64,000 bases of DNA, taken from NCBI RefSeq assembly GCF_041647995.1, contig NZ_JARRIB010000002.1, positions 124,001 through 188,000 of the forward strand, given 5' to 3'. A program made the position numbers and the translations under genes. A model generated the notes under the pieces. That model made no database searches, had not been told where the DNA came from, and saw only the letters and a list, made by a program, of their open reading frames with translations. The stretch comes from Pyrococcus kukulkanii. Its GTDB lineage: Archaea > Methanobacteriota_B > Thermococci > Thermococcales > Thermococcaceae. This document shows, piece by piece, positions 1 to 64,000 of this stretch (positions are counted from its first letter, which is position 1; every line of letters starts with the position of its first letter).

Positions 1-918
1 CTTCTCGTTGTACGAGTTCTTACATAGGTACCTGTTCAGGAACCTTGACTTCTTGGTCGGCCTGAAGTTGTGACCTCCGGCAACTAAGCCGTGGCTCCTG
101 AACTGGCAAGAATCCCATCTCCTTTCCCTATAGCCAGTTACACCATCAAGGTTCACTATGTCCTGAACATCGTAGCAACGGCAGGTTGGGCACGTTAGAG
201 TACATATTCCGCAAGCTAAGCACTTATCAGCTTCTTCCTCCCACATTGGGTGCTCCATCTCAAGCTCCAAGAGGTAGCGAAGGTTACCCCAGTCCTCGTG
301 GTACCTAAATGCCTGATGTCTCTTCTTCTCAAACTCCCTAAATGCGCAGATGTCCTTGTCCGTAACCTTCTCGAACAGCTTTATGTTCTTGTCAACTATC
401 CTGTGGCCCGTTGGCGTTCCCACCCTGACGAGCCAACCATCTGGTAACTCGTGGAGGAAGAGATCGAAGCCATCATCGGCGAAGTCAGTTTCCCTGAGGT
501 TGCAGAAGCAGTACTCATCGGGCATACAGCTTATTCCAATAATTATTCCCTTCTCCCTGCGAACCTTGTAGTACTTGTCGGGCAACTCGTCTAAGTACAC
601 CGTGTCGAGGATCTTCAGACCGTAGATATCGCAGGCGTGAACTCCGAAGAGGACGAAGGGTTCCACATCCTCAATGACTTCATTGTACTCCACCTTCTCG
701 AGGTCGAACGTGAACAGCTTTTCCCTGGGCTTGAAGAAGAACTTCTTTGGGGGCATTATCGTCCTTGTGTAGTGGAACTCAACTTTCCTCACGTCGTCTA
801 TCTCTCTGAAGTCGTAGAACTTATCTGAGATCTTGACTGGGGCATAGAGCTTACCCCAATCCTTAAGCCTTTCGAGGAATGTGTAGACGTTCTCTTTGGG
901 CAGCTTAACGTACCTCAC
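1..918 (-). CDS. hydB: Cytosolic [NiFe] hydrogenase (sulfhydrogenase) beta subunit, C-terminus cut by window edge
   Basis: Iron-sulfur electron-transfer subunit of the soluble heterotetrameric NADP-dependent hydrogenase (sulfhydrogenase I) of Pyrococcus; it passes electrons between the flavin subunit and the hydrogenase small subunit. The 306 residues seen begin [10 protein letters not shown] and contain a cysteine cluster, [16 protein letters not shown], at residues 233-248, which should bind a 4Fe-4S cluster. From memory the family is about 367 residues, so roughly 60 C-terminal residues, including a second cysteine cluster, lie outside the window. I chose the GTG at 918 because GGAGGTGA lies five bases before it; an upstream GTG falls inside that Shine-Dalgarno sequence. 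The gene is first in its operon here; the gamma, delta and alpha genes would follow beyond position 1. Confidence 0.93.
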
Positions 919-1038
919 AATTCTCACCTCCTGGGGTAAGCATAATTGTCTACAATTATACACGGGGTAAACATAGCTGATCTATTGAGGTAAAAAAGCG
1001 TTTTTGAACCCGAAAATTGGAAACCAAAGGTTTACAAG
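916..1038 (-). promoter_or_regulatory. hydB promoter with candidate SurR-type site
   Basis: A TATA-like GTATAATTG (plus strand about 951-960) lies about 26 bp before a likely start of transcription near 930, giving a short leader with a good ribosome site. Farther upstream, at 1022-1038 read on the minus strand, is CTTGTAAACCTTTGGTT, which fits the SurR pattern GTTn3AACn5GTT with one mismatch (C for the first G). SurR is the sulfur-response regulator known to control hydrogenase genes in Pyrococcus furiosus. The promoter is well supported; the SurR site is an inference from a pattern recalled from the literature. Confidence 0.45.
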
Positions 1039-1198
1039 CAAAGCTTTGGGGAGAGAATGGCGGATTTTTCTCCTTTAAAGGCCTTTAATGATGAGGATTG
1101 CACAGAAATGTGCATTAGGTTCTTGTGCCTATGCTAATTAAGAACTTCCATAGAGGGACACACTTGATTATTTTCTCTCAGACCTTCTCCTCGCAAGA

Positions 1199-1830
1199 TT
1201 TCCCTCCTGCTCGCCATGGCCATGGGAAAAAGACGGCCCTCGGAGATAGTCAACTACATAGGTGTTGAGAGCAGAAAAATCTACCTCTACCTTGAGAACC
1301 TCATGAGGCTTGGCTTTGTGGAGAGGGAGCTCCCCGTGGGCAGGAAGGCGGAGAGGGCCTCTACAAGATAGCCGATCCTATGCTCTTGACGTGGTTCTCG
1401 ATAGTATATCCGAACAAGAACTCCATTGAGGTTGGCACCATTTCAATGGAGGACGTTAAAGATGCCCTTCAAAGGGTCTTCTCGCTCCGCTTTGAGGAGA
1501 CAGCGAAGGAGTTCCTTGTTGAGCTGAACAAGGCCAAAAACTACCGTTTAGGTTTACGAAGATCGGAAGGTGGTGGTACAAGAGCGAGGAGGTTGACATC
1601 GTTGCATTGAACGAGGGGAGAGGAAGGCCTTGCTCGTTGAAGTGAAGTGGAAGGATTTAAGTGAAAGGGAGGCCAAGAAAATCCTGAAAGATTTAGAGGA
1701 GAGGGGTGAGCTTCTTAGGCTTGAGGGTTGGGAGAAGTTTTACGGCTTAGTAAAGGGAAAGAAGGAACTGCGGGAGAATGGATGGTAGGTATGGGGCTTG
1801 GAGGATGTAGATAGGTTTCATGCATATCTC
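1199..1830 (+). pseudogene. Remnant of an archaeal ATPase with DUF234 domain (C-terminal half)
   Basis: The DNA is closely similar to the C-terminal half of the ATPase gene at 48328-49699: both encode the winged-helix stretch with YIGVE then RKIY.YLENLMRLGF, the linker VERELPVGRK, and the nuclease-like domain with the VEVKWKDL motif. The P-loop half is absent, and several frame breaks are visible (near 1352, 1545 and 1615), so no open frame covers it. It ends at a match to the family's terminal W.VW.L motif near 1795. A dead copy, probably left by a duplication followed by deletion. Confidence 0.85.
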
Positions 1831-1974
1831 CAAGAAAGGTCGTGGTTGAATTTGGAGTGGCAGATGTGATAGAATTCTTGGAGGAGAGATTTGTTCTATG
1901 AATTCTCGAATTTTCCTGAAACCTACTTGATAAGTATTTATAGACTTAAACACTTAAATCTAGGGCATTAAAAT

Positions 1975-2105
1975 TAAAGGGGGAACCTCCCAGAACTCCA
2001 TAGAGTTATTTCTGAATTAAGATGCCCCTTTAAAGGTACTCTCCCTTCCCAACGCTTCTTGCTAAAAATTTAAATTCTGTATATTCACATAATGTGGTTA
2101 TTGAG
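1975..2105. other. Short spacer with no gene
   Basis: AT-rich sequence between an ATPase remnant and a vapB remnant. TATA-like TAAAAATTTAAAT near 2063-2075 could have served the vapB remnant that follows. I see nothing else. Confidence 0.4.
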
Positions 2106-2345
2106 ATGCCAAACATACAATTTCAGTTCCTGATGATCTGTACAGGATAATAAAAAGCACAGAGAGATCAAGTGGAGTGAAATCGTTAGGCGAGCAATGT
2201 GAGAATATGCTAGGAAGCTTGAACTTTTGGACAGGCTCTTGGAGAATTCAGAACTCACGGACGAAGATGTTATGGAACTTGCAAGAAAAATTAAGAAGGA
2301 GATTGCAGAGAGGGATGGAATATGAAAATTGTCGTCGACGCTAAC
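2106..2345 (+). pseudogene. Decayed vapB antitoxin plus first eight codons of its vapC toxin
   Basis: The sequence begins MPN.Q and, after frame breaks near 2125 and 2200, reads as a typical Thermococcales VapB antitoxin: KWSEIVRRA, then EYARKLELLDRLLENS, then ELTDEDVMELARKIKKEIAERD, ending at TGA 2323-2325. The next gene overlaps it at ATGA (start 2322) and opens MKIVVDAN, the first catalytic-Asp block of a PIN-domain toxin. It is cut after codon 8, exactly where the hairpin sequence CTGACCTCCTCGCC begins. Both genes are dead. The overlap is the usual vapBC arrangement. Confidence 0.8.
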
Positions 2346-2386
2346 CTGACCTCCTCGCCCTTCAGGGGCGAAGAGAGAGTCAGAAC
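2346..2386. repeat. Hairpin end, inverted relative to 3330-3358
   Basis: A 41-base near-palindrome starts with CTGACCTCCTCGCCC, has a TTCA loop and closes with GAGAGTCAG. Read on the minus strand it ends GGCGAGGAGGTCAG, almost the same as GGCGGGGAGGAGGTCAG at 3342-3358 on the plus strand. It marks the exact point at which the vapC gene is cut. Such terminal hairpins are typical of IS200/IS605-type element ends, but no transposase gene lies between the two copies. Confidence 0.55.
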
Positions 2387-2497
2387 TTAGAATGCTTCAA
2401 TAAGTAGGTGTACCAACAACTACAGCCCTGTCAGTTTCCCAAAAATTAATGCCTACATGAGATTAAAGGTTCCCATACCAATAGAAGCTGTGGTGAA

Positions 2498-2682
2498 GGC
2501 TGTTCTCTGGTTGGTATCTTTTTGTTTGTTTTTGTTGTTTTTGTGGTCGTAAGTTTTTGAGGTTTTAGTATAATCTTTCCAGATGGACCGTTTCCGTTCG
2601 GCCTTAAGGCCTATGACCTCCCGTCTGGGGAGTGCGAGGCCAACCACACCTGTTGCACTACAACAGGTAGCGGAAACGGTAG
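2498..2682 (+). mobile_element. Structured mobile element, copy A (185 bp)
   Basis: One of three related non-coding insertions in the window (others at 11121-11337 and 52199-52475). It starts GGCTGTTCTCT, continues with a T-rich stretch, then a GC-rich part bounded by CCGTTTCCG and CGGAAACGG. Inside is the hairpin ACCTGTTG-cacta-CAACAGGT, whose fourth pair is T-A where copy B has G-C, a paired change that supports a conserved fold. No protein is encoded. It may be a MITE-like element, a structured RNA gene, or both. Confidence 0.65.
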
Positions 2683-2702
2683 AGCATCCACCGATGAAGG
2701 AA

Positions 2703-2942
2703 AATGGGTCTTGAAGTTGTTAAGACAATCCTAAGAATTCCCATGCAGATAATTCTTTGAGAGAGTTTGTTAAGGGTCATACTTGCGCTATTCACTTGAT
2801 TCTAGGAGGAAACTCAAGTTGAGGGCTAAGTACAGCCTTGAAGAGGGGGATAAAAAAGATAGTGAGGTGGTATCTTAAAAATGAGTGGTGGAGGCCTTTA
2901 GTTAACGAGAAAAATTCTCTCCCCCATGGAAGCTGGAGTGGT
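2703..2942 (+). pseudogene. Remnant of rmlB (dTDP-glucose 4,6-dehydratase) 3' end
   Basis: The sequence reads LEVVKTILRI, then after frame breaks KALK.GIKK and RWYLKNEWW.RPLVNE, ending GSWSG. The same blocks occur in order at the C-terminus of the rmlB gene at 24548-25175 (LEVVKTILRIMGKD, KETVKWYLENEWWWRPLVNE, PTPWKLKW). Only the last 80 or so codons remain and several frames are used, so it is dead. It shows that a second rmlB copy once existed or that this segment was copied here. Confidence 0.8.
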
Positions 2943-2984
2943 AATCGAGAAATTTAAATTAAGATCTTACCTTTTTTCTTTTGA

Positions 2985-3269
2985 AAGCCTCGCCCTTTAG
3001 GGCGGGGATGCAGGGATTGAGGGTTCAGCTCTTTTAGACCGAAAACCCTTTTTAAACAATAACGTAATAGGGCCTCGAAGAGGCCACCAAAGCCGATGAG
3101 ATGAGGGGGTTTCACTCGTGTCCCTCCCCGTTGGGAGGGATGACGCCGTAAGGCGTCCTTTCAAAAAACCGCCCTTGGGCGGTTAAAACCCTGTGATGTG
3201 GCTCCTAAAGCGATAACCCCGAACCGCTCTGCGGTAGGGGTAATTTCAGGCCGGGCCCGCGGGCTGAAC
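2985..3269 (+). repeat. GC-rich structured element, copy 1 (possible non-coding RNA)
   Basis: A GC-rich island in AT-rich DNA, opening with the hairpin CGCCC-tttA-GGGCG and the string GGGGATGCAG and ending GCCGGGCCCGCGGGCTGAAC. A second copy lies on the minus strand at 55796-55985 with the same order of blocks (GATGCAG, CGAAAACCCTT, CGTGTCC.TCCC, GGCGTCCT.TCAA, CGATAACCCCGA, then the terminal block). The stem TCCCTCCC/GGGAGGGA here is TCCTCCC/GGGAGGA there, one pair shorter on both sides. Copy 1 has extra stems (GACGCCgtaaGGCGTC, ACCGCCCttgGGCGGT). GC-rich islands are how non-coding RNAs were first found in such genomes; I cannot assign a known RNA. Confidence 0.55.
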
Positions 3270-3329
3270 CTCATGGTGGTGAGCCCGCAAACCTCCCCCT
3301 CAATGGCGAGGGGTTAACCCGTTGGAACC

Positions 3330-3358
3330 CTCGCCGTTCACGGCGGGGAGGAGGTCAG
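3330..3358 (+). repeat. Terminal hairpin, right end of the 2346-3358 interval
   Basis: CCTCGCCG-ttca-CGGCGGGG followed by AGGAGGTCAG. It mirrors the hairpin at 2346-2386. Together they bound a 1,013-bp interval inserted in a vapC gene. Confidence 0.5.
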
Positions 3359-3380
3359 AAGGATATATGTGGTGGGAAGA

Positions 3381-3563
3381 ATGCCAATCATTGTTGAGGC
3401 TGTCTATGAAGGTGGCGTCTTTAAGCCCTTAAAGAAAGTAAATCTAAAAGATGGCCAAAAAGTCAAAATAAAAATTGAATTAGATGTATCCAAGTATTAT
3501 GGGATATTCGGAAAAGCTTCTGCAAAAGAATTAAAAGAACTAGAAGAAGAGGTCCAGATGTGA
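3381..3563 (+). CDS. DUF104-family antitoxin (VapB-like)
   Basis: Small protein of 60 residues, [20 protein letters not shown] onward, with the DUF104/AF2212 pattern: a short beta strand giving IxAVYExGVxKPL, then a K-rich strand and an acidic tail [12 protein letters not shown]. Members are antitoxins paired with PIN toxins. I chose the ATG at 3381, preceded by GGTGGGAAG, rather than the GTG at 3369. It overlaps the toxin by four bases (GTGA). Its paralogue in this window is at 55122-55322. It would bind and neutralise the toxin encoded next, but that toxin is frameshifted, so this antitoxin may now be an orphan. Confidence 0.8.
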
Positions 3564-4005
3564 TATTTGTTGATACGAACATGTTTTACAATTTTCTTTT
3601 TGAAACCGAACTCAGTCCAAGAGCAAAAGGGATTATTGAGATGCCTTATGAACTTGTTACATCATTTACCGTTCTAGATGAACTTGTTTATGTTGTTATT
3701 AGGAAGCTCGCTGAAAAGAGGTAGGGATAAAGAGCTCTTTTGATTTAAGAAAGTTTATCTCCGAAAAGGGTTACGAACCCTTTAAGGAGGATTTAAAAAT
3801 TATATTTGAGTTATTTGATGAGAGAGGTATTACGATCTTGCCTGACTATCAAGAGGTCAGTGAATGGAGGGAAGTCATGAAAAAGTACAAACTCCTACCC
3901 AATGACGCATTAATTGCAATAACTTGCAGGCACTATGGAATAAAGACTATAGCAACCTTCGATGAGGATTTTAAACGAGTTAAGTTTCTTAAAGTTGTAC
4001 CATAA
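3560..4005 (+). pseudogene. vapC PIN-domain toxin with one frameshift
   Basis: Starts at GTG 3560 with [12 protein letters not shown] (first PIN aspartate) and runs to TAG at 3721-3723; the reading then continues in the next frame as GIKSSFDLRKFISEKGY through LLPNDALIAITCRHYGIK to FDEDFKRVKFLKVVP, ending at 4005. A single missing T (AGGTAGGGATA for AGGTTAGGGATA) would restore one open frame of about 148 codons. PIN toxins are metal-dependent RNases. The catalytic residues are all still encoded, so the lesion looks recent or may be a sequencing error. Confidence 0.85.
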
Positions 4006-4029
4006 ACATGTCTTTATTGATGACCGTGT

Positions 4030-4290
4030 ATTGTAGCCTTCTGAAATTGCCATTGCTATTCTGAGGCATCTAGGTGAGTACCTTGCTTTTTTGGAACACC
4101 TCATCTATTGCGACACCATGCGTTCTTCCGCGATAGCGTAGCCAACCATACTCTCTGAGCCATCCAACGATACCATCAAGGACTTCAATGGCCTCTTCTA
4201 TTTCTTCTGGACGCTCATTCCAACTTCTGCGAAGCCCTCACTGAGATATTGCATACTCTCGCCCATGCTGAAGCTGTCAAGATGGACTAT
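4030..4290 (-). pseudogene. Remnant of an archaeal ATPase (middle part)
   Basis: On the minus strand the blocks SMGESMQYLSEGFAEVG, EEIEEAIEVLDGIVGWL and a short helix ending AIDEVFQKSKVL match the lid region of the ATPases at 46210-47289 (EALRALDGIVGWL-like block) and 59233-60308. No P-loop and no C-terminal domain are present, and stops interrupt the frame. A dead fragment, different in subfamily from the remnant at 1199-1830. Confidence 0.7.
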
Positions 4291-4395
4291 TCCGTGCTCC
4301 TTCCTATATATGTGGAGAATTTAAGCACTAATGAGTTTGTCGGACACATGATCCCAATGTATTGATCTAACTGGGCCCTACATGAATCACGTGCA

Positions 4396-4446
4396 AAAAC
4401 TTATAAGCAACTATTCCTACTCTAGAGTATGATACTCATGAGTAGG
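4396..4446 (+). promoter_or_regulatory. TATA box and start-codon palindrome of the 4429 ATPase
   Basis: TATA element CTTATAAGC at 4399-4407 is centred 26 bp before ATG 4429, so the message is probably leaderless. An outer inverted repeat, CCTACTC (4416-4422) and GAGTAGG (4440-4446), encloses an inner one, GAGTA-tga-TACTC (4425-4437), which contains the ATG. A protein bound here would block transcription initiation. Confidence 0.65.
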
Positions 4447-5847
4447 TTCGTTGATAGGGAGGAGGAACTTGAGTTCCTCAGGAGGAGATGGAGTTCCCAA
4501 AAGCCCGAGCTTATAATTATCTACGGCAGGAGGAGAATTGGGAAAACGTACCTCCTACAAAAGTTTTTATCTGAGGTTGGCGGAGTTTATCTGTTGGCAG
4601 AAGAAAGTGAAACGGTTTTGGAAGACTTCTCCGAGAGGCTCGCGGAGTACTTTGACGATTCACTCCTCAGGGAAAATCCTCTGAGAAGCTGGGGAGCATT
4701 CTTCACGTATCTCGCTGGAAAAAGCTCTAAGCGGCTTGTTGTGGTGATAGATGAGATTCAATACATAGCGAAATCGCAGAAGGATTTTCTCAGCGTTCTC
4801 CAGAAGTACTGGGATCTACATCTCTCGAAGACAAAGATTATGCTAATCCTCTGCGGTTCCCTAATTTCATTCATGGAGGGAATCCTTTCGGCAAAATCCC
4901 CCATATACGGGAGGAGAACGGGAATCTGGAAGGTTGATGAGATGGATTTCTTCGATGCCTGGAAATTTCACAGGGTTGATGTTGAAACCGCGGTGCATAT
5001 ATACTCAGTCTTTGGCGGGGTTCCACAATATTTAGCTGACTACAACCCAAAACTCAGCTTTTGGGACAATCTTAGGGAGTTATTGCTCTCAAAGGGAGCT
5101 AAGTACTACGATGAGCCAAAGTACCTTCTCAAGCAGGAACTGAGGGATGTTTCTAGGTACTTCTCAATCCTCAGGGCAATAGCCATGGGCTATACAAGGT
5201 TTGGTCAGATTGCGGATAAAGCTAAGATAGACGCTAAATCCCTCGCAAAATACCTAAACGTGCTGAACGAAATGGGCTACATAACTGAAGAAAAGCCTGT
5301 TATTGGGAAGGGGAGAACCCTCTACAAAATCAACGACAATCTCTTTGCCTTCTGGTTCCGCTTTGTTTATCCGTTAAAAAGTGAAATTGAGATGGGATTA
5401 GATGTCGTTGAAGAAATAAAAGCCGAATTCAACGACTATTTAGGTCAGGTGTTCGAGAAAATAGCTAAACAATTCTTGGTTAGACTTAACTTAATGGGAG
5501 AGCTCCCCTTTAAGTTTACGAGGATTGGAAGGTGGTGGCATAAGGGAGAAGAAATCGATATAGTGGCGATAAACGAGCGTGAAAGAAAAGCTCTGCTGGT
5601 TGAAGTTAAGTGGAAGGACTTGAATAAAAAGGAAGCGAGGGGAATATTAAGAGACCTAAGGAGAAAGAGCGAACTTATTGAAGGGGAGGAATGGGAGAGG
5701 TTTTACGGTCTAGTTGCCAAGGAGATAAAGGGAAAGGAGAAGCTACGAGAAGATGGATGGTTGGTATGGGATTTGAAGAACTTCAAGGAATTAAAAGGGA
5801 TGAGCTCATATCCCAAAGATTCCGTTCTGGTTATCCGCTACTTTTAA
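4429..5847 (+). CDS. Archaeal ATPase with DUF234 nuclease-like domain
   Basis: Intact 472-residue member of the archaeal AAA/STAND-like ATPase family (PF01637) with C-terminal DUF234. Walker A is GRRRIGKTYLLQ at about residues 36-47, Walker B is VVVIDEIQYI near 102-111, followed by a sensor-like CGSLISFMEG and the YGRRTG box. A winged-helix part (RFGQIADKAKIDAKSLAKYL) precedes the DUF234 domain, which has the PD-(D/E)XK pattern EIDIVA...LLVEVKWKDL at about 378-400. Start may be 4429 or 4438 (MSRFVDREEE). The last 14 or so residues, after NFKELKG, appear to be read from the IS607 element inserted at its 3' end. Function is unknown; the palindrome at the start suggests autoregulation. Confidence 0.85.
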   Translation: MILMSRFVDREEELEFLRRRWSSQKPELIIIYGRRRIGKTYLLQKFLSEVGGVYLLAEESETVLEDFSERLAEYFDDSLLRENPLRSWGAFFTYLAGKSSKRLVVVIDEIQYIAKSQKDFLSVLQKYWDLHLSKTKIMLILCGSLISFMEGILSAKSPIYGRRTGIWKVDEMDFFDAWKFHRVDVETAVHIYSVFGGVPQYLADYNPKLSFWDNLRELLLSKGAKYYDEPKYLLKQELRDVSRYFSILRAIAMGYTRFGQIADKAKIDAKSLAKYLNVLNEMGYITEEKPVIGKGRTLYKINDNLFAFWFRFVYPLKSEIEMGLDVVEEIKAEFNDYLGQVFEKIAKQFLVRLNLMGELPFKFTRIGRWWHKGEEIDIVAINERERKALLVEVKWKDLNKKEARGILRDLRRKSELIEGEEWERFYGLVAKEIKGKEKLREDGWLVWDLKNFKELKGMSSYPKDSVLVIRYF

Positions 5848-5876
5848 AACATGTGAAACTATCGTAGCGGATAACC
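5829..5876. repeat. Perfect 13-bp inverted repeat at the 3' end of tnpB
   Basis: GGTTATCCGCTAC at 5829-5841 and GTAGCGGATAACC at 5864-5876, loop of 22 bases. It overlaps the last tnpB codons. In TnpB elements the 3' end of the gene also specifies the guide (omega) RNA, so this is a candidate stem of that RNA. A degraded cousin lies at about 15920-15970. Confidence 0.6.
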
Positions 5877-7009
5877 TTCCCTCCTCCCGTCTTCATTGGA
5901 GGGCTTTCGGGGGGAACGGGGACTCCCCACATCTTCAGGGCCCTCAAGCGGATATTCCAACTCCCAACAACGTCCCTGTCGGCTTCAAAACCACACTTAC
6001 ATTTCAAGACCCTGTGCCCATTCGGGCTTAACTTCCCCCCACATACCGGGCACAGGGAAGAAGTATGAGCGGGATTAACGAAAACGACCATAACACCCTT
6101 CAGTTTAGCCTTATACTCAATGATTGACTGGAGTTTGCGAAAACTCCACCTGTGAAGCCTGCCATTCATTACGGCAGAATACCTTATTGACTCCCTAATC
6201 TCAGTCAAATCCTCAAGAGCAATGCCACCGTATTTTTCAGCCAATTCCACTATTTTGTTTGCCAGCTTATGATAGAGGTCGTTCAGCCTGTTCCTTTCTC
6301 TTTCGCCGTATTTTTCGAGGAGTTCTTTTCGTCTCTTTCCAGCCCTGATTTTCTGCTGTATTCTTCTCCTCTTCACGAAGTAGCCAGTCCTAATCTCCCG
6401 CTCGTGAGTGATGATTTGAACGAAGTTGCCATTTGGAAGGCTTAGAGTAACGTTGTTCTCGTTCAAATCCACGCCAACAAATGCTTTGGGCTCTCTGACT
6501 TTAACCTCTTTTGAAAAGACCACGTTAATAAAAACTCCCTTAGGCGTTCTGACTAACCAAGCTTGTCCAACCTTCCAACCCTTGAACTTCTCGTGATACT
6601 TTGCGGGATAGAACTCCAAGTTAAGTCGCCCATTTGGAGTGGAGAGTTTTATTACTCCTTTTTCCAAGTCAAGCCTGAACAAGTGGTCGTCGAGCATTAT
6701 GACTTCTTTTTTGAAAACAGGCTTTCCCTTAGCTTTTCCCTTCCGCTTTCTCTTCCTGTAGCTCTTGTAAATTGATGAAGCCATTTGACAAGCCGTGTAA
6801 ATGTAGTGGCTTGGTAGTTCTGGATATCTTTCACGTAGGCTTTTGTAGGTTCCCTTTTTGAGCCTGTAGAAGCTGGTTATGTTGTTCTCGAAAGCGTAAG
6901 TGATTAGAAAGTTTACGATTTCTCGATAAGCGGAGAAAAGGTCATCTAACCCTTTGGGAGTTTTCTTAAGCTTGAATTTTGCAGTGAGTTTAATCGTCTC
7001 TGAGGGCAT
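5831..7009 (-). CDS. tnpB: TnpB RNA-guided nuclease of the IS607 element
   Basis: Intact 392-residue TnpB. The RuvC-like nuclease shows its three acidic blocks in order: VGVDLNENNVTLSLP near residue 180, GGIALEDL near 265, and EADRDVVGSWNI near 345; the zinc finger CPVCGG...CKCG lies between the second and third. N-terminus MPSETIKLTAKFKLKKT is typical. TnpB proteins are RNA-guided DNA endonucleases that use an omega RNA copied from the element's right end and favour retention of the element. It starts inside the 3' end of tnpA (overlap 20 bases), so the two are translated from one message. The region also has the basic helix rich in Arg and Lys before residue 230. Confidence 0.93.
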   Translation of the reverse strand: MPSETIKLTAKFKLKKTPKGLDDLFSAYREIVNFLITYAFENNITSFYRLKKGTYKSLRERYPELPSHYIYTACQMASSIYKSYRKRKRKGKAKGKPVFKKEVIMLDDHLFRLDLEKGVIKLSTPNGRLNLEFYPAKYHEKFKGWKVGQAWLVRTPKGVFINVVFSKEVKVREPKAFVGVDLNENNVTLSLPNGNFVQIITHEREIRTGYFVKRRRIQQKIRAGKRRKELLEKYGERERNRLNDLYHKLANKIVELAEKYGGIALEDLTEIRESIRYSAVMNGRLHRWSFRKLQSIIEYKAKLKGVMVVFVNPAHTSSLCPVCGGKLSPNGHRVLKCKCGFEADRDVVGSWNIRLRALKMWGVPVPPESPPMKTGGGKVIRYDSFTCFKSSG

Positions 7010-7598
7010 TCTTTACCGCCTCGATAAGGCGTTTTTTCTTGTGAGAACGCATTCCATAAAGCTTTCCAGCAAATGAAGTTACAATGGCTAACAAGTCCTT
7101 AACGAGTTCCTTTTCTGGCGTTTTCTCTTCATCATCAAAAATGACTTCAATTTCAACGCCGTGGGAGTTGAAGTACTGTTCTAGGTATTTAAAGCCGAAC
7201 CGGGTGAGCCTGTCCCTGTATGTTATTACCACTTTTGTTATTTCTCCACTTTCCACGAGTTTAAAAAGATTCTTCAGGCCTTTTCTGTTCTCATTCAAGC
7301 CGGAGGAAATGTCGGTAAGAATTTTCACAACTTGATAACCCTTGGAGGAGCAGTAGTTTTTAAGATATTCAACCTGTCTCTCCAAGTCCTCTTTCTGGTC
7401 TCTGCTCGAAACTCTGGCGTAAATAACAACTTTGTCAGGAAGTTTTCCCTCAAGGAGTCTCAGAACTTCGCTTTCTGGAATCCTGAACTCTCTCCCAATT
7501 TGGTATGCTTTTATTTTTCCTGCTTTAATCCAACGCCGCACTGTCATTGTTGAAACTCCAAGCCTCTTAGCAACCTCACCAGTCCTATAAAGCCTCAT
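6990..7598 (-). CDS. tnpA: IS607 serine recombinase (transposase)
   Basis: 202 residues. N-terminal MerR-like helix-turn-helix, RTGEVAKRLGVSTMTVRRW, then the resolvase-type catalytic domain opening VVIYARVSS, where the serine is the nucleophile, followed by DLERQVEYL, the GLNENRKGL arm and YRDRLTRFG with the active-site arginines. This order (DNA-binding domain first) is the mark of IS607 enzymes. It acts as a multimer that cuts and religates DNA by a phosphoserine link. Upstream (7600-7640) is a TATA-like TTTAAATAC. Probably active. Confidence 0.92.
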   Translation of the reverse strand: MRLYRTGEVAKRLGVSTMTVRRWIKAGKIKAYQIGREFRIPESEVLRLLEGKLPDKVVIYARVSSRDQKEDLERQVEYLKNYCSSKGYQVVKILTDISSGLNENRKGLKNLFKLVESGEITKVVITYRDRLTRFGFKYLEQYFNSHGVEIEVIFDDEEKTPEKELVKDLLAIVTSFAGKLYGMRSHKKKRLIEAVKNALRDD

Positions 7599-7726
7599 TA
7601 TTTCTCCTCTAATCGTGGTTATGTGTGGAAAGTATTTAAATGTTTCGCTAGTTGCTATCTATTAAACAGCCCACACTAGTCATTCCTGCAACTAAAGTGG
7701 TTCTCCTCCTGTGGTCGGGGTTTGGT

Positions 7727-16188: not shown

Positions 16189-16391
16189 GTGCGCAAAGTG
16201 AGGGGGCATATAATTGCACTACGAGCTTGAAATCCTGAAAAGAGAGCCTTACGTTGAGAGGGAGGTAGAAAAAACTTAGGAAGTACCTTCACACTGACCT
16301 GATAAAGGTCATAACTGGCCCTCGTAGGACAGGAAAGAGTTCCTTAGCTGTGAGGACTCTCAAGGAAAACTTCGGCTATGTGAAGTTTTGA
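16189..16391 (+). pseudogene. Truncated AAA_14 ATPase
   Basis: From GTG 16189: MRKVRGHIIALHYELEILKR then EPYVEREVE; after a stop and frame break near 16275 it continues TDLIKVITGPRRTGKSSLAV then RTLKENFGYVK and stops. Each block matches the N-terminal 75 residues of the ATPase at 8398-9681. The rest is deleted. The GTGCGC box at the start parallels that gene's GTGCAC box. Confidence 0.88.
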
Positions 16392-16472
16392 AGTTGATTT
16401 ATTTCTCCTTTTCTTATTCTTATTCGATGTAGTAACTCGAAAGATTTAAGTTTTGTAATACAGAATTTGCTT

Positions 16473-16718
16473 ATGGTGAATTACATGACTTCGGTTGTCA
16501 TAAGCATTCGAGTTCCACCGGAGCTAAAAAAGGAAATGGATGAGCTTAGGGGAGAAATTAACTGGAGTGAAGAGATAAGGGAGTTCATAAAAAAGAGGAT
16601 AGAAGAAGAGAAGAAGCGGAGGGCTCTTGAAAGGTTCATAGATGTAGTAAAGACGCTTCCCGAGGCCCCCAGGGGAACGGCAAAAAACCTCGTGAGGGAG
16701 GATCGTGATAGTCATTGA
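16473..16718 (+). CDS. vapB: VapB antitoxin
   Basis: About 81 residues: SVVISIRVPPELKKEMDEL then INWSEEIREFIKKRIEEE, a ribbon-helix-helix-like start with the INWSEEIR motif typical of Pyrococcus VapB, and a C-terminal AKNLVREDRDSH that wraps the toxin. ATG 16473 lies 26 bp from the centre of TATTTAAG-like DNA (16441-16450), so a leaderless start is possible; ATG 16485 is an alternative. Ends overlapping vapC by 14 bases (toxin GTG at 16705). Close relative at 57684-57905. Confidence 0.88.
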   Translation: MVNYMTSVVISIRVPPELKKEMDELRGEINWSEEIREFIKKRIEEEKKRRALERFIDVVKTLPEAPRGTAKNLVREDRDSH

Positions 16719-17118
16719 CACCTCCGCATTCTCAAAGGTTCTCATTAGGGAAGAGGGCTGGGAGGAGGTAGTCCCCTATTTAAAGCCAGAACGAGAACCG
16801 TGCACGGTGGAGATGCTAATAATCGAAGCAACAAACGTGTTGTGGAAGTACGTTACCAAGTACAAAGCATTTAGCCAAGAAAAAGCTGAGGAACTTTATG
16901 ATGCAATGATTGAGCTGGTTAAGGAAGGCCTTTTAAAGGTAGAATCAAATTCAAAATACCTGAATGAGGCCTTAGGGATTGCCATCAAAGAAGGAATCGC
17001 CGTTTACGATGCCCTTTTCATAGCTCAAGCTTTAAGCCTCAATGCTCCCCTCCTTACATGTGATGAAAAGCAGGGAGAAACAGCCAGAAAGATTGGAGTT
17101 GAGGTTATACTTATATAA
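16705..17118 (+). CDS. vapC: VapC PIN-domain toxin
   Basis: 137 residues, intact. Acidic residues of the PIN RNase: D in MIVIDTSAFSK, E in EMLIIEATNVLW (near residue 43), D in AVYDALFIAQAL (near 103) and D in LTCDEKQ (near 121). Uses GTG 16705, inside the antitoxin gene, so expression is coupled. Expected to cleave RNA when not bound by the antitoxin. One of only a few complete vapBC pairs in the window. Confidence 0.92.
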   Translation: MIVIDTSAFSKVLIREEGWEEVVPYLKPEREPCTVEMLIIEATNVLWKYVTKYKAFSQEKAEELYDAMIELVKEGLLKVESNSKYLNEALGIAIKEGIAVYDALFIAQALSLNAPLLTCDEKQGETARKIGVEVILI

Positions 17119-17146
17119 TCGAGATTAAAGCGTTAGCAGGATCTCA

Positions 17147-17616
17147 ATGATAGAGTTCATCCTCTTAGGGCTAGCAATAGGGTTCCTAGTTGGGCTCAGC
17201 GGAGTCGGCGGGGGATCCTTAATGACGCCTTCGCTAATATTCTTAGGTGTTAGACCAGAGGTTGCTGTAGGCACCGACTTCCTCTTCTCCCTGTTAACTA
17301 AGATCTTTGCAACGGCGTTGCATGGAAAAAAGGGGAACGTTCGGATTGATATAGCATGGAGACTAATAGCCGGAAGCGTTCCCGCAGTGCTTTTAGGAGC
17401 CTTCATATTGATTAGACTACCCAGGGAAGAACTTGGCCAGCTCCTTGTAACCCTCATTGGAGTAGTTCTCGTTGTAGTTTCAGCCTTATCCTTGGGATTT
17501 GAAATTTCGAGATTTTTAAGGCCAAGGTGGATTTATGTCTATATCTTAGGTTTTTATAGTTGGTTTAAGCGTTCAGCTAACTTCTGTTGGAGCTGGAATA
17601 ATAGTTACGGCCCAAT
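17147..17616 (+). pseudogene. Truncated TauE/SafE-family transporter
   Basis: Starts MIEFILLGLAIGFLVGLSGV with GGGSLMTPSLIFLGV, the N-terminal signature of TauE/SafE anion exporters, followed by further membrane helices. Near 17550 the frame breaks (GGTTTTTATAG; one T fewer restores it) and continues FIVGLSVQLTSVGAGIIVTAQ to a TGA at 17614-17616. The family has about 250 residues; only some 155 codons remain before the junction with an unrelated fragment. Inactive unless frameshifted sequence is an error, and truncated in any case. Confidence 0.85.
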
Positions 17617-17880
17617 GAAGACAGGGATTCCAGCTATAACGATTCCAATGTGGATGACGATGGCCACGGGCAAAACCCCCGGTGAACTTGGCCTCTACGG
17701 CTTCAGGCACAGGAAGAGGGGCACGTACAATGACATATGGATAGCCAACAGCAGGATGATAAAGGAGAAAGCAGTGTGGGACTACATAGCCGAGAAGGGG
17801 AGAAAATCTGTTTTAGTTGGAATACCCCCTCCTATCCGCCAAAGAAAGTCAATGGTTGGTTGATCAGTTGCTTCATATTA
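17603..17880 (+). pseudogene. Internal fragment of a type I phosphodiesterase / nucleotide pyrophosphatase
   Basis: Reads YGPMKTGIPAITIPMWMTM then TGKTPGELGLYGFRHRK, TYNDIWIANS and VWDYIAEKGRKSVLVGIP; after one missing C (CCCCC near 17824) it continues PSYPPKKVNGWLISCF. This is the N-terminal substrate/metal-binding part of archaeal alkaline-phosphatase-superfamily phosphodiesterases. The true start and about 75% of the protein are missing. It is fused in frame to the broken TauE gene, so a deletion joined two genes. Confidence 0.75.
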
Positions 17881-18148
17881 TTGTTTCGTAAAATATTAAC
17901 GACTTCCCTAACAACTTCACGTTCCCTAATGTTTGCGTATAATAATTCCCTTGCTAGTCCTTCGTCATCTAGGTCAATAATCATATCAAATGATATATTG
18001 GAATCGTAATCCCTAATAGGAACTGATAAAAATTTAACTCCCTTTAACTTATTTAGTTTTATAAACATATCAGTAACAATTTTTTCGGTATAAAGACTCC
18101 AACATAGAGTGACGAATTTCCTATGAAACCAATTATTTTCTTAATCAT
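17832..18148 (-). pseudogene. Truncated FkbM-like methyltransferase (tentative)
   Basis: Starts at ATG 18148, overlapping the stop of the glycosyltransferase upstream (ATGA), with MIKKIIGFIGNSSLYVG; an A6 run near 18090 breaks the frame (A7 would keep it open), then VTDMFIKLNKLKGVKFL, ISFDMIIDLDDEGLARELL and REREVVREVVNILRNN. The DEGLARELL...IRE block resembles the region just before the SAM site of archaeal FkbM methyltransferases; the sequence stops before motif I. The family call is from memory and weak; truncation and operon position are clear. Confidence 0.45.
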
Positions 18149-19056
18149 CTTAACCACCTCACAATTTGTTTTACTGGCACAAATAGATTTAGCAACGAGA
18201 TAATATACCACAACTTTGCATAATATCCCCACCATTTAAATCTTATAAGGTACGGCAAATATTTTACACCATACCTCACTCGTTTCTTATATGGAAGATC
18301 ATCAATATATGTCAGAATTGATGGTGGCATAGCGTAACTTTCGACGATGTTTATCAGGTCATCCCTATTTAGGGCAATTAATCTCTTTTTCAACAAATCA
18401 AACACCCTAAGTGTTTCAATCAATCCCTTCTCCGAGTTCGTTGTTATTATACTACTTCCCATTCTATTGACAGTTAAACCAATGTAGTCATCAACAAAAA
18501 TTTCTTTCACAACACTAAGATACTGGACATAGAAATAGACGTCCTCACTGTACTTATATGGTGGGAATTTAATACCGTACTCTTCAATAATTCTCCTCTT
18601 CAAGAGAGAGTTGCCATTTTCCAACCAATAACGACGCTTAATACCATCGATAGAATCAAAAACACCCTTTTTAAACTTTATGATAGCCTCGGAACTATCA
18701 GGTCTAATAACCCTAAAACTCGACGCATACCCATCCCTTGTATTTTCAACACCCCTCTCTAGGAACTCCTTACTCAACCAGTCATCACTATCCAAAAAGA
18801 CAACGTACTTGCCAGATGAGTGTTCAAAACCAAGATTTTTCGTTAGGGGATAAGTTACATCAGGATCACAAATACAGTCAATCCTACTATCCCTATCCAT
18901 AAACTCCCTTATCACCTCAACGCTCTCATCCGTCGAATGGTCATCCACGACTATTAATTCCCAGTTCTCGTACGTCTGACTAAGCACGCTCCCGATTGAC
19001 TTGGGCAACCACTTTGCATTATTCTTATTTGGCATTATTATCGAGACCTTTACCAT
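18145..19056 (-). CDS. Family 2 glycosyltransferase
   Basis: 303 residues from ATG 19056 (GGGGGA ahead): MVKVSIIMPNKNNAKWLPKS, GT-A fold with nucleotide-binding VVDDHSTDES, the DXD-type VFLDSDDW near residue 90 and a C-terminal amphipathic region with aromatic segments. Transfers a sugar from a nucleotide sugar to a glycan acceptor at the cytoplasmic face; acceptor unknown. Divergent from the CDP-glycerol gene with a 66-bp shared promoter region, and followed by a truncated methyltransferase in the same operon. Confidence 0.88.
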   Translation of the reverse strand: MVKVSIIMPNKNNAKWLPKSIGSVLSQTYENWELIVVDDHSTDESVEVIREFMDRDSRIDCICDPDVTYPLTKNLGFEHSSGKYVVFLDSDDWLSKEFLERGVENTRDGYASSFRVIRPDSSEAIIKFKKGVFDSIDGIKRRYWLENGNSLLKRRIIEEYGIKFPPYKYSEDVYFYVQYLSVVKEIFVDDYIGLTVNRMGSSIITTNSEKGLIETLRVFDLLKKRLIALNRDDLINIVESYAMPPSILTYIDDLPYKKRVRYGVKYLPYLIRFKWWGYYAKLWYIISLLNLFVPVKQIVRWLR

Positions 19057-19082
19057 AGTTCCCCCTATAACAACCGGCAGAC

Positions 19083-19122
19083 TGTTTATAAAGGATTTTC
19101 TAGAGAATTTCATGGGGTAAGC
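19083..19122 (+). promoter_or_regulatory. Promoter of the CDP-polyol operon
   Basis: TATA element GTTTATAAAGG at 19083-19093, about 26 bp before 19113, and GGGGT ahead of ATG 19123. It drives the three overlapping genes 19123-21870. Confidence 0.5.
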
Positions 19123-20310
19123 ATGGATCGCATTAGGAAGCAGCTCCTCCTTTCGAGGCTTCTATCATTGGCCAACTATGTCCCAAAAGATAAGGATAAG
19201 ATAGCGTTCTATTCCACCCCGGACATTAGTGATAACGCGTTGGCCCTCTTCAAGTACATTTACTCTCTCGATAAAGGTTATGAGCTCGCATGGATTTTAA
19301 ACGAAAAAACTCCGGTCGCCCTAAAAGCCCTAAAAAGGGAGTATCCGGATGCTAAAGCAGTTTACCTGTACTCCGCAGAAGGTCTAAAAGAGCTCCTCCA
19401 ATCTAAATTCGTAATAACGACCGATGTCCTTCCAATAACTCCTCACCTCGGCCAGAGGGTAATCCAGCTCTGGCATGGCCTTCCCGGCAAGAAAACAGGA
19501 TATGAGCATCCCCTGGGGATTAAGGATCTCTACCTCTATATGGATCGCTGGACGACAGACTTCGTTACGACGTCTGAGCTCGCCGTTGGAGCATTCGTAA
19601 GACAGTTCATGATAAACCCGAGGAAGTTCAGGATCCTCGGTCAACCACGAAACGACGGCCTCTTTGAGAACCTTAGAACTGCAAAAGACATTCTCTCAGG
19701 GATCCTGGGGATAGATGTAGAGAACTACGATGCCGTGATTCTCTACGCCCCAACGTACAGGTACACGAGCTATCTCAAGGACTTTAAGGCTAGCTTAAAG
19801 GTAGTGAAAAGTCTTTTCACTAGAAAATTCCTTGAGTTCCTTGAGCGTAGGAATGTCTTACTCGTGATAAAGCCTCACAAGCTCGTTGCTGATGCCCTCG
19901 CCTCGGCAATTGAGAAGGCAAAGAATATCACCCTGGTAACTGACAGAGCCCTTCAAGAAAAGCTCCTGACGATAAACGATCTAATGGGGGCCTTCGATAT
20001 CCTTATAACGGATTATTCAAGCATATTCGAAGACTACATACTTACGGAGAGGCCTATAGTCTTCTACCTGCCCGATAGGGAAGAGCTCGAGCGGAAAAGT
20101 GGTTTTCTGCTTCCCTTCAAGTTCTTCGCCCCAGGTGAAAAGCCGGAGACTATAGACGGCCTGATAACGGCCCTGCATTCCTATCTCGATGACCCGAAGA
20201 AGGATCTTGAGTGGAGGAGAACCGTTAAGAACCTGCTGTACGAGGTGGGGGATGATGCTAAATCTTCGGAGAGGGTCTACAGGCAACTAATTCGGAGGGA
20301 TGCTGATTGA
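19123..20310 (+). CDS. CDP-glycerol glycerophosphotransferase family protein (TagF/TagB-like)
   Basis: 395 residues, soluble GT-B fold. Recognised by IQLWHGLPGKKTG near residue 115, VLVIKPHK near 250, and LMGAFDILITDYSSIFEDYI near 287, the hallmark of enzymes that transfer glycerol-phosphate or ribitol-phosphate from CDP-polyol during teichoic-acid-type synthesis. In bacteria these sit at the membrane on a lipid-linked acceptor. The next gene (overlap of four bases) encodes a CDP-polyol-forming cytidylyltransferase, so the pair is self-consistent. In an archaeon this suggests a polyol-phosphate-decorated surface polymer. Substrate is inferred, not shown. Confidence 0.88.
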   Translation: MDRIRKQLLLSRLLSLANYVPKDKDKIAFYSTPDISDNALALFKYIYSLDKGYELAWILNEKTPVALKALKREYPDAKAVYLYSAEGLKELLQSKFVITTDVLPITPHLGQRVIQLWHGLPGKKTGYEHPLGIKDLYLYMDRWTTDFVTTSELAVGAFVRQFMINPRKFRILGQPRNDGLFENLRTAKDILSGILGIDVENYDAVILYAPTYRYTSYLKDFKASLKVVKSLFTRKFLEFLERRNVLLVIKPHKLVADALASAIEKAKNITLVTDRALQEKLLTINDLMGAFDILITDYSSIFEDYILTERPIVFYLPDREELERKSGFLLPFKFFAPGEKPETIDGLITALHSYLDDPKKDLEWRRTVKNLLYEVGDDAKSSERVYRQLIRRDAD

Positions 20311-21020
20311 CTGCCCTAATCCTGCTGGCAGGTGGATACGGGAGAAGGACCTCCCTTGATGTTCCCAAGCAGTTCGTGAAGATAAATGGTCGAACGATAC
20401 TCGAGCACACCCTTGGAAAAGTATCTGGCGTTGAGGGGATAGATGAAATAATTGTCGTGTCTAACCCCGAATTTCTCTCCCTCACGAAAAGCATCACGAG
20501 GAGATTTCCCAAGGTCATGGCAGTAACTGCTGGTGGCGTGACGAGAAACGAATCAATATACAAGGGCTTCCTTAAAGTTCCAGAGGCTGAGGAAAAGGTC
20601 ATTATCCACGACGCCGTCAGGCCGTTCACGCCACGCTGGATCTTTGCTCGGATTATAAAGCTCCTAGATGAGAAGGATGTGGTGACGACGGTAAATCCCA
20701 TAACGGGGAACCTGATAGAGCTCGACGGCGAGTTCGTGGGGACCATTCACGATAGAAAGAGGTTTGCCATAGGCGAAGCACCAACCGGGTACAGGTACGA
20801 GGCCCTGAAGAGGACTCTGGAGCACGCGCTCGAGCGGGATATACTGAACGTTGTCCCCCATGACGTAGAGCTCGCGATGAAGGCAGGGTTCAGGGTTCAC
20901 GCACTGTTCTGCAACTGCTTCAACTTAAAGATAACGTTCAAAGAGGACATCGAGATCGCAAGGGCCCTCCTCGGTGGTAAAGATGAGGCCGACGGTTTCC
21001 GTCATTATCCCGACTTATAA
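20307..21020 (+). CDS. IspD/TarI-like cytidylyltransferase
   Basis: 237 residues from TTG 20307, which overlaps the preceding stop. ALILLAGGYGRRT (nucleotide-binding loop), PKQFVKINGRTILEHT, VIIHDAVRPF near residue 93 and a C-terminal FNLKITFKEDIEIARALL. The family makes CDP-methylerythritol (IspD) or CDP-ribitol (TarI). Archaea use the mevalonate route, so IspD activity is unlikely; next to a CDP-glycerol-transferase-like gene, CDP-ribitol or CDP-glycerol synthesis is the better reading. No reductase gene (TarJ) is adjacent. Confidence 0.85.
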   Translation: MTALILLAGGYGRRTSLDVPKQFVKINGRTILEHTLGKVSGVEGIDEIIVVSNPEFLSLTKSITRRFPKVMAVTAGGVTRNESIYKGFLKVPEAEEKVIIHDAVRPFTPRWIFARIIKLLDEKDVVTTVNPITGNLIELDGEFVGTIHDRKRFAIGEAPTGYRYEALKRTLEHALERDILNVVPHDVELAMKAGFRVHALFCNCFNLKITFKEDIEIARALLGGKDEADGFRHYPDL

Positions 21021-21870
21021 GAGGAATGAACTCCTGAAGAGGGCAATTGACAGCGTGCTCGATCAGGGCTTTGATGACTTCGAGGTAATCATTGTGGATG
21101 GGGCTAGGAGTGAAGAGACGAGGGAGTTGGTAAGGTCTTACGGCGATGGGAGGATACGCTATGTTCCCCAGAAGGGGCGGGGCATAGCCAACGCTAGGAA
21201 TTTGGGAGTTAAGAAGGCCCGGGGAGAGTACATAGCCTTCCTTGATGATGACGATGAGTGGCTCGAGGGGAAGCTGGAGCTCCAGGTCGAGCTCTTCAGG
21301 AGGTTGCCCAGGAGTTATGGGCTCATATACACGGCCTTCAACTACTATGATCTCGAAGGGGACAAGGTGCTGGGGGTAAAAAGGCCGAAGGCCAGGGGCA
21401 ACGTGTACGGGCACCTGCTCAAGGACAACATCACGGGGACCTCCACGATCCTCGTGAAGAGGGAGTGTTTTAAAAGGGCCGGCCTCTTCCGAGAGGATTT
21501 CGTTACTTGTGAGGATTGGGATATGTGGTTGAGAATTGCAAAGTTTTGGCTCTTCGAGGCGATAGACGAACCCCTAGTTAATTATTCGGTGCATTCGGGC
21601 CAGTTTTCTTTTGCCAAGTACCTTGAGGGCAGGAGGAAGATGGTAAGGGCACATGCCGACATACGGAAAAATCCAGAGGTTCTGAGTTACCATCTCCTTC
21701 AGATAGGCATCCTCAGGTTGGCTGGTGGTGATAGGGGAGGTGTCAACGATGTACTCTTGGCATTTCGCCTGAATCCCACGATGAAGGGCAACCTGAATCA
21801 AATCATTGCTTCCCTCTTTGATGTAAGGGTTAAGGTGTACTTGGAGAAGTTCCTCCGGAACAGACCCTAA
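20983..21870 (+). CDS. Family 2 glycosyltransferase
   Basis: 295 residues from ATG 20983 (GGTGGT ahead; GTG 20974 is possible): MRPTVSVIIPTYKRNELLKR, VIIVDGARSEETRELV, YIAFLDDDDEWLEGKL with the DXD metal site near residue 90, and CEDWDMWLRIA, the ED/W acceptor-side motif. Adds a sugar to a glycan precursor. Starts within the preceding cytidylyltransferase gene (overlap 38 bases), so translated as one operon with the CDP-polyol genes. Confidence 0.9.
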   Translation: MRPTVSVIIPTYKRNELLKRAIDSVLDQGFDDFEVIIVDGARSEETRELVRSYGDGRIRYVPQKGRGIANARNLGVKKARGEYIAFLDDDDEWLEGKLELQVELFRRLPRSYGLIYTAFNYYDLEGDKVLGVKRPKARGNVYGHLLKDNITGTSTILVKRECFKRAGLFREDFVTCEDWDMWLRIAKFWLFEAIDEPLVNYSVHSGQFSFAKYLEGRRKMVRAHADIRKNPEVLSYHLLQIGILRLAGGDRGGVNDVLLAFRLNPTMKGNLNQIIASLFDVRVKVYLEKFLRNRP

Positions 21871-22183
21871 ATCCACAACATTCACGGCCAGCAGGAACCT
21901 TCGACGTGAATTTGGGGTCTCCAAAATATGCGCTGAACCTCATTTTTTAAGAGCGCTATGTTTTCTTGGGTGCACGAGACGGAGATAACCGTTTTTCCAC
22001 CTGTATCATTGCGTGGTTTATCATGGTGATGCAGTCACTCCGGGGCAGGGACTCAACCCCTCCCCGATCCCACCATTCGAAAACCCAAGTCTCATACACA
22101 ATGAAACTAACGAAAGTTTCTGCCCCTTGTAGAAGTTATTAATCCTTGGAAATGTCTGTACTGGGATTCCCACCCTAAGACGC
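21871..22183. other. Intergenic stretch without a gene
   Basis: 313 bases between convergent operons. Contains GGGGCAGGGACTCAACCCC (about 22042-22060), which can form a short stem and might be a terminator relic, but no gene, tRNA or repeat could be supported. Confidence 0.4.
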
Positions 22184-23040
22184 TTAATGCTTCTGTTTTC
22201 TCTCGGCAAGGTAATCTCTAAGGGCCTCCTTCCAGTGCCTCATTTCTATACCAATCCTCCTTAGTTTTCCAACGCTCAGCGCTGAAAATCTTGGCCTCCT
22301 TGCCAGCCTACCCAGTTCCTCAGAGCTTATTGCTTCTACCTCAACGTCCCAGCCAAGAATTTCAAAGATAGCCTTTGTGAACTCATACCAAGAGCAGAAG
22401 CCGTCGTTGGTCATGTGATAAACCCCATATTCGGGCATAATTTTCAGGAACTCACTTAATGCAAACGCAACGTCCCTAGTATAAGTCGGACTCATGAACT
22501 GGTCACTCACTATCCTGAGCTTTTCTCCCTTCTTTGCCTTCTCTATCACCCACTCGACGAAGTTCCCTCCCTTGCCTCTCGCTCCCCTCTTCCCGTAGAG
22601 GCTGGCCACCCTTATTTGGAGGAGTAGTTTCTCGTGAATATCTCGCCCATGAGCTTGCTCGCCCCATACACGTTTATTGGATTCGGGACATCTTCTTCCT
22701 TATACGGCCTCCCTTTTTCGCCGTCGAAGACATAGTCAGTGCTTATGTAAACATTCACGGCGTTTATCTTCTCAGCTACCTTTGCAACGTTTAATGCCCC
22801 GATTGCGTTGACTTTGAATGCTTCTTCAGGATAAAGCTCTGAATCGTCAACCCTAACATAAGCGGCGGTGTTTATTATCACATCAGGCTTAATCCTTTCG
22901 AGCACTTTGAGGCTTTCCAATATTGTAACGTCTACGTCTTCATGAGACAGGGAAATGACTTCAAAGGCCGGATCCTTAGAGAATACCTCAACTATGTCGC
23001 TCCCGAGTTGACCTGTGGCGCCGATGACGGCGACATTCAC
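22184..23040 (-). pseudogene. rmlD: dTDP-4-dehydrorhamnose reductase, split by a small deletion
   Basis: N-terminal part 22612-23040: MNVAVIGATGQLGSDIVEVF (NADPH loop), INTAAYVRVDDSE, VYISTDYVFDG and YGASKLMGE (YxxxK). It ends TRNYSSK at a TAA, and the C-terminal part 22184-22609 resumes VASLYGKRGARGKGGNF, in another frame, to the end. About four residues (LIIR-like) are missing and the frame is shifted, so a small deletion inactivated the gene. Last step of dTDP-L-rhamnose synthesis. Downstream of rmlC but separated by a vapBC pair. Confidence 0.88.
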
Positions 23041-23507
23041 GGGACATCACCTACATTGGTTACCTCTTCGGGAGAATTTAAAAGGTGTATTCTCTCCTCT
23101 TCACATGCTTTAGTGAAATCACTGTCAAATGAAATCAAGTATTTTACATCGTAAAACTTACAGGTTGCGAGAATTAGTGCATCATTTGGTAACAGGCCGT
23201 ATTTTATCATATACTTAACGGCGAGTGTTTCAATAACCCTGTTTATCTCTAGTTCAACAAAAAGCTCAAAAAGATTTAAGAAATCCAGAAGTTCTTCCTT
23301 AAGGCTCCTTATAATATCCGGATTGTGTTTGAGTGTGTAGGGTCTTTTCCCTGTTAATGCCCTTAGATAAACCATGAGAGCCTCACTAAACACTACACTA
23401 TTAGAGTACAGAATGTCAAATTTCTCCCTTAAGTCGAGAAGATTTATATCCCCTTCTAAATGTTCGACTATTACGTTTGTGTCCACGAAGGCCGTTAGAC
23501 CGGCCAT
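23037..23507 (-). CDS. vapC: VapC PIN-domain toxin in the rml cluster
   Basis: 156 residues: FVDTNVIVEHLEGD (first Asp), VVFSEALMVYL (Glu), LLPNDALILATCKFY (Asp) and ISFDSDFTKACEEE. Complete. ATG 23507 overlaps the antitoxin end by 13 bases. Its 3' end touches the start of rmlD (ATGA-type overlap at 23037-23040), so the TA pair is spliced into the rml operon without a gap. Confidence 0.9.
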   Translation of the reverse strand: MAGLTAFVDTNVIVEHLEGDINLLDLREKFDILYSNSVVFSEALMVYLRALTGKRPYTLKHNPDIIRSLKEELLDFLNLFELFVELEINRVIETLAVKYMIKYGLLPNDALILATCKFYDVKYLISFDSDFTKACEEERIHLLNSPEEVTNVGDVP

Positions 23508-23683
23508 TCATCTTCAACCTCTTTTAATATTTCTTTGAGGTTCATACCCTTAAACTTCCCGTGAAGTTTCTGAACGCTATGCTCTATAATGATCTCCCTC
23601 TCAACGATTCGCCTTACCCTATCAATGTCAATTGTCCTTAATATCTCCTCAGGGATATTTAGCTCGATGGTAATCTTTCCCAT
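23495..23683 (-). CDS. vapB: VapB-type antitoxin
   Basis: 62 residues: MGKITIELNIPEEILRTIDI, then RVRRIVEREIIIEHSVQKL and an acidic end, LKEILKEVEDEWPV. Short, with an N-terminal strand like many archaeal antitoxins, and overlapping a PIN toxin, so VapB-type by context. It begins 58 bases after rmlC ends; AAAATGTTTTATACTG upstream (minus strand, about 23710-23726) has a TATA-like core. Confidence 0.82.
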   Translation of the reverse strand: MGKITIELNIPEEILRTIDIDRVRRIVEREIIIEHSVQKLHGKFKGMNLKEILKEVEDEWPV

Positions 23684-23741
23684 ACCTTACCCTCAATATG
23701 TGTTCGCCAGTGACAGTATAAAATGTTTTGTAAAGAAAAGA

Positions 23742-24299
23742 TTAGAACACCCACCCCTTCTTAATGGTCTCTTTGAGAGTCGGCCACTTCTTGTCCTTTT
23801 CCGAGAGTATTGGGTTGTCGATGGGCCATTTTATCCCTATATCTGGGTCGTTCCAAATTATACCTGCCTCGTAACTTGGAGCATAAACGTTGTCCACTTT
23901 ATAAACTACTTCAGCGATGTCGCTGAGAACAACGAAGCCATGGGCAAAGCCTCTCGGGATGTAGAGCTGCCACTTGTTAAACTCGGAGAGTATTACTCCG
24001 ACCCACTTCCCGAAGGTGGGCGAGTTTCTCCTCAAATCAACGGCCACATCAAATATAACTCCCCTAACAACCCTCACTATCTTAGCCTGTGCGTAGGGCT
24101 CCCTCTGGAAGTGCAGGCCCCTAAGGACTCCATACTTCGAGCGGGAGTGGTTATCCTGGACGAACTCTCCTTTAATCCCAGCCTTCTCAAAGTCTGGCCT
24201 CTTGTACGTCTCCATGAAAAAGCCTCTTTCATCCTCGAAAACCTTAGGTTTGATTAATATAACGTCGGGAATCTCAAGGCGAACAAACTCAAAGGGCAT
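23742..24299 (-). CDS. rmlC: dTDP-4-dehydrorhamnose 3,5-epimerase
   Basis: 185 residues from ATG 24299 (GGTGATC ahead): MPFEFVRLEIPDVILIKPKV, DERGFFMETYK, FVQDNHSRSKYGVLRGLHFQ (catalytic His region near 57-62) and IPRGFAHGFVVLSD. Cupin fold, third step of dTDP-L-rhamnose synthesis, cytoplasmic. Intact, though rmlB and rmlD beside it are both broken and no rmlA is present, so the pathway cannot be complete from this cluster alone. Confidence 0.95.
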   Translation of the reverse strand: MPFEFVRLEIPDVILIKPKVFEDERGFFMETYKRPDFEKAGIKGEFVQDNHSRSKYGVLRGLHFQREPYAQAKIVRVVRGVIFDVAVDLRRNSPTFGKWVGVILSEFNKWQLYIPRGFAHGFVVLSDIAEVVYKVDNVYAPSYEAGIIWNDPDIGIKWPIDNPILSEKDKKWPTLKETIKKGWVF

Positions 24300-24438
24300 T
24301 TTGATCACCTACCAAAATTATTGGATTGCAAAGGAACTTAAATTCATATTGTGCCCAAATCGTCGCAAGTTCAGTGAGGATCACTAATTTATTTAAAGTT
24401 GTCCACGAAGGCTGTTATGCATATTCATGAGCGATAAC

Positions 24439-24500
24439 GTTTAAAGATGGGGGGAGCCTACCTACCAGTAGGTGGGGGCCTCACAATGTTGTTCAGTCGA
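24439..24500 (+). promoter_or_regulatory. Possible relic of an ATPase-type promoter with palindrome
   Basis: TATA-like GTTTAAAGA (24439-24447), then ACCTAC-CA-GTAGGT (24460-24473), then ATG 24486 followed by LFSRVKN, which stops after 17 codons. The arrangement and the LFS start resemble the ATPase promoter region at 60300-60335 (LLFSPYPKTKRE). No ATPase body follows. Confidence 0.35.
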
Positions 24501-24547
24501 GTGAAGAATACTATTCTTGTTAAGATCTCCATTTAAATTTTCTTGAT

Positions 24548-25175
24548 TTACCACTTTAGCTTCCAGGGCGTTGGATGCAGAACTCTTTCATTCACTAAGG
24601 GCCTCCACCACCACTCGTTTTCGAGGTACCACTTAACGGTCTCCTTTATCCCCTTTTCAAAGCTGTACTTTGGCCTCCACTTAAGTTCCCTCATTATCTT
24701 CCATGAGTCAAGAGAGTACCTAATATCGTGTCCTGTCCTCAACGAATTCTATCAAGGATTCATCCTTGCCCATAATCCTTAATATAGTTTTAACTACCTC
24801 AAGGTTTGTCTTCTCCTCTCCAGCTGAGATGTTGTAAACTTCTCTCGCCTCACCCTTAAGCAACACTGCTTCTATGGCTCGAACGTGGTCTTTAACGTAC
24901 AACCAGTCCCTAACGTTCTGCCCGCTCCCGTATATGGGCACCTTTAATCCCATGTTTGCCCTGATGATTGTCTTTGGTATGAGCTTCTCTGGGAACTGGT
25001 AGGGGCCATAGTTGTTGGTGCACCTTGTTATTGAGGCATTAAGTTTGTACGTCCTAGCCCAACCGAGTACGAGCATGTCACTTGCAGCTTTCGTTGCTGA
25101 ATAAGGAGAAGAGGGCATTAACCTATCCTCCTCCGTGAAGGAGCCCTTAAGAATGTCCCCATAAACTTCGTCAGT
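24548..25175 (-). pseudogene. rmlB: dTDP-glucose 4,6-dehydratase, C-terminal part (C-extein of an intein)
   Basis: Begins exactly after the intein with TDEVYGDILKGSFTEED, the catalytic Thr-Asp-Glu of RmlB, then SPYSATKAASDMLV (YxxxK), RCTNNYGPYQFPEKLIPKTI, GSGQNVRDWLYVKDH and the C-terminal ENEWWWRPLVNE. The frame breaks near 24735 (EDR to GHDIRYS; a few bases are missing). The N-terminal NAD-binding half, about 130 residues, is absent, replaced by unrelated sequence beyond the intein. The enzyme cannot be made. Confidence 0.92.
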
Positions 25176-25930
25176 ATTATGCAATAGAATTGGAACATTA
25201 CCATCGAAAAATTTGTGATTTCCTTCTATAACAATGTCATATACTGTTACTTTCTCTCTAATTTTAGTAATTTTCTTAACTTTTGCAACCCCAACATCTG
25301 AATCTACATATTTGTTCTTTCCTCGTATTACTCTTTTTGCAATTTCTTTCCCAATTAACCCGTTTTTCTTAAGTTCATATTTTGCAACAAACTGTTTGGG
25401 AAGTTAGGTCTTAACTAATTCTAATGGAATGCACTTTGAATGAGGTGTTCTCATTGGGTTGTTTTCATAATTTTCGGAAGAAATGACTAAGCCATGCATA
25501 ACCAAGTCATATTCCTCCCTTCTCTGTAATTCTCCCTTCATATTTTTACATGCCCTTTTGATGTATCTCGAGTTTATCCCCTTAAGCCTGGTTAACCACA
25601 CTAAACTAAATATGAGATTTGGGTTTATTGATGTGAACACCCTGCTACCATCCTTTCTTATATGAGCATCACCTTCATAACCTTCTAGCATCTTAGTTAT
25701 GTGTTCTTTCGATAGTTTCCACACCCACGAAGGAATACGCTCGTCTCCAGAGGTACTTCCCCACTCAGAGAAAATGGAATGTAAAACTTCCCCACCAAAC
25801 TCCAATTGATATACGTCTCCGTGTTTTTTCTCCTAATAACTGCCTTTTTATATCCAAAATATTTCTCTAACAATTTCTTTGCCTTTTTAAGGGATTCAAG
25901 ATCTTTTGTAGTTATTGCAACTTTTTTAGG
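25176..25930 (-). pseudogene. Intein relic (C-terminal endonuclease part and splicing end) in rmlB
   Basis: Read on the minus strand: KDLESLKKAKKLLEKYFGYK, then (after an A6 run near 25824; A7 restores the frame) HGDVYQLEFGGEVLHSIFSE, RIPSWVWKLSKEHITKMLEG with YEGDAHIR (second LAGLIDADG-type motif), then a TAA near 25407, and in the same frame LKKNGLIGKEIAKRVIRGK, VYDIVIEGNHKFFDGNVPIL (splicing block F) and LLHN at the end, followed by Thr. The His-Asn/Thr end is the canonical intein C-terminus. The N-terminal splicing domain and first half of the endonuclease are missing. Confidence 0.9.
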
Positions 25931-26328
25931 AGGCTGGTGAGGCTTATGGGAAGATGATGGATGACGTGCTCAAGAAGGCCAAAGAGTACTCCTTCGTCGT
26001 TGGACTCCTCGAAGACCTGTACACCCTCCTGTACTCTCAGGATGAGAGGCCCTTAGGAGTGTTCCCATATACCTTGATGTTGTCCTGCTGGAGGCCATTG
26101 AGAGGCATGTAAAGGTTTTGGGGATAGGTGAGATAAAACTAGGCTTTCTCAAAAAAGAACTTATCTCCCTGCCAGAGCACTTGCAGGGAAGAGGATCCCC
26201 TATCATCCGCAAGGACAGGAGGGGGACCAGTTGAGTTTGATCGGAGGCATCTACTACTTTACGCCCAATAACTCTAGAAGCCCTTTCCGTGTGGAATGAA
26301 GTTAGGAAGAGAAAGAAGGGCAAAGTTG
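25931..26328 (+). pseudogene. Fragment of an unrecognised gene at the rmlB/intein deletion junction
   Basis: The plus strand reads EAYGKMMDDVLKKAKEYSF then VVGLLEDLYTLLYSQDERPLG, and after a frame change near 26052 VPIYLDVVLLEAIERHVKVL, GEIKLGFLKKELISLPEHL. The sequence has the look of real coding DNA but lacks a start and a single frame. I do not recognise the family. It abuts the point where the intein homology is lost, so it probably arrived by the rearrangement that removed the rmlB 5' half. Confidence 0.45.
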
Positions 26329-26729
26329 CTACACATTCCCTGTGACTTGGCTCGGTAGCAATCTTCCCAAGTCCGTTTTGTCGAAATCTGAGTCAAAGCT
26401 CACTATTTTAAGACTGTATTTCTTAGCTAGGACATATTGATAGGCGTCATCAAAATCTATGTTAAATTTCTTTGACGCTCTAATAACATCTTTAAAATCA
26501 AAAACCGATAATCGCAGAACTGTGACACCTCCTCCCACAAAAACATCTTCTATGAACTGAAAATGTTATGCTTTCCTAATTTAAACCAAGATGATTCCAA
26601 TTGAATACAGAGAAAAAATCCGAAATATGGAGATACTCAGCCGGAACTCTTCTTAGGAAGTTTTCTGCTTCATGGGATTTCTCCTGTTCAAGAAGAATTT
26701 CGGGGAAAATGTTTGTATCTTAAGTACAT
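26329..26729 (-). pseudogene. vapC toxin with several frame breaks
   Basis: From 26729 the minus strand encodes, across frames, DTNIFPEILLEQEKSHEAEN then FLRRVPAEYLHISDFF, and from about 26540 VTVLRLSVFDFKDVIRASKK, FNIDFDDAYQYVLAKKYSLK and VSFDSDFDKTDLGR, ending at 26329. All PIN blocks are in order but at least three indels are needed. Pairs with the DUF2281 antitoxin remnant just upstream. Confidence 0.82.
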
Positions 26730-26730
26730 C

Positions 26731-26950
26731 CATTACCACCATTCAAGAGCTTTGTGCTGGAGCTCTACCGATGAATATTTATCTTTAAACTCTTTCAAAC
26801 CTCCTTTCCATGTAAGCCTTAGCCGTCCCTGTTTTTTCTTTGCTTTCCTTTCTAGTAGAAATTCTATGTAATCTATAACTTCCCTCTTGAGATCATCTGG
26901 CAATTTTTGGAAAAGTTCATATGCCTTCTTAAAACTATCTTTCTTTTATC
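26731..26950 (-). pseudogene. DUF2281-type antitoxin remnant
   Basis: Reads SFKKAYELFQKLPDDLKREV then IDYIEFLLERKAKKKQGRLR, LTWKGGLKEFKDKYSSVELQ and HKALEWW before a stop near the toxin start. This is the DUF2281 antitoxin pattern in full apart from its first residues; the start codon has been lost near 26950. Partner of the broken toxin at 26329-26729. Confidence 0.78.
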
Positions 26951-27022
26951 CCCTACAAACCCAGGGTTATCTTCTAAGAAAAGTGCTTGGTGTTGCTCAG
27001 GAAGAAGATTCCAAGCTGGAAG

Positions 27023-27370
27023 TCAAGGGACCTTCCGAAATCCATGAGCCTCGAAGTCCTTGTCGAAGGTGAAGGCGTTACTCCAAGGCCCTCCATTATG
27101 GCAGAGCTTAGGTAGACCACCAGATCCATGCCATCGTGATCTTCAAACATCTCGAAAACCTCCCAGGCCTTGCTCCAGTCGTCTCAATGATTAAGAATTA
27201 TCCTCTTCAACTCAAGGACAACCCTCTTTCCCACCCTCTTTGAAGCACCGTTGAGGAACTTCATCAGGGCAGGGCAGCCAATTACAAATTTTACCTCCTC
27301 AGCCACGCGCTCCTCGAAAAAACGGCCTTGACATTGTTCTTATCCCGCTTACTGAAAAATGTCATCTCCA
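27023..27370 (-). pseudogene. vapC toxin remnant related to the 47375-47803 toxin
   Basis: Minus-strand blocks FFSKRDKNNVKAV, VKFVIGCPALMKFLNGASKR, VGKRVVLELKRIILNH, WSKAWEVFEMFEDHDGMDLV and FDKDFEAHGFRKVP match the toxin at 47375-47803 in order (RFVVGRPVLMEFLNGTSKR, FEDHDGMDLVDCL, FDHDFEIYGFYRVP). Frame breaks near 27185 and 27070 kill it. No antitoxin is visible upstream. Confidence 0.85.
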
Positions 27371-27409
27371 GCAGAGGGTGGGAATTGTCTTTGCTGAATT
27401 TATTTTAGT

Positions 27410-27457
27410 GTATCCTATGTATCCTAAACTTTATAAAATATAACATACAAAGGATAC
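27410..27457 (+). promoter_or_regulatory. TATA box framed by GTATCCT / AGGATAC repeats
   Basis: GTATCCT at 27410-27416 and 27419-27425, TATA element CTTTATAAAATATA at 27429-27442, AGGATAC at 27451-27457, ATG at 27461. The same half-site precedes the dead paralogue at 9915-10381. A regulator bound to these would cover the TATA box and start. Confidence 0.75.
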
Positions 27458-27460
27458 AGC

Positions 27461-28039
27461 ATGAGGGCTCCAATACTGAAGGAGAAGATATTGAGGGAGT
27501 TGGCGGTTAAAGGAGAAACTTCTGTTAAAGAGCTTTTAGCCAAATTTAAGGTTAACAGGCCTTACCTTTACAGGATCCTCAGATCATTGGAGAGCAACGG
27601 TGCTATAATTTTGGAGATGGGGAAAATAAAGGTTGTTGACAAAAAAGCTCTCCTCTATACTTGGGGAGAGGAGAAGAGGAAGATATTTCAGGTTATTAAA
27701 GGAGCAACATACAGGGTAAGGCCGAAAAAGGTTAGGGACTTTGTGGTGTTCTCTGGTACGTCGGCGTTATGGGTTCTTGGAAAGGTTCTGGAGCCAAGCT
27801 TTGGGACGGCGTACATTAAAAAAGATGATTTTGATATGTTAAAGCAGATTGGGATCAAAAGAGAGGGGTATCCCATCAGGTTCTACTCCTATGATGAGGA
27901 TGTTTTTAACTATACGATAGGCATAAGAGGGTATAGGATTGCAACAATTGAGCAGATTATTGCCGATTCCATTGGAGAGGGGATGTATACGAGGATCATA
28001 GAAGAACTGCTGGAGGAGATAGAACAATGGAAGAGATAG
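27461..28039 (+). CDS. Winged-helix regulator of an AbiE-like pair (putative antitoxin)
   Basis: 192 residues. N-terminal winged helix MRAPILKEKILRELAVKGET, VKELLAKFKVNRPYLYRIL, then a second domain with FVVFSGTSALWVLGKVLEPS and YDEDVFNYTIGIRGYRIATI. It overlaps the next gene, a nucleotidyltransferase-like protein, by 13 bases. Regulator plus nucleotidyltransferase is the AbiEi/AbiEii (type IV TA) layout, so this is probably the antitoxin and autorepressor. Two damaged copies lie at 7727-8306 and 9915-10381. I assign the family by architecture, not by clear similarity to AbiEi. Confidence 0.7.
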   Translation: MRAPILKEKILRELAVKGETSVKELLAKFKVNRPYLYRILRSLESNGAIILEMGKIKVVDKKALLYTWGEEKRKIFQVIKGATYRVRPKKVRDFVVFSGTSALWVLGKVLEPSFGTAYIKKDDFDMLKQIGIKREGYPIRFYSYDEDVFNYTIGIRGYRIATIEQIIADSIGEGMYTRIIEELLEEIEQWKR

Positions 28040-28785
28040 CGGTGAGGAGCTGGAACAATCCGATAATTAAGGAATCCTACGATTGGATGCTGAAAGTTGG
28101 CAGAGAACTGAAGGAGGAGCTTGTGTTAGTGGGAGGGTGGGCAACTTACCTTCAAGCTCAGAAATTGAAGAGTATGTCACTTCCCTCTCTAGACATTGAT
28201 TTTGTTGCTTTGAAGGAAAATTTTAGGACTATTGAAAAACATTTGCTGGCAAACAACTTTGTGCCAGTTGGTCTTAGATATATTAAATATTACCACGAAA
28301 CACTGGACGGAGGATTAAAGGAGATATGTTTTGAGGAGTCCAAACGGATTCCTCCATATGAGCTCAGGGAACTGTTTTTGGACATCTTATGGGACGAAAA
28401 GATAAGTCCAATGAGCTTTACACACCCCTACGTTAAGGTGATTTTTGAAAAAGAACTTTACGATGAAATTGAAGGTGTTAGTGTTGCCCTTCCTGAGGTT
28501 ATCTTGTCGATGAAGTTTCTGATAGAGAAAAACAAGTACCGAGGACAAAAGCAGTTGAAAGACCTAGTGGATATTTATGTATTGGCCGTTAGTCCTGAAG
28601 AGCTGGACTTTGAGGTGTTTAAACTTCTGTACTCCAAGGAAAAATTTGACCTGAATTGGGTAGTTCAATATTTCAAGGAAAACGAGGAGTTCTTAGCTTC
28701 GGTAGCACGTGAGCTGGGGATAGTGTTTGATAGAGAGGAGTTTTTGTTCGTTATCAGCGAGCTGAAAGAAAGCTTAAAGGGGTGA
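28027..28785 (+). CDS. Nucleotidyltransferase-fold protein, AbiEii-like (putative toxin)
   Basis: 252 residues. Early block VLVGGWATYLQ followed 14 residues later by LDIDFVAL gives the GG...DxD pattern of the nucleotidyltransferase superfamily (AbiEii/DUF1814-like), near residues 38-66. Later helical blocks (LPEVILSMKFLIEKNKYRG, KQLKDLVDIYVLAVSPEEL) match the usual AbiEii KxxDxxD region. AbiEii toxins transfer nucleotides to RNA and are restrained by AbiEi. Intact and coupled to the regulator upstream, so this is the one complete copy of this family in the window. Confidence 0.7.
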   Translation: MEEIAVRSWNNPIIKESYDWMLKVGRELKEELVLVGGWATYLQAQKLKSMSLPSLDIDFVALKENFRTIEKHLLANNFVPVGLRYIKYYHETLDGGLKEICFEESKRIPPYELRELFLDILWDEKISPMSFTHPYVKVIFEKELYDEIEGVSVALPEVILSMKFLIEKNKYRGQKQLKDLVDIYVLAVSPEELDFEVFKLLYSKEKFDLNWVVQYFKENEEFLASVARELGIVFDREEFLFVISELKESLKG

Positions 28786-28896
28786 GCTCAATGAGCAAGG
28801 CAGGCAAAGCTCTATTGCACAAGGAACGAAGATTGTCTTTGGAGGAGTAATTTATAGAGAGACTTAAAGTTTAATAAGATCAACGGAGGGTAACCC

Positions 28897-30357
28897 GTGA
28901 ACTCAGAAAGGACACTATTTATTAAACACTTGGGTCTCTTGGGACTAACAAATGTCGTAAACACATTAATTGGAATCATGCTAATTCCCATATTTACAAA
29001 AGGGAGACCTTTAGAGGACTATGGGACATGGGTTCAGATAAATGTTTCGTTAACGCTGATACCTGGGTTAACGTGTTTAGGTTTGCCGTATACGCTAGTC
29101 AGATACATCGCCGGAGAAAAAGACAAGAGTAAAACTAGAGAAGCTGTGTATTCCATATTCTTTGTTGTCCTTGCAGTCAATGCTGTTTTAGCGCCATTAT
29201 TTGCTTATTTAATAATAAAATATTTTGGTAATAATGAACTAAGGCTAGTGCCCATATTTGCTATCCTACTGTTTATTCAAGCCATTAGTGCGGTCGGATG
29301 GAATTATCTAAGGGCTCTTCAAAAAATAAGAAAATATTCCATCTTGATGATACTACAAAACTTGTTGACGGGAGCTGGGGTGGGATATGCCATCGTAAAT
29401 GGTTATGGCATTTATGGCGCGTTGTTGGCTCTCTTTGCTGTTAGGTTCCTGATGCTTGTTATCTTACTTTATGAAATTGTCTCTGATCTGGGGGTTTACA
29501 TGCCGAGATTTACTTATATGAAAGAATTCCTAAGGTTTGGACTGCCGACGATTCCTGGTAATCTCTCAGCTTGGATTGTATCCTCAAGTGATAGATATTT
29601 GATAGGTTATTATTTAGGAGTTAAATACGTTGGATACTACAACCCGGCCTATTCATTGGGAAGCTTGCTGAACTTCATAATCGGGCCGTTGGGATTTCTT
29701 TTACCCGCAACTCTCTCAAAATTATATGAGGAAGGAAAAACTGATGAGGTTAGGCTTTATTTAGGGTATATCTTGAAATACTACTTAATAATTGCCATTC
29801 CCGCCGTGTTTGGTCTTTCAATCCTTGCCAAACCAATACTTACAATATTCTCAACCCAAGAAATAGCTGAAAAGTCTTATTTGGTTGTTCCTTTTGTTGC
29901 TCTTGGAATTTTGTTCTGGGGATTATACACATTATTCGTGCAAATAATAGTGTTACTAAAACAAACTGAAAATATTGGGAAAATTTGGATGTTCTCAGCA
30001 TTCCTTAATTTTGTTGGTAATATTATTTTGATCCCGAAACTAGGTATAATTGGGGCTGCAATAACTACCTTAATTTCATATGTTACTAGCTTTTGGTATA
30101 TTTGGAGAATCTCATGTCAGTTATGGAGCAGTAATCTGTTCGAAAATCTCAAAATATCCATTTTGAAGGTTCTTTTTGCTACAGCTGTAATGAGTGCTGT
30201 TTGTATATGTTGTAGTTTGACATTAGAGTTGGAGACCTCTCTATTCCAGATATTCTTTACTGGTAGTATGGGCCTCTTGTCCTATGTGACTATGTTATTC
30301 CTATTACGCGTGCTTACTAGACAAGATATAGAAATAGTAAAGAGATATTTTAGATAA
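28897..30357 (+). CDS. Polysaccharide flippase (Wzx/MATE-like)
   Basis: 486 residues with about 14 membrane helices; polysaccharide biosynthesis family. GTG 28897 start (GGAGGG ahead): MNSERTLFIKHLGLLGLTNV. Blocks typical of the family: FGLPTIPGNLSAWIVSSSDR near residue 210, GYYNPAYSLGSLLNFII, and FLNFVGNIILIPKLGIIGAA near 368. Carries lipid-linked sugar units across the membrane. It converges with the minus-strand glycan operon that ends 13 bases beyond it, whose product it presumably exports. Codon use is more AT-rich than the flanks. Confidence 0.92.
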   Translation: MNSERTLFIKHLGLLGLTNVVNTLIGIMLIPIFTKGRPLEDYGTWVQINVSLTLIPGLTCLGLPYTLVRYIAGEKDKSKTREAVYSIFFVVLAVNAVLAPLFAYLIIKYFGNNELRLVPIFAILLFIQAISAVGWNYLRALQKIRKYSILMILQNLLTGAGVGYAIVNGYGIYGALLALFAVRFLMLVILLYEIVSDLGVYMPRFTYMKEFLRFGLPTIPGNLSAWIVSSSDRYLIGYYLGVKYVGYYNPAYSLGSLLNFIIGPLGFLLPATLSKLYEEGKTDEVRLYLGYILKYYLIIAIPAVFGLSILAKPILTIFSTQEIAEKSYLVVPFVALGILFWGLYTLFVQIIVLLKQTENIGKIWMFSAFLNFVGNIILIPKLGIIGAAITTLISYVTSFWYIWRISCQLWSSNLFENLKISILKVLFATAVMSAVCICCSLTLELETSLFQIFFTGSMGLLSYVTMLFLLRVLTRQDIEIVKRYFR

Positions 30358-30370
30358 ATTCAAAGTTAGA

Positions 30371-31441
30371 CTACTTTTTAAACTGGATCTTGTTAAATGT
30401 CAATACCTCATCCTCTTCAATGTCATCTAAGGCTATTCCTCCTATTACATGGTCAATCATCCATGGTGGAATTCCTGTTCCTGGTCTTTTCCACGTAATA
30501 TCCTCTTCCTCAATGACCTTTCCCTTAGGAATGTGTCTTTTAGCAACTAAGCTTCTTCTTGCATATTTTCTTGAGACTTCTTCACTTGGTAGATAATGCT
30601 TTTCAAATTTTCCAATAATTCTCTTAATGAACTTCATTTTTTCAATAACTCTCTTTAAGTCGTGATAGTCCATTGCATGATAGTGGTCATTTCCAGGCAA
30701 ACTCTTGTTCCATGTATAATGTTTCTCAATAACTTGAGCACCTAAAAGCCATGCTGTTATCAAAACCTCATCAACATGCTCCGGAAGTGTATGATCTGAG
30801 TAACCGATAATATAATCCGGAAATAATTCTCTCATTTTTTTAATGGCTCCAAGGTTGGCATTTTCGTACTTTGTTGGGTAGTTTAGAACACAATGTAAAA
30901 GAATTATTTGATCGTTTCCTTCTTCTTTGATCCATTCAATGGCTCTCCAAATTTCAGAAATCGTTGAAGCACCAGTTGAAAGTATAATCGGCTTTCCTTT
31001 CTTGGCGATGTACTTTAAGAATGGTTTGTTAGTTATGTCGGCAGAAGCTATCTTATAAGCCGGAACCAGAGGTTCTAAGAAGTCAGCACTCTCTATATCA
31101 AAGGGAGTAGCGAGGAAGTCAATTTTGTATGCTTTGGCGTAATCTGCTAGCTCCTCAAACTCATTCTTCCAGAATTTGTCATACTTCTTGAACAGCTCGT
31201 ATTGGGACTTCGTTGGCTCTTTTGTTGTATCCCAGTACGCTGGAGAGTATTTTGATGCTAGGGTTTCTGCTTTGTAAACTTGGAACTTTATTGAATCTCC
31301 TCCGGCTCTGGCAACCTCTTCAATCATTTGTTTTGCTCTTTCGATGTCTCCCTCATGGTTTACGCCAGCTTCTGCAATGATATAGGGCAAGTCGAATTCG
31401 TTTCTCTTGATAACTCTTTTACCAAGCTTGATCTCTCTCAT
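30371..31441 (-). CDS. NeuB-family nonulosonic acid synthase
   Basis: 356 residues: condenses a six-carbon N-acyl sugar with phosphoenolpyruvate to a nine-carbon sialic-acid-like sugar (neuraminate, legionaminate or pseudaminate). TIM barrel with YIIAEAGVNHEGDIERAKQM, GGDSIKFQVYKAETLA, FLATPFDIESADFLE, PIILSTGASTISEI and GYSDHTLPEHV; C-terminal SAF (antifreeze-like) domain begins RSLVAKRHIPKGKVIEEEDI. Overlaps the NeuA-PseG gene by 23 bases. Last gene of the operon. Which sugar is made cannot be read from this gene; the PseG-like fusion partner points to pseudaminate- or legionaminate-type chemistry. Confidence 0.93.
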   Translation of the reverse strand: MREIKLGKRVIKRNEFDLPYIIAEAGVNHEGDIERAKQMIEEVARAGGDSIKFQVYKAETLASKYSPAYWDTTKEPTKSQYELFKKYDKFWKNEFEELADYAKAYKIDFLATPFDIESADFLEPLVPAYKIASADITNKPFLKYIAKKGKPIILSTGASTISEIWRAIEWIKEEGNDQIILLHCVLNYPTKYENANLGAIKKMRELFPDYIIGYSDHTLPEHVDEVLITAWLLGAQVIEKHYTWNKSLPGNDHYHAMDYHDLKRVIEKMKFIKRIIGKFEKHYLPSEEVSRKYARRSLVAKRHIPKGKVIEEEDITWKRPGTGIPPWMIDHVIGGIALDDIEEDEVLTFNKIQFKK

Positions 31442-33101
31442 TCTTCCACCTCCAATACTCGGAGAGTATTTCGTTGATAACTCTGTTAATCCCCTGTCTT
31501 ATAACTTTAGAGGCCTCAATTTGTGCCAAGTACATTCTTTTTCTTAAGTATGAGTCATTAGCGATTTCTTTAATAGTGTTTAATATATCTTCTTGATTTA
31601 CTGTGCAAGCAATTCCGAGGTATTTAATTCCTCTATGATATCGAGCAAACAAATGTAAAGTTTCTCTATCATTCTGAGCAATGCTGATTGTGGGAATCCC
31701 CATAGCTGTTAGTTCATAGATAGTCCGGCCATTAGACGTTATTGCAATGTCTGCTCTTCTCATTAATCTAGGCATGTTTTTGACATTTTGATGTACTTCA
31801 ATATGCTCCTTCCAGGTATTTAACCTATTTAATAATGTTATTAGTTCCGCCTTATGGGAGTACCCTGGCCCTATTACCGTGATCACTCTTTCTATTGATG
31901 TCTCTGAGAAAATTTCCGGTACAAGCTGCAAAACTTTGCATGTTAAATTATTTTGATCCACACCTCCAAAACTTATGAATAATGTTTTTGGGGGATCCCT
32001 AAATTCTATCGGGGAATATAAGTAGAATTTCTCGTTTAAACATTCGTACTCATAACCAAATCTGTGATTGGGGTTTGGATTAGTTTTTTCATATAAAGCA
32101 TTAAAGACTAAATGTGCCTCATCGGCACCTTCACCAAGATCCTCAAAATTGACTACAAAAACTCCAAGCTCCTTTAACTTTTTGATATACCCAAAATCTG
32201 TATCAAGGATATCGTTTATTACAATATCGGGATGTATCTCTGCAATTCTTTTAATGAGATTATCCTTCGAGGTGACAATAACCTGATACCCTGCATCGTG
32301 TATCACTTTTATTGCCTGCTCATTGCTTTCATAAGTTAAGAAAAGAACCTCGTGACCAATAAATCTGTCCGCAAGAGTTAACGTTCTATAAATGTGCCCC
32401 ATACCAATTTTTTCATTTCCGTTAACCACAAACAGGATTTTTAACCTACGCAGGAATGTTTCAGCAATAAGCCAGTCTATAGGTGTGTCTATGTCTAAAC
32501 CTTCAATCTCGTCCAAAATAAAAATTCCAATATTTCTACCAAATCTGGAATCCTTTGTTATGAATTCTCGTTTTGTTATTAAAAATGCTCCCGTCTCTTT
32601 GTATTTTTTAGGAAGCCATTGTCGGTTTAATCTCTCTTTGTAATCTGGGACAATTTTGGTGCCCTCTTCTTTCCAGTATAAATGAGTAGCATCTATCACG
32701 GGAACTAAGGTGTCCAAATTTTCAGAAATGAATTTTTCAATAGCTCTATCTAATGTCTTTGGCTTTAGCAGGGGGGATGTAGGCTGAAGAGTTACAACTA
32801 CGTCATACTGCTTGTTTAGCATGTTTTCCATATAAATTGTAGCATCCCAAATTACTGGATCTAACGTTATATTATCCAATGCTAATTCGGGAGGCCGCTT
32901 CCTGAGATAAACTGGGAAATTTGAGGCGTATTCCAGTATATCTTCGTCATCGGAGGTTATCACAACATCCGTTATGTACTTGCTCTGTAAAGCATTCTGG
33001 ATCTGATAATAAATCAATGGTTTTCCTCCTAATAAGCGGAGATTTTTTCTTCGTATGCCTTTGGAACCCCCGCGGGCAGGTATAACGGCTAATATGTCCA
33101 T
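31419..33101 (-). CDS. Fused CMP-nonulosonate cytidylyltransferase and PseG-like nucleotide-sugar hydrolase
   Basis: 560 residues, two enzymes. Residues 1-225: NeuA/PseF cytidylyltransferase, MDILAVIPARGGSKGIRRKN, VVITSDDEDIL, VVTLQPTSPLLKP, which activates the nine-carbon sugar as CMP-sugar. Residues about 230-560: PseG/SpsG-like GT-B hydrolase, ILFVVNGNEKIGMGHIYRTL, FISFGGVDQNNLT, and NMPRLMRRADIAITSNGRTI, which releases UDP from a UDP-diacetamido sugar just before the NeuB step. The two activities flank NeuB in the pathway, so the fusion is logical. Enzymes for the earlier steps (dehydratase, aminotransferase, acetyltransferase) are not in the window. Confidence 0.92.
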   Translation of the reverse strand: MDILAVIPARGGSKGIRRKNLRLLGGKPLIYYQIQNALQSKYITDVVITSDDEDILEYASNFPVYLRKRPPELALDNITLDPVIWDATIYMENMLNKQYDVVVTLQPTSPLLKPKTLDRAIEKFISENLDTLVPVIDATHLYWKEEGTKIVPDYKERLNRQWLPKKYKETGAFLITKREFITKDSRFGRNIGIFILDEIEGLDIDTPIDWLIAETFLRRLKILFVVNGNEKIGMGHIYRTLTLADRFIGHEVLFLTYESNEQAIKVIHDAGYQVIVTSKDNLIKRIAEIHPDIVINDILDTDFGYIKKLKELGVFVVNFEDLGEGADEAHLVFNALYEKTNPNPNHRFGYEYECLNEKFYLYSPIEFRDPPKTLFISFGGVDQNNLTCKVLQLVPEIFSETSIERVITVIGPGYSHKAELITLLNRLNTWKEHIEVHQNVKNMPRLMRRADIAITSNGRTIYELTAMGIPTISIAQNDRETLHLFARYHRGIKYLGIACTVNQEDILNTIKEIANDSYLRKRMYLAQIEASKVIRQGINRVINEILSEYWRWKNERDQAW

Positions 33102-34958
33102 TTATATATCCCTCCGTATACTGCTGACTAGAGATAACACGATTTTTGCACCCCTTTCACTAGCTTGTCCATCAAGTTTGTAAAAATAATCCCTTATAAA
33201 TTTTTTATGATGATTTATTATCTTTTTTTTGTATTTTTTATAATTCAATACCATATCCTTAATTTTCTTTTTGAGCTCTTCAAGGTTATTAATAGAAATC
33301 GCATATTCCCCAAAAGGATTATCTTCTCCTACTATAGGCGCCAATGAGATAATGGGAATTTCATACAATAATGCCTCGATACCAGCTGTAGAAGTTATTG
33401 TTATTAGAATGTCCGTACATTTCAACACCTCATGTAGCTCTTTCCTTGTAGTTTCTAGACGTATTAAAGAGTTATTTGATAATATTTTGTTGTATTTTGA
33501 TAATATCTTATTATATACTGAAATGTTTTCTCTAGGGTGAGGTTTAATAATAAATTTAACTGGCAGTTTGAAGTCACTAATCGCGTTGCAGATTCTTTGT
33601 ATAATAGCTTTGTTTATCTCTAGGTACCCGGGTTGGGTGGCAAATGTTATTGTAAACGAAAATGAATTTTGCTTATGGTATGAAATGTTATTTTTGGGGA
33701 ATTTTTTGTCATATATTGGATTTCCAATAATCTCAATTTGATCTCTAGTAGCACCCCAATAGCTCAGCACTTGTCTGAATATCTCACCCCAAACTAAAAT
33801 CTTATCAGATATTGGGATTCCCGTCGGTACGTCTTTGCGATATATTCCATGTTGCACTTCTATAACAGGAATTTTTAATTTTTTGGCCATTCTTACGAAC
33901 ATTCTTATATGTGCTGCGCGATCGTCTCCAACAATAACTATTTTGGGACTAGTGTGGTAATAAACTTTCTCGGAGACTCCACGCCCAATTGTTAGATCTA
34001 GTAGAGTCTGAGATAATGTCCATAATGGGAGTTTTCTAAGTGGCGCTATCCAATGTAAGCTTTTTTGAGGAATTTTCTGTGTATGTAGCACTAAATTGTA
34101 TGTTTTCCAGGCTTTGATAAGTGATTTTATTTTAAATTTTGGTTCAAAAATAGTTTCGACCCTATATGGAACCAGTTGAGTTATAATCTGCTTATCTCCT
34201 AAAAGATATATATCCGAAACATGCCCCATTTTAGTTAGTTTATCTACTATAGGCCAAGTTGCTTTAAGATAGTTTATATTTGCAGAAACGACCAAAAGGA
34301 TATTTATTGCTCTGTTTTTTTTGTTCTTATGGTTAAAAGTTATCCTATATACACTCCATCTTTTATATTGCTCCCTTAATAAGTATAATAATACTGGAGC
34401 AAAAAATAATATGATTTGTTTTATAGATTGATACCAAGAGGGTTCTATAAACTCAACTTCCTGATTTTTGTTTCTTTTTGACATGACTATTATAGCTTCT
34501 TCTGAAAATCTATTTTGAAGTACTATTTTCGAAATGTTCTTATTGATGATATTTCTAGTTAATATCTCGTTTTTGATATAGTACTTATATATCGCAACTG
34601 GTTGTACAATATCGAGAAACTCATATTCCTTTGCTTTAGTTTCGAGTTTTAAACGGAGATCCAATGCTGAGTTGAGTATTCTCTCTTTTCTGTGTGATGG
34701 AATTAGGGACATGTAGTCTAAAAGACGCGCATTAATACCGTATCTTTGTCTAAGATACTCTTTTACGTCCAAGCTGTTACAGTACACAATTACATTATCA
34801 TACTGCCGTCTATATCTCTGTAATACAAAATGCACCAACGCTAACTCTATGAATCTTTTGAATCGAGTTAGAATTTTAAATATAATGTTTGACTCTATAG
34901 CACTATCTGAATACTTTTCTGTCAAAATTATTGCGAGATTTCTCTTGTTTTGTGACAT
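33102..34958 (-). CDS. GT-B glycosyltransferase-like protein, possible nonulosonate transferase
   Basis: 618 residues from ATG 34958 (GGTGG ahead). The N-terminal 230 residues, with one hydrophobic stretch (IILFFAPVLLYLL near 190), are unlike anything I recognise. From about 230 on there is a GT-B fold related to CDP-glycerol transferases and capsule enzymes: VIEVQHGIYRKDVPTG near 365, IEIIGNPIYD near 410, FIIKPHPRENI near 465, and LHEVLKCTDILITITSTAGI with EALL near 510. Directly upstream of the CMP-nonulosonate gene (no gap), so it may be the transferase that uses CMP-nonulosonate. Strongly AT-rich (about 33% GC by eye), unlike the flanks, which suggests recent import. Confidence 0.65.
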   Translation of the reverse strand: MSQNKRNLAIILTEKYSDSAIESNIIFKILTRFKRFIELALVHFVLQRYRRQYDNVIVYCNSLDVKEYLRQRYGINARLLDYMSLIPSHRKERILNSALDLRLKLETKAKEYEFLDIVQPVAIYKYYIKNEILTRNIINKNISKIVLQNRFSEEAIIVMSKRNKNQEVEFIEPSWYQSIKQIILFFAPVLLYLLREQYKRWSVYRITFNHKNKKNRAINILLVVSANINYLKATWPIVDKLTKMGHVSDIYLLGDKQIITQLVPYRVETIFEPKFKIKSLIKAWKTYNLVLHTQKIPQKSLHWIAPLRKLPLWTLSQTLLDLTIGRGVSEKVYYHTSPKIVIVGDDRAAHIRMFVRMAKKLKIPVIEVQHGIYRKDVPTGIPISDKILVWGEIFRQVLSYWGATRDQIEIIGNPIYDKKFPKNNISYHKQNSFSFTITFATQPGYLEINKAIIQRICNAISDFKLPVKFIIKPHPRENISVYNKILSKYNKILSNNSLIRLETTRKELHEVLKCTDILITITSTAGIEALLYEIPIISLAPIVGEDNPFGEYAISINNLEELKKKIKDMVLNYKKYKKKIINHHKKFIRDYFYKLDGQASERGAKIVLSLVSSIRRDI

Positions 34959-34960
34959 AT

Positions 34961-36625
34961 CTACCACCTAGTTTTTAGTATCTTGATAGCATGACTAGTG
35001 TAAATAACATCATTCTGATAAAAAATGTTCTCTCTAAGTTTCAATCCAAGATAACGTGCATAGTGCATGCCCTTGGGACTGTACATGATGTAATTAACGT
35101 TAGTATTATATGTAATTTTCCTCAGAATGGATACTTTAGCAATGTCATATCTACTTGGGTAAAGCTCTCTTGCTTGTAGGACTCTTGAGTGTGGGGGTAA
35201 ATAGCGGTCGACAAAATATCCTCCTGTTAATAGTTGTTTATCTTCTATGAACACTTGGGATCCAACTGTTAAGTTGGTCATAACGTTGAATGTATATGCC
35301 ACTGGAGCCATTATCAAAATCACCATTAGAATACACCTTATGGCCTTTTTTGCTTTGAAGCTGGGTATATATCTCGAAAGCGGTATAAACACAACCTGAA
35401 ACACCCTCTGTCCAAGGAAGGTTGTTATCAATCCAATCACGAACAGAAGCCCACTTGACATCATCACGGAGATGTCAAACACGAGCTGGTGAGATAGCTT
35501 TCCTGAAGTGATGGCACGTTTTAACTCTAAAATAAACGAATACAAAATGATCCCTCCCAACAAAATCAGAATAATCCTCAATATCCATGCTTGAGTCTCG
35601 ACTATCCATTTAGGAACCAGCTCGTAATGGGGGTGAGGAGTGTATTTTATCGGTCCGAGGGCTCCGGATTTTCTAAAAAAGTTTGCAAACACCCACCAGG
35701 TCTCACCCTGAACCTTTCCCCAGCTTTCAATAAATACTTTAATAGGTGCTGAGAGTAGGTTGTAAAACAGATACACGAACCCGAATCCCCAAGTAGAGAC
35801 CATTATCCCAATCGTTGAGTCCTTTATTCCCGGCTGTTTAAGGATAACCCTGTTATACACTACAACCCCTAGGACGGGAAGGATATAAAACAGGAACATG
35901 AATGGGTGAGTAAAGACCAGCGCGAACCAGAGAATCAGGATAAGGGCGAGAACCTTTAGTGGTTGCTCACCTTCTATGTAGTCAAAGGTTAATCTGTAGA
36001 GGTAGGGAAGGAATGCAAGTGCAAGGGTTTGAGGGGCAACTTGGTCGTTGATAACGTAGAAGGAGAGCACAATATACGTCGCCAAGGATAGAATTGCGAA
36101 TTTTGTGTCTCTGTCCTTTTTGTAATAGTACAGAATTAATCCGACATAAAAAGCTCCCAAAAACACGAACAGTCCAACCGTGTAGATGGAGATTTTGCCT
36201 ATTCCCCCAATCAGCATCATGGATATTTCCAAGATGAATGAAACCGGATAAGATAGATACGAGAGCGAGTGGACTGAGAGGGCTTCATGTGTTATTCTTC
36301 CAGATGAAAGCAGGAACTCAATTGCAGTAGATGGCCAGATGTCTGTTTGTTCATAAGGAACGACAAAATAAAGGTTCGTTATGTAAAATAGTGCCCCATA
36401 CATAAGTCCAATGATGACCAAGAACCATTTACCCCTTCGGTTTAGATTTAGGGAGGCGACGAGAAGGTAAGAGGACAGAATCAGCAATACCCAGTGAATA
36501 ACAGGAACGGCTTTTAGTATGTTCGGGCCGTTGATTGAATACGAGAACTTGGGGAGATGTAGAATGTAGGTTAGATCAATTAGGAATACTAACAGCGATG
36601 TCAGGATTAGATGGGTTCGTTTCAT
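34961..36625 (-). CDS. Multi-pass membrane protein of the glycan operon
   Basis: 554 residues with about 11-12 predicted membrane helices and one extracytoplasmic C-terminal tail of about 90 residues. A loop after the second helix pair has EQTDIWPSTAIEFLLSSGRI; the D/W pattern resembles the first loop of GT-C type lipid-sugar-using transferases, but I cannot name the family. It overlaps its upstream neighbour by four bases. A polymerase (Wzy-like) or GT-C transferase role fits the operon, which otherwise has a flippase but no polymerase. Function is inference. Confidence 0.6.
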   Translation of the reverse strand: MKRTHLILTSLLVFLIDLTYILHLPKFSYSINGPNILKAVPVIHWVLLILSSYLLVASLNLNRRGKWFLVIIGLMYGALFYITNLYFVVPYEQTDIWPSTAIEFLLSSGRITHEALSVHSLSYLSYPVSFILEISMMLIGGIGKISIYTVGLFVFLGAFYVGLILYYYKKDRDTKFAILSLATYIVLSFYVINDQVAPQTLALAFLPYLYRLTFDYIEGEQPLKVLALILILWFALVFTHPFMFLFYILPVLGVVVYNRVILKQPGIKDSTIGIMVSTWGFGFVYLFYNLLSAPIKVFIESWGKVQGETWWVFANFFRKSGALGPIKYTPHPHYELVPKWIVETQAWILRIILILLGGIILYSFILELKRAITSGKLSHQLVFDISVMMSSGLLFVIGLITTFLGQRVFQVVFIPLSRYIPSFKAKKAIRCILMVILIMAPVAYTFNVMTNLTVGSQVFIEDKQLLTGGYFVDRYLPPHSRVLQARELYPSRYDIAKVSILRKITYNTNVNYIMYSPKGMHYARYLGLKLRENIFYQNDVIYTSHAIKILKTRW

Positions 36626-37917
36626 GTGTCTTCACCCTTTTCAAGTAGTTGTCTGTATGCGCGGTTCACTCTTTCCGAATGCTTCTTAAATGACCTATTC
36701 TTCAGTACGTGCTTGTACCCAAAGAATCCCATTTTCTTTCTATCCTTCGGAGACAACATCAAGTGCTCCACTATACCTGACAGCGAAGTCGGTATTGACT
36801 CCCATCCAACTAATATACCTCCTTTCGATCCAGATACCACCCGTTTTTGCTCGGGTATCTCAGAGTTTGCAACAACTGCAAGTCCAGTTCCAAGGTACTC
36901 AAAGAGTTTACATGGCGAAGAGACTAAATGTGCTTGGTTCGGTTTTATGAGAGAAATCCCAATATCGCTAATTTGATAGTATTTTACAATTTCTTTAGGG
37001 GACACCCATCCAGTAATTATTATCTTGTTCTTGTTTGCGATATTGTTATCTTCGGCATATTTCTTTATCTCTTCTACCTCATCCCCCCTTCCAACCAATA
37101 CGAGTTTTAAGTTCTTGTATTTTTTCAGTACAGGAGTCAATGCTTTAACGAATCTGCTGACTCGGCGAGACCTGCTTATGCTCCCGGGATAAAGGATAAT
37201 AACATCATTTTCATCGAATCCTAACAGCTTGCGTAGATTTCTCCTCTTCTCTTTTGATGGAGGATAAAAAACGTCCGGATCAAACCCGAGAGGCAATGTA
37301 ATCTGTTTATCCTCGGGGATCCCGAGTTCTCTTGCGAACTTTATTTTCATCTCCCGGCTTATTGGTAAGATCAAATCAAAATGTCGCATTAAACGGTAGA
37401 GGAGTATCTTATAAAAAAACCACCAATACAATAACCTCAAGATTCCAACGCGTTTTTCCTTAAATGCGTCTGCCACCCCTTCATAGAACAGGAATGAATA
37501 ATTAAGGACTATTGGAACATTGGAATACTTCTTTTTGAGAAGTATTGCCACGACAACGCCTTCTATTGTGTCTCTAACTTGAAGAATTACTTTTTCATTC
37601 TTTTTTTGTTTAAGCTGTTGCGAGAGAAACTTAAAACTTTCAATTGCAAATCTAATTAGACTCATTAATTCTGATATCAGAGAAGATGCATTAAAGGGTA
37701 TCAAATACAGGTTTACATTTTCCCATTTTTTTATTGTGGGCTCCTGGACCTCTGGGGAGGGTGCAATCCACCATATATTATATCCTAACCTGGGTAAATA
37801 CTTATTGTATACCCCCATTGTTTCAGGCCATGCTGGAAAGTCTTCTGTAAATGGCTTTTGTTTTATTAAATAGAGAGTTACACTATTCAAATTTGACTGT
37901 TTTGCCACAATGATCAC
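36622..37917 (-). CDS. Family 4 glycosyltransferase
   Basis: 431 residues from GTG 37917. GT-B fold; C-terminal nucleotide-sugar domain with VIILYPGSISRSRRVSRFV, KLVLVGRGDEVEEIKKYAED, YYQISDIGISLIKPNQAHLV and SPCKLFEYLGTGLAVVANSE, where SPCKxFEYLxxG is the donor-phosphate motif. The N-terminal acceptor domain includes KPFTEDFPAWPETMGVYNKY. Overlaps both neighbours by four bases. Adds one sugar to the repeat unit; linkage unknown. Confidence 0.88.
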   Translation of the reverse strand: MIIVAKQSNLNSVTLYLIKQKPFTEDFPAWPETMGVYNKYLPRLGYNIWWIAPSPEVQEPTIKKWENVNLYLIPFNASSLISELMSLIRFAIESFKFLSQQLKQKKNEKVILQVRDTIEGVVVAILLKKKYSNVPIVLNYSFLFYEGVADAFKEKRVGILRLLYWWFFYKILLYRLMRHFDLILPISREMKIKFARELGIPEDKQITLPLGFDPDVFYPPSKEKRRNLRKLLGFDENDVIILYPGSISRSRRVSRFVKALTPVLKKYKNLKLVLVGRGDEVEEIKKYAEDNNIANKNKIIITGWVSPKEIVKYYQISDIGISLIKPNQAHLVSSPCKLFEYLGTGLAVVANSEIPEQKRVVSGSKGGILVGWESIPTSLSGIVEHLMLSPKDRKKMGFFGYKHVLKNRSFKKHSERVNRAYRQLLEKGEDT

Positions 37918-38999
37918 CCAAGCAACTTTTTGTACACTTCAAGTGTTTGTTTTGCAATCTTCTCCCATGTGAACTGTTCCGCGTACTTTCTTATCTTCTC
38001 CCTGTCCCACTCCTTTTCAAGGGCTATTAAAATTTTCTCCGCAAGGCACTCAGGGTCTGCTGGAGGGCAGAGTAGACCGTAATCTTTGGAGGTTATTATC
38101 TCGGGGACACCGCCAACGGCAGTCCCAACGAACGGTAAACCAACGCCTAAAGCCTCGAACATCACCGTGGGGTTCCCCTCGCTCAAACTCGGCAGGACGA
38201 AGAGATCGGCGGCGTTCATCCAGAGAGCAAGCTGGTCATCTGGGACAAAGCCTAACAGTTTAACATGATTTTGAAGACCAAGTCTGTTTATTTGTTTTTG
38301 TAACTTGTCTCTAAGAGGTCCTTTTCCGACTATAAAGCATCTAACATCTGTCCTGTTGTATCTGTTGACGATGATATCCATAGCGTCAATAAGATATCTT
38401 TGTCCTTTTTTCTCTAAAAGTAGCGCAACGTTCAACAAAACCCTATCATTTGGATTTAACCCAAGCATTTTTCTGGCTTCATCTTTAGGAATACTGGGTA
38501 ACCTTCCCGGATTGTATCCATTGGGCACAACTATAATTTTCTCATCATATTTTTTAACTGCTTTTAATATTGCGGATTTTTGGCGTGAGGACACAACTAT
38601 AAATACATCAGAACCTCTAAGCACAGAGGACAAAATATGTTTATGTTTTTTGGCAAACAACGGAGTGTTAGAGTAGTGAAAAGTAACTATCAATGGAAAC
38701 TTGAAAAACTTCTTTAAAAAAGTAGCACTAATTGCTGGGATGAATCCTCCAAGAGGGCCTGAGGCTTGAATGTGAACTATATCCAAATCCTTGTGTGACT
38801 TAATAAGTTTAAAGGACAGTCCAATAGTTCTCTTGTACAGTTTAACAATATCAGAAATTATATGAGGATACTCCCTCTCAGGGCTTATATTGTAAACTTC
38901 CACTTCGACCCCTAACTTTCTGAGGGCTTTTGTCAGTTCTTTGGTGTGAGTTGAGACACCTCCAGCCTTTTCAATGGGCCCAACCATGAGAACTTTCAT
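37914..38999 (-). CDS. Family 4 glycosyltransferase
   Basis: 361 residues, MKVLMVGPIEKAGGVSTHTK (acceptor loop GGVSTH), VIVVPNGYNP, VLLNVALLLEKKGQRYLIDA, LLGFVPDDQLALWMNAADLF and FVLPSLSEGNPTVMFEALGV (EX7E region). Typical GT4 retaining transferase, cytoplasmic. Start lies 29 bases inside the preceding gene's 3' end, so translation is coupled. Confidence 0.93.
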   Translation of the reverse strand: MKVLMVGPIEKAGGVSTHTKELTKALRKLGVEVEVYNISPEREYPHIISDIVKLYKRTIGLSFKLIKSHKDLDIVHIQASGPLGGFIPAISATFLKKFFKFPLIVTFHYSNTPLFAKKHKHILSSVLRGSDVFIVVSSRQKSAILKAVKKYDEKIIVVPNGYNPGRLPSIPKDEARKMLGLNPNDRVLLNVALLLEKKGQRYLIDAMDIIVNRYNRTDVRCFIVGKGPLRDKLQKQINRLGLQNHVKLLGFVPDDQLALWMNAADLFVLPSLSEGNPTVMFEALGVGLPFVGTAVGGVPEIITSKDYGLLCPPADPECLAEKILIALEKEWDREKIRKYAEQFTWEKIAKQTLEVYKKLLG

Positions 39000-40194
39000 T
39001 ACCCTGTCCCCCCATGGATATCAGCGTAGCCAATGCAAGCATCATCCACGCCTGCGCCCATCTCATGTATGGAATCTTGTTAACGAATCCGAGCCATCTG
39101 TGGGCGTAAAAATATCCAGCTGGGTCTTGCATATTTTTAATTGTCCATCCCGCTATCTTCTCGGCAAACTCTAAATATTTGGGATTTTTAAATGCTTTGT
39201 AGAGCTTTGAGAAGGTTATTATTCCCTGGGCTTGATTGTGGATATCAATCGGATACTTTATGGGATACCTATAATAAGACCATCCCTCGGGAGAGAACTG
39301 ACGGTTCATATAAAAATCTACGCCCTTTTCTATGGCTTCTAGAGTTCTATTCCTTAGGTTCTCCTCCGTGATGTAAGGCAAAAACGAAACAAGTCCATCA
39401 ATTATAAACCCCTGATGGTAATCAATCTGCCAGTAATAAACCCCTGAGTCGGCATATAGAGAATATGGCCACGCACCATCATCCCTTTGATGGTTAATCA
39501 GGAGTTTTATAGCTTCCTCTCCAATATCGATGAGAGTATAATCAGGACTGTATTTTAAGAAAGAGGAAATTGTTTCAAGCGCAAGTGCTGAAACATTAAA
39601 GACTATTTTGCCTTTCTCCTCTGGGGTGTACTTGAAGTAGGCAGTATCATTAGATTTCTCCAAAAGCTCATCCAGCAGGAATCTCATACCCTTACGGGCA
39701 AGAATGAAGTATTTTTTCTTGCCTAAAATCTCATAAGCAACAAGGAATGACTTCAATGACTCAGTTACGCAGATTATATCGGGTAGGGAGTGGGAGAGAT
39801 AATGTTTTGGGGCAATATATGGAAAATAGTAGCTAGCACAGGAGAATTTGTTGATACTATTACTAATGTTTTGACTTTCCAACGCTTTTAGAAGGGTTTT
39901 GGCTTCAATCTTGAATTCTTCACGGTCAGTTATAGCATAGAGATAGAGATATCCCCTCGAAAATAAAGCGAGAGCTTTATTCGCACACCCCTTTTGTATT
40001 CCAAAGAATGGACGGAGATTTAGAGGTGAATAGAGATTTAACTGGATCACTGCAATGTTCAATATCCTCTTATTCGCAAACTTTCCGGATATCTTGCCAC
40101 TGAGTCCATCATAGGGATCCCAACCCAAGTATTTCTCCTTCTTCACCCAAGAGTATAGTGAGCTAAGAGAGTCGAAAAACATCTGTTTACTCAT
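38971..40194 (-). CDS. Six-hairpin (alpha/alpha) protein, possible glycan epimerase or hydrolase
   Basis: 407 residues from ATG 40194, four bases after the preceding gene stops. No signal peptide. Repeating helix pairs, each with W or Y and G (LINHQRDDGAWPYSLYADSG, YYWQIDYHQGFIIDGLVSFL, INHNQ-like DIHNQAQGIITFSKLYKAF, YFYAHRWLGFVNKIPYMRW), give an (alpha/alpha)6-barrel look as in glucuronyl C5-epimerases and unsaturated-glucuronyl hydrolases. In an operon that also has a UDP-sugar dehydrogenase, a uronic acid C5-epimerase role would make sense, but I do not see a decisive motif. Confidence 0.55.
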   Translation of the reverse strand: MSKQMFFDSLSSLYSWVKKEKYLGWDPYDGLSGKISGKFANKRILNIAVIQLNLYSPLNLRPFFGIQKGCANKALALFSRGYLYLYAITDREEFKIEAKTLLKALESQNISNSINKFSCASYYFPYIAPKHYLSHSLPDIICVTESLKSFLVAYEILGKKKYFILARKGMRFLLDELLEKSNDTAYFKYTPEEKGKIVFNVSALALETISSFLKYSPDYTLIDIGEEAIKLLINHQRDDGAWPYSLYADSGVYYWQIDYHQGFIIDGLVSFLPYITEENLRNRTLEAIEKGVDFYMNRQFSPEGWSYYRYPIKYPIDIHNQAQGIITFSKLYKAFKNPKYLEFAEKIAGWTIKNMQDPAGYFYAHRWLGFVNKIPYMRWAQAWMMLALATLISMGGQGNESSHGWAH

Positions 40195-40195
40195 C

Positions 40196-41233
40196 TCAAT
40201 CCCCAATTACAGCTATTATCAGATTAATTACCTGTTCCTTAACCTGTTTTGCTCTTTCAAACTCTCTTTTCCATTTTTTATTCCAATTCTCGATAACGTA
40301 CTCCACAATCTCTCCCGGCTCTCTTGAGTGGAGCATCTTTCCCCTCTCAACTAAATCCCTATCCACGGCGAGCAACCTCTGACCCGGGAAGAATGACACC
40401 GCGGGCACACCCATTACTGCCGCCTCCCTCGCCATTGTTCCCGAGCCTGTAAGGGTTGCCTTTGAATGGTAAATCAAATTCAACCCATCGAGCGCTTTTG
40501 GGGGGATGTAAACGTTGCTGAAACCGTTTGCTAGCCTTCTCTCCTCTTCATTTCTGGGCAGGTACACGACGTTTATGCTCTCTCTTTCAAAAAGTTTGAG
40601 TAACTCAGGCACTAGGGATTCCCCGTGGAGGACATAGAGGGATGTCAACGATTCAGGCCTTAACACTACGTATTCCTTAAAGGGGATGCCACTTTTCTCG
40701 ATAAAGCTGGGGTCTGGAGTGAAGTCCGCTATGTATATGTGCTCCTTGTAGCCCGGATAGGTAATGATCTTATCTCCGAAATAACTCCTGAAGGTCTCCC
40801 CTGCGGCTTCTGGAACGAGAACGACGTCAGCCAGCTTCTTTATTCTTGACTCGATTCTCTGAAAGAGAGGCTTCTTTCCAATGAACTTAAGATCATTGTC
40901 CAGCATCAGAACAATCTTCATTCCTCTTAACTTTCCTGCAGGGAGTGGCATGGCGTTTTCAAAGCTCAGGAGGAGTTTTGCCCTGGGCGCTTTGTAAAGT
41001 AGCCTAAATGTCCTTCCCGCGAATGATAAGGACTTCATAAGCGGGTTATATCTGTCTGAACCAAAAACTTCACCATCGAGCCCGTACATCCGTATCAATT
41101 GTGAAGTTTCACCTCTATTAAAACCGGTCACGTAAATGGAGTATCCCCTAAGCTCTCTGATCAGCGCAGCGATTACGTGGACTTGAGGTGTGTTTGAAAT
41201 GTCTGCCCAGATATCATAGGTTTTCCTTACCAT
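40196..41233 (-). CDS. DUF354 glycosyltransferase-like protein
   Basis: 345 residues: YDIWADISNTPQVHVIAALI, MPLPAGKLRGMKIVLMLDND, DKIITYPGYKEHIYIADFTP, VVLRPESLTSLYVLHGESLV and ATLTGSGTMAREAAVMGVPA. This is the archaeal DUF354 family, a GT-B fold related to UDP-GlcNAc 2-epimerase and MurG. Next to a WecC-like dehydrogenase it could supply or transfer an N-acetylmannosamine-type residue. ATG 41233 lies 20 bases inside the dehydrogenase gene. Exact reaction unknown. Confidence 0.85.
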   Translation of the reverse strand: MVRKTYDIWADISNTPQVHVIAALIRELRGYSIYVTGFNRGETSQLIRMYGLDGEVFGSDRYNPLMKSLSFAGRTFRLLYKAPRAKLLLSFENAMPLPAGKLRGMKIVLMLDNDLKFIGKKPLFQRIESRIKKLADVVLVPEAAGETFRSYFGDKIITYPGYKEHIYIADFTPDPSFIEKSGIPFKEYVVLRPESLTSLYVLHGESLVPELLKLFERESINVVYLPRNEEERRLANGFSNVYIPPKALDGLNLIYHSKATLTGSGTMAREAAVMGVPAVSFFPGQRLLAVDRDLVERGKMLHSREPGEIVEYVIENWNKKWKREFERAKQVKEQVINLIIAVIGD

Positions 41234-42470
41234 TTCCGAGCACCTTTACTATAAAGCCTGCCTTGTGCCATCTCTCGTGATCAAGGATATTGCGGGCGTC
41301 AAACACGTATCTGCGTCTCATGAGTTTTCCTATGCTCTCTGGGTCAAGGAATTTAAAAACATCGTGGTCGGTGATGACAACCAGACAATCGCTGTCCTTA
41401 ACGGCCTCCTCAAGGCTTAGGAGGGGATAATCAAACTCCTTAACGAATGGGTCATGAACTTTAACCTTGAACCCAGCGTTCTCCGCAAGCTTAATGAACC
41501 TCAGTGCAGGCGTTTCTCTAGCATCATCGACGTTCCCCTTGTATGCAACCCCAAGAACCGTAATCGTCGGATACTTTACATCTTTCAGCATTTCTTGAAT
41601 CTTACGAAGGACATAGTTGGGCATCGTATCGTTTATGTGCCTAGCAAGTGCTATCATTTTTCCATTGGATGAGTCTTGGATAACGAACCATGGGTCAATT
41701 GCTATGCAGTGCCCACCCACGCCAGGGCCAGGCTTGTGAAGGTTGACCCTCGGATGCCTATTAGCAAGCTCAATGGCCTCCCAGATGTTAATTTCATACT
41801 CTTCTGCAATCTTGGCGAGTTCGTTGACTAGGGCGATATTGACATCTCGATAGGTATTCTCGATTAACTTTACGAACTCTGCAGTAGTAGCGTCTGTCAA
41901 GTAAATGTTGCCCTTAACGAACGAAGAGTAGAGCTTTTTAGCAAGCTCCGCGGATTTGCGGGTTATACCTCCTATTATCCTATCATTGTGAACCATCTCA
42001 TAGAGAGTTCTCCCAGGAATGGCACGTTCCGGACAGTGGGCAACATAGAAATCGGTGCCTGCCCTTAGCCCACTTTTTTCTAATATTGGAACAAGAATCC
42101 GTTCAGTTGTTCTGGGGGGAACAGTTGATTCAAGGATGACCAGATTACCCTTCTGAAGGTGGGGCCATATCATTTCTGCAGCTGATTTGACGTATTTGAG
42201 ATCGGCTGCCTTAGTGTGTTCATCTAGAGGAGTTGGAACGGCGATCAAAAAGACATCGGACTCTTCAACTTTGGTGCTTGCCCTAAAGTTGCTTCGAGCT
42301 TTTTCAAAGAGTTCCTTAAGCCCAGGCTCTTGAAATGGTAACTGACCAGAGTTAAGCATTTTGACTTTTTCTTCGTTAACGTCGACTCCTATTACTTCAT
42401 GCCCACTTGCCGCAAACAGGAGTGCAGTTGGTAGACCTATGTATCCTAGACCGAGGACGGAGATCTTCAT
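41214..42470 (-). CDS. Nucleotide-sugar dehydrogenase, UDP-ManNAc dehydrogenase-like
   Basis: 418 residues from ATG 42470 (GGTGGTTAG ahead): MKISVLGLGYIGLPTALLFA (NAD loop), VPTPLDEHTKAADLKYVKSA, ESTVPPRTTERILVPILEKS, AHCPERAIPGRTLYEMVHND, and GPGVGGHCIAIDPWFV with the catalytic Cys near 252. The ERAIPGRTLYEM and IDPWFV strings favour WecC (UDP-N-acetylmannosamine 6-dehydrogenase) over UDP-glucose dehydrogenase. Two-step NAD-dependent oxidation gives a uronic acid donor. Complete length. Confidence 0.9.
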   Translation of the reverse strand: MKISVLGLGYIGLPTALLFAASGHEVIGVDVNEEKVKMLNSGQLPFQEPGLKELFEKARSNFRASTKVEESDVFLIAVPTPLDEHTKAADLKYVKSAAEMIWPHLQKGNLVILESTVPPRTTERILVPILEKSGLRAGTDFYVAHCPERAIPGRTLYEMVHNDRIIGGITRKSAELAKKLYSSFVKGNIYLTDATTAEFVKLIENTYRDVNIALVNELAKIAEEYEINIWEAIELANRHPRVNLHKPGPGVGGHCIAIDPWFVIQDSSNGKMIALARHINDTMPNYVLRKIQEMLKDVKYPTITVLGVAYKGNVDDARETPALRFIKLAENAGFKVKVHDPFVKEFDYPLLSLEEAVKDSDCLVVITDHDVFKFLDPESIGKLMRRRYVFDARNILDHERWHKAGFIVKVLGNGKENL

Positions 42471-42471
42471 T

Positions 42472-43350
42472 CTAACCACCTTTCACTATCTTTGCAAGTG
42501 CATTCAACGTCAATCCCGCGATAAAAAGTTGGATCCCGATTATAGTAAATATCCCCGCCCCTATAGTCTGGGTTAAGTAAACCCTCCCACCGTTGTAATA
42601 GGGTTTCAGCCCTAAATACCCCAAGATCCCAGCTATGATAAAGGATATCAGGCTCAAGACCCCAAACAGTAAAAGGGGTCTCTTGTACCCAATCATGCTA
42701 ACGATATTCGTCAGCACGCTAACTCCATGGGTTACTGGATGCTTTTTGTGCCTGTTTGGAACGTCATAGCGGACGTTTATTGGAACCTCCACGATCCTCA
42801 GGCCCTTCTCGGACAGCTTATGGATCATCTCGCTCTCGACATGGTACCCATCGGCACTCAGCTCCAAGTTCTCTAGGGCTTTCCTGTTCAGGGCCCTAAA
42901 CCCGCTCTGCGAATCGGTGATTTTAGCCCCAGATGCGAGGGCCGTTGTCTTGTTAAGAACCCAGAGCCCCAGCCTCCTGTACAGGGGGATGTTCTTGTGG
43001 GCACCGTTTAAGTACCTCGATCCTATGACCATGTCGGCCTCACCGTTCAGGATGGGTTTTAGAAGTAGGGGGATCTCGTCGGGGTCGTGCTGACCGTCGG
43101 CATCCAAACAAACAACGGCATCATAATTATTCTCCAACGCATATCTGAAACCCGTCTTTAGGGCCTGGCCCTTCCCCTTATTAGCCTCGTGCCTAAGGGT
43201 GATGGCCCCAGCTTTTTTAGCGATGTCAGAAGTCCTATCGATTGATCCATCATCAACTACGAGAACATCACCATACTTCTTAGCCAAGGTAACAACTGAT
43301 CCAATAGTTAATTCCTCATTGTAAGCGGGAATTATTATTAATGTCCTCAT
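42472..43350 (-). CDS. Polyprenyl-phosphate sugar transferase (DPM-like family 2)
   Basis: 292 residues. Catalytic domain MRTLIIIPAYNEELTIGSVV, VLVVDDGSIDRTSDI, AVVCLDADGQHDPDEIPLLL with DAD/QHD metal site near residues 83-88, VIGSRYL; then two C-terminal membrane helices (about 228-250 and 262-285). Moves a sugar to dolichyl phosphate at the inner membrane face. First gene of the minus-strand operon; TATA-like TTTAATTTTTAAGG lies at about 43383-43397. Confidence 0.92.
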   Translation of the reverse strand: MRTLIIIPAYNEELTIGSVVTLAKKYGDVLVVDDGSIDRTSDIAKKAGAITLRHEANKGKGQALKTGFRYALENNYDAVVCLDADGQHDPDEIPLLLKPILNGEADMVIGSRYLNGAHKNIPLYRRLGLWVLNKTTALASGAKITDSQSGFRALNRKALENLELSADGYHVESEMIHKLSEKGLRIVEVPINVRYDVPNRHKKHPVTHGVSVLTNIVSMIGYKRPLLLFGVLSLISFIIAGILGYLGLKPYYNGGRVYLTQTIGAGIFTIIGIQLFIAGLTLNALAKIVKGG

Positions 43351-43428
43351 GTTCCATCCGGTAATTACGATAAGTGGGAAGCCTTAAAAATTAAACGGTA
43401 AACGGTTGTCCAAAAATTAAAATTAAGG

Positions 43429-46104
43429 TTAGAAGAACAGAATGACAACATCATCCACGACGGCCGTCTCAACCTCCTCTCCCTCGCTGAACACAGCCTT
43501 TCTAAGCACTACATCCTCCCTGCCCAGCTCCACCCTCGTTCCACCGACCTCGAACTCCACCTTACCCTTCTCCTTCAGCTCCCTCGCGATATCATCCGCA
43601 TTCTCCCTCAAGTACTCGGCAATCTTCGGAACGAGCTTCCCGTACCTCGGCCCCACCCTCTTGAAGTTCGGCTTTATCTCCACGACCCTCTCCTCGAGCT
43701 GGGGCTCCCCCTTCACGACCTCAAGCCTCTCGATGTTCATCGTTCCCTTTATGTCCCTCTCTATCAGCTTAACGAGCTCGTAGCTCTCGGTCGCGTAGAT
43801 TGCCACGTGCTCGAGCTTTGCGTTCAATGGCAACCCGTGGGAGTTCTTGTACTTCCTCATCTCGCTAACGATCTTCCTAGCCAGCTCTCCAACCCTCTCA
43901 GCCTCCTCGTCTATCCTCTCCTCGCTGTACTCTGGCCACTCCAGTAAGTGGACGCTCTTGACCTTGACCTTGTCCTTGAATAAGTGGTGGTAGAGCTCTT
44001 CTGTTATATGCGGGACGAAGGGGGCTAGCAGCAACAATAGGTTCCACAGCAGCTCGTACAATGCCACTTTAGCCTTCACCTTGCTCTCCTCGTCCTCCCC
44101 GTACAGCCTGTACTTTACCATCTCTATGTAATCGTCAGCAACCTCGTGCCATATGAATGTCATGAGCTCCCTGGTTATCAGGTTGAACCTGTACCTCTCC
44201 AGCTCCTCCGTGGCGAACTTTATCAGCCTGTGCAGCCTCGAGAGTATCCACCTGTCGAGGGGTTCAAGCTCCAAATCCTTGTACTTCTCGTACTCGAAGC
44301 CCTTGATATGCCTCTCGGCAAAGCGGTAGATGTTCCAGACCTTCTGCAAAAACCTGAAGTTGTAATCGACCGTCTCCCACTTGAACGGATGATCCTCCCC
44401 TGGAGGGGCTAAAGCAGTCCACAGCCTTAGAGCATCTGCACCGTACTTTGGAATAACCTCGTCTGGAGCTACTACATTCCCGTAGCTCTTGCTCATCTTC
44501 CTCCCGTCCGGCCCGGCAACCATTCCGTTGATCACTATATCTTTCCATGGCTTCTCCCCGGTAAGCTTGTACGTCCTGTATATCGTGTAGAAGGCCCACG
44601 TCCTAATTATGTCGGTTCCCTGGGGCCTTAACGCTGCTGGGAAGTTGTGCTTGAACCACTTCTTCGCCTCCTCATCCCCCTTAATCGCATCGTACCACTT
44701 GGTGATTATCAGCGGGGTTATGCTGGAGTCAACCCAGCAGTCGAGTACATCTGTCACTGGCTCTAATTCTGCTCCACAGACAGGGCACCTCTCCACCGGG
44801 GGCTTGTCGAACCTGGGGTCTACGGGAAGATCTTCCTCCCTAGCCGGAACTATATGACCGTTCTTGCACACCCAGAACGGGAACGGAGTCCCGAATACCC
44901 TCTGCCTGCTTATCACCCAGTCCCAGTCCATGCTCTCGGCCCAGTCCTTTAATCGGAGGAACATGTCCTCGGGGTACCAGTTGATCTCCTTCGCTACCTT
45001 CACGATCTCATCGGTAAAGTCCTTCACCTTTATGAACCACTGCTTCTTGGGCAACAGCTCAATCGGGGCCATGCATGAGCTCCTTTCCGTGTGCCTAAGG
45101 ACTCTGTGCCTTATCTTCTCCTTCTTGTAGAGAAGACCCATCTTCTCGAGGTCTTCTGCTATTTTCTTCCTCGCCTCCTCGACCTTAAGCCCAGCGTAGG
45201 GCCCGGCCTTCTCGTTCATCGTCCCATCCTCGTTGATCGCGATTATCACGGGAAGGTTGTACCTCTTTTGCCAGACTATATCCTGCTCATCACCATAGGT
45301 ACAATTGTACACCGCTCCAGTCCCGAAGTTCGGATCCACGTCCTCATCCGCTAGAATTGGAACCTCCCTCTCGAAGATCGGTAGCCTAACCTTCTTCCCC
45401 ACTAAGTGCTTGTACCTCTCATCGTCCGGATGGACGAATACTGCAACACATGCAGGCATTAGCTCTGGCCTCGTGGTCGCTATCGGGATGTAGCCGGAAC
45501 CGTCAGCCAAGGGAAGCTTTATGTAGTATAGGTAGCCCTCCTCCTCAACATAGCCTACCTCGGCCTTAGCAAGGGAGGTCCTGCACTTGGGGCACCAGTA
45601 AACGGGGTGCTCCTCCCTGTAAAGTAGTCCCTTCTCGTAGAACTTGAGCAAAGTGTATTGTACTGTGGCCTTGTACTCGTCGTCCATGGTGTGGTACTCA
45701 AGATCCCAGTCAGCTGAGTAGCCTATCCTTATGAACTGGTTCCTCATAGCTTCAATTGCCTGCCAGGTCCACTCAACGCACTTCTTCAGGAACTCCTCGG
45801 GCTGATCCTTTGTTATCCCGAACTCCTTCTCAACCTTTAACTCGGTTGGAAGCCCGTGGTTGTCGAAGCCTTGGGGAAAGAGAACGTTGTAGCCCCTCAT
45901 CCTCTTGTACCTCGCGATTATATCTATCCAGGTGTGACTCAGTACATGTCCCAAATGCAGGGTTCCGCTCGTGAAGGGTGGGGGTGTGTCTATTGCATAG
46001 CTCGGCCTGTTCTCGTCTAACCTGTACTTGTATACCTTCTCCTCGAGCCAGTACTTCTGCCACTTAGGCTCTATCTCGTTAGGGTCGTACTTCTTCGGTA
46101 GCAT
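43429..46104 (-). CDS. valS: Valyl-tRNA synthetase
   Basis: 891 residues from ATG 46104 (GGTGGT ahead). Class I synthetase: HIGH-type PPPFTSGTLHLGHVLSHTW near 45-63, KMSKS in DGRKMSKSYGNVV near 527, editing domain with ATTRPELMPACVAVFVHPDD near 214, two cysteine pairs (CPKCR, CPVCGAEL) that could bind zinc, and a C-terminal anticodon-binding helical part. Attaches valine to tRNA-Val and edits mischarged threonine. Full length and uninterrupted, a marker of stable backbone next to the variable locus. Confidence 0.97.
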   Translation of the reverse strand: MLPKKYDPNEIEPKWQKYWLEEKVYKYRLDENRPSYAIDTPPPFTSGTLHLGHVLSHTWIDIIARYKRMRGYNVLFPQGFDNHGLPTELKVEKEFGITKDQPEEFLKKCVEWTWQAIEAMRNQFIRIGYSADWDLEYHTMDDEYKATVQYTLLKFYEKGLLYREEHPVYWCPKCRTSLAKAEVGYVEEEGYLYYIKLPLADGSGYIPIATTRPELMPACVAVFVHPDDERYKHLVGKKVRLPIFEREVPILADEDVDPNFGTGAVYNCTYGDEQDIVWQKRYNLPVIIAINEDGTMNEKAGPYAGLKVEEARKKIAEDLEKMGLLYKKEKIRHRVLRHTERSSCMAPIELLPKKQWFIKVKDFTDEIVKVAKEINWYPEDMFLRLKDWAESMDWDWVISRQRVFGTPFPFWVCKNGHIVPAREEDLPVDPRFDKPPVERCPVCGAELEPVTDVLDCWVDSSITPLIITKWYDAIKGDEEAKKWFKHNFPAALRPQGTDIIRTWAFYTIYRTYKLTGEKPWKDIVINGMVAGPDGRKMSKSYGNVVAPDEVIPKYGADALRLWTALAPPGEDHPFKWETVDYNFRFLQKVWNIYRFAERHIKGFEYEKYKDLELEPLDRWILSRLHRLIKFATEELERYRFNLITRELMTFIWHEVADDYIEMVKYRLYGEDEESKVKAKVALYELLWNLLLLLAPFVPHITEELYHHLFKDKVKVKSVHLLEWPEYSEERIDEEAERVGELARKIVSEMRKYKNSHGLPLNAKLEHVAIYATESYELVKLIERDIKGTMNIERLEVVKGEPQLEERVVEIKPNFKRVGPRYGKLVPKIAEYLRENADDIARELKEKGKVEFEVGGTRVELGREDVVLRKAVFSEGEEVETAVVDDVVILFF

Positions 46105-46209
46105 AGGCACCACCTACTAAGAACTAACCCAGGAAGAAGAGTTGATTGGTTTGGGCTAAAGGTAGCGGTGGACGATATACACCACCAAACCCTTTAAATG
46201 AGGGGCCCC

Positions 46210-47289
46210 TTAAAAACCTTGCTTAAAGACCATTTCAAGGATTGGATCAGCGATCCTGTACTCTCCCCTAACCTTCTCGAGGAATGATGACTTGACTAGG
46301 TTCGTCAATAGCCTGTGCACCACGCTGTCAGATATGGACTTCTTCTCCCTCCTCTCAAGGAACTCCTTTATCTCGCTCCACCTTTTATTCCCTAAAGCTA
46401 CGGCCCTCATAACCGCGATGTACCTTTTCCTTGCAAATTCATGCCTCCTCAGGAACTCCTCAAATTCACTCTTGGCCAAGAGTGTGGCCTTCTTTAGCGT
46501 GGCCTCAAGGGCCCTCTCCGGGTTCTTCAAAGCTGACATTCCGAAGAGGACGAGCCATCCGACTATTCCATCCAATGCCCTAACTGCCTCTCCTATCGTT
46601 TCATCGGCAACGTTAACGTTGCACTGCTCGAATCCTATCCTGAGGAACTCCCTGCTCTGCTCTTCGCTGAACCTTGAGAGGGTGATTTCCTCAAAGTACC
46701 TCCCGAATAGGGGGGCGTTTGGATCTTCAATGCCCAGGAAGTCGTAGAGGAGGCCGACCTCGCTTCCCGTGACAACTATCCTAAGCTCGGTGTAATCGTA
46801 GAGGTGGGCTATTAGACCGGTTAACTTTCTCCCGATTGGGCCCTTAGCGTACTGCACCTCATCGAACGCGATTACAACGTCGAGCCTCTCGAGGGTTTCA
46901 AATAGTTCTAGGAGATCTACTCCCCTCTCCCCCCAAGAGAGGTATATTCCAGAACCAAGAATTTGGATTCCAGATATGTGGGAAAGTATCTCTTTAATCT
47001 TAGTTTTTATGTCCTTTCTCTCCCTAATTAACCTGTTAAGGCCCGCCTCTATCCTCTTGTAGAGGTCAAACTCCGAGCTCGGGTTGACGCCCCTCATGTC
47101 CACGAGAATGTAGGGGGCATTGGCTTCGTTAAGACCCACGAGCAAAAGCGAAGTTTTCCCTAACCTTCTTATCCCCGTTATAACCGTTAAGGGCCTTTTA
47201 GACTCTAAGGCAGTTATGAACTCTTCAAGCTCCCTTTTCCTGTCGAATAAATCCTCTCTCTTTGTTTTTGGTCTTAGATCGAAGTACAA
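46210..47289 (-). CDS. Archaeal ATPase (short subfamily)
   Basis: 359 residues from TTG 47289 (GGGGGTGA ahead): MYFDLRPKTKREDLFDRKRE, Walker A TGIRRLGKTSLLL near 40-51, Walker B VVIAFDEVQYAKG near 135-146, VTGSEVGLLYDF sensor, PLFGRYFEEITLSRFSEEQS, and a winged-helix end with RIADPILEMVFKQGF. Same subfamily as 59233-60308 and related to 12541-13614; no DUF234 domain. Intact. Palindromes overlap its promoter. Function unknown. Confidence 0.85.
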   Translation of the reverse strand: MYFDLRPKTKREDLFDRKRELEEFITALESKRPLTVITGIRRLGKTSLLLVGLNEANAPYILVDMRGVNPSSEFDLYKRIEAGLNRLIRERKDIKTKIKEILSHISGIQILGSGIYLSWGERGVDLLELFETLERLDVVIAFDEVQYAKGPIGRKLTGLIAHLYDYTELRIVVTGSEVGLLYDFLGIEDPNAPLFGRYFEEITLSRFSEEQSREFLRIGFEQCNVNVADETIGEAVRALDGIVGWLVLFGMSALKNPERALEATLKKATLLAKSEFEEFLRRHEFARKRYIAVMRAVALGNKRWSEIKEFLERREKKSISDSVVHRLLTNLVKSSFLEKVRGEYRIADPILEMVFKQGF

Positions 47290-47302
47290 GACTTCACCCC
47301 CA

Positions 47303-47333
47303 GAAGTTAACTTCTCCTCCAGAAGTTATAACC
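47303..47333 (-). promoter_or_regulatory. Promoter palindromes of the 46210-47289 ATPase
   Basis: Perfect palindrome GAAGTTAACTTC at 47303-47314, continuing into AACTTC-tcctcca-GAAGTT (47309-47327). A TATA-like GTTATAAC overlaps at 47325-47332. The first palindrome covers the expected start of transcription (about 47302). AACTTC-type half-sites also appear 3' of the start (GAAGTC at 47289-47295). Confidence 0.65.
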
Positions 47334-47374
47334 TTAACTTTTGTTTTAAATCAAAAATTGATGGGACTCAAGAA

Positions 47375-47803
47375 TCAGGGGACTCTATAGAAGCCATATA
47401 TTTCGAAGTCATGGTCAAAGGTGAAAGCCGTTATTATCCTGAGACGCTCCATTATCGCAAAGCTGAGACAATCAACTAGATCCATACCATCATGGTCTTC
47501 AAATTTTTCAAAGATTTTCCAAGCCTTATTCCAATCTTCCTCTGTTTCATTTTCAATTATTATGAACCCACTTGAGAGTATAATATTTTTTAATTCAAGT
47601 GCAGTCCTCTTCCCTACTCGCTTAGAGGTGCCGTTAAGAAACTCCATTAGAACTGGACGACCTACAACGAATCTTATTCCCTTAGTGACGCTCTCCTTAA
47701 AGAATGCAACGGCCTTAGCGTGATTTTCATCCTTTGTATTAAAAAATGCTATTAGGGCTCCTGTGTCCATATAAATCATCTCTGGCTTTACTTGCTTCGC
47801 CAT
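47375..47803 (-). CDS. vapC: VapC PIN-domain toxin
   Basis: 142 residues: MAKQVKPEMIYMDTGALIAF (Asp), VGRPVLMEFLNGTSKR (Glu), FEDHDGMDLVDCLSFAIMER (Asp) and TAFTFDHDFEIYGFYRVP. Full set of PIN acids; complete. Begins inside the antitoxin gene (overlap 16 bases). A dead relative is at 27023-27370. Confidence 0.92.
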   Translation of the reverse strand: MAKQVKPEMIYMDTGALIAFFNTKDENHAKAVAFFKESVTKGIRFVVGRPVLMEFLNGTSKRVGKRTALELKNIILSSGFIIIENETEEDWNKAWKIFEKFEDHDGMDLVDCLSFAIMERLRIITAFTFDHDFEIYGFYRVP

Positions 47804-48051
47804 TCAACTACACCCCAGTCATCTCTCTCACTGGCTTTTGTATCTTCAATGTCAAGTAACCCAATGCCCTTCCAAATTGGATCTTTATATATCTCCTTTT
47901 CAATGTCTTCTTTCAATTTCTTTGCATACTCAGTAAGAATGTCTCTCAGGACAGCCTTTAGAGGTATCCTCTTTTTTATTGCGAGCATTTTGAGAATTTC
48001 GTAAGTCTCCATATCAACCTCAGTTTGGACGATTTTTGTAGTTGATGACAT
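47788..48051 (-). CDS. vapB: VapB-type antitoxin
   Basis: 87 residues: MSSTTKIVQTEVDMETYEIL, KMLAIKKRIPLKAVLRDILT then an acidic tail ending DDWGVVEWRSK that should fill the toxin groove. Ribbon-helix-helix-like N-terminus (TEVDMETYEILKMLA). TATA-like TTTAATCATTAAAT lies at about 48080-48093 on the minus strand. Confidence 0.85.
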   Translation of the reverse strand: MSSTTKIVQTEVDMETYEILKMLAIKKRIPLKAVLRDILTEYAKKLKEDIEKEIYKDPIWKGIGLLDIEDTKASERDDWGVVEWRSK

Positions 48052-48181
48052 TTTAATATCACCAACTTAGCTTTTGCATTTAATGATTAAAAATATTGCT
48101 ATTAAATTAACTGGCCATAAACTATGATATATCGAGCTCCAATTTTCAGTTTCTGCCTAAATGGACTAAAACCTCCAATTA

Positions 48182-48219
48182 CTGCATCCCCGCCCTAAAG
48201 GGGAGGCTTTCAAAAGAAA
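48182..48219 (-). repeat. Solo copy of the CGCCC-hairpin repeat
   Basis: Minus strand: TTCTTTTGAAAGCCTCCCC then TTTAGGGCGGGGATGCAGT, nearly identical to 2979-3013, where it opens the GC-rich structured element. Here nothing of the rest of that element follows. Confidence 0.6.
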
Positions 48220-48296
48220 AATGTAAATGCATTTTACCTCCTAAAAGAATTTGAAGACGTGAAATTATACCTCCCCTCTATATTTGAAGGCATAAT

Positions 48297-48336
48297 CTTT
48301 AAGTACTAATCAGGCTTAGTACTAATCATGATTAGT
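48297..48336 (+). promoter_or_regulatory. TATA box, direct repeats and 16-bp start-codon palindrome
   Basis: TATA-like CTTTAAGTA at 48296-48304 about 27 bp before ATG 48328. ACTAATCATGATTAGT (48321-48336) is a perfect palindrome centred on the ATG. AGTACTAATCA occurs twice (48302-48312, 48318-48328). Confidence 0.75.
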
Positions 48337-49699
48337 CAATTTGTTGACAGGGAGAGGGAAATCAAAATTTTGGAGAGGGAATGGAAGAATACTCCCTCCT
48401 TCGTTGTCATATACGGCAGGAGAAGAATCGGGAAAACCAGGCTTTTATTGGAGTTTTCACGAGATAAAAAAGACTTTCTTTCACACATTCTTAGAGGGAA
48501 CAAGGGAGAGTCAGATTAAGTCCCTGCGTGAGGGACTGGCAGAATTCTTTGGAGATGAAATTTTCCTGAGTTTGAATGACTGGTACAGGCTCTTCAAGTA
48601 CCTAGCTTCGAAAATCGAGGAGAAAACTTTGATAATTCTTGACGAGTTCACATATGCAGTAAAAGCCGATAGGACAATTCTAAGTGCCCTTCAGAGGGCG
48701 TGGGATCATGATTTAAGCTCGAAGGATGTTATGCTCGTGATTTCCGGCTCGCTCATGGGCATGATGGAAGAGGAAGTTTTGAGCTACTCCTCCCCACTCT
48801 ATGGAAGGAGAACCGCGGGCTTCAAGTTAAAGCCCTTGAGTCTTTTCGATTCCCTCCGCTTTTTCAGGGGCTTTGAGGTCGGACTTAAAGCTTACATGCT
48901 CCTCGGCGGAGTTCCTGCCTATCTGCTTATCGCCTCAAAGTATACATCAATAGAGGATCTCGTCGAAGAAGAGTTTCTGTCGCCCCAGGGATTCTTCTAT
49001 GACGAGCCCTACATCGTTCTGTCCCAGGAATTAAGGGAGCTCGGCTTTTACTTCTCCCTTTTGCTTGCCATGGCCACGGGAAAGAGGCGCCCCTCGGAGA
49101 TAGCTAATTACATAGGTGTTGAGGGCAGAAAAATCTACCCCTACCTTGAGAACCTCATGAGGCTTGGCTTCGTGGAGAGGGAGCTCCCCGTGGGCAGGAA
49201 GGAGAAGAGGGGCCTCTACAGGATAGCAGATGCAATGCTCCTGACATGGTTCTCAATCGTCTACCCGAATAGGGGTGCTATTGAAGCCGGAATAATTTCC
49301 TGGGAGGACGTTGAAGATGATCTTCAGAGGGTTTTCTCACTCCGGTTTGAGGAAGTTGCCAAGGAGTTCATTGTTAAGCTAAACAGGGCCAAAAAACTGC
49401 CCTTCAAGTTTACTAAGATTGGAAGGTGGTGGCACAAAAGTGAGGAGATCGATATAGTTGCATTAAAGGAGAGGGAGAAGAAGGCTCTGTTCATTGGGGT
49501 CAAGTGGAAGGATCTAACCAGAAAGGAAGCGAAAGGGATATTAAAAGATCTAGAGAGGAAGAGCAAACTCATAGGAGTGGAGGGATGGGAGAAGTTTTAC
49601 GGTTTAGTTGCCAAGAGAATAAGAGGAAAGGGAGAATTAAGGGAGGAGAGGTGGCTAGTGTGGGACTTAGATGACTTTAAGAAGACCATTTTAAATTAA
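48328..49699 (+). pseudogene. Archaeal ATPase with DUF234 domain, one frameshift
   Basis: Starts MISQFVDREREIKILEREWK with Walker A GRRRIGKTRLLLEF, then the frame breaks at an A6 run near 48466-48471 (A5 would restore it) and continues HTFLEGTRESQIKSLREGLA, Walker B TLIILDEFTYA, ISGSLMGMMEE, YGRRTAG, the winged helix and DUF234. In DUF234 the usual VEVKW motif reads IGVKW, so the catalytic Glu is Gly. Would be about 456 residues. The lost Glu suggests decay rather than only a sequencing slip. Partial copy at 1199-1830. Confidence 0.85.
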
Positions 49700-49710
49700 C
49701 GGAAAGCTAT

Positions 49711-49738
49711 TTATAATTTTTCGACTCACGATTATATT

Positions 49739-49753
<15 letters not shown>
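49711..49753 (+). promoter_or_regulatory. TATA box and inverted repeat across the start of the 49739 ATPase
   Basis: TATA element TTTATAATT near 49710-49718, centred about 26 bp before ATG 49739. TTTTCGACTC (49718-49727) and GAGTCGAAAA (49744-49753) are perfect 10-bp arms; the start codon is in the loop and the right arm is coding (MKSRK). Confidence 0.78.
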
Positions 49754-52091
<2,338 letters not shown>

Positions 52092-52198
52092 TTAATAATT
52101 ACTTTTTATTTAAACATTGATTTGTTTGGTATTTAGGTAGGGAGAGAGGATGAGCGAAATCTTAGTATTTATTCCCCAAGACTTGGCCATAATCCTTA

Positions 52199-52475
52199 GG
52201 CTGTTCTCTAGTAATATTTAAATATACTCTTGTTTTTGTACAGGTAGTTGGGTGTGTGGGTTAAGCCCGGTGATGACGCACTGCGTCGGAGGGTTTCCCG
52301 AAGACAGACAATCTCTGGGGCCGTTTCCGTTCGGCCCGGAGGTTGATGAACCACCAGTGGAGGGGTCGGTGACCCCGGTGATGCTGGTGGTTGAGATCAA
52401 CCTCCCGCACCACAGGGATGCGTTTGTAATTATCAGTCGCTGCCTGCAACAAAATAGGTGCGGAAGGAAACGGAA
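52199..52475 (+). mobile_element. Structured mobile element, copy C (about 277 bp)
   Basis: Starts GGCTGTTCTCT like copies A and B and ends CGGAAGGAAACGG. The first half has AAGCCC...GACGC-act-GCGTC...GGGTTT; the second half shares CCGTTTCCGTTCGGCCCGG with the others, then nested stems GGTTGAT/ATCAACC, ACCACCAG/CTGGTGGT and GGGGTC-ggt-GACCCC. TGATGA motifs face TCGGA and TTGAG on the opposite strands of the stems, as in kink-turns. It abuts the start of a UPF0175 antitoxin gene and supplies that gene's apparent GTG start. Confidence 0.7.
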
Positions 52476-52670
52476 CTCCCAAAACTGGTGAAGGTATACC
52501 TAACGATTGAACTTTACCGTGAGGGAATAGTTAGCCTTGGAAAAGCAGCCGAAATAGCTGGAGTTAGTAAATGGGAAATGATGGAGATTCTGGCTTCAAA
52601 AGGCATACCTCTCCAGTATAGTGAGGAGGATCTAAGAGAAGATGTGAAAACCTTGGAGAGATTACTATGA
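52458..52670 (+). CDS. UPF0175-family antitoxin, N-terminus altered by element C
   Basis: About 70 residues; the family part begins LVKVYLTIELYREGIVSLGK then AAEIAGVSKWEMMEILASKG and ends DVKTLERLL. UPF0175 proteins are small helix-turn-helix antitoxins paired with DUF3368 toxins. The apparent start GTG 52458 and first ten codons lie in the end of the mobile element, so the original start has been replaced. Its stop overlaps the ATG of a truncated DUF3368 gene. Expression uncertain. Confidence 0.7.
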   Translation: MRKETELPKLVKVYLTIELYREGIVSLGKAAEIAGVSKWEMMEILASKGIPLQYSEEDLREDVKTLERLL

Positions 52671-52789
52671 TGGTAGAATTAATGTCTCTGACAGTCCTAG
52701 CCAAGATTGGAAAGTTAAAAGTCCTAAAGGAACTTTTTGGTGAGATAATAATTCCAAAGACCATTTGGTATGTATTTCTCAGAATTTAA
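52667..52789 (+). pseudogene. Truncated DUF3368 (PIN-like) toxin
   Basis: Only 40 codons: MMVELMSLTVLAKIGKLKVL then KELFGEIIIPKTIWYVFLRI and TAA. It matches the first quarter of DUF3368 toxins such as 55998-56465 (LISLGKLGYLDKIFG..VIIPKAVYEEV). The usual first Asp is not conserved and the remaining three quarters are missing. Confidence 0.75.
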
Positions 52790-52885
52790 GTCTAAACTCA
52801 GCTGATCAAAATTCTCCAGTAGTTTTAAGATGTGATGTTCCCGTGTTCACTTAATTTAAACACTATATAGTAATGAACCCGTGTT

Positions 52886-52926
52886 TTGTTAAACAATCAA
52901 TAATTTTTTATATGGTTGTTTAACAA
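52886..52926 (+). promoter_or_regulatory. Inverted repeat around the TATA box of the AbiE operon
   Basis: TTGTTAAACAA (52886-52896) and TTGTTTAACAA (52916-52926) are exact reverse complements, 19 bp apart, with TATA element TTTTTTATATGG between them. ATG follows at 52935. AbiEi antitoxins elsewhere are known to bind inverted repeats in their own promoter. Confidence 0.8.
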
Positions 52927-52934
52927 CTTGAAAC

Positions 52935-53576
52935 ATGAGACAACTTGCAATTAGGTATGTAGTCTCAAGATTTGGAGGAAATGCTATTACAAAAGAGGAG
53001 CTGAAAGATATTAGTAAGAGGTTTGGCATTGATATTGACTATTTTGTCAACTACATGCTATCTCAAGGCTACATAATCAGAATCTTAAGGGGCGTGTACT
53101 ATGTTAGAACTATTGAAGAAATCGGGTTAAAACTGGCTCCTAACGTGTTTAGAGCTATTGCCAAAGGCCTCAACAAGCTCAAGTTAAGGTGGTACTACGG
53201 GTTGTTCACTGCCCTGAGGCTAAATGGCATAACCCACGAATACTTCAACACAATATTTGTTCTCAATGATAAAGTAGTTCGATCAAAAACCGTTGAAATT
53301 CTTGGAGAAAACGTCAAATTCATAAAAATAAAACCTGATCTAGCCTCTTTTGGAATAATTAAAAGTGATGAGGTAAGGTTCTCAGATCTTGAAAAAACGA
53401 TCTTGGACTTCGTATATCTCTCAAGGTACAACAAGAAACTCAAACCACGCGCAGAGGGAGTTTTAGTAGAATACAAAGACAAGATTAACTGGGTTATCTT
53501 GTGTAATTATTTACAAAAATATCCAAAAAGCGTACAAAGGGAGGTTTTAAAGTATGAACGAGAGGGAATTTGCTGA
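52935..53576 (+). CDS. AbiEi-type antitoxin / autorepressor
   Basis: 213 residues. N-terminal winged helix MRQLAIRYVVSRFGGNAITK, DYFVNYMLSQGYIIRILRGV, YYVRTIEEI, then the AbiEi C-terminal domain with LRWYYGLFTALRLNGITHEY and VRFSDLEKTILDFVYLSRY, the DxE-T-hD block typical of AbiEi. Overlaps the AbiEii gene by 23 bases. Type IV TA antitoxins do not touch the toxin but counter its effect and repress the operon. Intact. Confidence 0.85.
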   Translation: MRQLAIRYVVSRFGGNAITKEELKDISKRFGIDIDYFVNYMLSQGYIIRILRGVYYVRTIEEIGLKLAPNVFRAIAKGLNKLKLRWYYGLFTALRLNGITHEYFNTIFVLNDKVVRSKTVEILGENVKFIKIKPDLASFGIIKSDEVRFSDLEKTILDFVYLSRYNKKLKPRAEGVLVEYKDKINWVILCNYLQKYPKSVQREVLKYEREGIC

Positions 53577-54500
53577 ATTCATAGTCCAAAAAACTGGAAT
53601 TAAAAAGAGAGACCTTATACGAAAGGATATAATCCTTCACTCAATCTTGAGAGAGTTGTACTCAAACGATCACTTTTCTGATAACTATCTCTTCAAAGGA
53701 GGGACATGCCTAATTAAATGTTATCTCGGCTACTACCGCTTTAGTGTTGATCTGGATTTCACAAGTAGAAATCCTCAAATGTGGCTGGAACTTTCAAGAC
53801 GAAACCGGGAAAGGGAACTCAAAGCTGAAGCTATAAAACTTGCAGAGCTAATTGAGGGTATTGCCAACAAAAGGAGTCTAGAATTTAAAGCAGATTTGAG
53901 GGACAGGAATTATGTAGAATTTGGGGGAGGCTCAAGGATGATCACCTTTAAGCTGTATTATCCTGAAGAGGTGATGCGCGAAATGATAAAGATTCAAGTT
54001 AACTTCGTAGAAACGCTCCTTTTTGAGCCTAAAAAGTCAGTGCTAAATCCTTACTTTCAGAAGTCAAACTAAATGATTAGGAGAAAGTATATTTCTTTGA
54101 GTTCCTTGAAGATTATTCTGATGTCGTTGTTTCTGCATATGATCTCCGAGAAATCCTAACAGAGAAAGTCAGGGCACTTTTAACTCGAAAGAATTTGAAA
54201 TTCAGGGACATCTACGACTTATATTATCTTGAAAAAGAAGCGGGTCTAAGGGTTGAAGATTATACTGAGGAGATAGCTCAAAAGCTTTTATTTGCACTGA
54301 AATTTGAAAGGTACTCCATTAACTTTCAAAAGACCATAGATTCATTGTCGTTCCTTGATACCACTTCAGCAAAAGATGAATTATTTTTGCTGAATGTTTC
54401 CTTTAATGTCGAAGATTTCAAAAAGTTTTTAGAAAGGTTACGCGACCACATTTTAAACAATTTAGGCAAAATCAGAAATGTAGAGCCAACAACCGCGTAG
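53554..54500 (+). pseudogene. AbiEii-type nucleotidyltransferase toxin, frameshifted
   Basis: MNEREFAEFIVQKTGIKKRD, LFKGGTCLIKCYLGYYRFS then VDLDFTSRN: the GG...S.DLDF nucleotidyltransferase signature near residues 49-70. The frame stops at 54070-54072; beyond a short stretch with stops in all three frames (54070-54080) it resumes in another frame as FEFLEDYSDVVVSAYDLREI, LTEKVRALLTRKNLKFRDIY with DLYYL, the K..A...R...RDxxDLYYL motif of AbiEii, to 54500. A small indel therefore separates the two essential motifs. The antitoxin upstream is intact. Confidence 0.85.
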
Positions 54501-54618
54501 TAGATTTACAGAGATCAAACAACGAGAAGTGAGGCATTAAGGCAGTAAAGGGATCTATATAACAAGATCGAGAATGCCACGAAAGGTGGTAGAGACGCTC
54601 AAGTTTTTGGTTTAATCC

Positions 54619-54825
54619 TCACTCCTCAACCTCCTCCAAGAGCCTTTTGACGGCCTCTTTTTCTAATTTGGCCTCTTCCTCATCTAAAAATAAATACCCA
54701 GCTCCGAGGAGATCCAAGAGATGTGCCAGCTTTTCTGCATCAAGCTTGAGAAACTCAGCAGCTTTCTCGAACGTTATCTGATGGGAAACCAATAGGTTCA
54801 ACACTTGATACACTTCTTTCTGCAT
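54619..54825 (-). CDS. UPF0175-family antitoxin, shortened duplicate
   Basis: 68 residues: MQKEVYQVLNLLVSHQITFE, KAAEFLKLDAEKLAHLLDLL, then an acidic EEEAKLEKEAVKRLLEEVEE. From LLVSH onward it is nearly the same as the antitoxin at 56449-56721, but about 23 N-terminal residues of that protein are missing. No DUF3368 toxin follows. It belongs to a duplicated segment (see 54934-55095). May be expressed but has no partner. Confidence 0.75.
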   Translation of the reverse strand: MQKEVYQVLNLLVSHQITFEKAAEFLKLDAEKLAHLLDLLGAGYLFLDEEEAKLEKEAVKRLLEEVEE

Positions 54826-54933
54826 ATTTTTTCACCTGGGTTAATAAGATAAAAACTCGAAATTTGGTCAACAATCGTTTTAGGAGAAGGAGGAGGGAAT
54901 AATATATGGGCGGAATTTTAACCGAGAGATGGT

Positions 54934-55095
54934 CACTTAACCATGACAGCCCAGAACCTCTTAGCGTTCTCCTTGAGCTTCCTTTCATAGTCAGAGTACA
55001 CCTTCACTTCCCCAAAGACCTCCCCTCCCAGAAGTCTAATCTCCCTGGGAGTGTATATGTTGAGCTCATCGTTAACGAAGAACGCCCCAAAACCT
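54934..55095 (-). pseudogene. Duplicated 3' fragment of the methyltransferase at 56805-57548
   Basis: The last 50 or so codons of the methyltransferase (NDELNIYTPREIRLLGGEVF, GEVKVYSDYERKLKENAKRF, WAVMVK) recur here at about 95% nucleotide identity by eye, with no start and no catalytic part. Together with the UPF0175 copy at 54619-54825 it shows a recent segmental duplication that brackets the TA pair at 55122-55775. Confidence 0.9.
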
Positions 55096-55121
55096 TAAAT
55101 CTCCCAATGATAGAATTCCTC

Positions 55122-55322
55122 ATGGTGGGAGTTGTGCAAGTTATTGAGGCAATTTATGAGGATGGAGTGTTAAAGCCCCTGAAAAAGCTAAAGCTCAAAG
55201 AGCACTCAAAGGTCATCATCAAGATAATAGATGTTGAGAAAATCTTGGATTCCATGGTTATCGAGAAAGTTGAGGGCATAGATTATAAGAAGCTTAAGGA
55301 GGCTTATTATGAATCACTCTGA
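55122..55322 (+). CDS. DUF104-family antitoxin
   Basis: 66 residues: MVGVVQVIEAIYEDGVLKPL, KKLKLKEHSKVIIKIIDVEK and a helix KLKEAYYESL. Same family as 3381-3563. ATG 55122 is 26 bp from the centre of CCTTAAAT (55093-55100), so a leaderless start is likely; GTG 55134 is an alternative. The message would begin just inside the duplicated methyltransferase fragment. Overlaps its toxin by 14 bases. Confidence 0.82.
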   Translation: MVGVVQVIEAIYEDGVLKPLKKLKLKEHSKVIIKIIDVEKILDSMVIEKVEGIDYKKLKEAYYESL

Positions 55323-55775
55323 AGTCTTTGTAGATTCTTCTGTTCTGGTAGGATTAAACCTCGGTGATGAGAGAGCAAAGGCATTAGTGAAGTCGTTGAT
55401 TGAAAGAGGGTTTACCTTAGTTATAAACCCAATCGTTTTCTCTGAAACAGTATACAAAGTTATGTTCACATTAGCCATTCGGGTGGATTGAAGGGTGTTT
55501 ATGATCTCAAAAAGCACTTGGATAGATATGCCTGGGTTTATGGAAAAGTCAGAGAATCGATCGAGCAACTGATAAAGAATGGCCTCTTGAGGGTAGTTGA
55601 AATCAACTGGGAGATACTAAGGTTATCTGCAGAAATTGGGGAGAAATACGCTCTTTTAACCAACGATGCAATAATAGTTGCCACCTGCAAATATTACGGG
55701 ATTAAGAGAATAGCTACCTTCGATGAAGACTTTAAGGAAGTCGATTTTCTTGAAGTTATCGCATCGCCGTTATAG
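55309..55775 (+). pseudogene. vapC PIN-domain toxin with one frameshift
   Basis: First frame: MNHSEVFVDSSVLVGLNLGD (Asp) to VFSETVYKVMFTLAI (Glu), stopping at 55489-55491. Second frame, from about 55480: SGGLKGVYDLKKHLDRYAWV through LLTNDAIIVATCKYYGIKRI and TFDEDFKEVDFLEV, ending at 55775. One missing base (likely a T near 55477) separates them. All PIN acids are still encoded. Paralogue of 3560-4005, which is frameshifted too. Confidence 0.85.
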
Positions 55776-55795
55776 CGGACACATCACCTTTGTTC

Positions 55796-55990
55796 AGCCT
55801 GCGGGCCCGGCCTAAAGTCACCTCTCCCCACCCAACCGGGCTCGGGGTTATCGGTTGAGAGGACGCCTAACAGCACCATCCTCCCAATAACGGGAGGACA
55901 CGCAAAACCCATTCTAAGAAGGGTTTTCGCTGATTCAAGGCCCGCTAGGCAGTTTACTGTATCCCCACCCTGAAGGGCAAGGGTAATTAA
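55796..55990 (-). repeat. GC-rich structured element, copy 2 (possible non-coding RNA)
   Basis: Minus-strand order: GCCC-ttca-GGGTGGGGATACAG, CGAAAACCC...GGGTTTT stem, TCCTCCC-gttatt-GGGAGGA stem, GGCGTCC, CGATAACCCCGAGCC, then GCCGGGCCCGCAGGCTGAAC. Corresponds block by block to 2985-3269 but lacks about 95 bases of extra stems found there. No coding potential. Lies between two TA modules. Confidence 0.55.
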
Positions 55991-55997
55991 GATTTTT

Positions 55998-56465
55998 TCA
56001 AGATTGCTCCCCAAGAATTTCAAAGAACAGTTCTTTTTTGATTCTAAAGCCAACTTTAGTTAGCTCTTTAAAAAGCTCTTTAGGTTCAAACTCGACTAAG
56101 CCAAGATCTTTTAGAAGCCTTAAGATACCCAGCGTTCCGATGACTTTAACATTTTCACCCCTAGCAACTTTTCTAGCTTTTAAATCGTCCAAAACTACCC
56201 AGCAATTATTTATCTTTGCCAGAACAATCGCTTCGATTTCTCCTCTGTGCAAGCCTGGGATATTCTCCGCATTTACTTCAAGAACTTTGATCTTTCCTGT
56301 CTTAACTAATTCCCTAATTTTCTTTGAAACTTCGTCATTCTTTACCATAACTTCTTCATAAACTGCCTTCGGGATAATAACATCGCTAAAGATTCCAAAA
56401 ATTTTGTCTAGATATCCCAGCTTTCCTAAAGAGATTAGAGGCGATGTATTAAAGATTGCCTTCAC
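55998..56465 (-). CDS. DUF3368 PIN-like toxin
   Basis: 155 residues: MKAIFNTSPLISLGKLGYLD, IIPKAVYEEVMVKNDEVSKK, LHRGEIEAIVLAKINNCWVV (Glu), LDDLKARKVARGENVKVIGT (Asp). This is the DUF3368 family, PIN-like predicted nuclease, here with the first Asp replaced by Asn (FNTSPL). Partner of the UPF0175 antitoxin upstream (overlap 17 bases). Complete; the only intact UPF0175/DUF3368 pair of three in the window. Confidence 0.88.
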   Translation of the reverse strand: MKAIFNTSPLISLGKLGYLDKIFGIFSDVIIPKAVYEEVMVKNDEVSKKIRELVKTGKIKVLEVNAENIPGLHRGEIEAIVLAKINNCWVVLDDLKARKVARGENVKVIGTLGILRLLKDLGLVEFEPKELFKELTKVGFRIKKELFFEILGEQS

Positions 56466-56721
56466 TTCCCAGCTCCTCCAAGAGCCTTTTGACGGCCTCT
56501 TTTTCTAATTTGGCCTCTTCCTCATCTAAAAATGAGTATTCAACTCCAAGTAGATCTAAAAGAAATGCCAGCTTTTCCCTATCAAGCTTGAGAAGTTCAG
56601 CAGCTTTTTCAAATGTTATTTGGTGAGAAACGAGTAACCCCAACACCTTAAAAAACTTCTCCTTTTCCTCGTAAGTCTTAAAGAGAGGAAATTCCCAAAC
56701 AACTTTCTCTATCTCCTGCAT
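56449..56721 (-). CDS. UPF0175-family antitoxin
   Basis: 90 residues from ATG 56721 (GGGAGGT ahead): MQEIEKVVWEFPLFKTYEEK, VLGLLVSHQITFEKAAELLK (helix-turn-helix), LDREKLAFLLDLLGVEYSFL and an acidic tail. Binds DNA and the DUF3368 toxin encoded next. Source copy of the duplicated 54619-54825. Confidence 0.88.
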   Translation of the reverse strand: MQEIEKVVWEFPLFKTYEEKEKFFKVLGLLVSHQITFEKAAELLKLDREKLAFLLDLLGVEYSFLDEEEAKLEKEAVKRLLEELGSEGNL

Positions 56722-56804
56722 ACCTCCCACTAAGACTAGGTAAATCAATCAGTAAATAAAAACATTTTGACTAAATAGCTATAAGCTCCTTCTCACTCAG
56801 TGAG

Positions 56805-57548
56805 TCACTTGACCATAACGGCCCAGAACCTCTTAGCGTTCTCCCTGAGCTTCCTTTCATAGTCAGAGTACACCTTCACTTCCCCAAAGACCTCCCCTCC
56901 CAGAAGTCTAATCTCCCTGGGAGTGTATATATTGAGCCCATCGTTAACGAAGAATGCCCTAACTTCACCGTTCGGCCTTAAAATCTGCACGAGTCTCTTG
57001 AACCTAACCTTCTGCACTCCAGGCAAAACCTCCCTCCAGTCCGTGATTATAAGCCTCTCCTTCCCATGAACCTCGTCCCACACGAAGGGGCCCAGATTCC
57101 TCACCACGAACCACTGGGGGAAGTCAGCTACGAACACTCCGCCCGGCCTTAGAGCTTCATGAACTTTTCTAAACAGTACCATTAGCTCCTCCTCGTTAAA
57201 ATAGGTGATGCTCGAGAAGAGCATCGTTACAGCATCGAACTCTTCCCTGAAGTTAATCTCAAGGGCATTTCCTTGAATGAACTTGACCTTATCTGTTTTC
57301 CTGCGGGCAACTTCAAGCATCTCCTCGTGGAGGTCAATGCCGGTAACGTTGTAACCTCTATTAGCGAGTTCAACTGTTGGTATTCCCGTTCCACAGGCCA
57401 AATCCAAAACGTCTCGAACTTCCCTCTTAGCGTCTTTCCTGAAGATCTCCTCAAGGAAATCAACTTCCCTCGATATCTCCTGGGCCCTCCTCCTGTATAT
57501 TGAGTCGTAATACTTAGCCAAGACCGTATAGAGCTCGTACATGTGCAT
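56805..57548 (-). CDS. Class I SAM-dependent methyltransferase
   Basis: 247 residues: MHMYELYTVLAKYYDSIYRR, motif I VLDLACGTGIPTVELANRGY near 47-66, GIDLHEEMLEVARRK (motif II) near 70-84, FDAVTMLFSSITYFNEEELM (motif IV), ALRPGGVFVADFPQW (motif VI). Rossmann-fold enzyme; substrate unknown (UbiE/small-molecule type). Complete, monocistronic. Its 3' end was copied to 54934-55095. Confidence 0.92.
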   Translation of the reverse strand: MHMYELYTVLAKYYDSIYRRRAQEISREVDFLEEIFRKDAKREVRDVLDLACGTGIPTVELANRGYNVTGIDLHEEMLEVARRKTDKVKFIQGNALEINFREEFDAVTMLFSSITYFNEEELMVLFRKVHEALRPGGVFVADFPQWFVVRNLGPFVWDEVHGKERLIITDWREVLPGVQKVRFKRLVQILRPNGEVRAFFVNDGLNIYTPREIRLLGGEVFGEVKVYSDYERKLRENAKRFWAVMVK

Positions 57549-57683
57549 GAATTAAACTTCATCTTTAAATATCTTTGGCCTTAAAATCTGCCCGAAACAT
57601 TTTGCACTCCCGTAAAAAGGGACAGGTTGTGATACAAAAATGTTTATATATGTGTATTCAATTATGTATTCAGGTGTCGTATT

Positions 57684-57905
57684 ATGGAAGTTGTTAGTTT
57701 TAGGATCCCAAAGAAGCTCAAGAAAAGCATGAAGGAAGTTGACATTAACTGGAGTGAGGAGATTAGGAAGTTTATTGAGGCCAAGGTCAGGGAGTACAAA
57801 AGGAGGAAAGCATTGGAGGAAATTGATGCAATGCTCTCAAACCTTCCAAAAGCCGAAAAAGGAACTGCAAAAAGATACGTGAGGGAGGATCGTGATAGTA
57901 ATTGA
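57684..57905 (+). CDS. vapB: VapB antitoxin
   Basis: 73 residues: MEVVSFRIPKKLKKSMKEVD, INWSEEIRKFIEAKVREYKR, AKRYVREDRDSN. Same class as 16473-16718 (INWSEEIR.FI, VREDRDS end). TATA element GTTTATATATG lies at 57642-57652; the repeats TGTATTC (57654-57660) and TATGTATTC (57664-57671) in the leader may be operator half-sites. Overlaps vapC by 14 bases. Confidence 0.88.
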   Translation: MEVVSFRIPKKLKKSMKEVDINWSEEIRKFIEAKVREYKRRKALEEIDAMLSNLPKAEKGTAKRYVREDRDSN

Positions 57906-58299
57906 TGCATCTTCCCTTGCCAAGTACATACTAAGGGAGGAAAACTGGGAGAAAGTTAGAGGATACCTCCTAGATGAACCCTATTCCTTAACATTGGCCT
58001 TAGCTGAAATCTCAAATGCTATTTGGAAACATCACACCCTATACAAGAGGATTTCTAGAAAAGAAGTCGAAATAATATTTACCGCCTTGAAAAAGCTCAG
58101 GGAGGATGTGGTGATTTTTGAACCGTTCGAGAATTACCTTGGCATGGCAATGGACATATCAATGAGCGAGAGGATTCCTATTTATGATGCCCTCTATTTA
58201 GCCCAGGCGAAGAGATATGGAGTCCCCCTTTTAACAAGTGATGAAAGGCAATGGGATGTTGCACTCAAACTCGGGATTAAAGCTAGGTACGTTGAATAA
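57892..58299 (+). CDS. vapC: VapC PIN-domain toxin
   Basis: 135 residues from GTG 57892: MIVIDASSLAKYILREENWE (Asp), LTLALAEISNAIWKHH (Glu), IPIYDALYLAQAKRYGVPL (Asp), LTSDERQWDVALKL (Asp). Complete and paired with its antitoxin; about half identical to the 16705-17118 toxin by eye. Converges with the aminotransferase gene (17-base overlap of 3' ends). Confidence 0.93.
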   Translation: MIVIDASSLAKYILREENWEKVRGYLLDEPYSLTLALAEISNAIWKHHTLYKRISRKEVEIIFTALKKLREDVVIFEPFENYLGMAMDISMSERIPIYDALYLAQAKRYGVPLLTSDERQWDVALKLGIKARYVE

Positions 58300-59248
58300 C
58301 ATCTTTCAAAATCTTAAGGAGGATATCGTTCTCCTCGGGCCTCCTAACGGAGAACCTTACGAATTCTGGAAGGCCGAAGCTACTGCAGTCCCTAACTAAG
58401 ATGCCCCTAGACTTAACCCTCTCGACGAATTCCCTAGCGTTTCCAACCCTCATTATGAAGAAGTTCGCGTCACTCCTAACTCCCAGTTCCCTCTCCAACC
58501 GAGATTTCTCCTTCCATATTAGGGGCATTGTCCTCTTCAGGTGCTCAAACCCATCCTCAAGCAGGAACTCAAGGAAGGCAACTCCCGTGGAGCCTATGCT
58601 CCAAGGCATCCTGACGCTCCTGAAGTACTCAGGGAAGCCAATAACGTAGCCCACCCTAATCCCAGGTAGCCCGTAGCTCTTTGTGAACGTCCTCAGCTTC
58701 ACTATGCTCTCCCCTTCGGGGCTTTCTGGCCTTTTAACGAAGTCTATGAAGGCCTCATCTAGGATTAACAGAGAATTTGTATCTTCAACGGCATCAATTA
58801 AAGGCTTCAGCTCCCTACCCCTGTAGAATTTCCCATCCGGATTATTGGGGTTGCAGAAGAAAACCACTGAACCTTGAGTCACAAGCTTGGCAAGCTCCCC
58901 AGGATCGTTTGGCCCCTTAACTACCTCAGCCCCGAATATCCTCGAGACCCTCTCGTACTCTTCGTAAGTGTGCCTCGGAATTATCACGGTTTTACCCTTG
59001 AGGGCTGGGCCCAGGAGGTACAAAGCTTCGGTTATCCCGGCCGTTACCGTCACCTCCTCCCCAACGAGATCGCCAAGCTTCTCTTCAAGCTCGTCCCAGT
59101 AAGGGTACCTTCCGCTTATCTCCTTGGCCCTCTCGAACATCTCTTCTACCCACTCCGGAGGATAGGGGTTCACAGAGGCCGAGAAGTCTATCAGCCCCTC
59201 TTCTTTAGCCCCGCCGTGCTTGGCCTTGAAGTTTACCGGCTCGAGCAT
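58283..59248 (-). CDS. CobD/HisC-like pyridoxal-phosphate aminotransferase family enzyme
   Basis: 321 residues, fold type I PLP enzyme: FKAKHGGAKEEGLIDFSASV with the NPYPPEWV start typical of CobD (threonine-phosphate decarboxylase of cobamide synthesis), VTAGITEALYLLG, FFCNPNNPDGKFYRG (substrate/PLP Asn), LLILDEAFIDFV (Asp), TFTKSYGLPGIRVGY (PLP Lys). The HGG...IDFSASVNPYPP start favours CobD over histidinol-phosphate aminotransferase. No other cobamide gene is adjacent. Its start lies 16 bases inside the 3' end of the ATPase gene upstream. Confidence 0.85.
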   Translation of the reverse strand: MLEPVNFKAKHGGAKEEGLIDFSASVNPYPPEWVEEMFERAKEISGRYPYWDELEEKLGDLVGEEVTVTAGITEALYLLGPALKGKTVIIPRHTYEEYERVSRIFGAEVVKGPNDPGELAKLVTQGSVVFFCNPNNPDGKFYRGRELKPLIDAVEDTNSLLILDEAFIDFVKRPESPEGESIVKLRTFTKSYGLPGIRVGYVIGFPEYFRSVRMPWSIGSTGVAFLEFLLEDGFEHLKRTMPLIWKEKSRLERELGVRSDANFFIMRVGNAREFVERVKSRGILVRDCSSFGLPEFVRFSVRRPEENDILLKILKDVIQRT

Positions 59249-60308
59249 GCTACCCCTCCCCTGAATATCCTTTCAATCACCGGGTCAAAAATGTAGTACC
59301 TACATCCCTTCTTTTCAACGTAACCAGACTTTACGAGGTTCTCCAAGAGCTTTGAAAAGTTTGAATCGTTTATATAGCCGAGCTTAAGCGTTACATAATC
59401 CTTTATATCCCTCCACCGGGAGTATCCAAGGGCTATCGCCTTGAGCATAACCTTATAGCGGGGACTGTAAGAGAAGAGCCTCGAAAGTTCACTCTCAACT
59501 ATAGCCTTGGCCTCCCTGAAGACTTCTTCTAAAGCCTTACCGTGATCTAGCCCTCTCGCTACCCTTAGGTAGCCATAGAGGGTCAGCCAGCCAACAACGC
59601 CATCAAAGGTGTTAACGGCATCTTCAAGCTCCTCCTCTTTAATCCTTATACCAGCCTCCCTGAACCCACTCTTCAAGAATTCAAGGCTTAAATCCTGGGA
59701 GAACCTGCTTAAAACCACGTCATGATGGTACCTCCCGAAGAGAGGAGCTCTCGGATCGTCAAACCTAAGGAAGTCAAAGAGCATTCCAACCTCAGAGCCG
59801 GTTAGGATAAAGGTCAGGTTCTCAAGGTTGTCAACCGCGTAGGCCAAAACACCATCGTAGCGGGTTGCTCCCCCAAATCTTAAGTACTGAGCCTCGTCGA
59901 ACGTTATAATAAACCTTCCGTACTCGTTTAGTGCCTCAAACAACTCGACTATTGAGAAATCCTTTGCTATCTCAATCCTAACGCCAGAAACTGAGAGGCC
60001 TTTAACGTTCCTCTCCAATTCCTCTAGGAGCCTCTTCCTGCCACTTAGTGATGACAATAACATCCTGCCAATCACGTACCTATTCACGGAGGAGAACTCA
60101 GAGTAGGTTTCTCTAACGTCGACCTTTATTGATGGATACTCAATTTCATTAAGCACGACGTTCAGCAGTGAGCTCTTGCCGAGTCTCCTGGGGCCCAAGA
60201 TTAAAATAAGCCTTTCTCCCATATCAACTGCCTCTATAACATCCTTCAGCTCATTTTCCTGTCAAATAGCTCTTCCCTTTTTGTTTTTGGATACGGGGAA
60301 AACAACAA
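59233..60308 (-). pseudogene. Archaeal ATPase (short subfamily), one frameshift near the N-terminus
   Basis: From TTG 60308: LLFSPYPKTKREELFDR, as in 46210-47289 (LRPKTKREDLFDR); then one missing G near 60254 shifts the frame, after which ENELKDVIEAVDMGERLILI runs on with Walker A LGPRRLGKSSLL, Walker B FIITFDEAQYL, LTGSEVGMLFDFLRFDDPRA, PLFGRYHHDVVLSRF and the winged-helix end YIFDPVIERIF. An internal start at ATG 60222 would give 329 residues with the P-loop but without the conserved F.R..EL motif. Possibly inactive. Confidence 0.8.
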
Positions 60309-60335
60309 CTTGCACCCCTGCAAGTTAATATAGGT
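60303..60335 (-). promoter_or_regulatory. Start-codon palindrome and TATA box of the 59233-60308 ATPase
   Basis: AACTTGCA (60307-60314) and TGCAAGTT (60319-60326), exact inverted repeat with four bases between. TATA TAATATAGG (plus strand 60327-60335) is centred about 26 bp from 60305, so a leaderless TTG start falls in the palindrome's edge. Confidence 0.75.
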
Positions 60336-60352
60336 TTCGCAAGAGGTAAGAT

Positions 60353-60982
<630 letters not shown>

Positions 60983-61039
60983 CTAACTAGTAGATATTGC
61001 AACCTACTATATTAAGGTTCCGACGTTCTAACTCTAACC

Positions 61040-61317
61040 GTTTGGTGAAAATTACCTTGCCATCAAGACCTCCATCCATACGCCCACTCCAAAATCCTGC
61101 TTTCCCGAGGTTGTCTATTACCTTCCACCTGCTTATTCCTTTTTAGCCTGAAGAGATAGCCTTTCTTGGCGAGGCTGTGGAGGATTTTTCTTTATCATAG
61201 ATCGGCTTACCTCGGGAAAAATTGCCCTAACCTCTTCAATTGTTATGATGTCAGCTCTCCCTTGATAACCCTTATTATTTCCTGCTCAGCCCTAGTCAAG
61301 TAGTAATTTTTCATCAT
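61040..61317 (-). pseudogene. Remnant of a winged-helix regulator (AbiEi N-terminal type)
   Basis: From ATG 61317: MKNYYLTRAEQEIIRVIKG, ADIITIEEVRAIFPEVSRSM then IKK; after a frame break near 61185 LHSLAKKGYLFRLKRNK and unrelated residues. The N-terminal block is the winged helix found at the start of AbiEi-like antitoxins. The rest of the gene and any toxin are missing. Confidence 0.65.
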
Positions 61318-61319
61318 AT

Positions 61320-61347
61320 AGTTACCATCATGGTAACTAACTTGATA
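61320..61347 (-). promoter_or_regulatory. 19-bp palindrome before the dead regulator
   Basis: AGTTACCAT-c-ATGGTAACT at 61320-61338, perfect nine-base arms. A TATA-like AATTTATC (minus strand, about 61343-61350) lies one TATA spacing upstream of it. The operator has outlived its gene. Confidence 0.7.
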
Positions 61348-61367
61348 AATTTTTCAGTAAAAGAAAA

Positions 61368-61841
61368 TCAAGGACAAGAGACCAAAGGAACTCCCGACTT
61401 TATTGCATCACTTATTTTCTTCATCATTTTTCCAATGGCAAGACCAGTTATAGGACACTCGACTTTGTCTTCGCCAAATACCTTCTTCACCCAATTGCAG
61501 TAGCACCTACCACCGAGGACTATTACCTTGTCGTACTCGGACAATAGCAGTCCGGAGTAAGTTCTCTTCTCATGTATTTGGCGCTTGAGCTCACTTATTT
61601 TGATCAACGGATTTCTGTTACAGTAAGCATCGTAGTTTTCTATCTTTTCATGAGGTAACAGGAAGCCGTACTTGGCTGAAAGGATCACGTAATCATTTGG
61701 ATGAAACTTTTGAGCGTATTTAATTGTCAACTTTGAGAGCGGGCCAATGTATGCACTCCTAGCCTCAACAAACCTCGGGGCGTTGGGATCGACGTCCCAT
61801 ATCTTCCTTCTCCCACAGGTGGCAACGCAGAGGCACCTCAT
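61368..61841 (-). CDS. DUF6884-like protein of unknown function
   Basis: 157 residues: MRCLCVATCGRRKIWDVDPN, ARSAYIGPLSKLTIKYAQKF, DYVILSAKYGFLLPHEKIEN, NYDAYCNRN, YDKVIVLGGRCYCNWVKKVF. The C.G..K.W...P...A...Y.G pattern and SAKYGFL.P...I..YD are those of a small archaeal/phage family (DUF6884, from memory) with a uracil-glycosylase-like or YaaA-like fold. Function unknown. Divergent from the DNA glycosylase gene, 122 bp away, so a shared repair role is possible but unproven. Confidence 0.6.
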   Translation of the reverse strand: MRCLCVATCGRRKIWDVDPNAPRFVEARSAYIGPLSKLTIKYAQKFHPNDYVILSAKYGFLLPHEKIENYDAYCNRNPLIKISELKRQIHEKRTYSGLLLSEYDKVIVLGGRCYCNWVKKVFGEDKVECPITGLAIGKMMKKISDAIKSGVPLVSCP

Positions 61842-61963
61842 GGGTGACCACCGTACAATACTCTATCCGTGAGTTTATAAATGTTGTGGTTATCAACTCA
61901 ATGATGAACTCAATAAGCGATAGGTTTATAAACTCAATTATGAAATCAATAACGGTGAGAACT
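61842..61963. promoter_or_regulatory. Divergent promoter region with repeated TTTATAAA and AACTCAAT motifs
   Basis: GAGTTTATAAATG near 61871-61883 and GGTTTATAAACTC near 61922-61934 carry TATA-like cores. ATCAACTCAATGATGAACTC and AACTCAATTATGAAATCAAT are close direct repeats. The second TATA core fits the gene starting at 61964, the first could serve either direction. Confidence 0.45.
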
Positions 61964-62776
61964 ATGACCCCAGGGTTTGAGGCTAAGGCGGCCGAAGTTG
62001 GTAGGGTACTTTCAAAGCTCCCAGGGGAGTTCTGGGAGTGCCTTGTGCATGGTGAACCTGAGCTTATGTTCAAAGATCAGTACGAGAGGTATGGGTTCGG
62101 AAAGTTCGTTACCCTAATGACGATGCTCGCGCTCAACGATTACAGGCTTAAGGGTCCTGCTGAAAAGTATTACTGGCCTCCACTTCACGAGATAATCAGT
62201 AAAAACCCTGTCCCGGAGAACCCCGAAGACTTGATCCCAATACTAGAGCAATTTTACCTTAAAGAAATGGCAAAGACCGCGAAGATCAAAAGACTCCACA
62301 AGTTCCTTAAAAGCAGTCTAGCAAAGAAGCTTTGGAACTCAACGCCGGACTCCGTCGCCAGAAACTTCAAGCAGATATGGCACGAATTAGCAAAGACCAT
62401 GAGCCAAAGGAGAGATGCTAAAACCATAGTGTTTGCGATGAAGGTTATTGGGGAGTGCCTAATACTGGCCGGAAGGAGAGACTTCGACTTTACCGGAATA
62501 CCGATCCCCGTAGACAGCAGGGTGAAGAACATAACTCAGAAAATCCTGGGGAAGGAAGTTGATGAAAAAGATGTCAGGAAGTTCTGGGAGCTCGTGTTAA
62601 GGAACATCGAAGTTGAAGGAGTAACCATGATCCAGCTCGATAGCTTGGTGTGGCAGGTGGCGGGTCTTGAGTCATGTGAAGAGATAAGGAAGTATTTCCA
62701 CGAAAAATGCAAAGTAAAGCCCTCCCAAGAGATAGATGAGGTCATCGAGTACTTTTGCAATTTAGTCGGTGAGTGA
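61964..62776 (+). CDS. AGOG-family 8-oxoguanine DNA glycosylase / lyase
   Basis: 270 residues from ATG 61964 (GGTGAGA ahead); a longer frame upstream is discounted. Helix-hairpin-helix glycosylase of the archaeal AGOG type: KTAKIKRLHKFLKSSLAKKL, RRDAKTIVFAMKVIGECLIL (catalytic Lys region near 185), GIPIPVDSRVKNITQKIL (catalytic Asp near 221) and MIQLDSLVWQVAG. Removes oxidised guanine and nicks the abasic site. Its N-terminal part differs from classic members, so substrate range is uncertain. Followed directly by a gamma-glutamylcyclotransferase gene. Confidence 0.8.
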   Translation: MTPGFEAKAAEVGRVLSKLPGEFWECLVHGEPELMFKDQYERYGFGKFVTLMTMLALNDYRLKGPAEKYYWPPLHEIISKNPVPENPEDLIPILEQFYLKEMAKTAKIKRLHKFLKSSLAKKLWNSTPDSVARNFKQIWHELAKTMSQRRDAKTIVFAMKVIGECLILAGRRDFDFTGIPIPVDSRVKNITQKILGKEVDEKDVRKFWELVLRNIEVEGVTMIQLDSLVWQVAGLESCEEIRKYFHEKCKVKPSQEIDEVIEYFCNLVGE

Positions 62777-62777
62777 C

Positions 62778-63122
62778 ATGAGAATAGCGGTCTACGGAAC
62801 ACTACGAAAGGGAATGCCTCTCCATGGGTACCTAACGGGGGCCAAGTTCCTAGGTGAAGACTGGATAGAGGGATTTGAGCTCTACTTTAAATACCTTCCA
62901 AAGGCAGTTCGAGGAAAGGGAAGGATAAAAGTTGAAGTGTACGAGGTTAACGAAGAGACCTTTAGGGCTATTAACGAGATGGAGATAGAGAGTGGATATA
63001 AACCGATCGAGATAAACACGAAATTTGGAAAGGCCGTGCTGTGGGAGTGGCCCAGCAAAGTCGATGGAGCAAAAGTAGAGAGCGGAGATTTAGTAGAGTA
63101 CTTCAAGAATGTTCGAAACTAG
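62778..63122 (+). CDS. Gamma-glutamylcyclotransferase-like (GGCT/AIG2) protein
   Basis: 114 residues from ATG 62778, one base after the glycosylase stop: MRIAVYGTLRKGMPLHGYLT (YGTLR.G loop), KVEVYEVNEETFRAINEMEI with the catalytic Glu in EIESGY, and a short C-terminal strand. The family splits gamma-glutamyl amines or small peptides to pyroglutamate; many archaeal members are uncharacterised. Cotranscribed with the glycosylase. Its end overlaps the convergent gene's 3' end by 33 bases. Confidence 0.88.
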   Translation: MRIAVYGTLRKGMPLHGYLTGAKFLGEDWIEGFELYFKYLPKAVRGKGRIKVEVYEVNEETFRAINEMEIESGYKPIEINTKFGKAVLWEWPSKVDGAKVESGDLVEYFKNVRN

Positions 63123-63932
63123 ATCATTGAGAGCCTTTATCACCTCCCCTACGTTCCTCCCAATTCCTCTAGCCTCAATCATGCCCTCGACGTAGAACGT
63201 TACCTTTTCAATTGCCCTCTCTCTATTTTCTCCCTTATTAACAAGCTCTAAGTACTTTTCAACTCCCTTCCCCAGGATACCCATAATCTCCATGATCTCC
63301 TCCTCATTGGGCACGCTCGGCTTCTCCCTCCAAGGCAATAAATCGCTGACCAAAATTTCCTCTTGGGCAACCTTCCAGAGCAGAGCATCCGTAAAATCAA
63401 ACTTTGGGATTTCCATCCCAACTTCTCTCCGGACATGATCCCAAAGCTTTGAGAAGTCGTGAAGAATTCTCTCGTGAACGTTCCTTAATTTCTCGAGGAT
63501 TCCTGGGGTTAGTCGGATAACATGCTCCAGCTCCCCAATTTCATAGCCAAGGGCCTTTGCACCAACTACGAACTTCTTGTTATATATTGGATACTTGTTA
63601 GGGTCAACGGAAAACAGTATCTCGGAAACTGCTCCAGATCCAAACCCAGGGATTTTCACCTTGAGCCTCTCCGATATTGGAACGCTTTCGTCTATTAACA
63701 AGGCGAAAGCTTTGGCCAGCTCTTCGAGGGCCATGTACTTTAAGACTCTCGCATCAACGTACCACCCAATGTCACTGTAGGTAAACCTCAGGGCCCAGAT
63801 TTCACTTGCCAGTTTAATCAGACCTTCCCTCGTCGGCCCTGATATGAACTCATTGAGTGCCGCGATTATGTTTTCCCTGTGTTGCTTCCTCGTCTCCCAG
63901 AACTTTTTTTCAAGCAATGTTTCAACCCCCAT
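63090..63932 (-). CDS. Conserved hypothetical protein with an HhH-like PGFGSGAVSEIL motif
   Basis: 280 residues from ATG 63932 (GGGGAGAG ahead). Mostly helical. Middle block VKIPGFGSGAVSEILFSVDP then NKYPIYNKKFVVGAKALGY has the look of a helix-hairpin-helix (PGxGxGxA) followed by a YPIYN motif also seen near the N-terminus of McrB-type and some restriction proteins. No catalytic motif is clear. I do not recognise the family. Adjacent to a convergent DNA-repair operon. Confidence 0.6.
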   Translation of the reverse strand: MGVETLLEKKFWETRKQHRENIIAALNEFISGPTREGLIKLASEIWALRFTYSDIGWYVDARVLKYMALEELAKAFALLIDESVPISERLKVKIPGFGSGAVSEILFSVDPNKYPIYNKKFVVGAKALGYEIGELEHVIRLTPGILEKLRNVHERILHDFSKLWDHVRREVGMEIPKFDFTDALLWKVAQEEILVSDLLPWREKPSVPNEEEIMEIMGILGKGVEKYLELVNKGENRERAIEKVTFYVEGMIEARGIGRNVGEVIKALNDLVSNILEVLY

Positions 63933-64000
63933 ATCTCTCCCCTTCCTTATATTCACTTCTAGAGTTTTTAACAGTTTCTTATATTGAGTTTGTATTTCAA

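What the first reader, a model, noticed from the sequence alone, without database searches (positions are those of the whole stretch)
24548..25930. Intein relic in rmlB at the catalytic TDE motif
The minus strand encodes a LAGLIDADG-type block, then splicing block F (VYDIVIEGNHKFF) and the end NVPILLHN, directly followed by TDEVYGD, the active-site Thr-Asp-Glu of dTDP-glucose 4,6-dehydratase. Inteins typically choose such conserved active sites, end in His-Asn and need Ser, Thr or Cys next. Lesions (A6 run, in-frame TAA, loss of the N-terminal intein part and N-extein) show it is dead. I do not recall an intein reported in rmlB, so this may be a new insertion site.
Basis: partly seen in the sequence, partly recalled or inferred. 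Interest (0 to 1): 0.85.

Follow-up and report, generated by a model that had tools for sequence, protein, structure and literature searches.

The report
Dead intein in archaeal sugar-enzyme gene
A Thermococcaceae archaeon, probably a Pyrococcus, carries the broken back half of a self-splicing protein insert (an intein) exactly at the catalytic site of its rmlB gene, itself broken, and working-looking copies of the same insert sit at the same spot in two related archaea.

Summary
Window 25928-25176 (minus strand) is the C-terminal half of a LAGLIDADG intein, joined at HN|TDEVYGD to the C-terminal half of rmlB. Open orthologous inteins (506, 505 aa) occupy the identical codon in two Thermococcaceae MAGs; the other 40 of 42 relatives' rmlB genes have this site empty. 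Lesions: an in-frame TAA, a one-base loss beside (not in) the A6 run, a 5-base loss in the C-extein, and loss of everything upstream of ~25928 (intein N-half, rmlB N-half, rmlA). No N-half was found elsewhere in the genome and rmlD is frameshifted, so the dTDP-rhamnose pathway looks dead. A second, barely similar 363-aa intein interrupts rmlB at another site (AAE|...|THVDRS) in 4 of 41 relatives' genes. Carriers of each site are scattered on the rmlB tree, and in the intact copies intein DNA is more alike than the flanking exteins: the signature of homing. Nearest inteins found are those of replication factor C (~24% identity). No report of an rmlB intein turned up in the open-access papers searched, but key compilations were not available. 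Verdict: a real relic; host gene and two sites apparently unreported; ordinary mechanism.

The parts
25176..25928 (-). intein relic: residues ~255-506 of the intact 506-aa RmlB site-b intein (C-terminal part of the endonuclease region and C-terminal splicing blocks)
   Evidence: DNA alignment with L045/L046; tblastn; 80.5%/78.1% aa identity over 215 residues; Pfam PF14890 E 1.4e-6, below cut-off
25665..25691 (-). second LAGLIDADG-type motif, MLEGYEGDA
   Evidence: sequence; intact inteins have KMLEGYEGDAHIRKDG
25206..25244 (-). splicing block F, VYDIVIEGNHKFF
   Evidence: sequence; intact copies VYDIVI[ED]GNHKFF
25176..25199 (-). splicing block G, NVPILLHN, ending in His-Asn; the +1 residue Thr is codon 25175-25173
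   Evidence: sequence; identical in L010 and L011
25404..25406 (-). in-frame TAA in the intein where both intact copies have Gln (CAG)
   Evidence: alignment
25833..25834 (-). position of a one-base loss (frameshift), just 5' of the A6 run 25829-25824
   Evidence: alignment
24548..25175 (-). C-extein: C-terminal half of rmlB (dTDP-glucose 4,6-dehydratase) from the catalytic TDE on
   Evidence: TIGR01181 E 3.8e-74 for 25184-24723; 92% identity over 207 columns to the copy of G004
24734..24735 (-). 5-base loss in the C-extein (frameshift)
   Evidence: alignment; two frames meet here
25930..26123 (+). fragment of a coiled-coil gene that lies upstream of rmlA in G011; its abutment on the intein marks the deletion that removed rmlA, the rmlB N-half and the intein N-half
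   Evidence: tblastn of the L055 447-aa protein, E 9.8e-21, two frames; DNA 78% to G011; gene order in L055, rmlA there by TIGR01208
23742..24308 (-). rmlC (dTDP-4-dehydrorhamnose 3,5-epimerase), open
   Evidence: TIGR01221 E 5.6e-87
22184..23040 (-). rmlD, split by a frameshift into two frames
   Evidence: RmlD_sub_bind 1-140 and 150-284 in two ORFs; frames

Best explanation
It is the remnant of a homing intein (LAGLIDADG type, Ser nucleophile, His-Asn|Thr exit) that had invaded rmlB of a Pyrococcus-like archaeon at the codon of the catalytic Thr-Asp-Glu. While alive it would have been translated inside RmlB and spliced itself out to give normal enzyme (inferred from the motifs of the intact relatives), and its endonuclease would have copied the insert into empty rmlB alleles (inferred from the distribution). 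Later a deletion joined the middle of the intein to a coiled-coil gene upstream, removing rmlA, the rmlB N-half and the intein N-half; a stop and two frameshifts in intein and extein and a frameshift in rmlD go with the loss of the dTDP-rhamnose pathway (lesions shown; one deletion and the order of events inferred). The intein thus persisted in a dead host gene instead of being removed precisely.
For: Open 506/505-aa inteins at the identical site in G068 (= JASGLT010000033.1) and G052 (= JALSON010000363.1); the other 40 of 42 relatives' genes have the site empty. Intact copies bear S1, TGSH (TxxH), both LAGLIDADG-type motifs (LFGLYLAEG, MLEGYEGDA), block F and HN|T; the L011 intein matches Intein_splicing at E 3.3e-21 and LAGLIDADG_3 at E 2.6e-10. 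Mobility: the three carriers lie in three places of the rmlB tree; holding them together is rejected, p-AU 7.3e-6; L010/L011 intein DNA is 81.8% identical against 75.1% (N-extein) and 75.5% (C-extein). Death: lesions, no N-half of rmlB or of this intein found elsewhere, no rmlA ortholog found (best 39%), rmlD frameshift. Death late in the divergence: window against L046, intein part pN 0.096, pS 0.767; C-extein pN 0.102, pS 0.727.
Against: Splicing and homing were not tested, and the window copy can do neither. Only two intact copies, both from metagenome bins, were found. Scattered carriers could also come from many losses. The window's intein is about as diverged from the two intact ones (pS 0.77) as its C-extein is from theirs (pS 0.73 and 0.95), so there is little sign of a recent transfer into this lineage itself; synonymous sites are near saturation, so ages are rough. 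The same-species genome G010 (77% complete) has no rmlB match at this strength, so the lesions are seen in one assembly only.
Confidence: 0.95

Rival explanations
1. Assembly or sequencing error: the gene is really intact and the lesions are artefacts.
For: Three of the lesions are small (1 base, 5 bases, one stop) and only one assembly shows them.
Against: The 5' junction joins sequences that are kilobases apart in G011; the missing N-half and rmlA were not found elsewhere in an assembly of 99.83% completeness in 9 contigs; rmlD is broken as well.
Confidence: 0.03
2. A free-standing or split intein/endonuclease piece that is still expressed and used (a domesticated homing endonuclease or a trans-splicing C-intein).
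For: The 133-aa ORF 25404-25805 holds one LAGLIDADG-type motif; split inteins exist (recalled).
Against: The frame is shifted and stopped inside, the first endonuclease motif and blocks A and B are gone, and no N-intein partner of this kind or rmlB N-half was found in the genome.
Confidence: 0.02
3. Another known intein (for example the RFC one) pasted beside rmlB by recombination, not a true rmlB allele.
For: The RFC intein is a homolog, and G000 carries one.
Against: Intact orthologs at the same rmlB codon are ~80% identical to the relic; the RFC intein of this genome is only 25% and 36% identical, in two pieces, to the intact L011 intein.
Confidence: 0.01

Closest known systems
Inteins of archaeal replication factor C small subunit at LNA|S...LLHN|SDERG (436 aa; Thermococcaceae, one in this genome at G000:C3)
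   Same: Homologous over the length: one blastp alignment 1-506 to 1-436 for 3 of 11 (E 7e-28 to 1e-22, 22.5-23.7%), two pieces for the other 8; Ser first residue with S[VI]SK[DN]TP start, LLHN end, host residues [S/T]-D-E at +1 to +3 (host named by NCBIfam for the copy of this genome)
   Different: RmlB site-b intein has an extra ~80-residue winged-helix-like stretch (TrmB profile E 1.1e-4, below cut-off; the only part of the poor model with block pLDDT of 60-74) and sits in a metabolic, not a replication, protein. An intein of DNA polymerase II large subunit (L101) scores nearly as well over residues 44-359 (80.9 bits; host)
Intein at a second rmlB site, AAE|S...HN|THVDRS (363 aa), in G009, G021, G086, G089
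   Same: Same host gene, same class of element, scattered carriers, intein DNA more alike than exteins
   Different: Another insertion site and barely similar sequence (25.2%, 76/302; blastp E 2e-4 in pieces); none of the 41 genes with both sites held carries both
PI-PkoII (PDB 2cw7) and the TFIIB entries 5o9i, 5o9j
   Same: Nearest solved structures by sequence: 2cw7 E 1.2e-7 over residues 223-373, 5o9i E 6e-14 over residues 35-107
   Different: Other host genes and sites; weak, partial similarity

Membership tests
Intein (class 1, protein-splicing element) | In-frame insertion in a host gene that relatives have uninterrupted at the same codon | tested here: met
   2 intact carriers, 40 empty sites among 42 relatives' genes
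Intein (class 1, protein-splicing element) | Block G His-Asn followed by Ser/Thr/Cys | tested here: met
   NVPILLHN|T in the window and both intact copies
Intein (class 1, protein-splicing element) | Block A nucleophile and block B TxxH in the window copy | tested here: not met
   N-half deleted in the window; both present in the intact copies (S1, TGSH). Hence 'relic of', not a working intein
Intein (class 1, protein-splicing element) | Profile match to the Hint/intein splicing domain | tested here: met
   window piece E 1.4e-6 but under the curated cut-off (28.6 against 35.8 bits); intact copy E 3.3e-21, above it
LAGLIDADG homing endonuclease | Two LAGLIDADG-type motifs with acidic residues | tested here: inconclusive
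   Intact copies have both (LFGLYLAEG, MLEGYEGDA; LAGLIDADG_3 E 2.6e-10); the window keeps only the second, and no LAGLIDADG profile matches the window piece
LAGLIDADG homing endonuclease | Cuts the empty rmlB allele and homes | not testable with these tools
   Only indirect: scattered carriers, intein DNA more similar than exteins
Intein (class 1, protein-splicing element) | Self-splicing | not testable with these tools
   needs expression of the intact gene

The most novel reading that the evidence does not exclude
RmlB, a sugar-nucleotide enzyme outside replication and repair, is a recurrent intein host in Thermococcaceae with two independent, previously unreported sites whose inteins travel between genera, and the site-b element arose by a jump of an RFC-type intein from its S-D-E site to the T-D-E of RmlB; in this lineage the element ended not by precise loss but by death of the whole host pathway.
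Probability: 0.25. Interest if true: 0.6.

Novelty: new member of a known kind. Interest (0 to 1): 0.45.

Why it matters
Thermococcales inteins are described as frequent in replication, recombination and repair proteins (PMC12713403, passage seen). A sugar-nucleotide gene with two separate sites, with intact, empty and dead alleles side by side and a possible donor type (RFC), gives a compact natural series for the homing cycle, including a relic inside a dead host gene. It also warns annotators that rmlB in Thermococcaceae can be about 700 or 840 aa long.

Tried and rejected
RFC-to-RmlB site jump at the DNA level: the true site is not the rmlB site most like the RFC target (median rank 19 of 317 in-phase sites at 12 bases a side, 45.5 at 18, 43.5 at 24; best in 0 of 32 genes; 10 RFC targets), so the jump rests on protein homology and the shared [S/T]-D-E only. 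AlphaFold of the intact intein with a two-row alignment gave mean pLDDT 40.6, pTM 0.26: not used for any fold claim, and no fold search was made. A pattern-based scan of IMG/VR found no relative. N-half elsewhere in the genome: not found. The first rmlB tree had the window row in a wrong frame and is discarded; one search replaces it. A note gives the intein end as 25174; the right end is 25176. rmlB inteins outside the window's phylum were not searched beyond the genome-contig scan, which returned only the two MAGs and works from two short peptide patterns.

Full report
What is there. On the minus strand of the window, from about 25928 down to 25176, lies the C-terminal half of an intein, followed without a gap at 25175 by TDEVYGD and the rest of rmlB to 24548. 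The piece holds the second LAGLIDADG-type motif (MLEGYEGDA), splicing block F (VYDIVIEGNHKFF) and block G (NVPILLHN); block names are recalled. Pfam Intein_splicing matches it at E 1.4e-6, 28.6 bits, under the curated cut-off of 35.8; no LAGLIDADG profile matches it. A whole-genome search with the same family lists it as one of 17 matches in this genome, the only one with a stop inside.

Intact copies. A search of 94 Thermococcaceae genomes with the relic plus C-extein gave 43 rmlB genes at E 2.9e-80 or better, counting the window's; the next match is at 1.2e-21 with 34% identity, and the list of weak ones was cut. Two of the other 42, G068 (L011, 839 aa) and G052 (L010, 812 aa, cut by its contig end), are interrupted at exactly this codon by open inteins of 506 and 505 aa: VHIS|SVTGDTPVLL...NVPILLHN|TDEVYGD. 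The other 40 genes have the site empty. The relic is 80.5% (173/215) and 78.1% (168/215) identical to the same part of the intact inteins. The intact ones have Ser1, a TGSH block B, LFGLYLAEG and MLEGYEGDA, block F and HN|T; the L011 intein matches Intein_splicing at E 3.3e-21 and LAGLIDADG_3 at E 2.6e-10. It also carries about 80 residues between the splicing and endonuclease parts that resemble a winged helix (TrmB profile E 1.1e-4, below its cut-off).

Lesions. Aligned with both intact genes: a one-base loss between 25834 and 25833, beside rather than in the A6 run; a TAA at 25406-25404 where both have CAG; a three-base in-frame loss; a 5-base loss in the C-extein near 24735/24734. At ~25928 homology ends, and from 25930 the plus strand carries a frameshifted fragment of a coiled-coil gene (tblastn E 9.8e-21) that in G011 lies beyond rmlA, upstream of rmlB (rmlA by TIGR01208). 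The simplest reading is one deletion of some 4 kb (size inferred from the G011 order plus the missing ~254 intein residues). A search of the own genome found no rmlB N-half (best a 43% paralog), no N-half of this intein (best the RFC intein) and no rmlA ortholog (best 39%). rmlD is frameshifted; rmlC is open. So the dTDP-rhamnose pathway looks lost.

Age. Differences are overwhelmingly synonymous: window against L046, intein part pN 0.096 and pS 0.767, C-extein pN 0.102 and pS 0.727. The protein was under selection for most of the time since the split, so death came late in it. Synonymous sites are near saturation, so no finer dating is possible.

Mobility. On a tree of 43 C-exteins the window groups with G011, G004 and G009 (100/95), L011 with G027 and G029 (98/88), L010 in a third clade (100/98); forcing the three carriers together is rejected (p-AU 7.3e-6). 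Many losses could give the same pattern, but the L010/L011 intein DNA is 81.8% identical while the N- and C-exteins are 75.1% and 75.5%, which points to transfer of the intein. For the window copy there is no clear excess, so its arrival is older or its decay hides it.

A second site. In 4 of the 41 relatives' genes whose N-half is held (L034 is cut), a 363-aa intein interrupts AAE|S...HN|THVDRS: G009, G021, G086 and one of two rmlB copies of G089. These inteins are 86-96% identical; their DNA is more alike than either extein in all 6 pairs. The site-a and site-b inteins are barely similar (25.2% overall; blastp E 2e-4 in pieces), so rmlB was probably invaded twice. Empty genes have Ser at this position except L022 (Thr, ASETHVDRS), which is also the +1 residue beside the site-a intein.

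Origin. In a search of 115 genomes of the phylum (E up to 1e-12), the best relatives outside rmlB are inteins of replication factor C at LNA|S...LLHN|SDERG: 9 of 9 loci returned for them, L063-L071, have these junctions, and the one in this genome is named RFC small subunit by NCBIfam. For 3 of 11 RFC inteins compared (two of the 11 are one gene, L002 and L041) one blastp alignment spans the whole length (22.5-23.7% identity, E 7e-28 to 1e-22); the other 8 align in two pieces. Among ten intein-bearing loci of the own genome only RFC scores clearly (70.9 and 68.2 bits; the next 35), but an intein of DNA polymerase II large subunit from G087 (L101) reaches 80.9 bits over part of the length. The shared [S/T]-D-E exit context suggests a site jump, but the DNA around the rmlB site is not especially like the RFC target. 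I hold this as a lead only.

Literature. Nine completed searches of the open-access library (listings and abstract starts seen, no whole text) showed no report of an rmlB or dTDP-glucose dehydratase intein. Term searches inside PMC2814812, PMC5874633, PMC7765530 and PMC12713403 (passages seen) found dehydratase, dTDP or rml in no intein-host sense. Three further intein papers asked for by id are not held (recalled to be compilations or reviews). NCBIfam has intein-containing models for other hosts (Tes, GyrA, RtcB) among the hits shown, none for RmlB. So the sites are apparently unreported, not proven new.

Verdict. It is a new member of a well-known kind.

Noticed in passing
L014, L031, L075, L078 (G009, G021, G089, G086): A second, barely similar 363-aa intein in rmlB at AAE|S...HN|THVDRS; four scattered carriers, intein DNA more alike than the exteins in all 6 pairs.
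   Followed up: yes
L022 (G073), L028 (G078), L081 (G082): Empty rmlB alleles with SDEV instead of TDEV at site b, and L022 also has Thr instead of Ser at site a; possibly target-site variants or traces of former occupancy.
   Followed up: no
window 17147-17863: Open frame that fuses the front of a TauE/SafE exporter (residues 5-137) to a piece of a type I phosphodiesterase (151-225); the DNA matches two separate places near rmlA in L045: another rearrangement scar of the same island.
   Followed up: partly
window 26329-26927: Remains of a PIN-domain (VapBC-like) gene pair upstream of the relic; similar DNA lies between rmlB and rmlC in G004.
   Followed up: partly
window 23037-23683: Open PIN-domain gene with a 62-aa neighbour (no Pfam match) between rmlC and the broken rmlD.
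   Followed up: no
window 27461-28785: Overlapping pair: a helix-turn-helix-like protein (192 aa, hits below cut-offs) and a 252-aa protein without a Pfam match; layout recalls an AbiE-like toxin-antitoxin pair, by recall only.
   Followed up: no
L074 and L075 (G089): One genome with two rmlB copies, one empty and one with the site-a intein; an empty target beside a full one asks why homing has not occurred.
   Followed up: no
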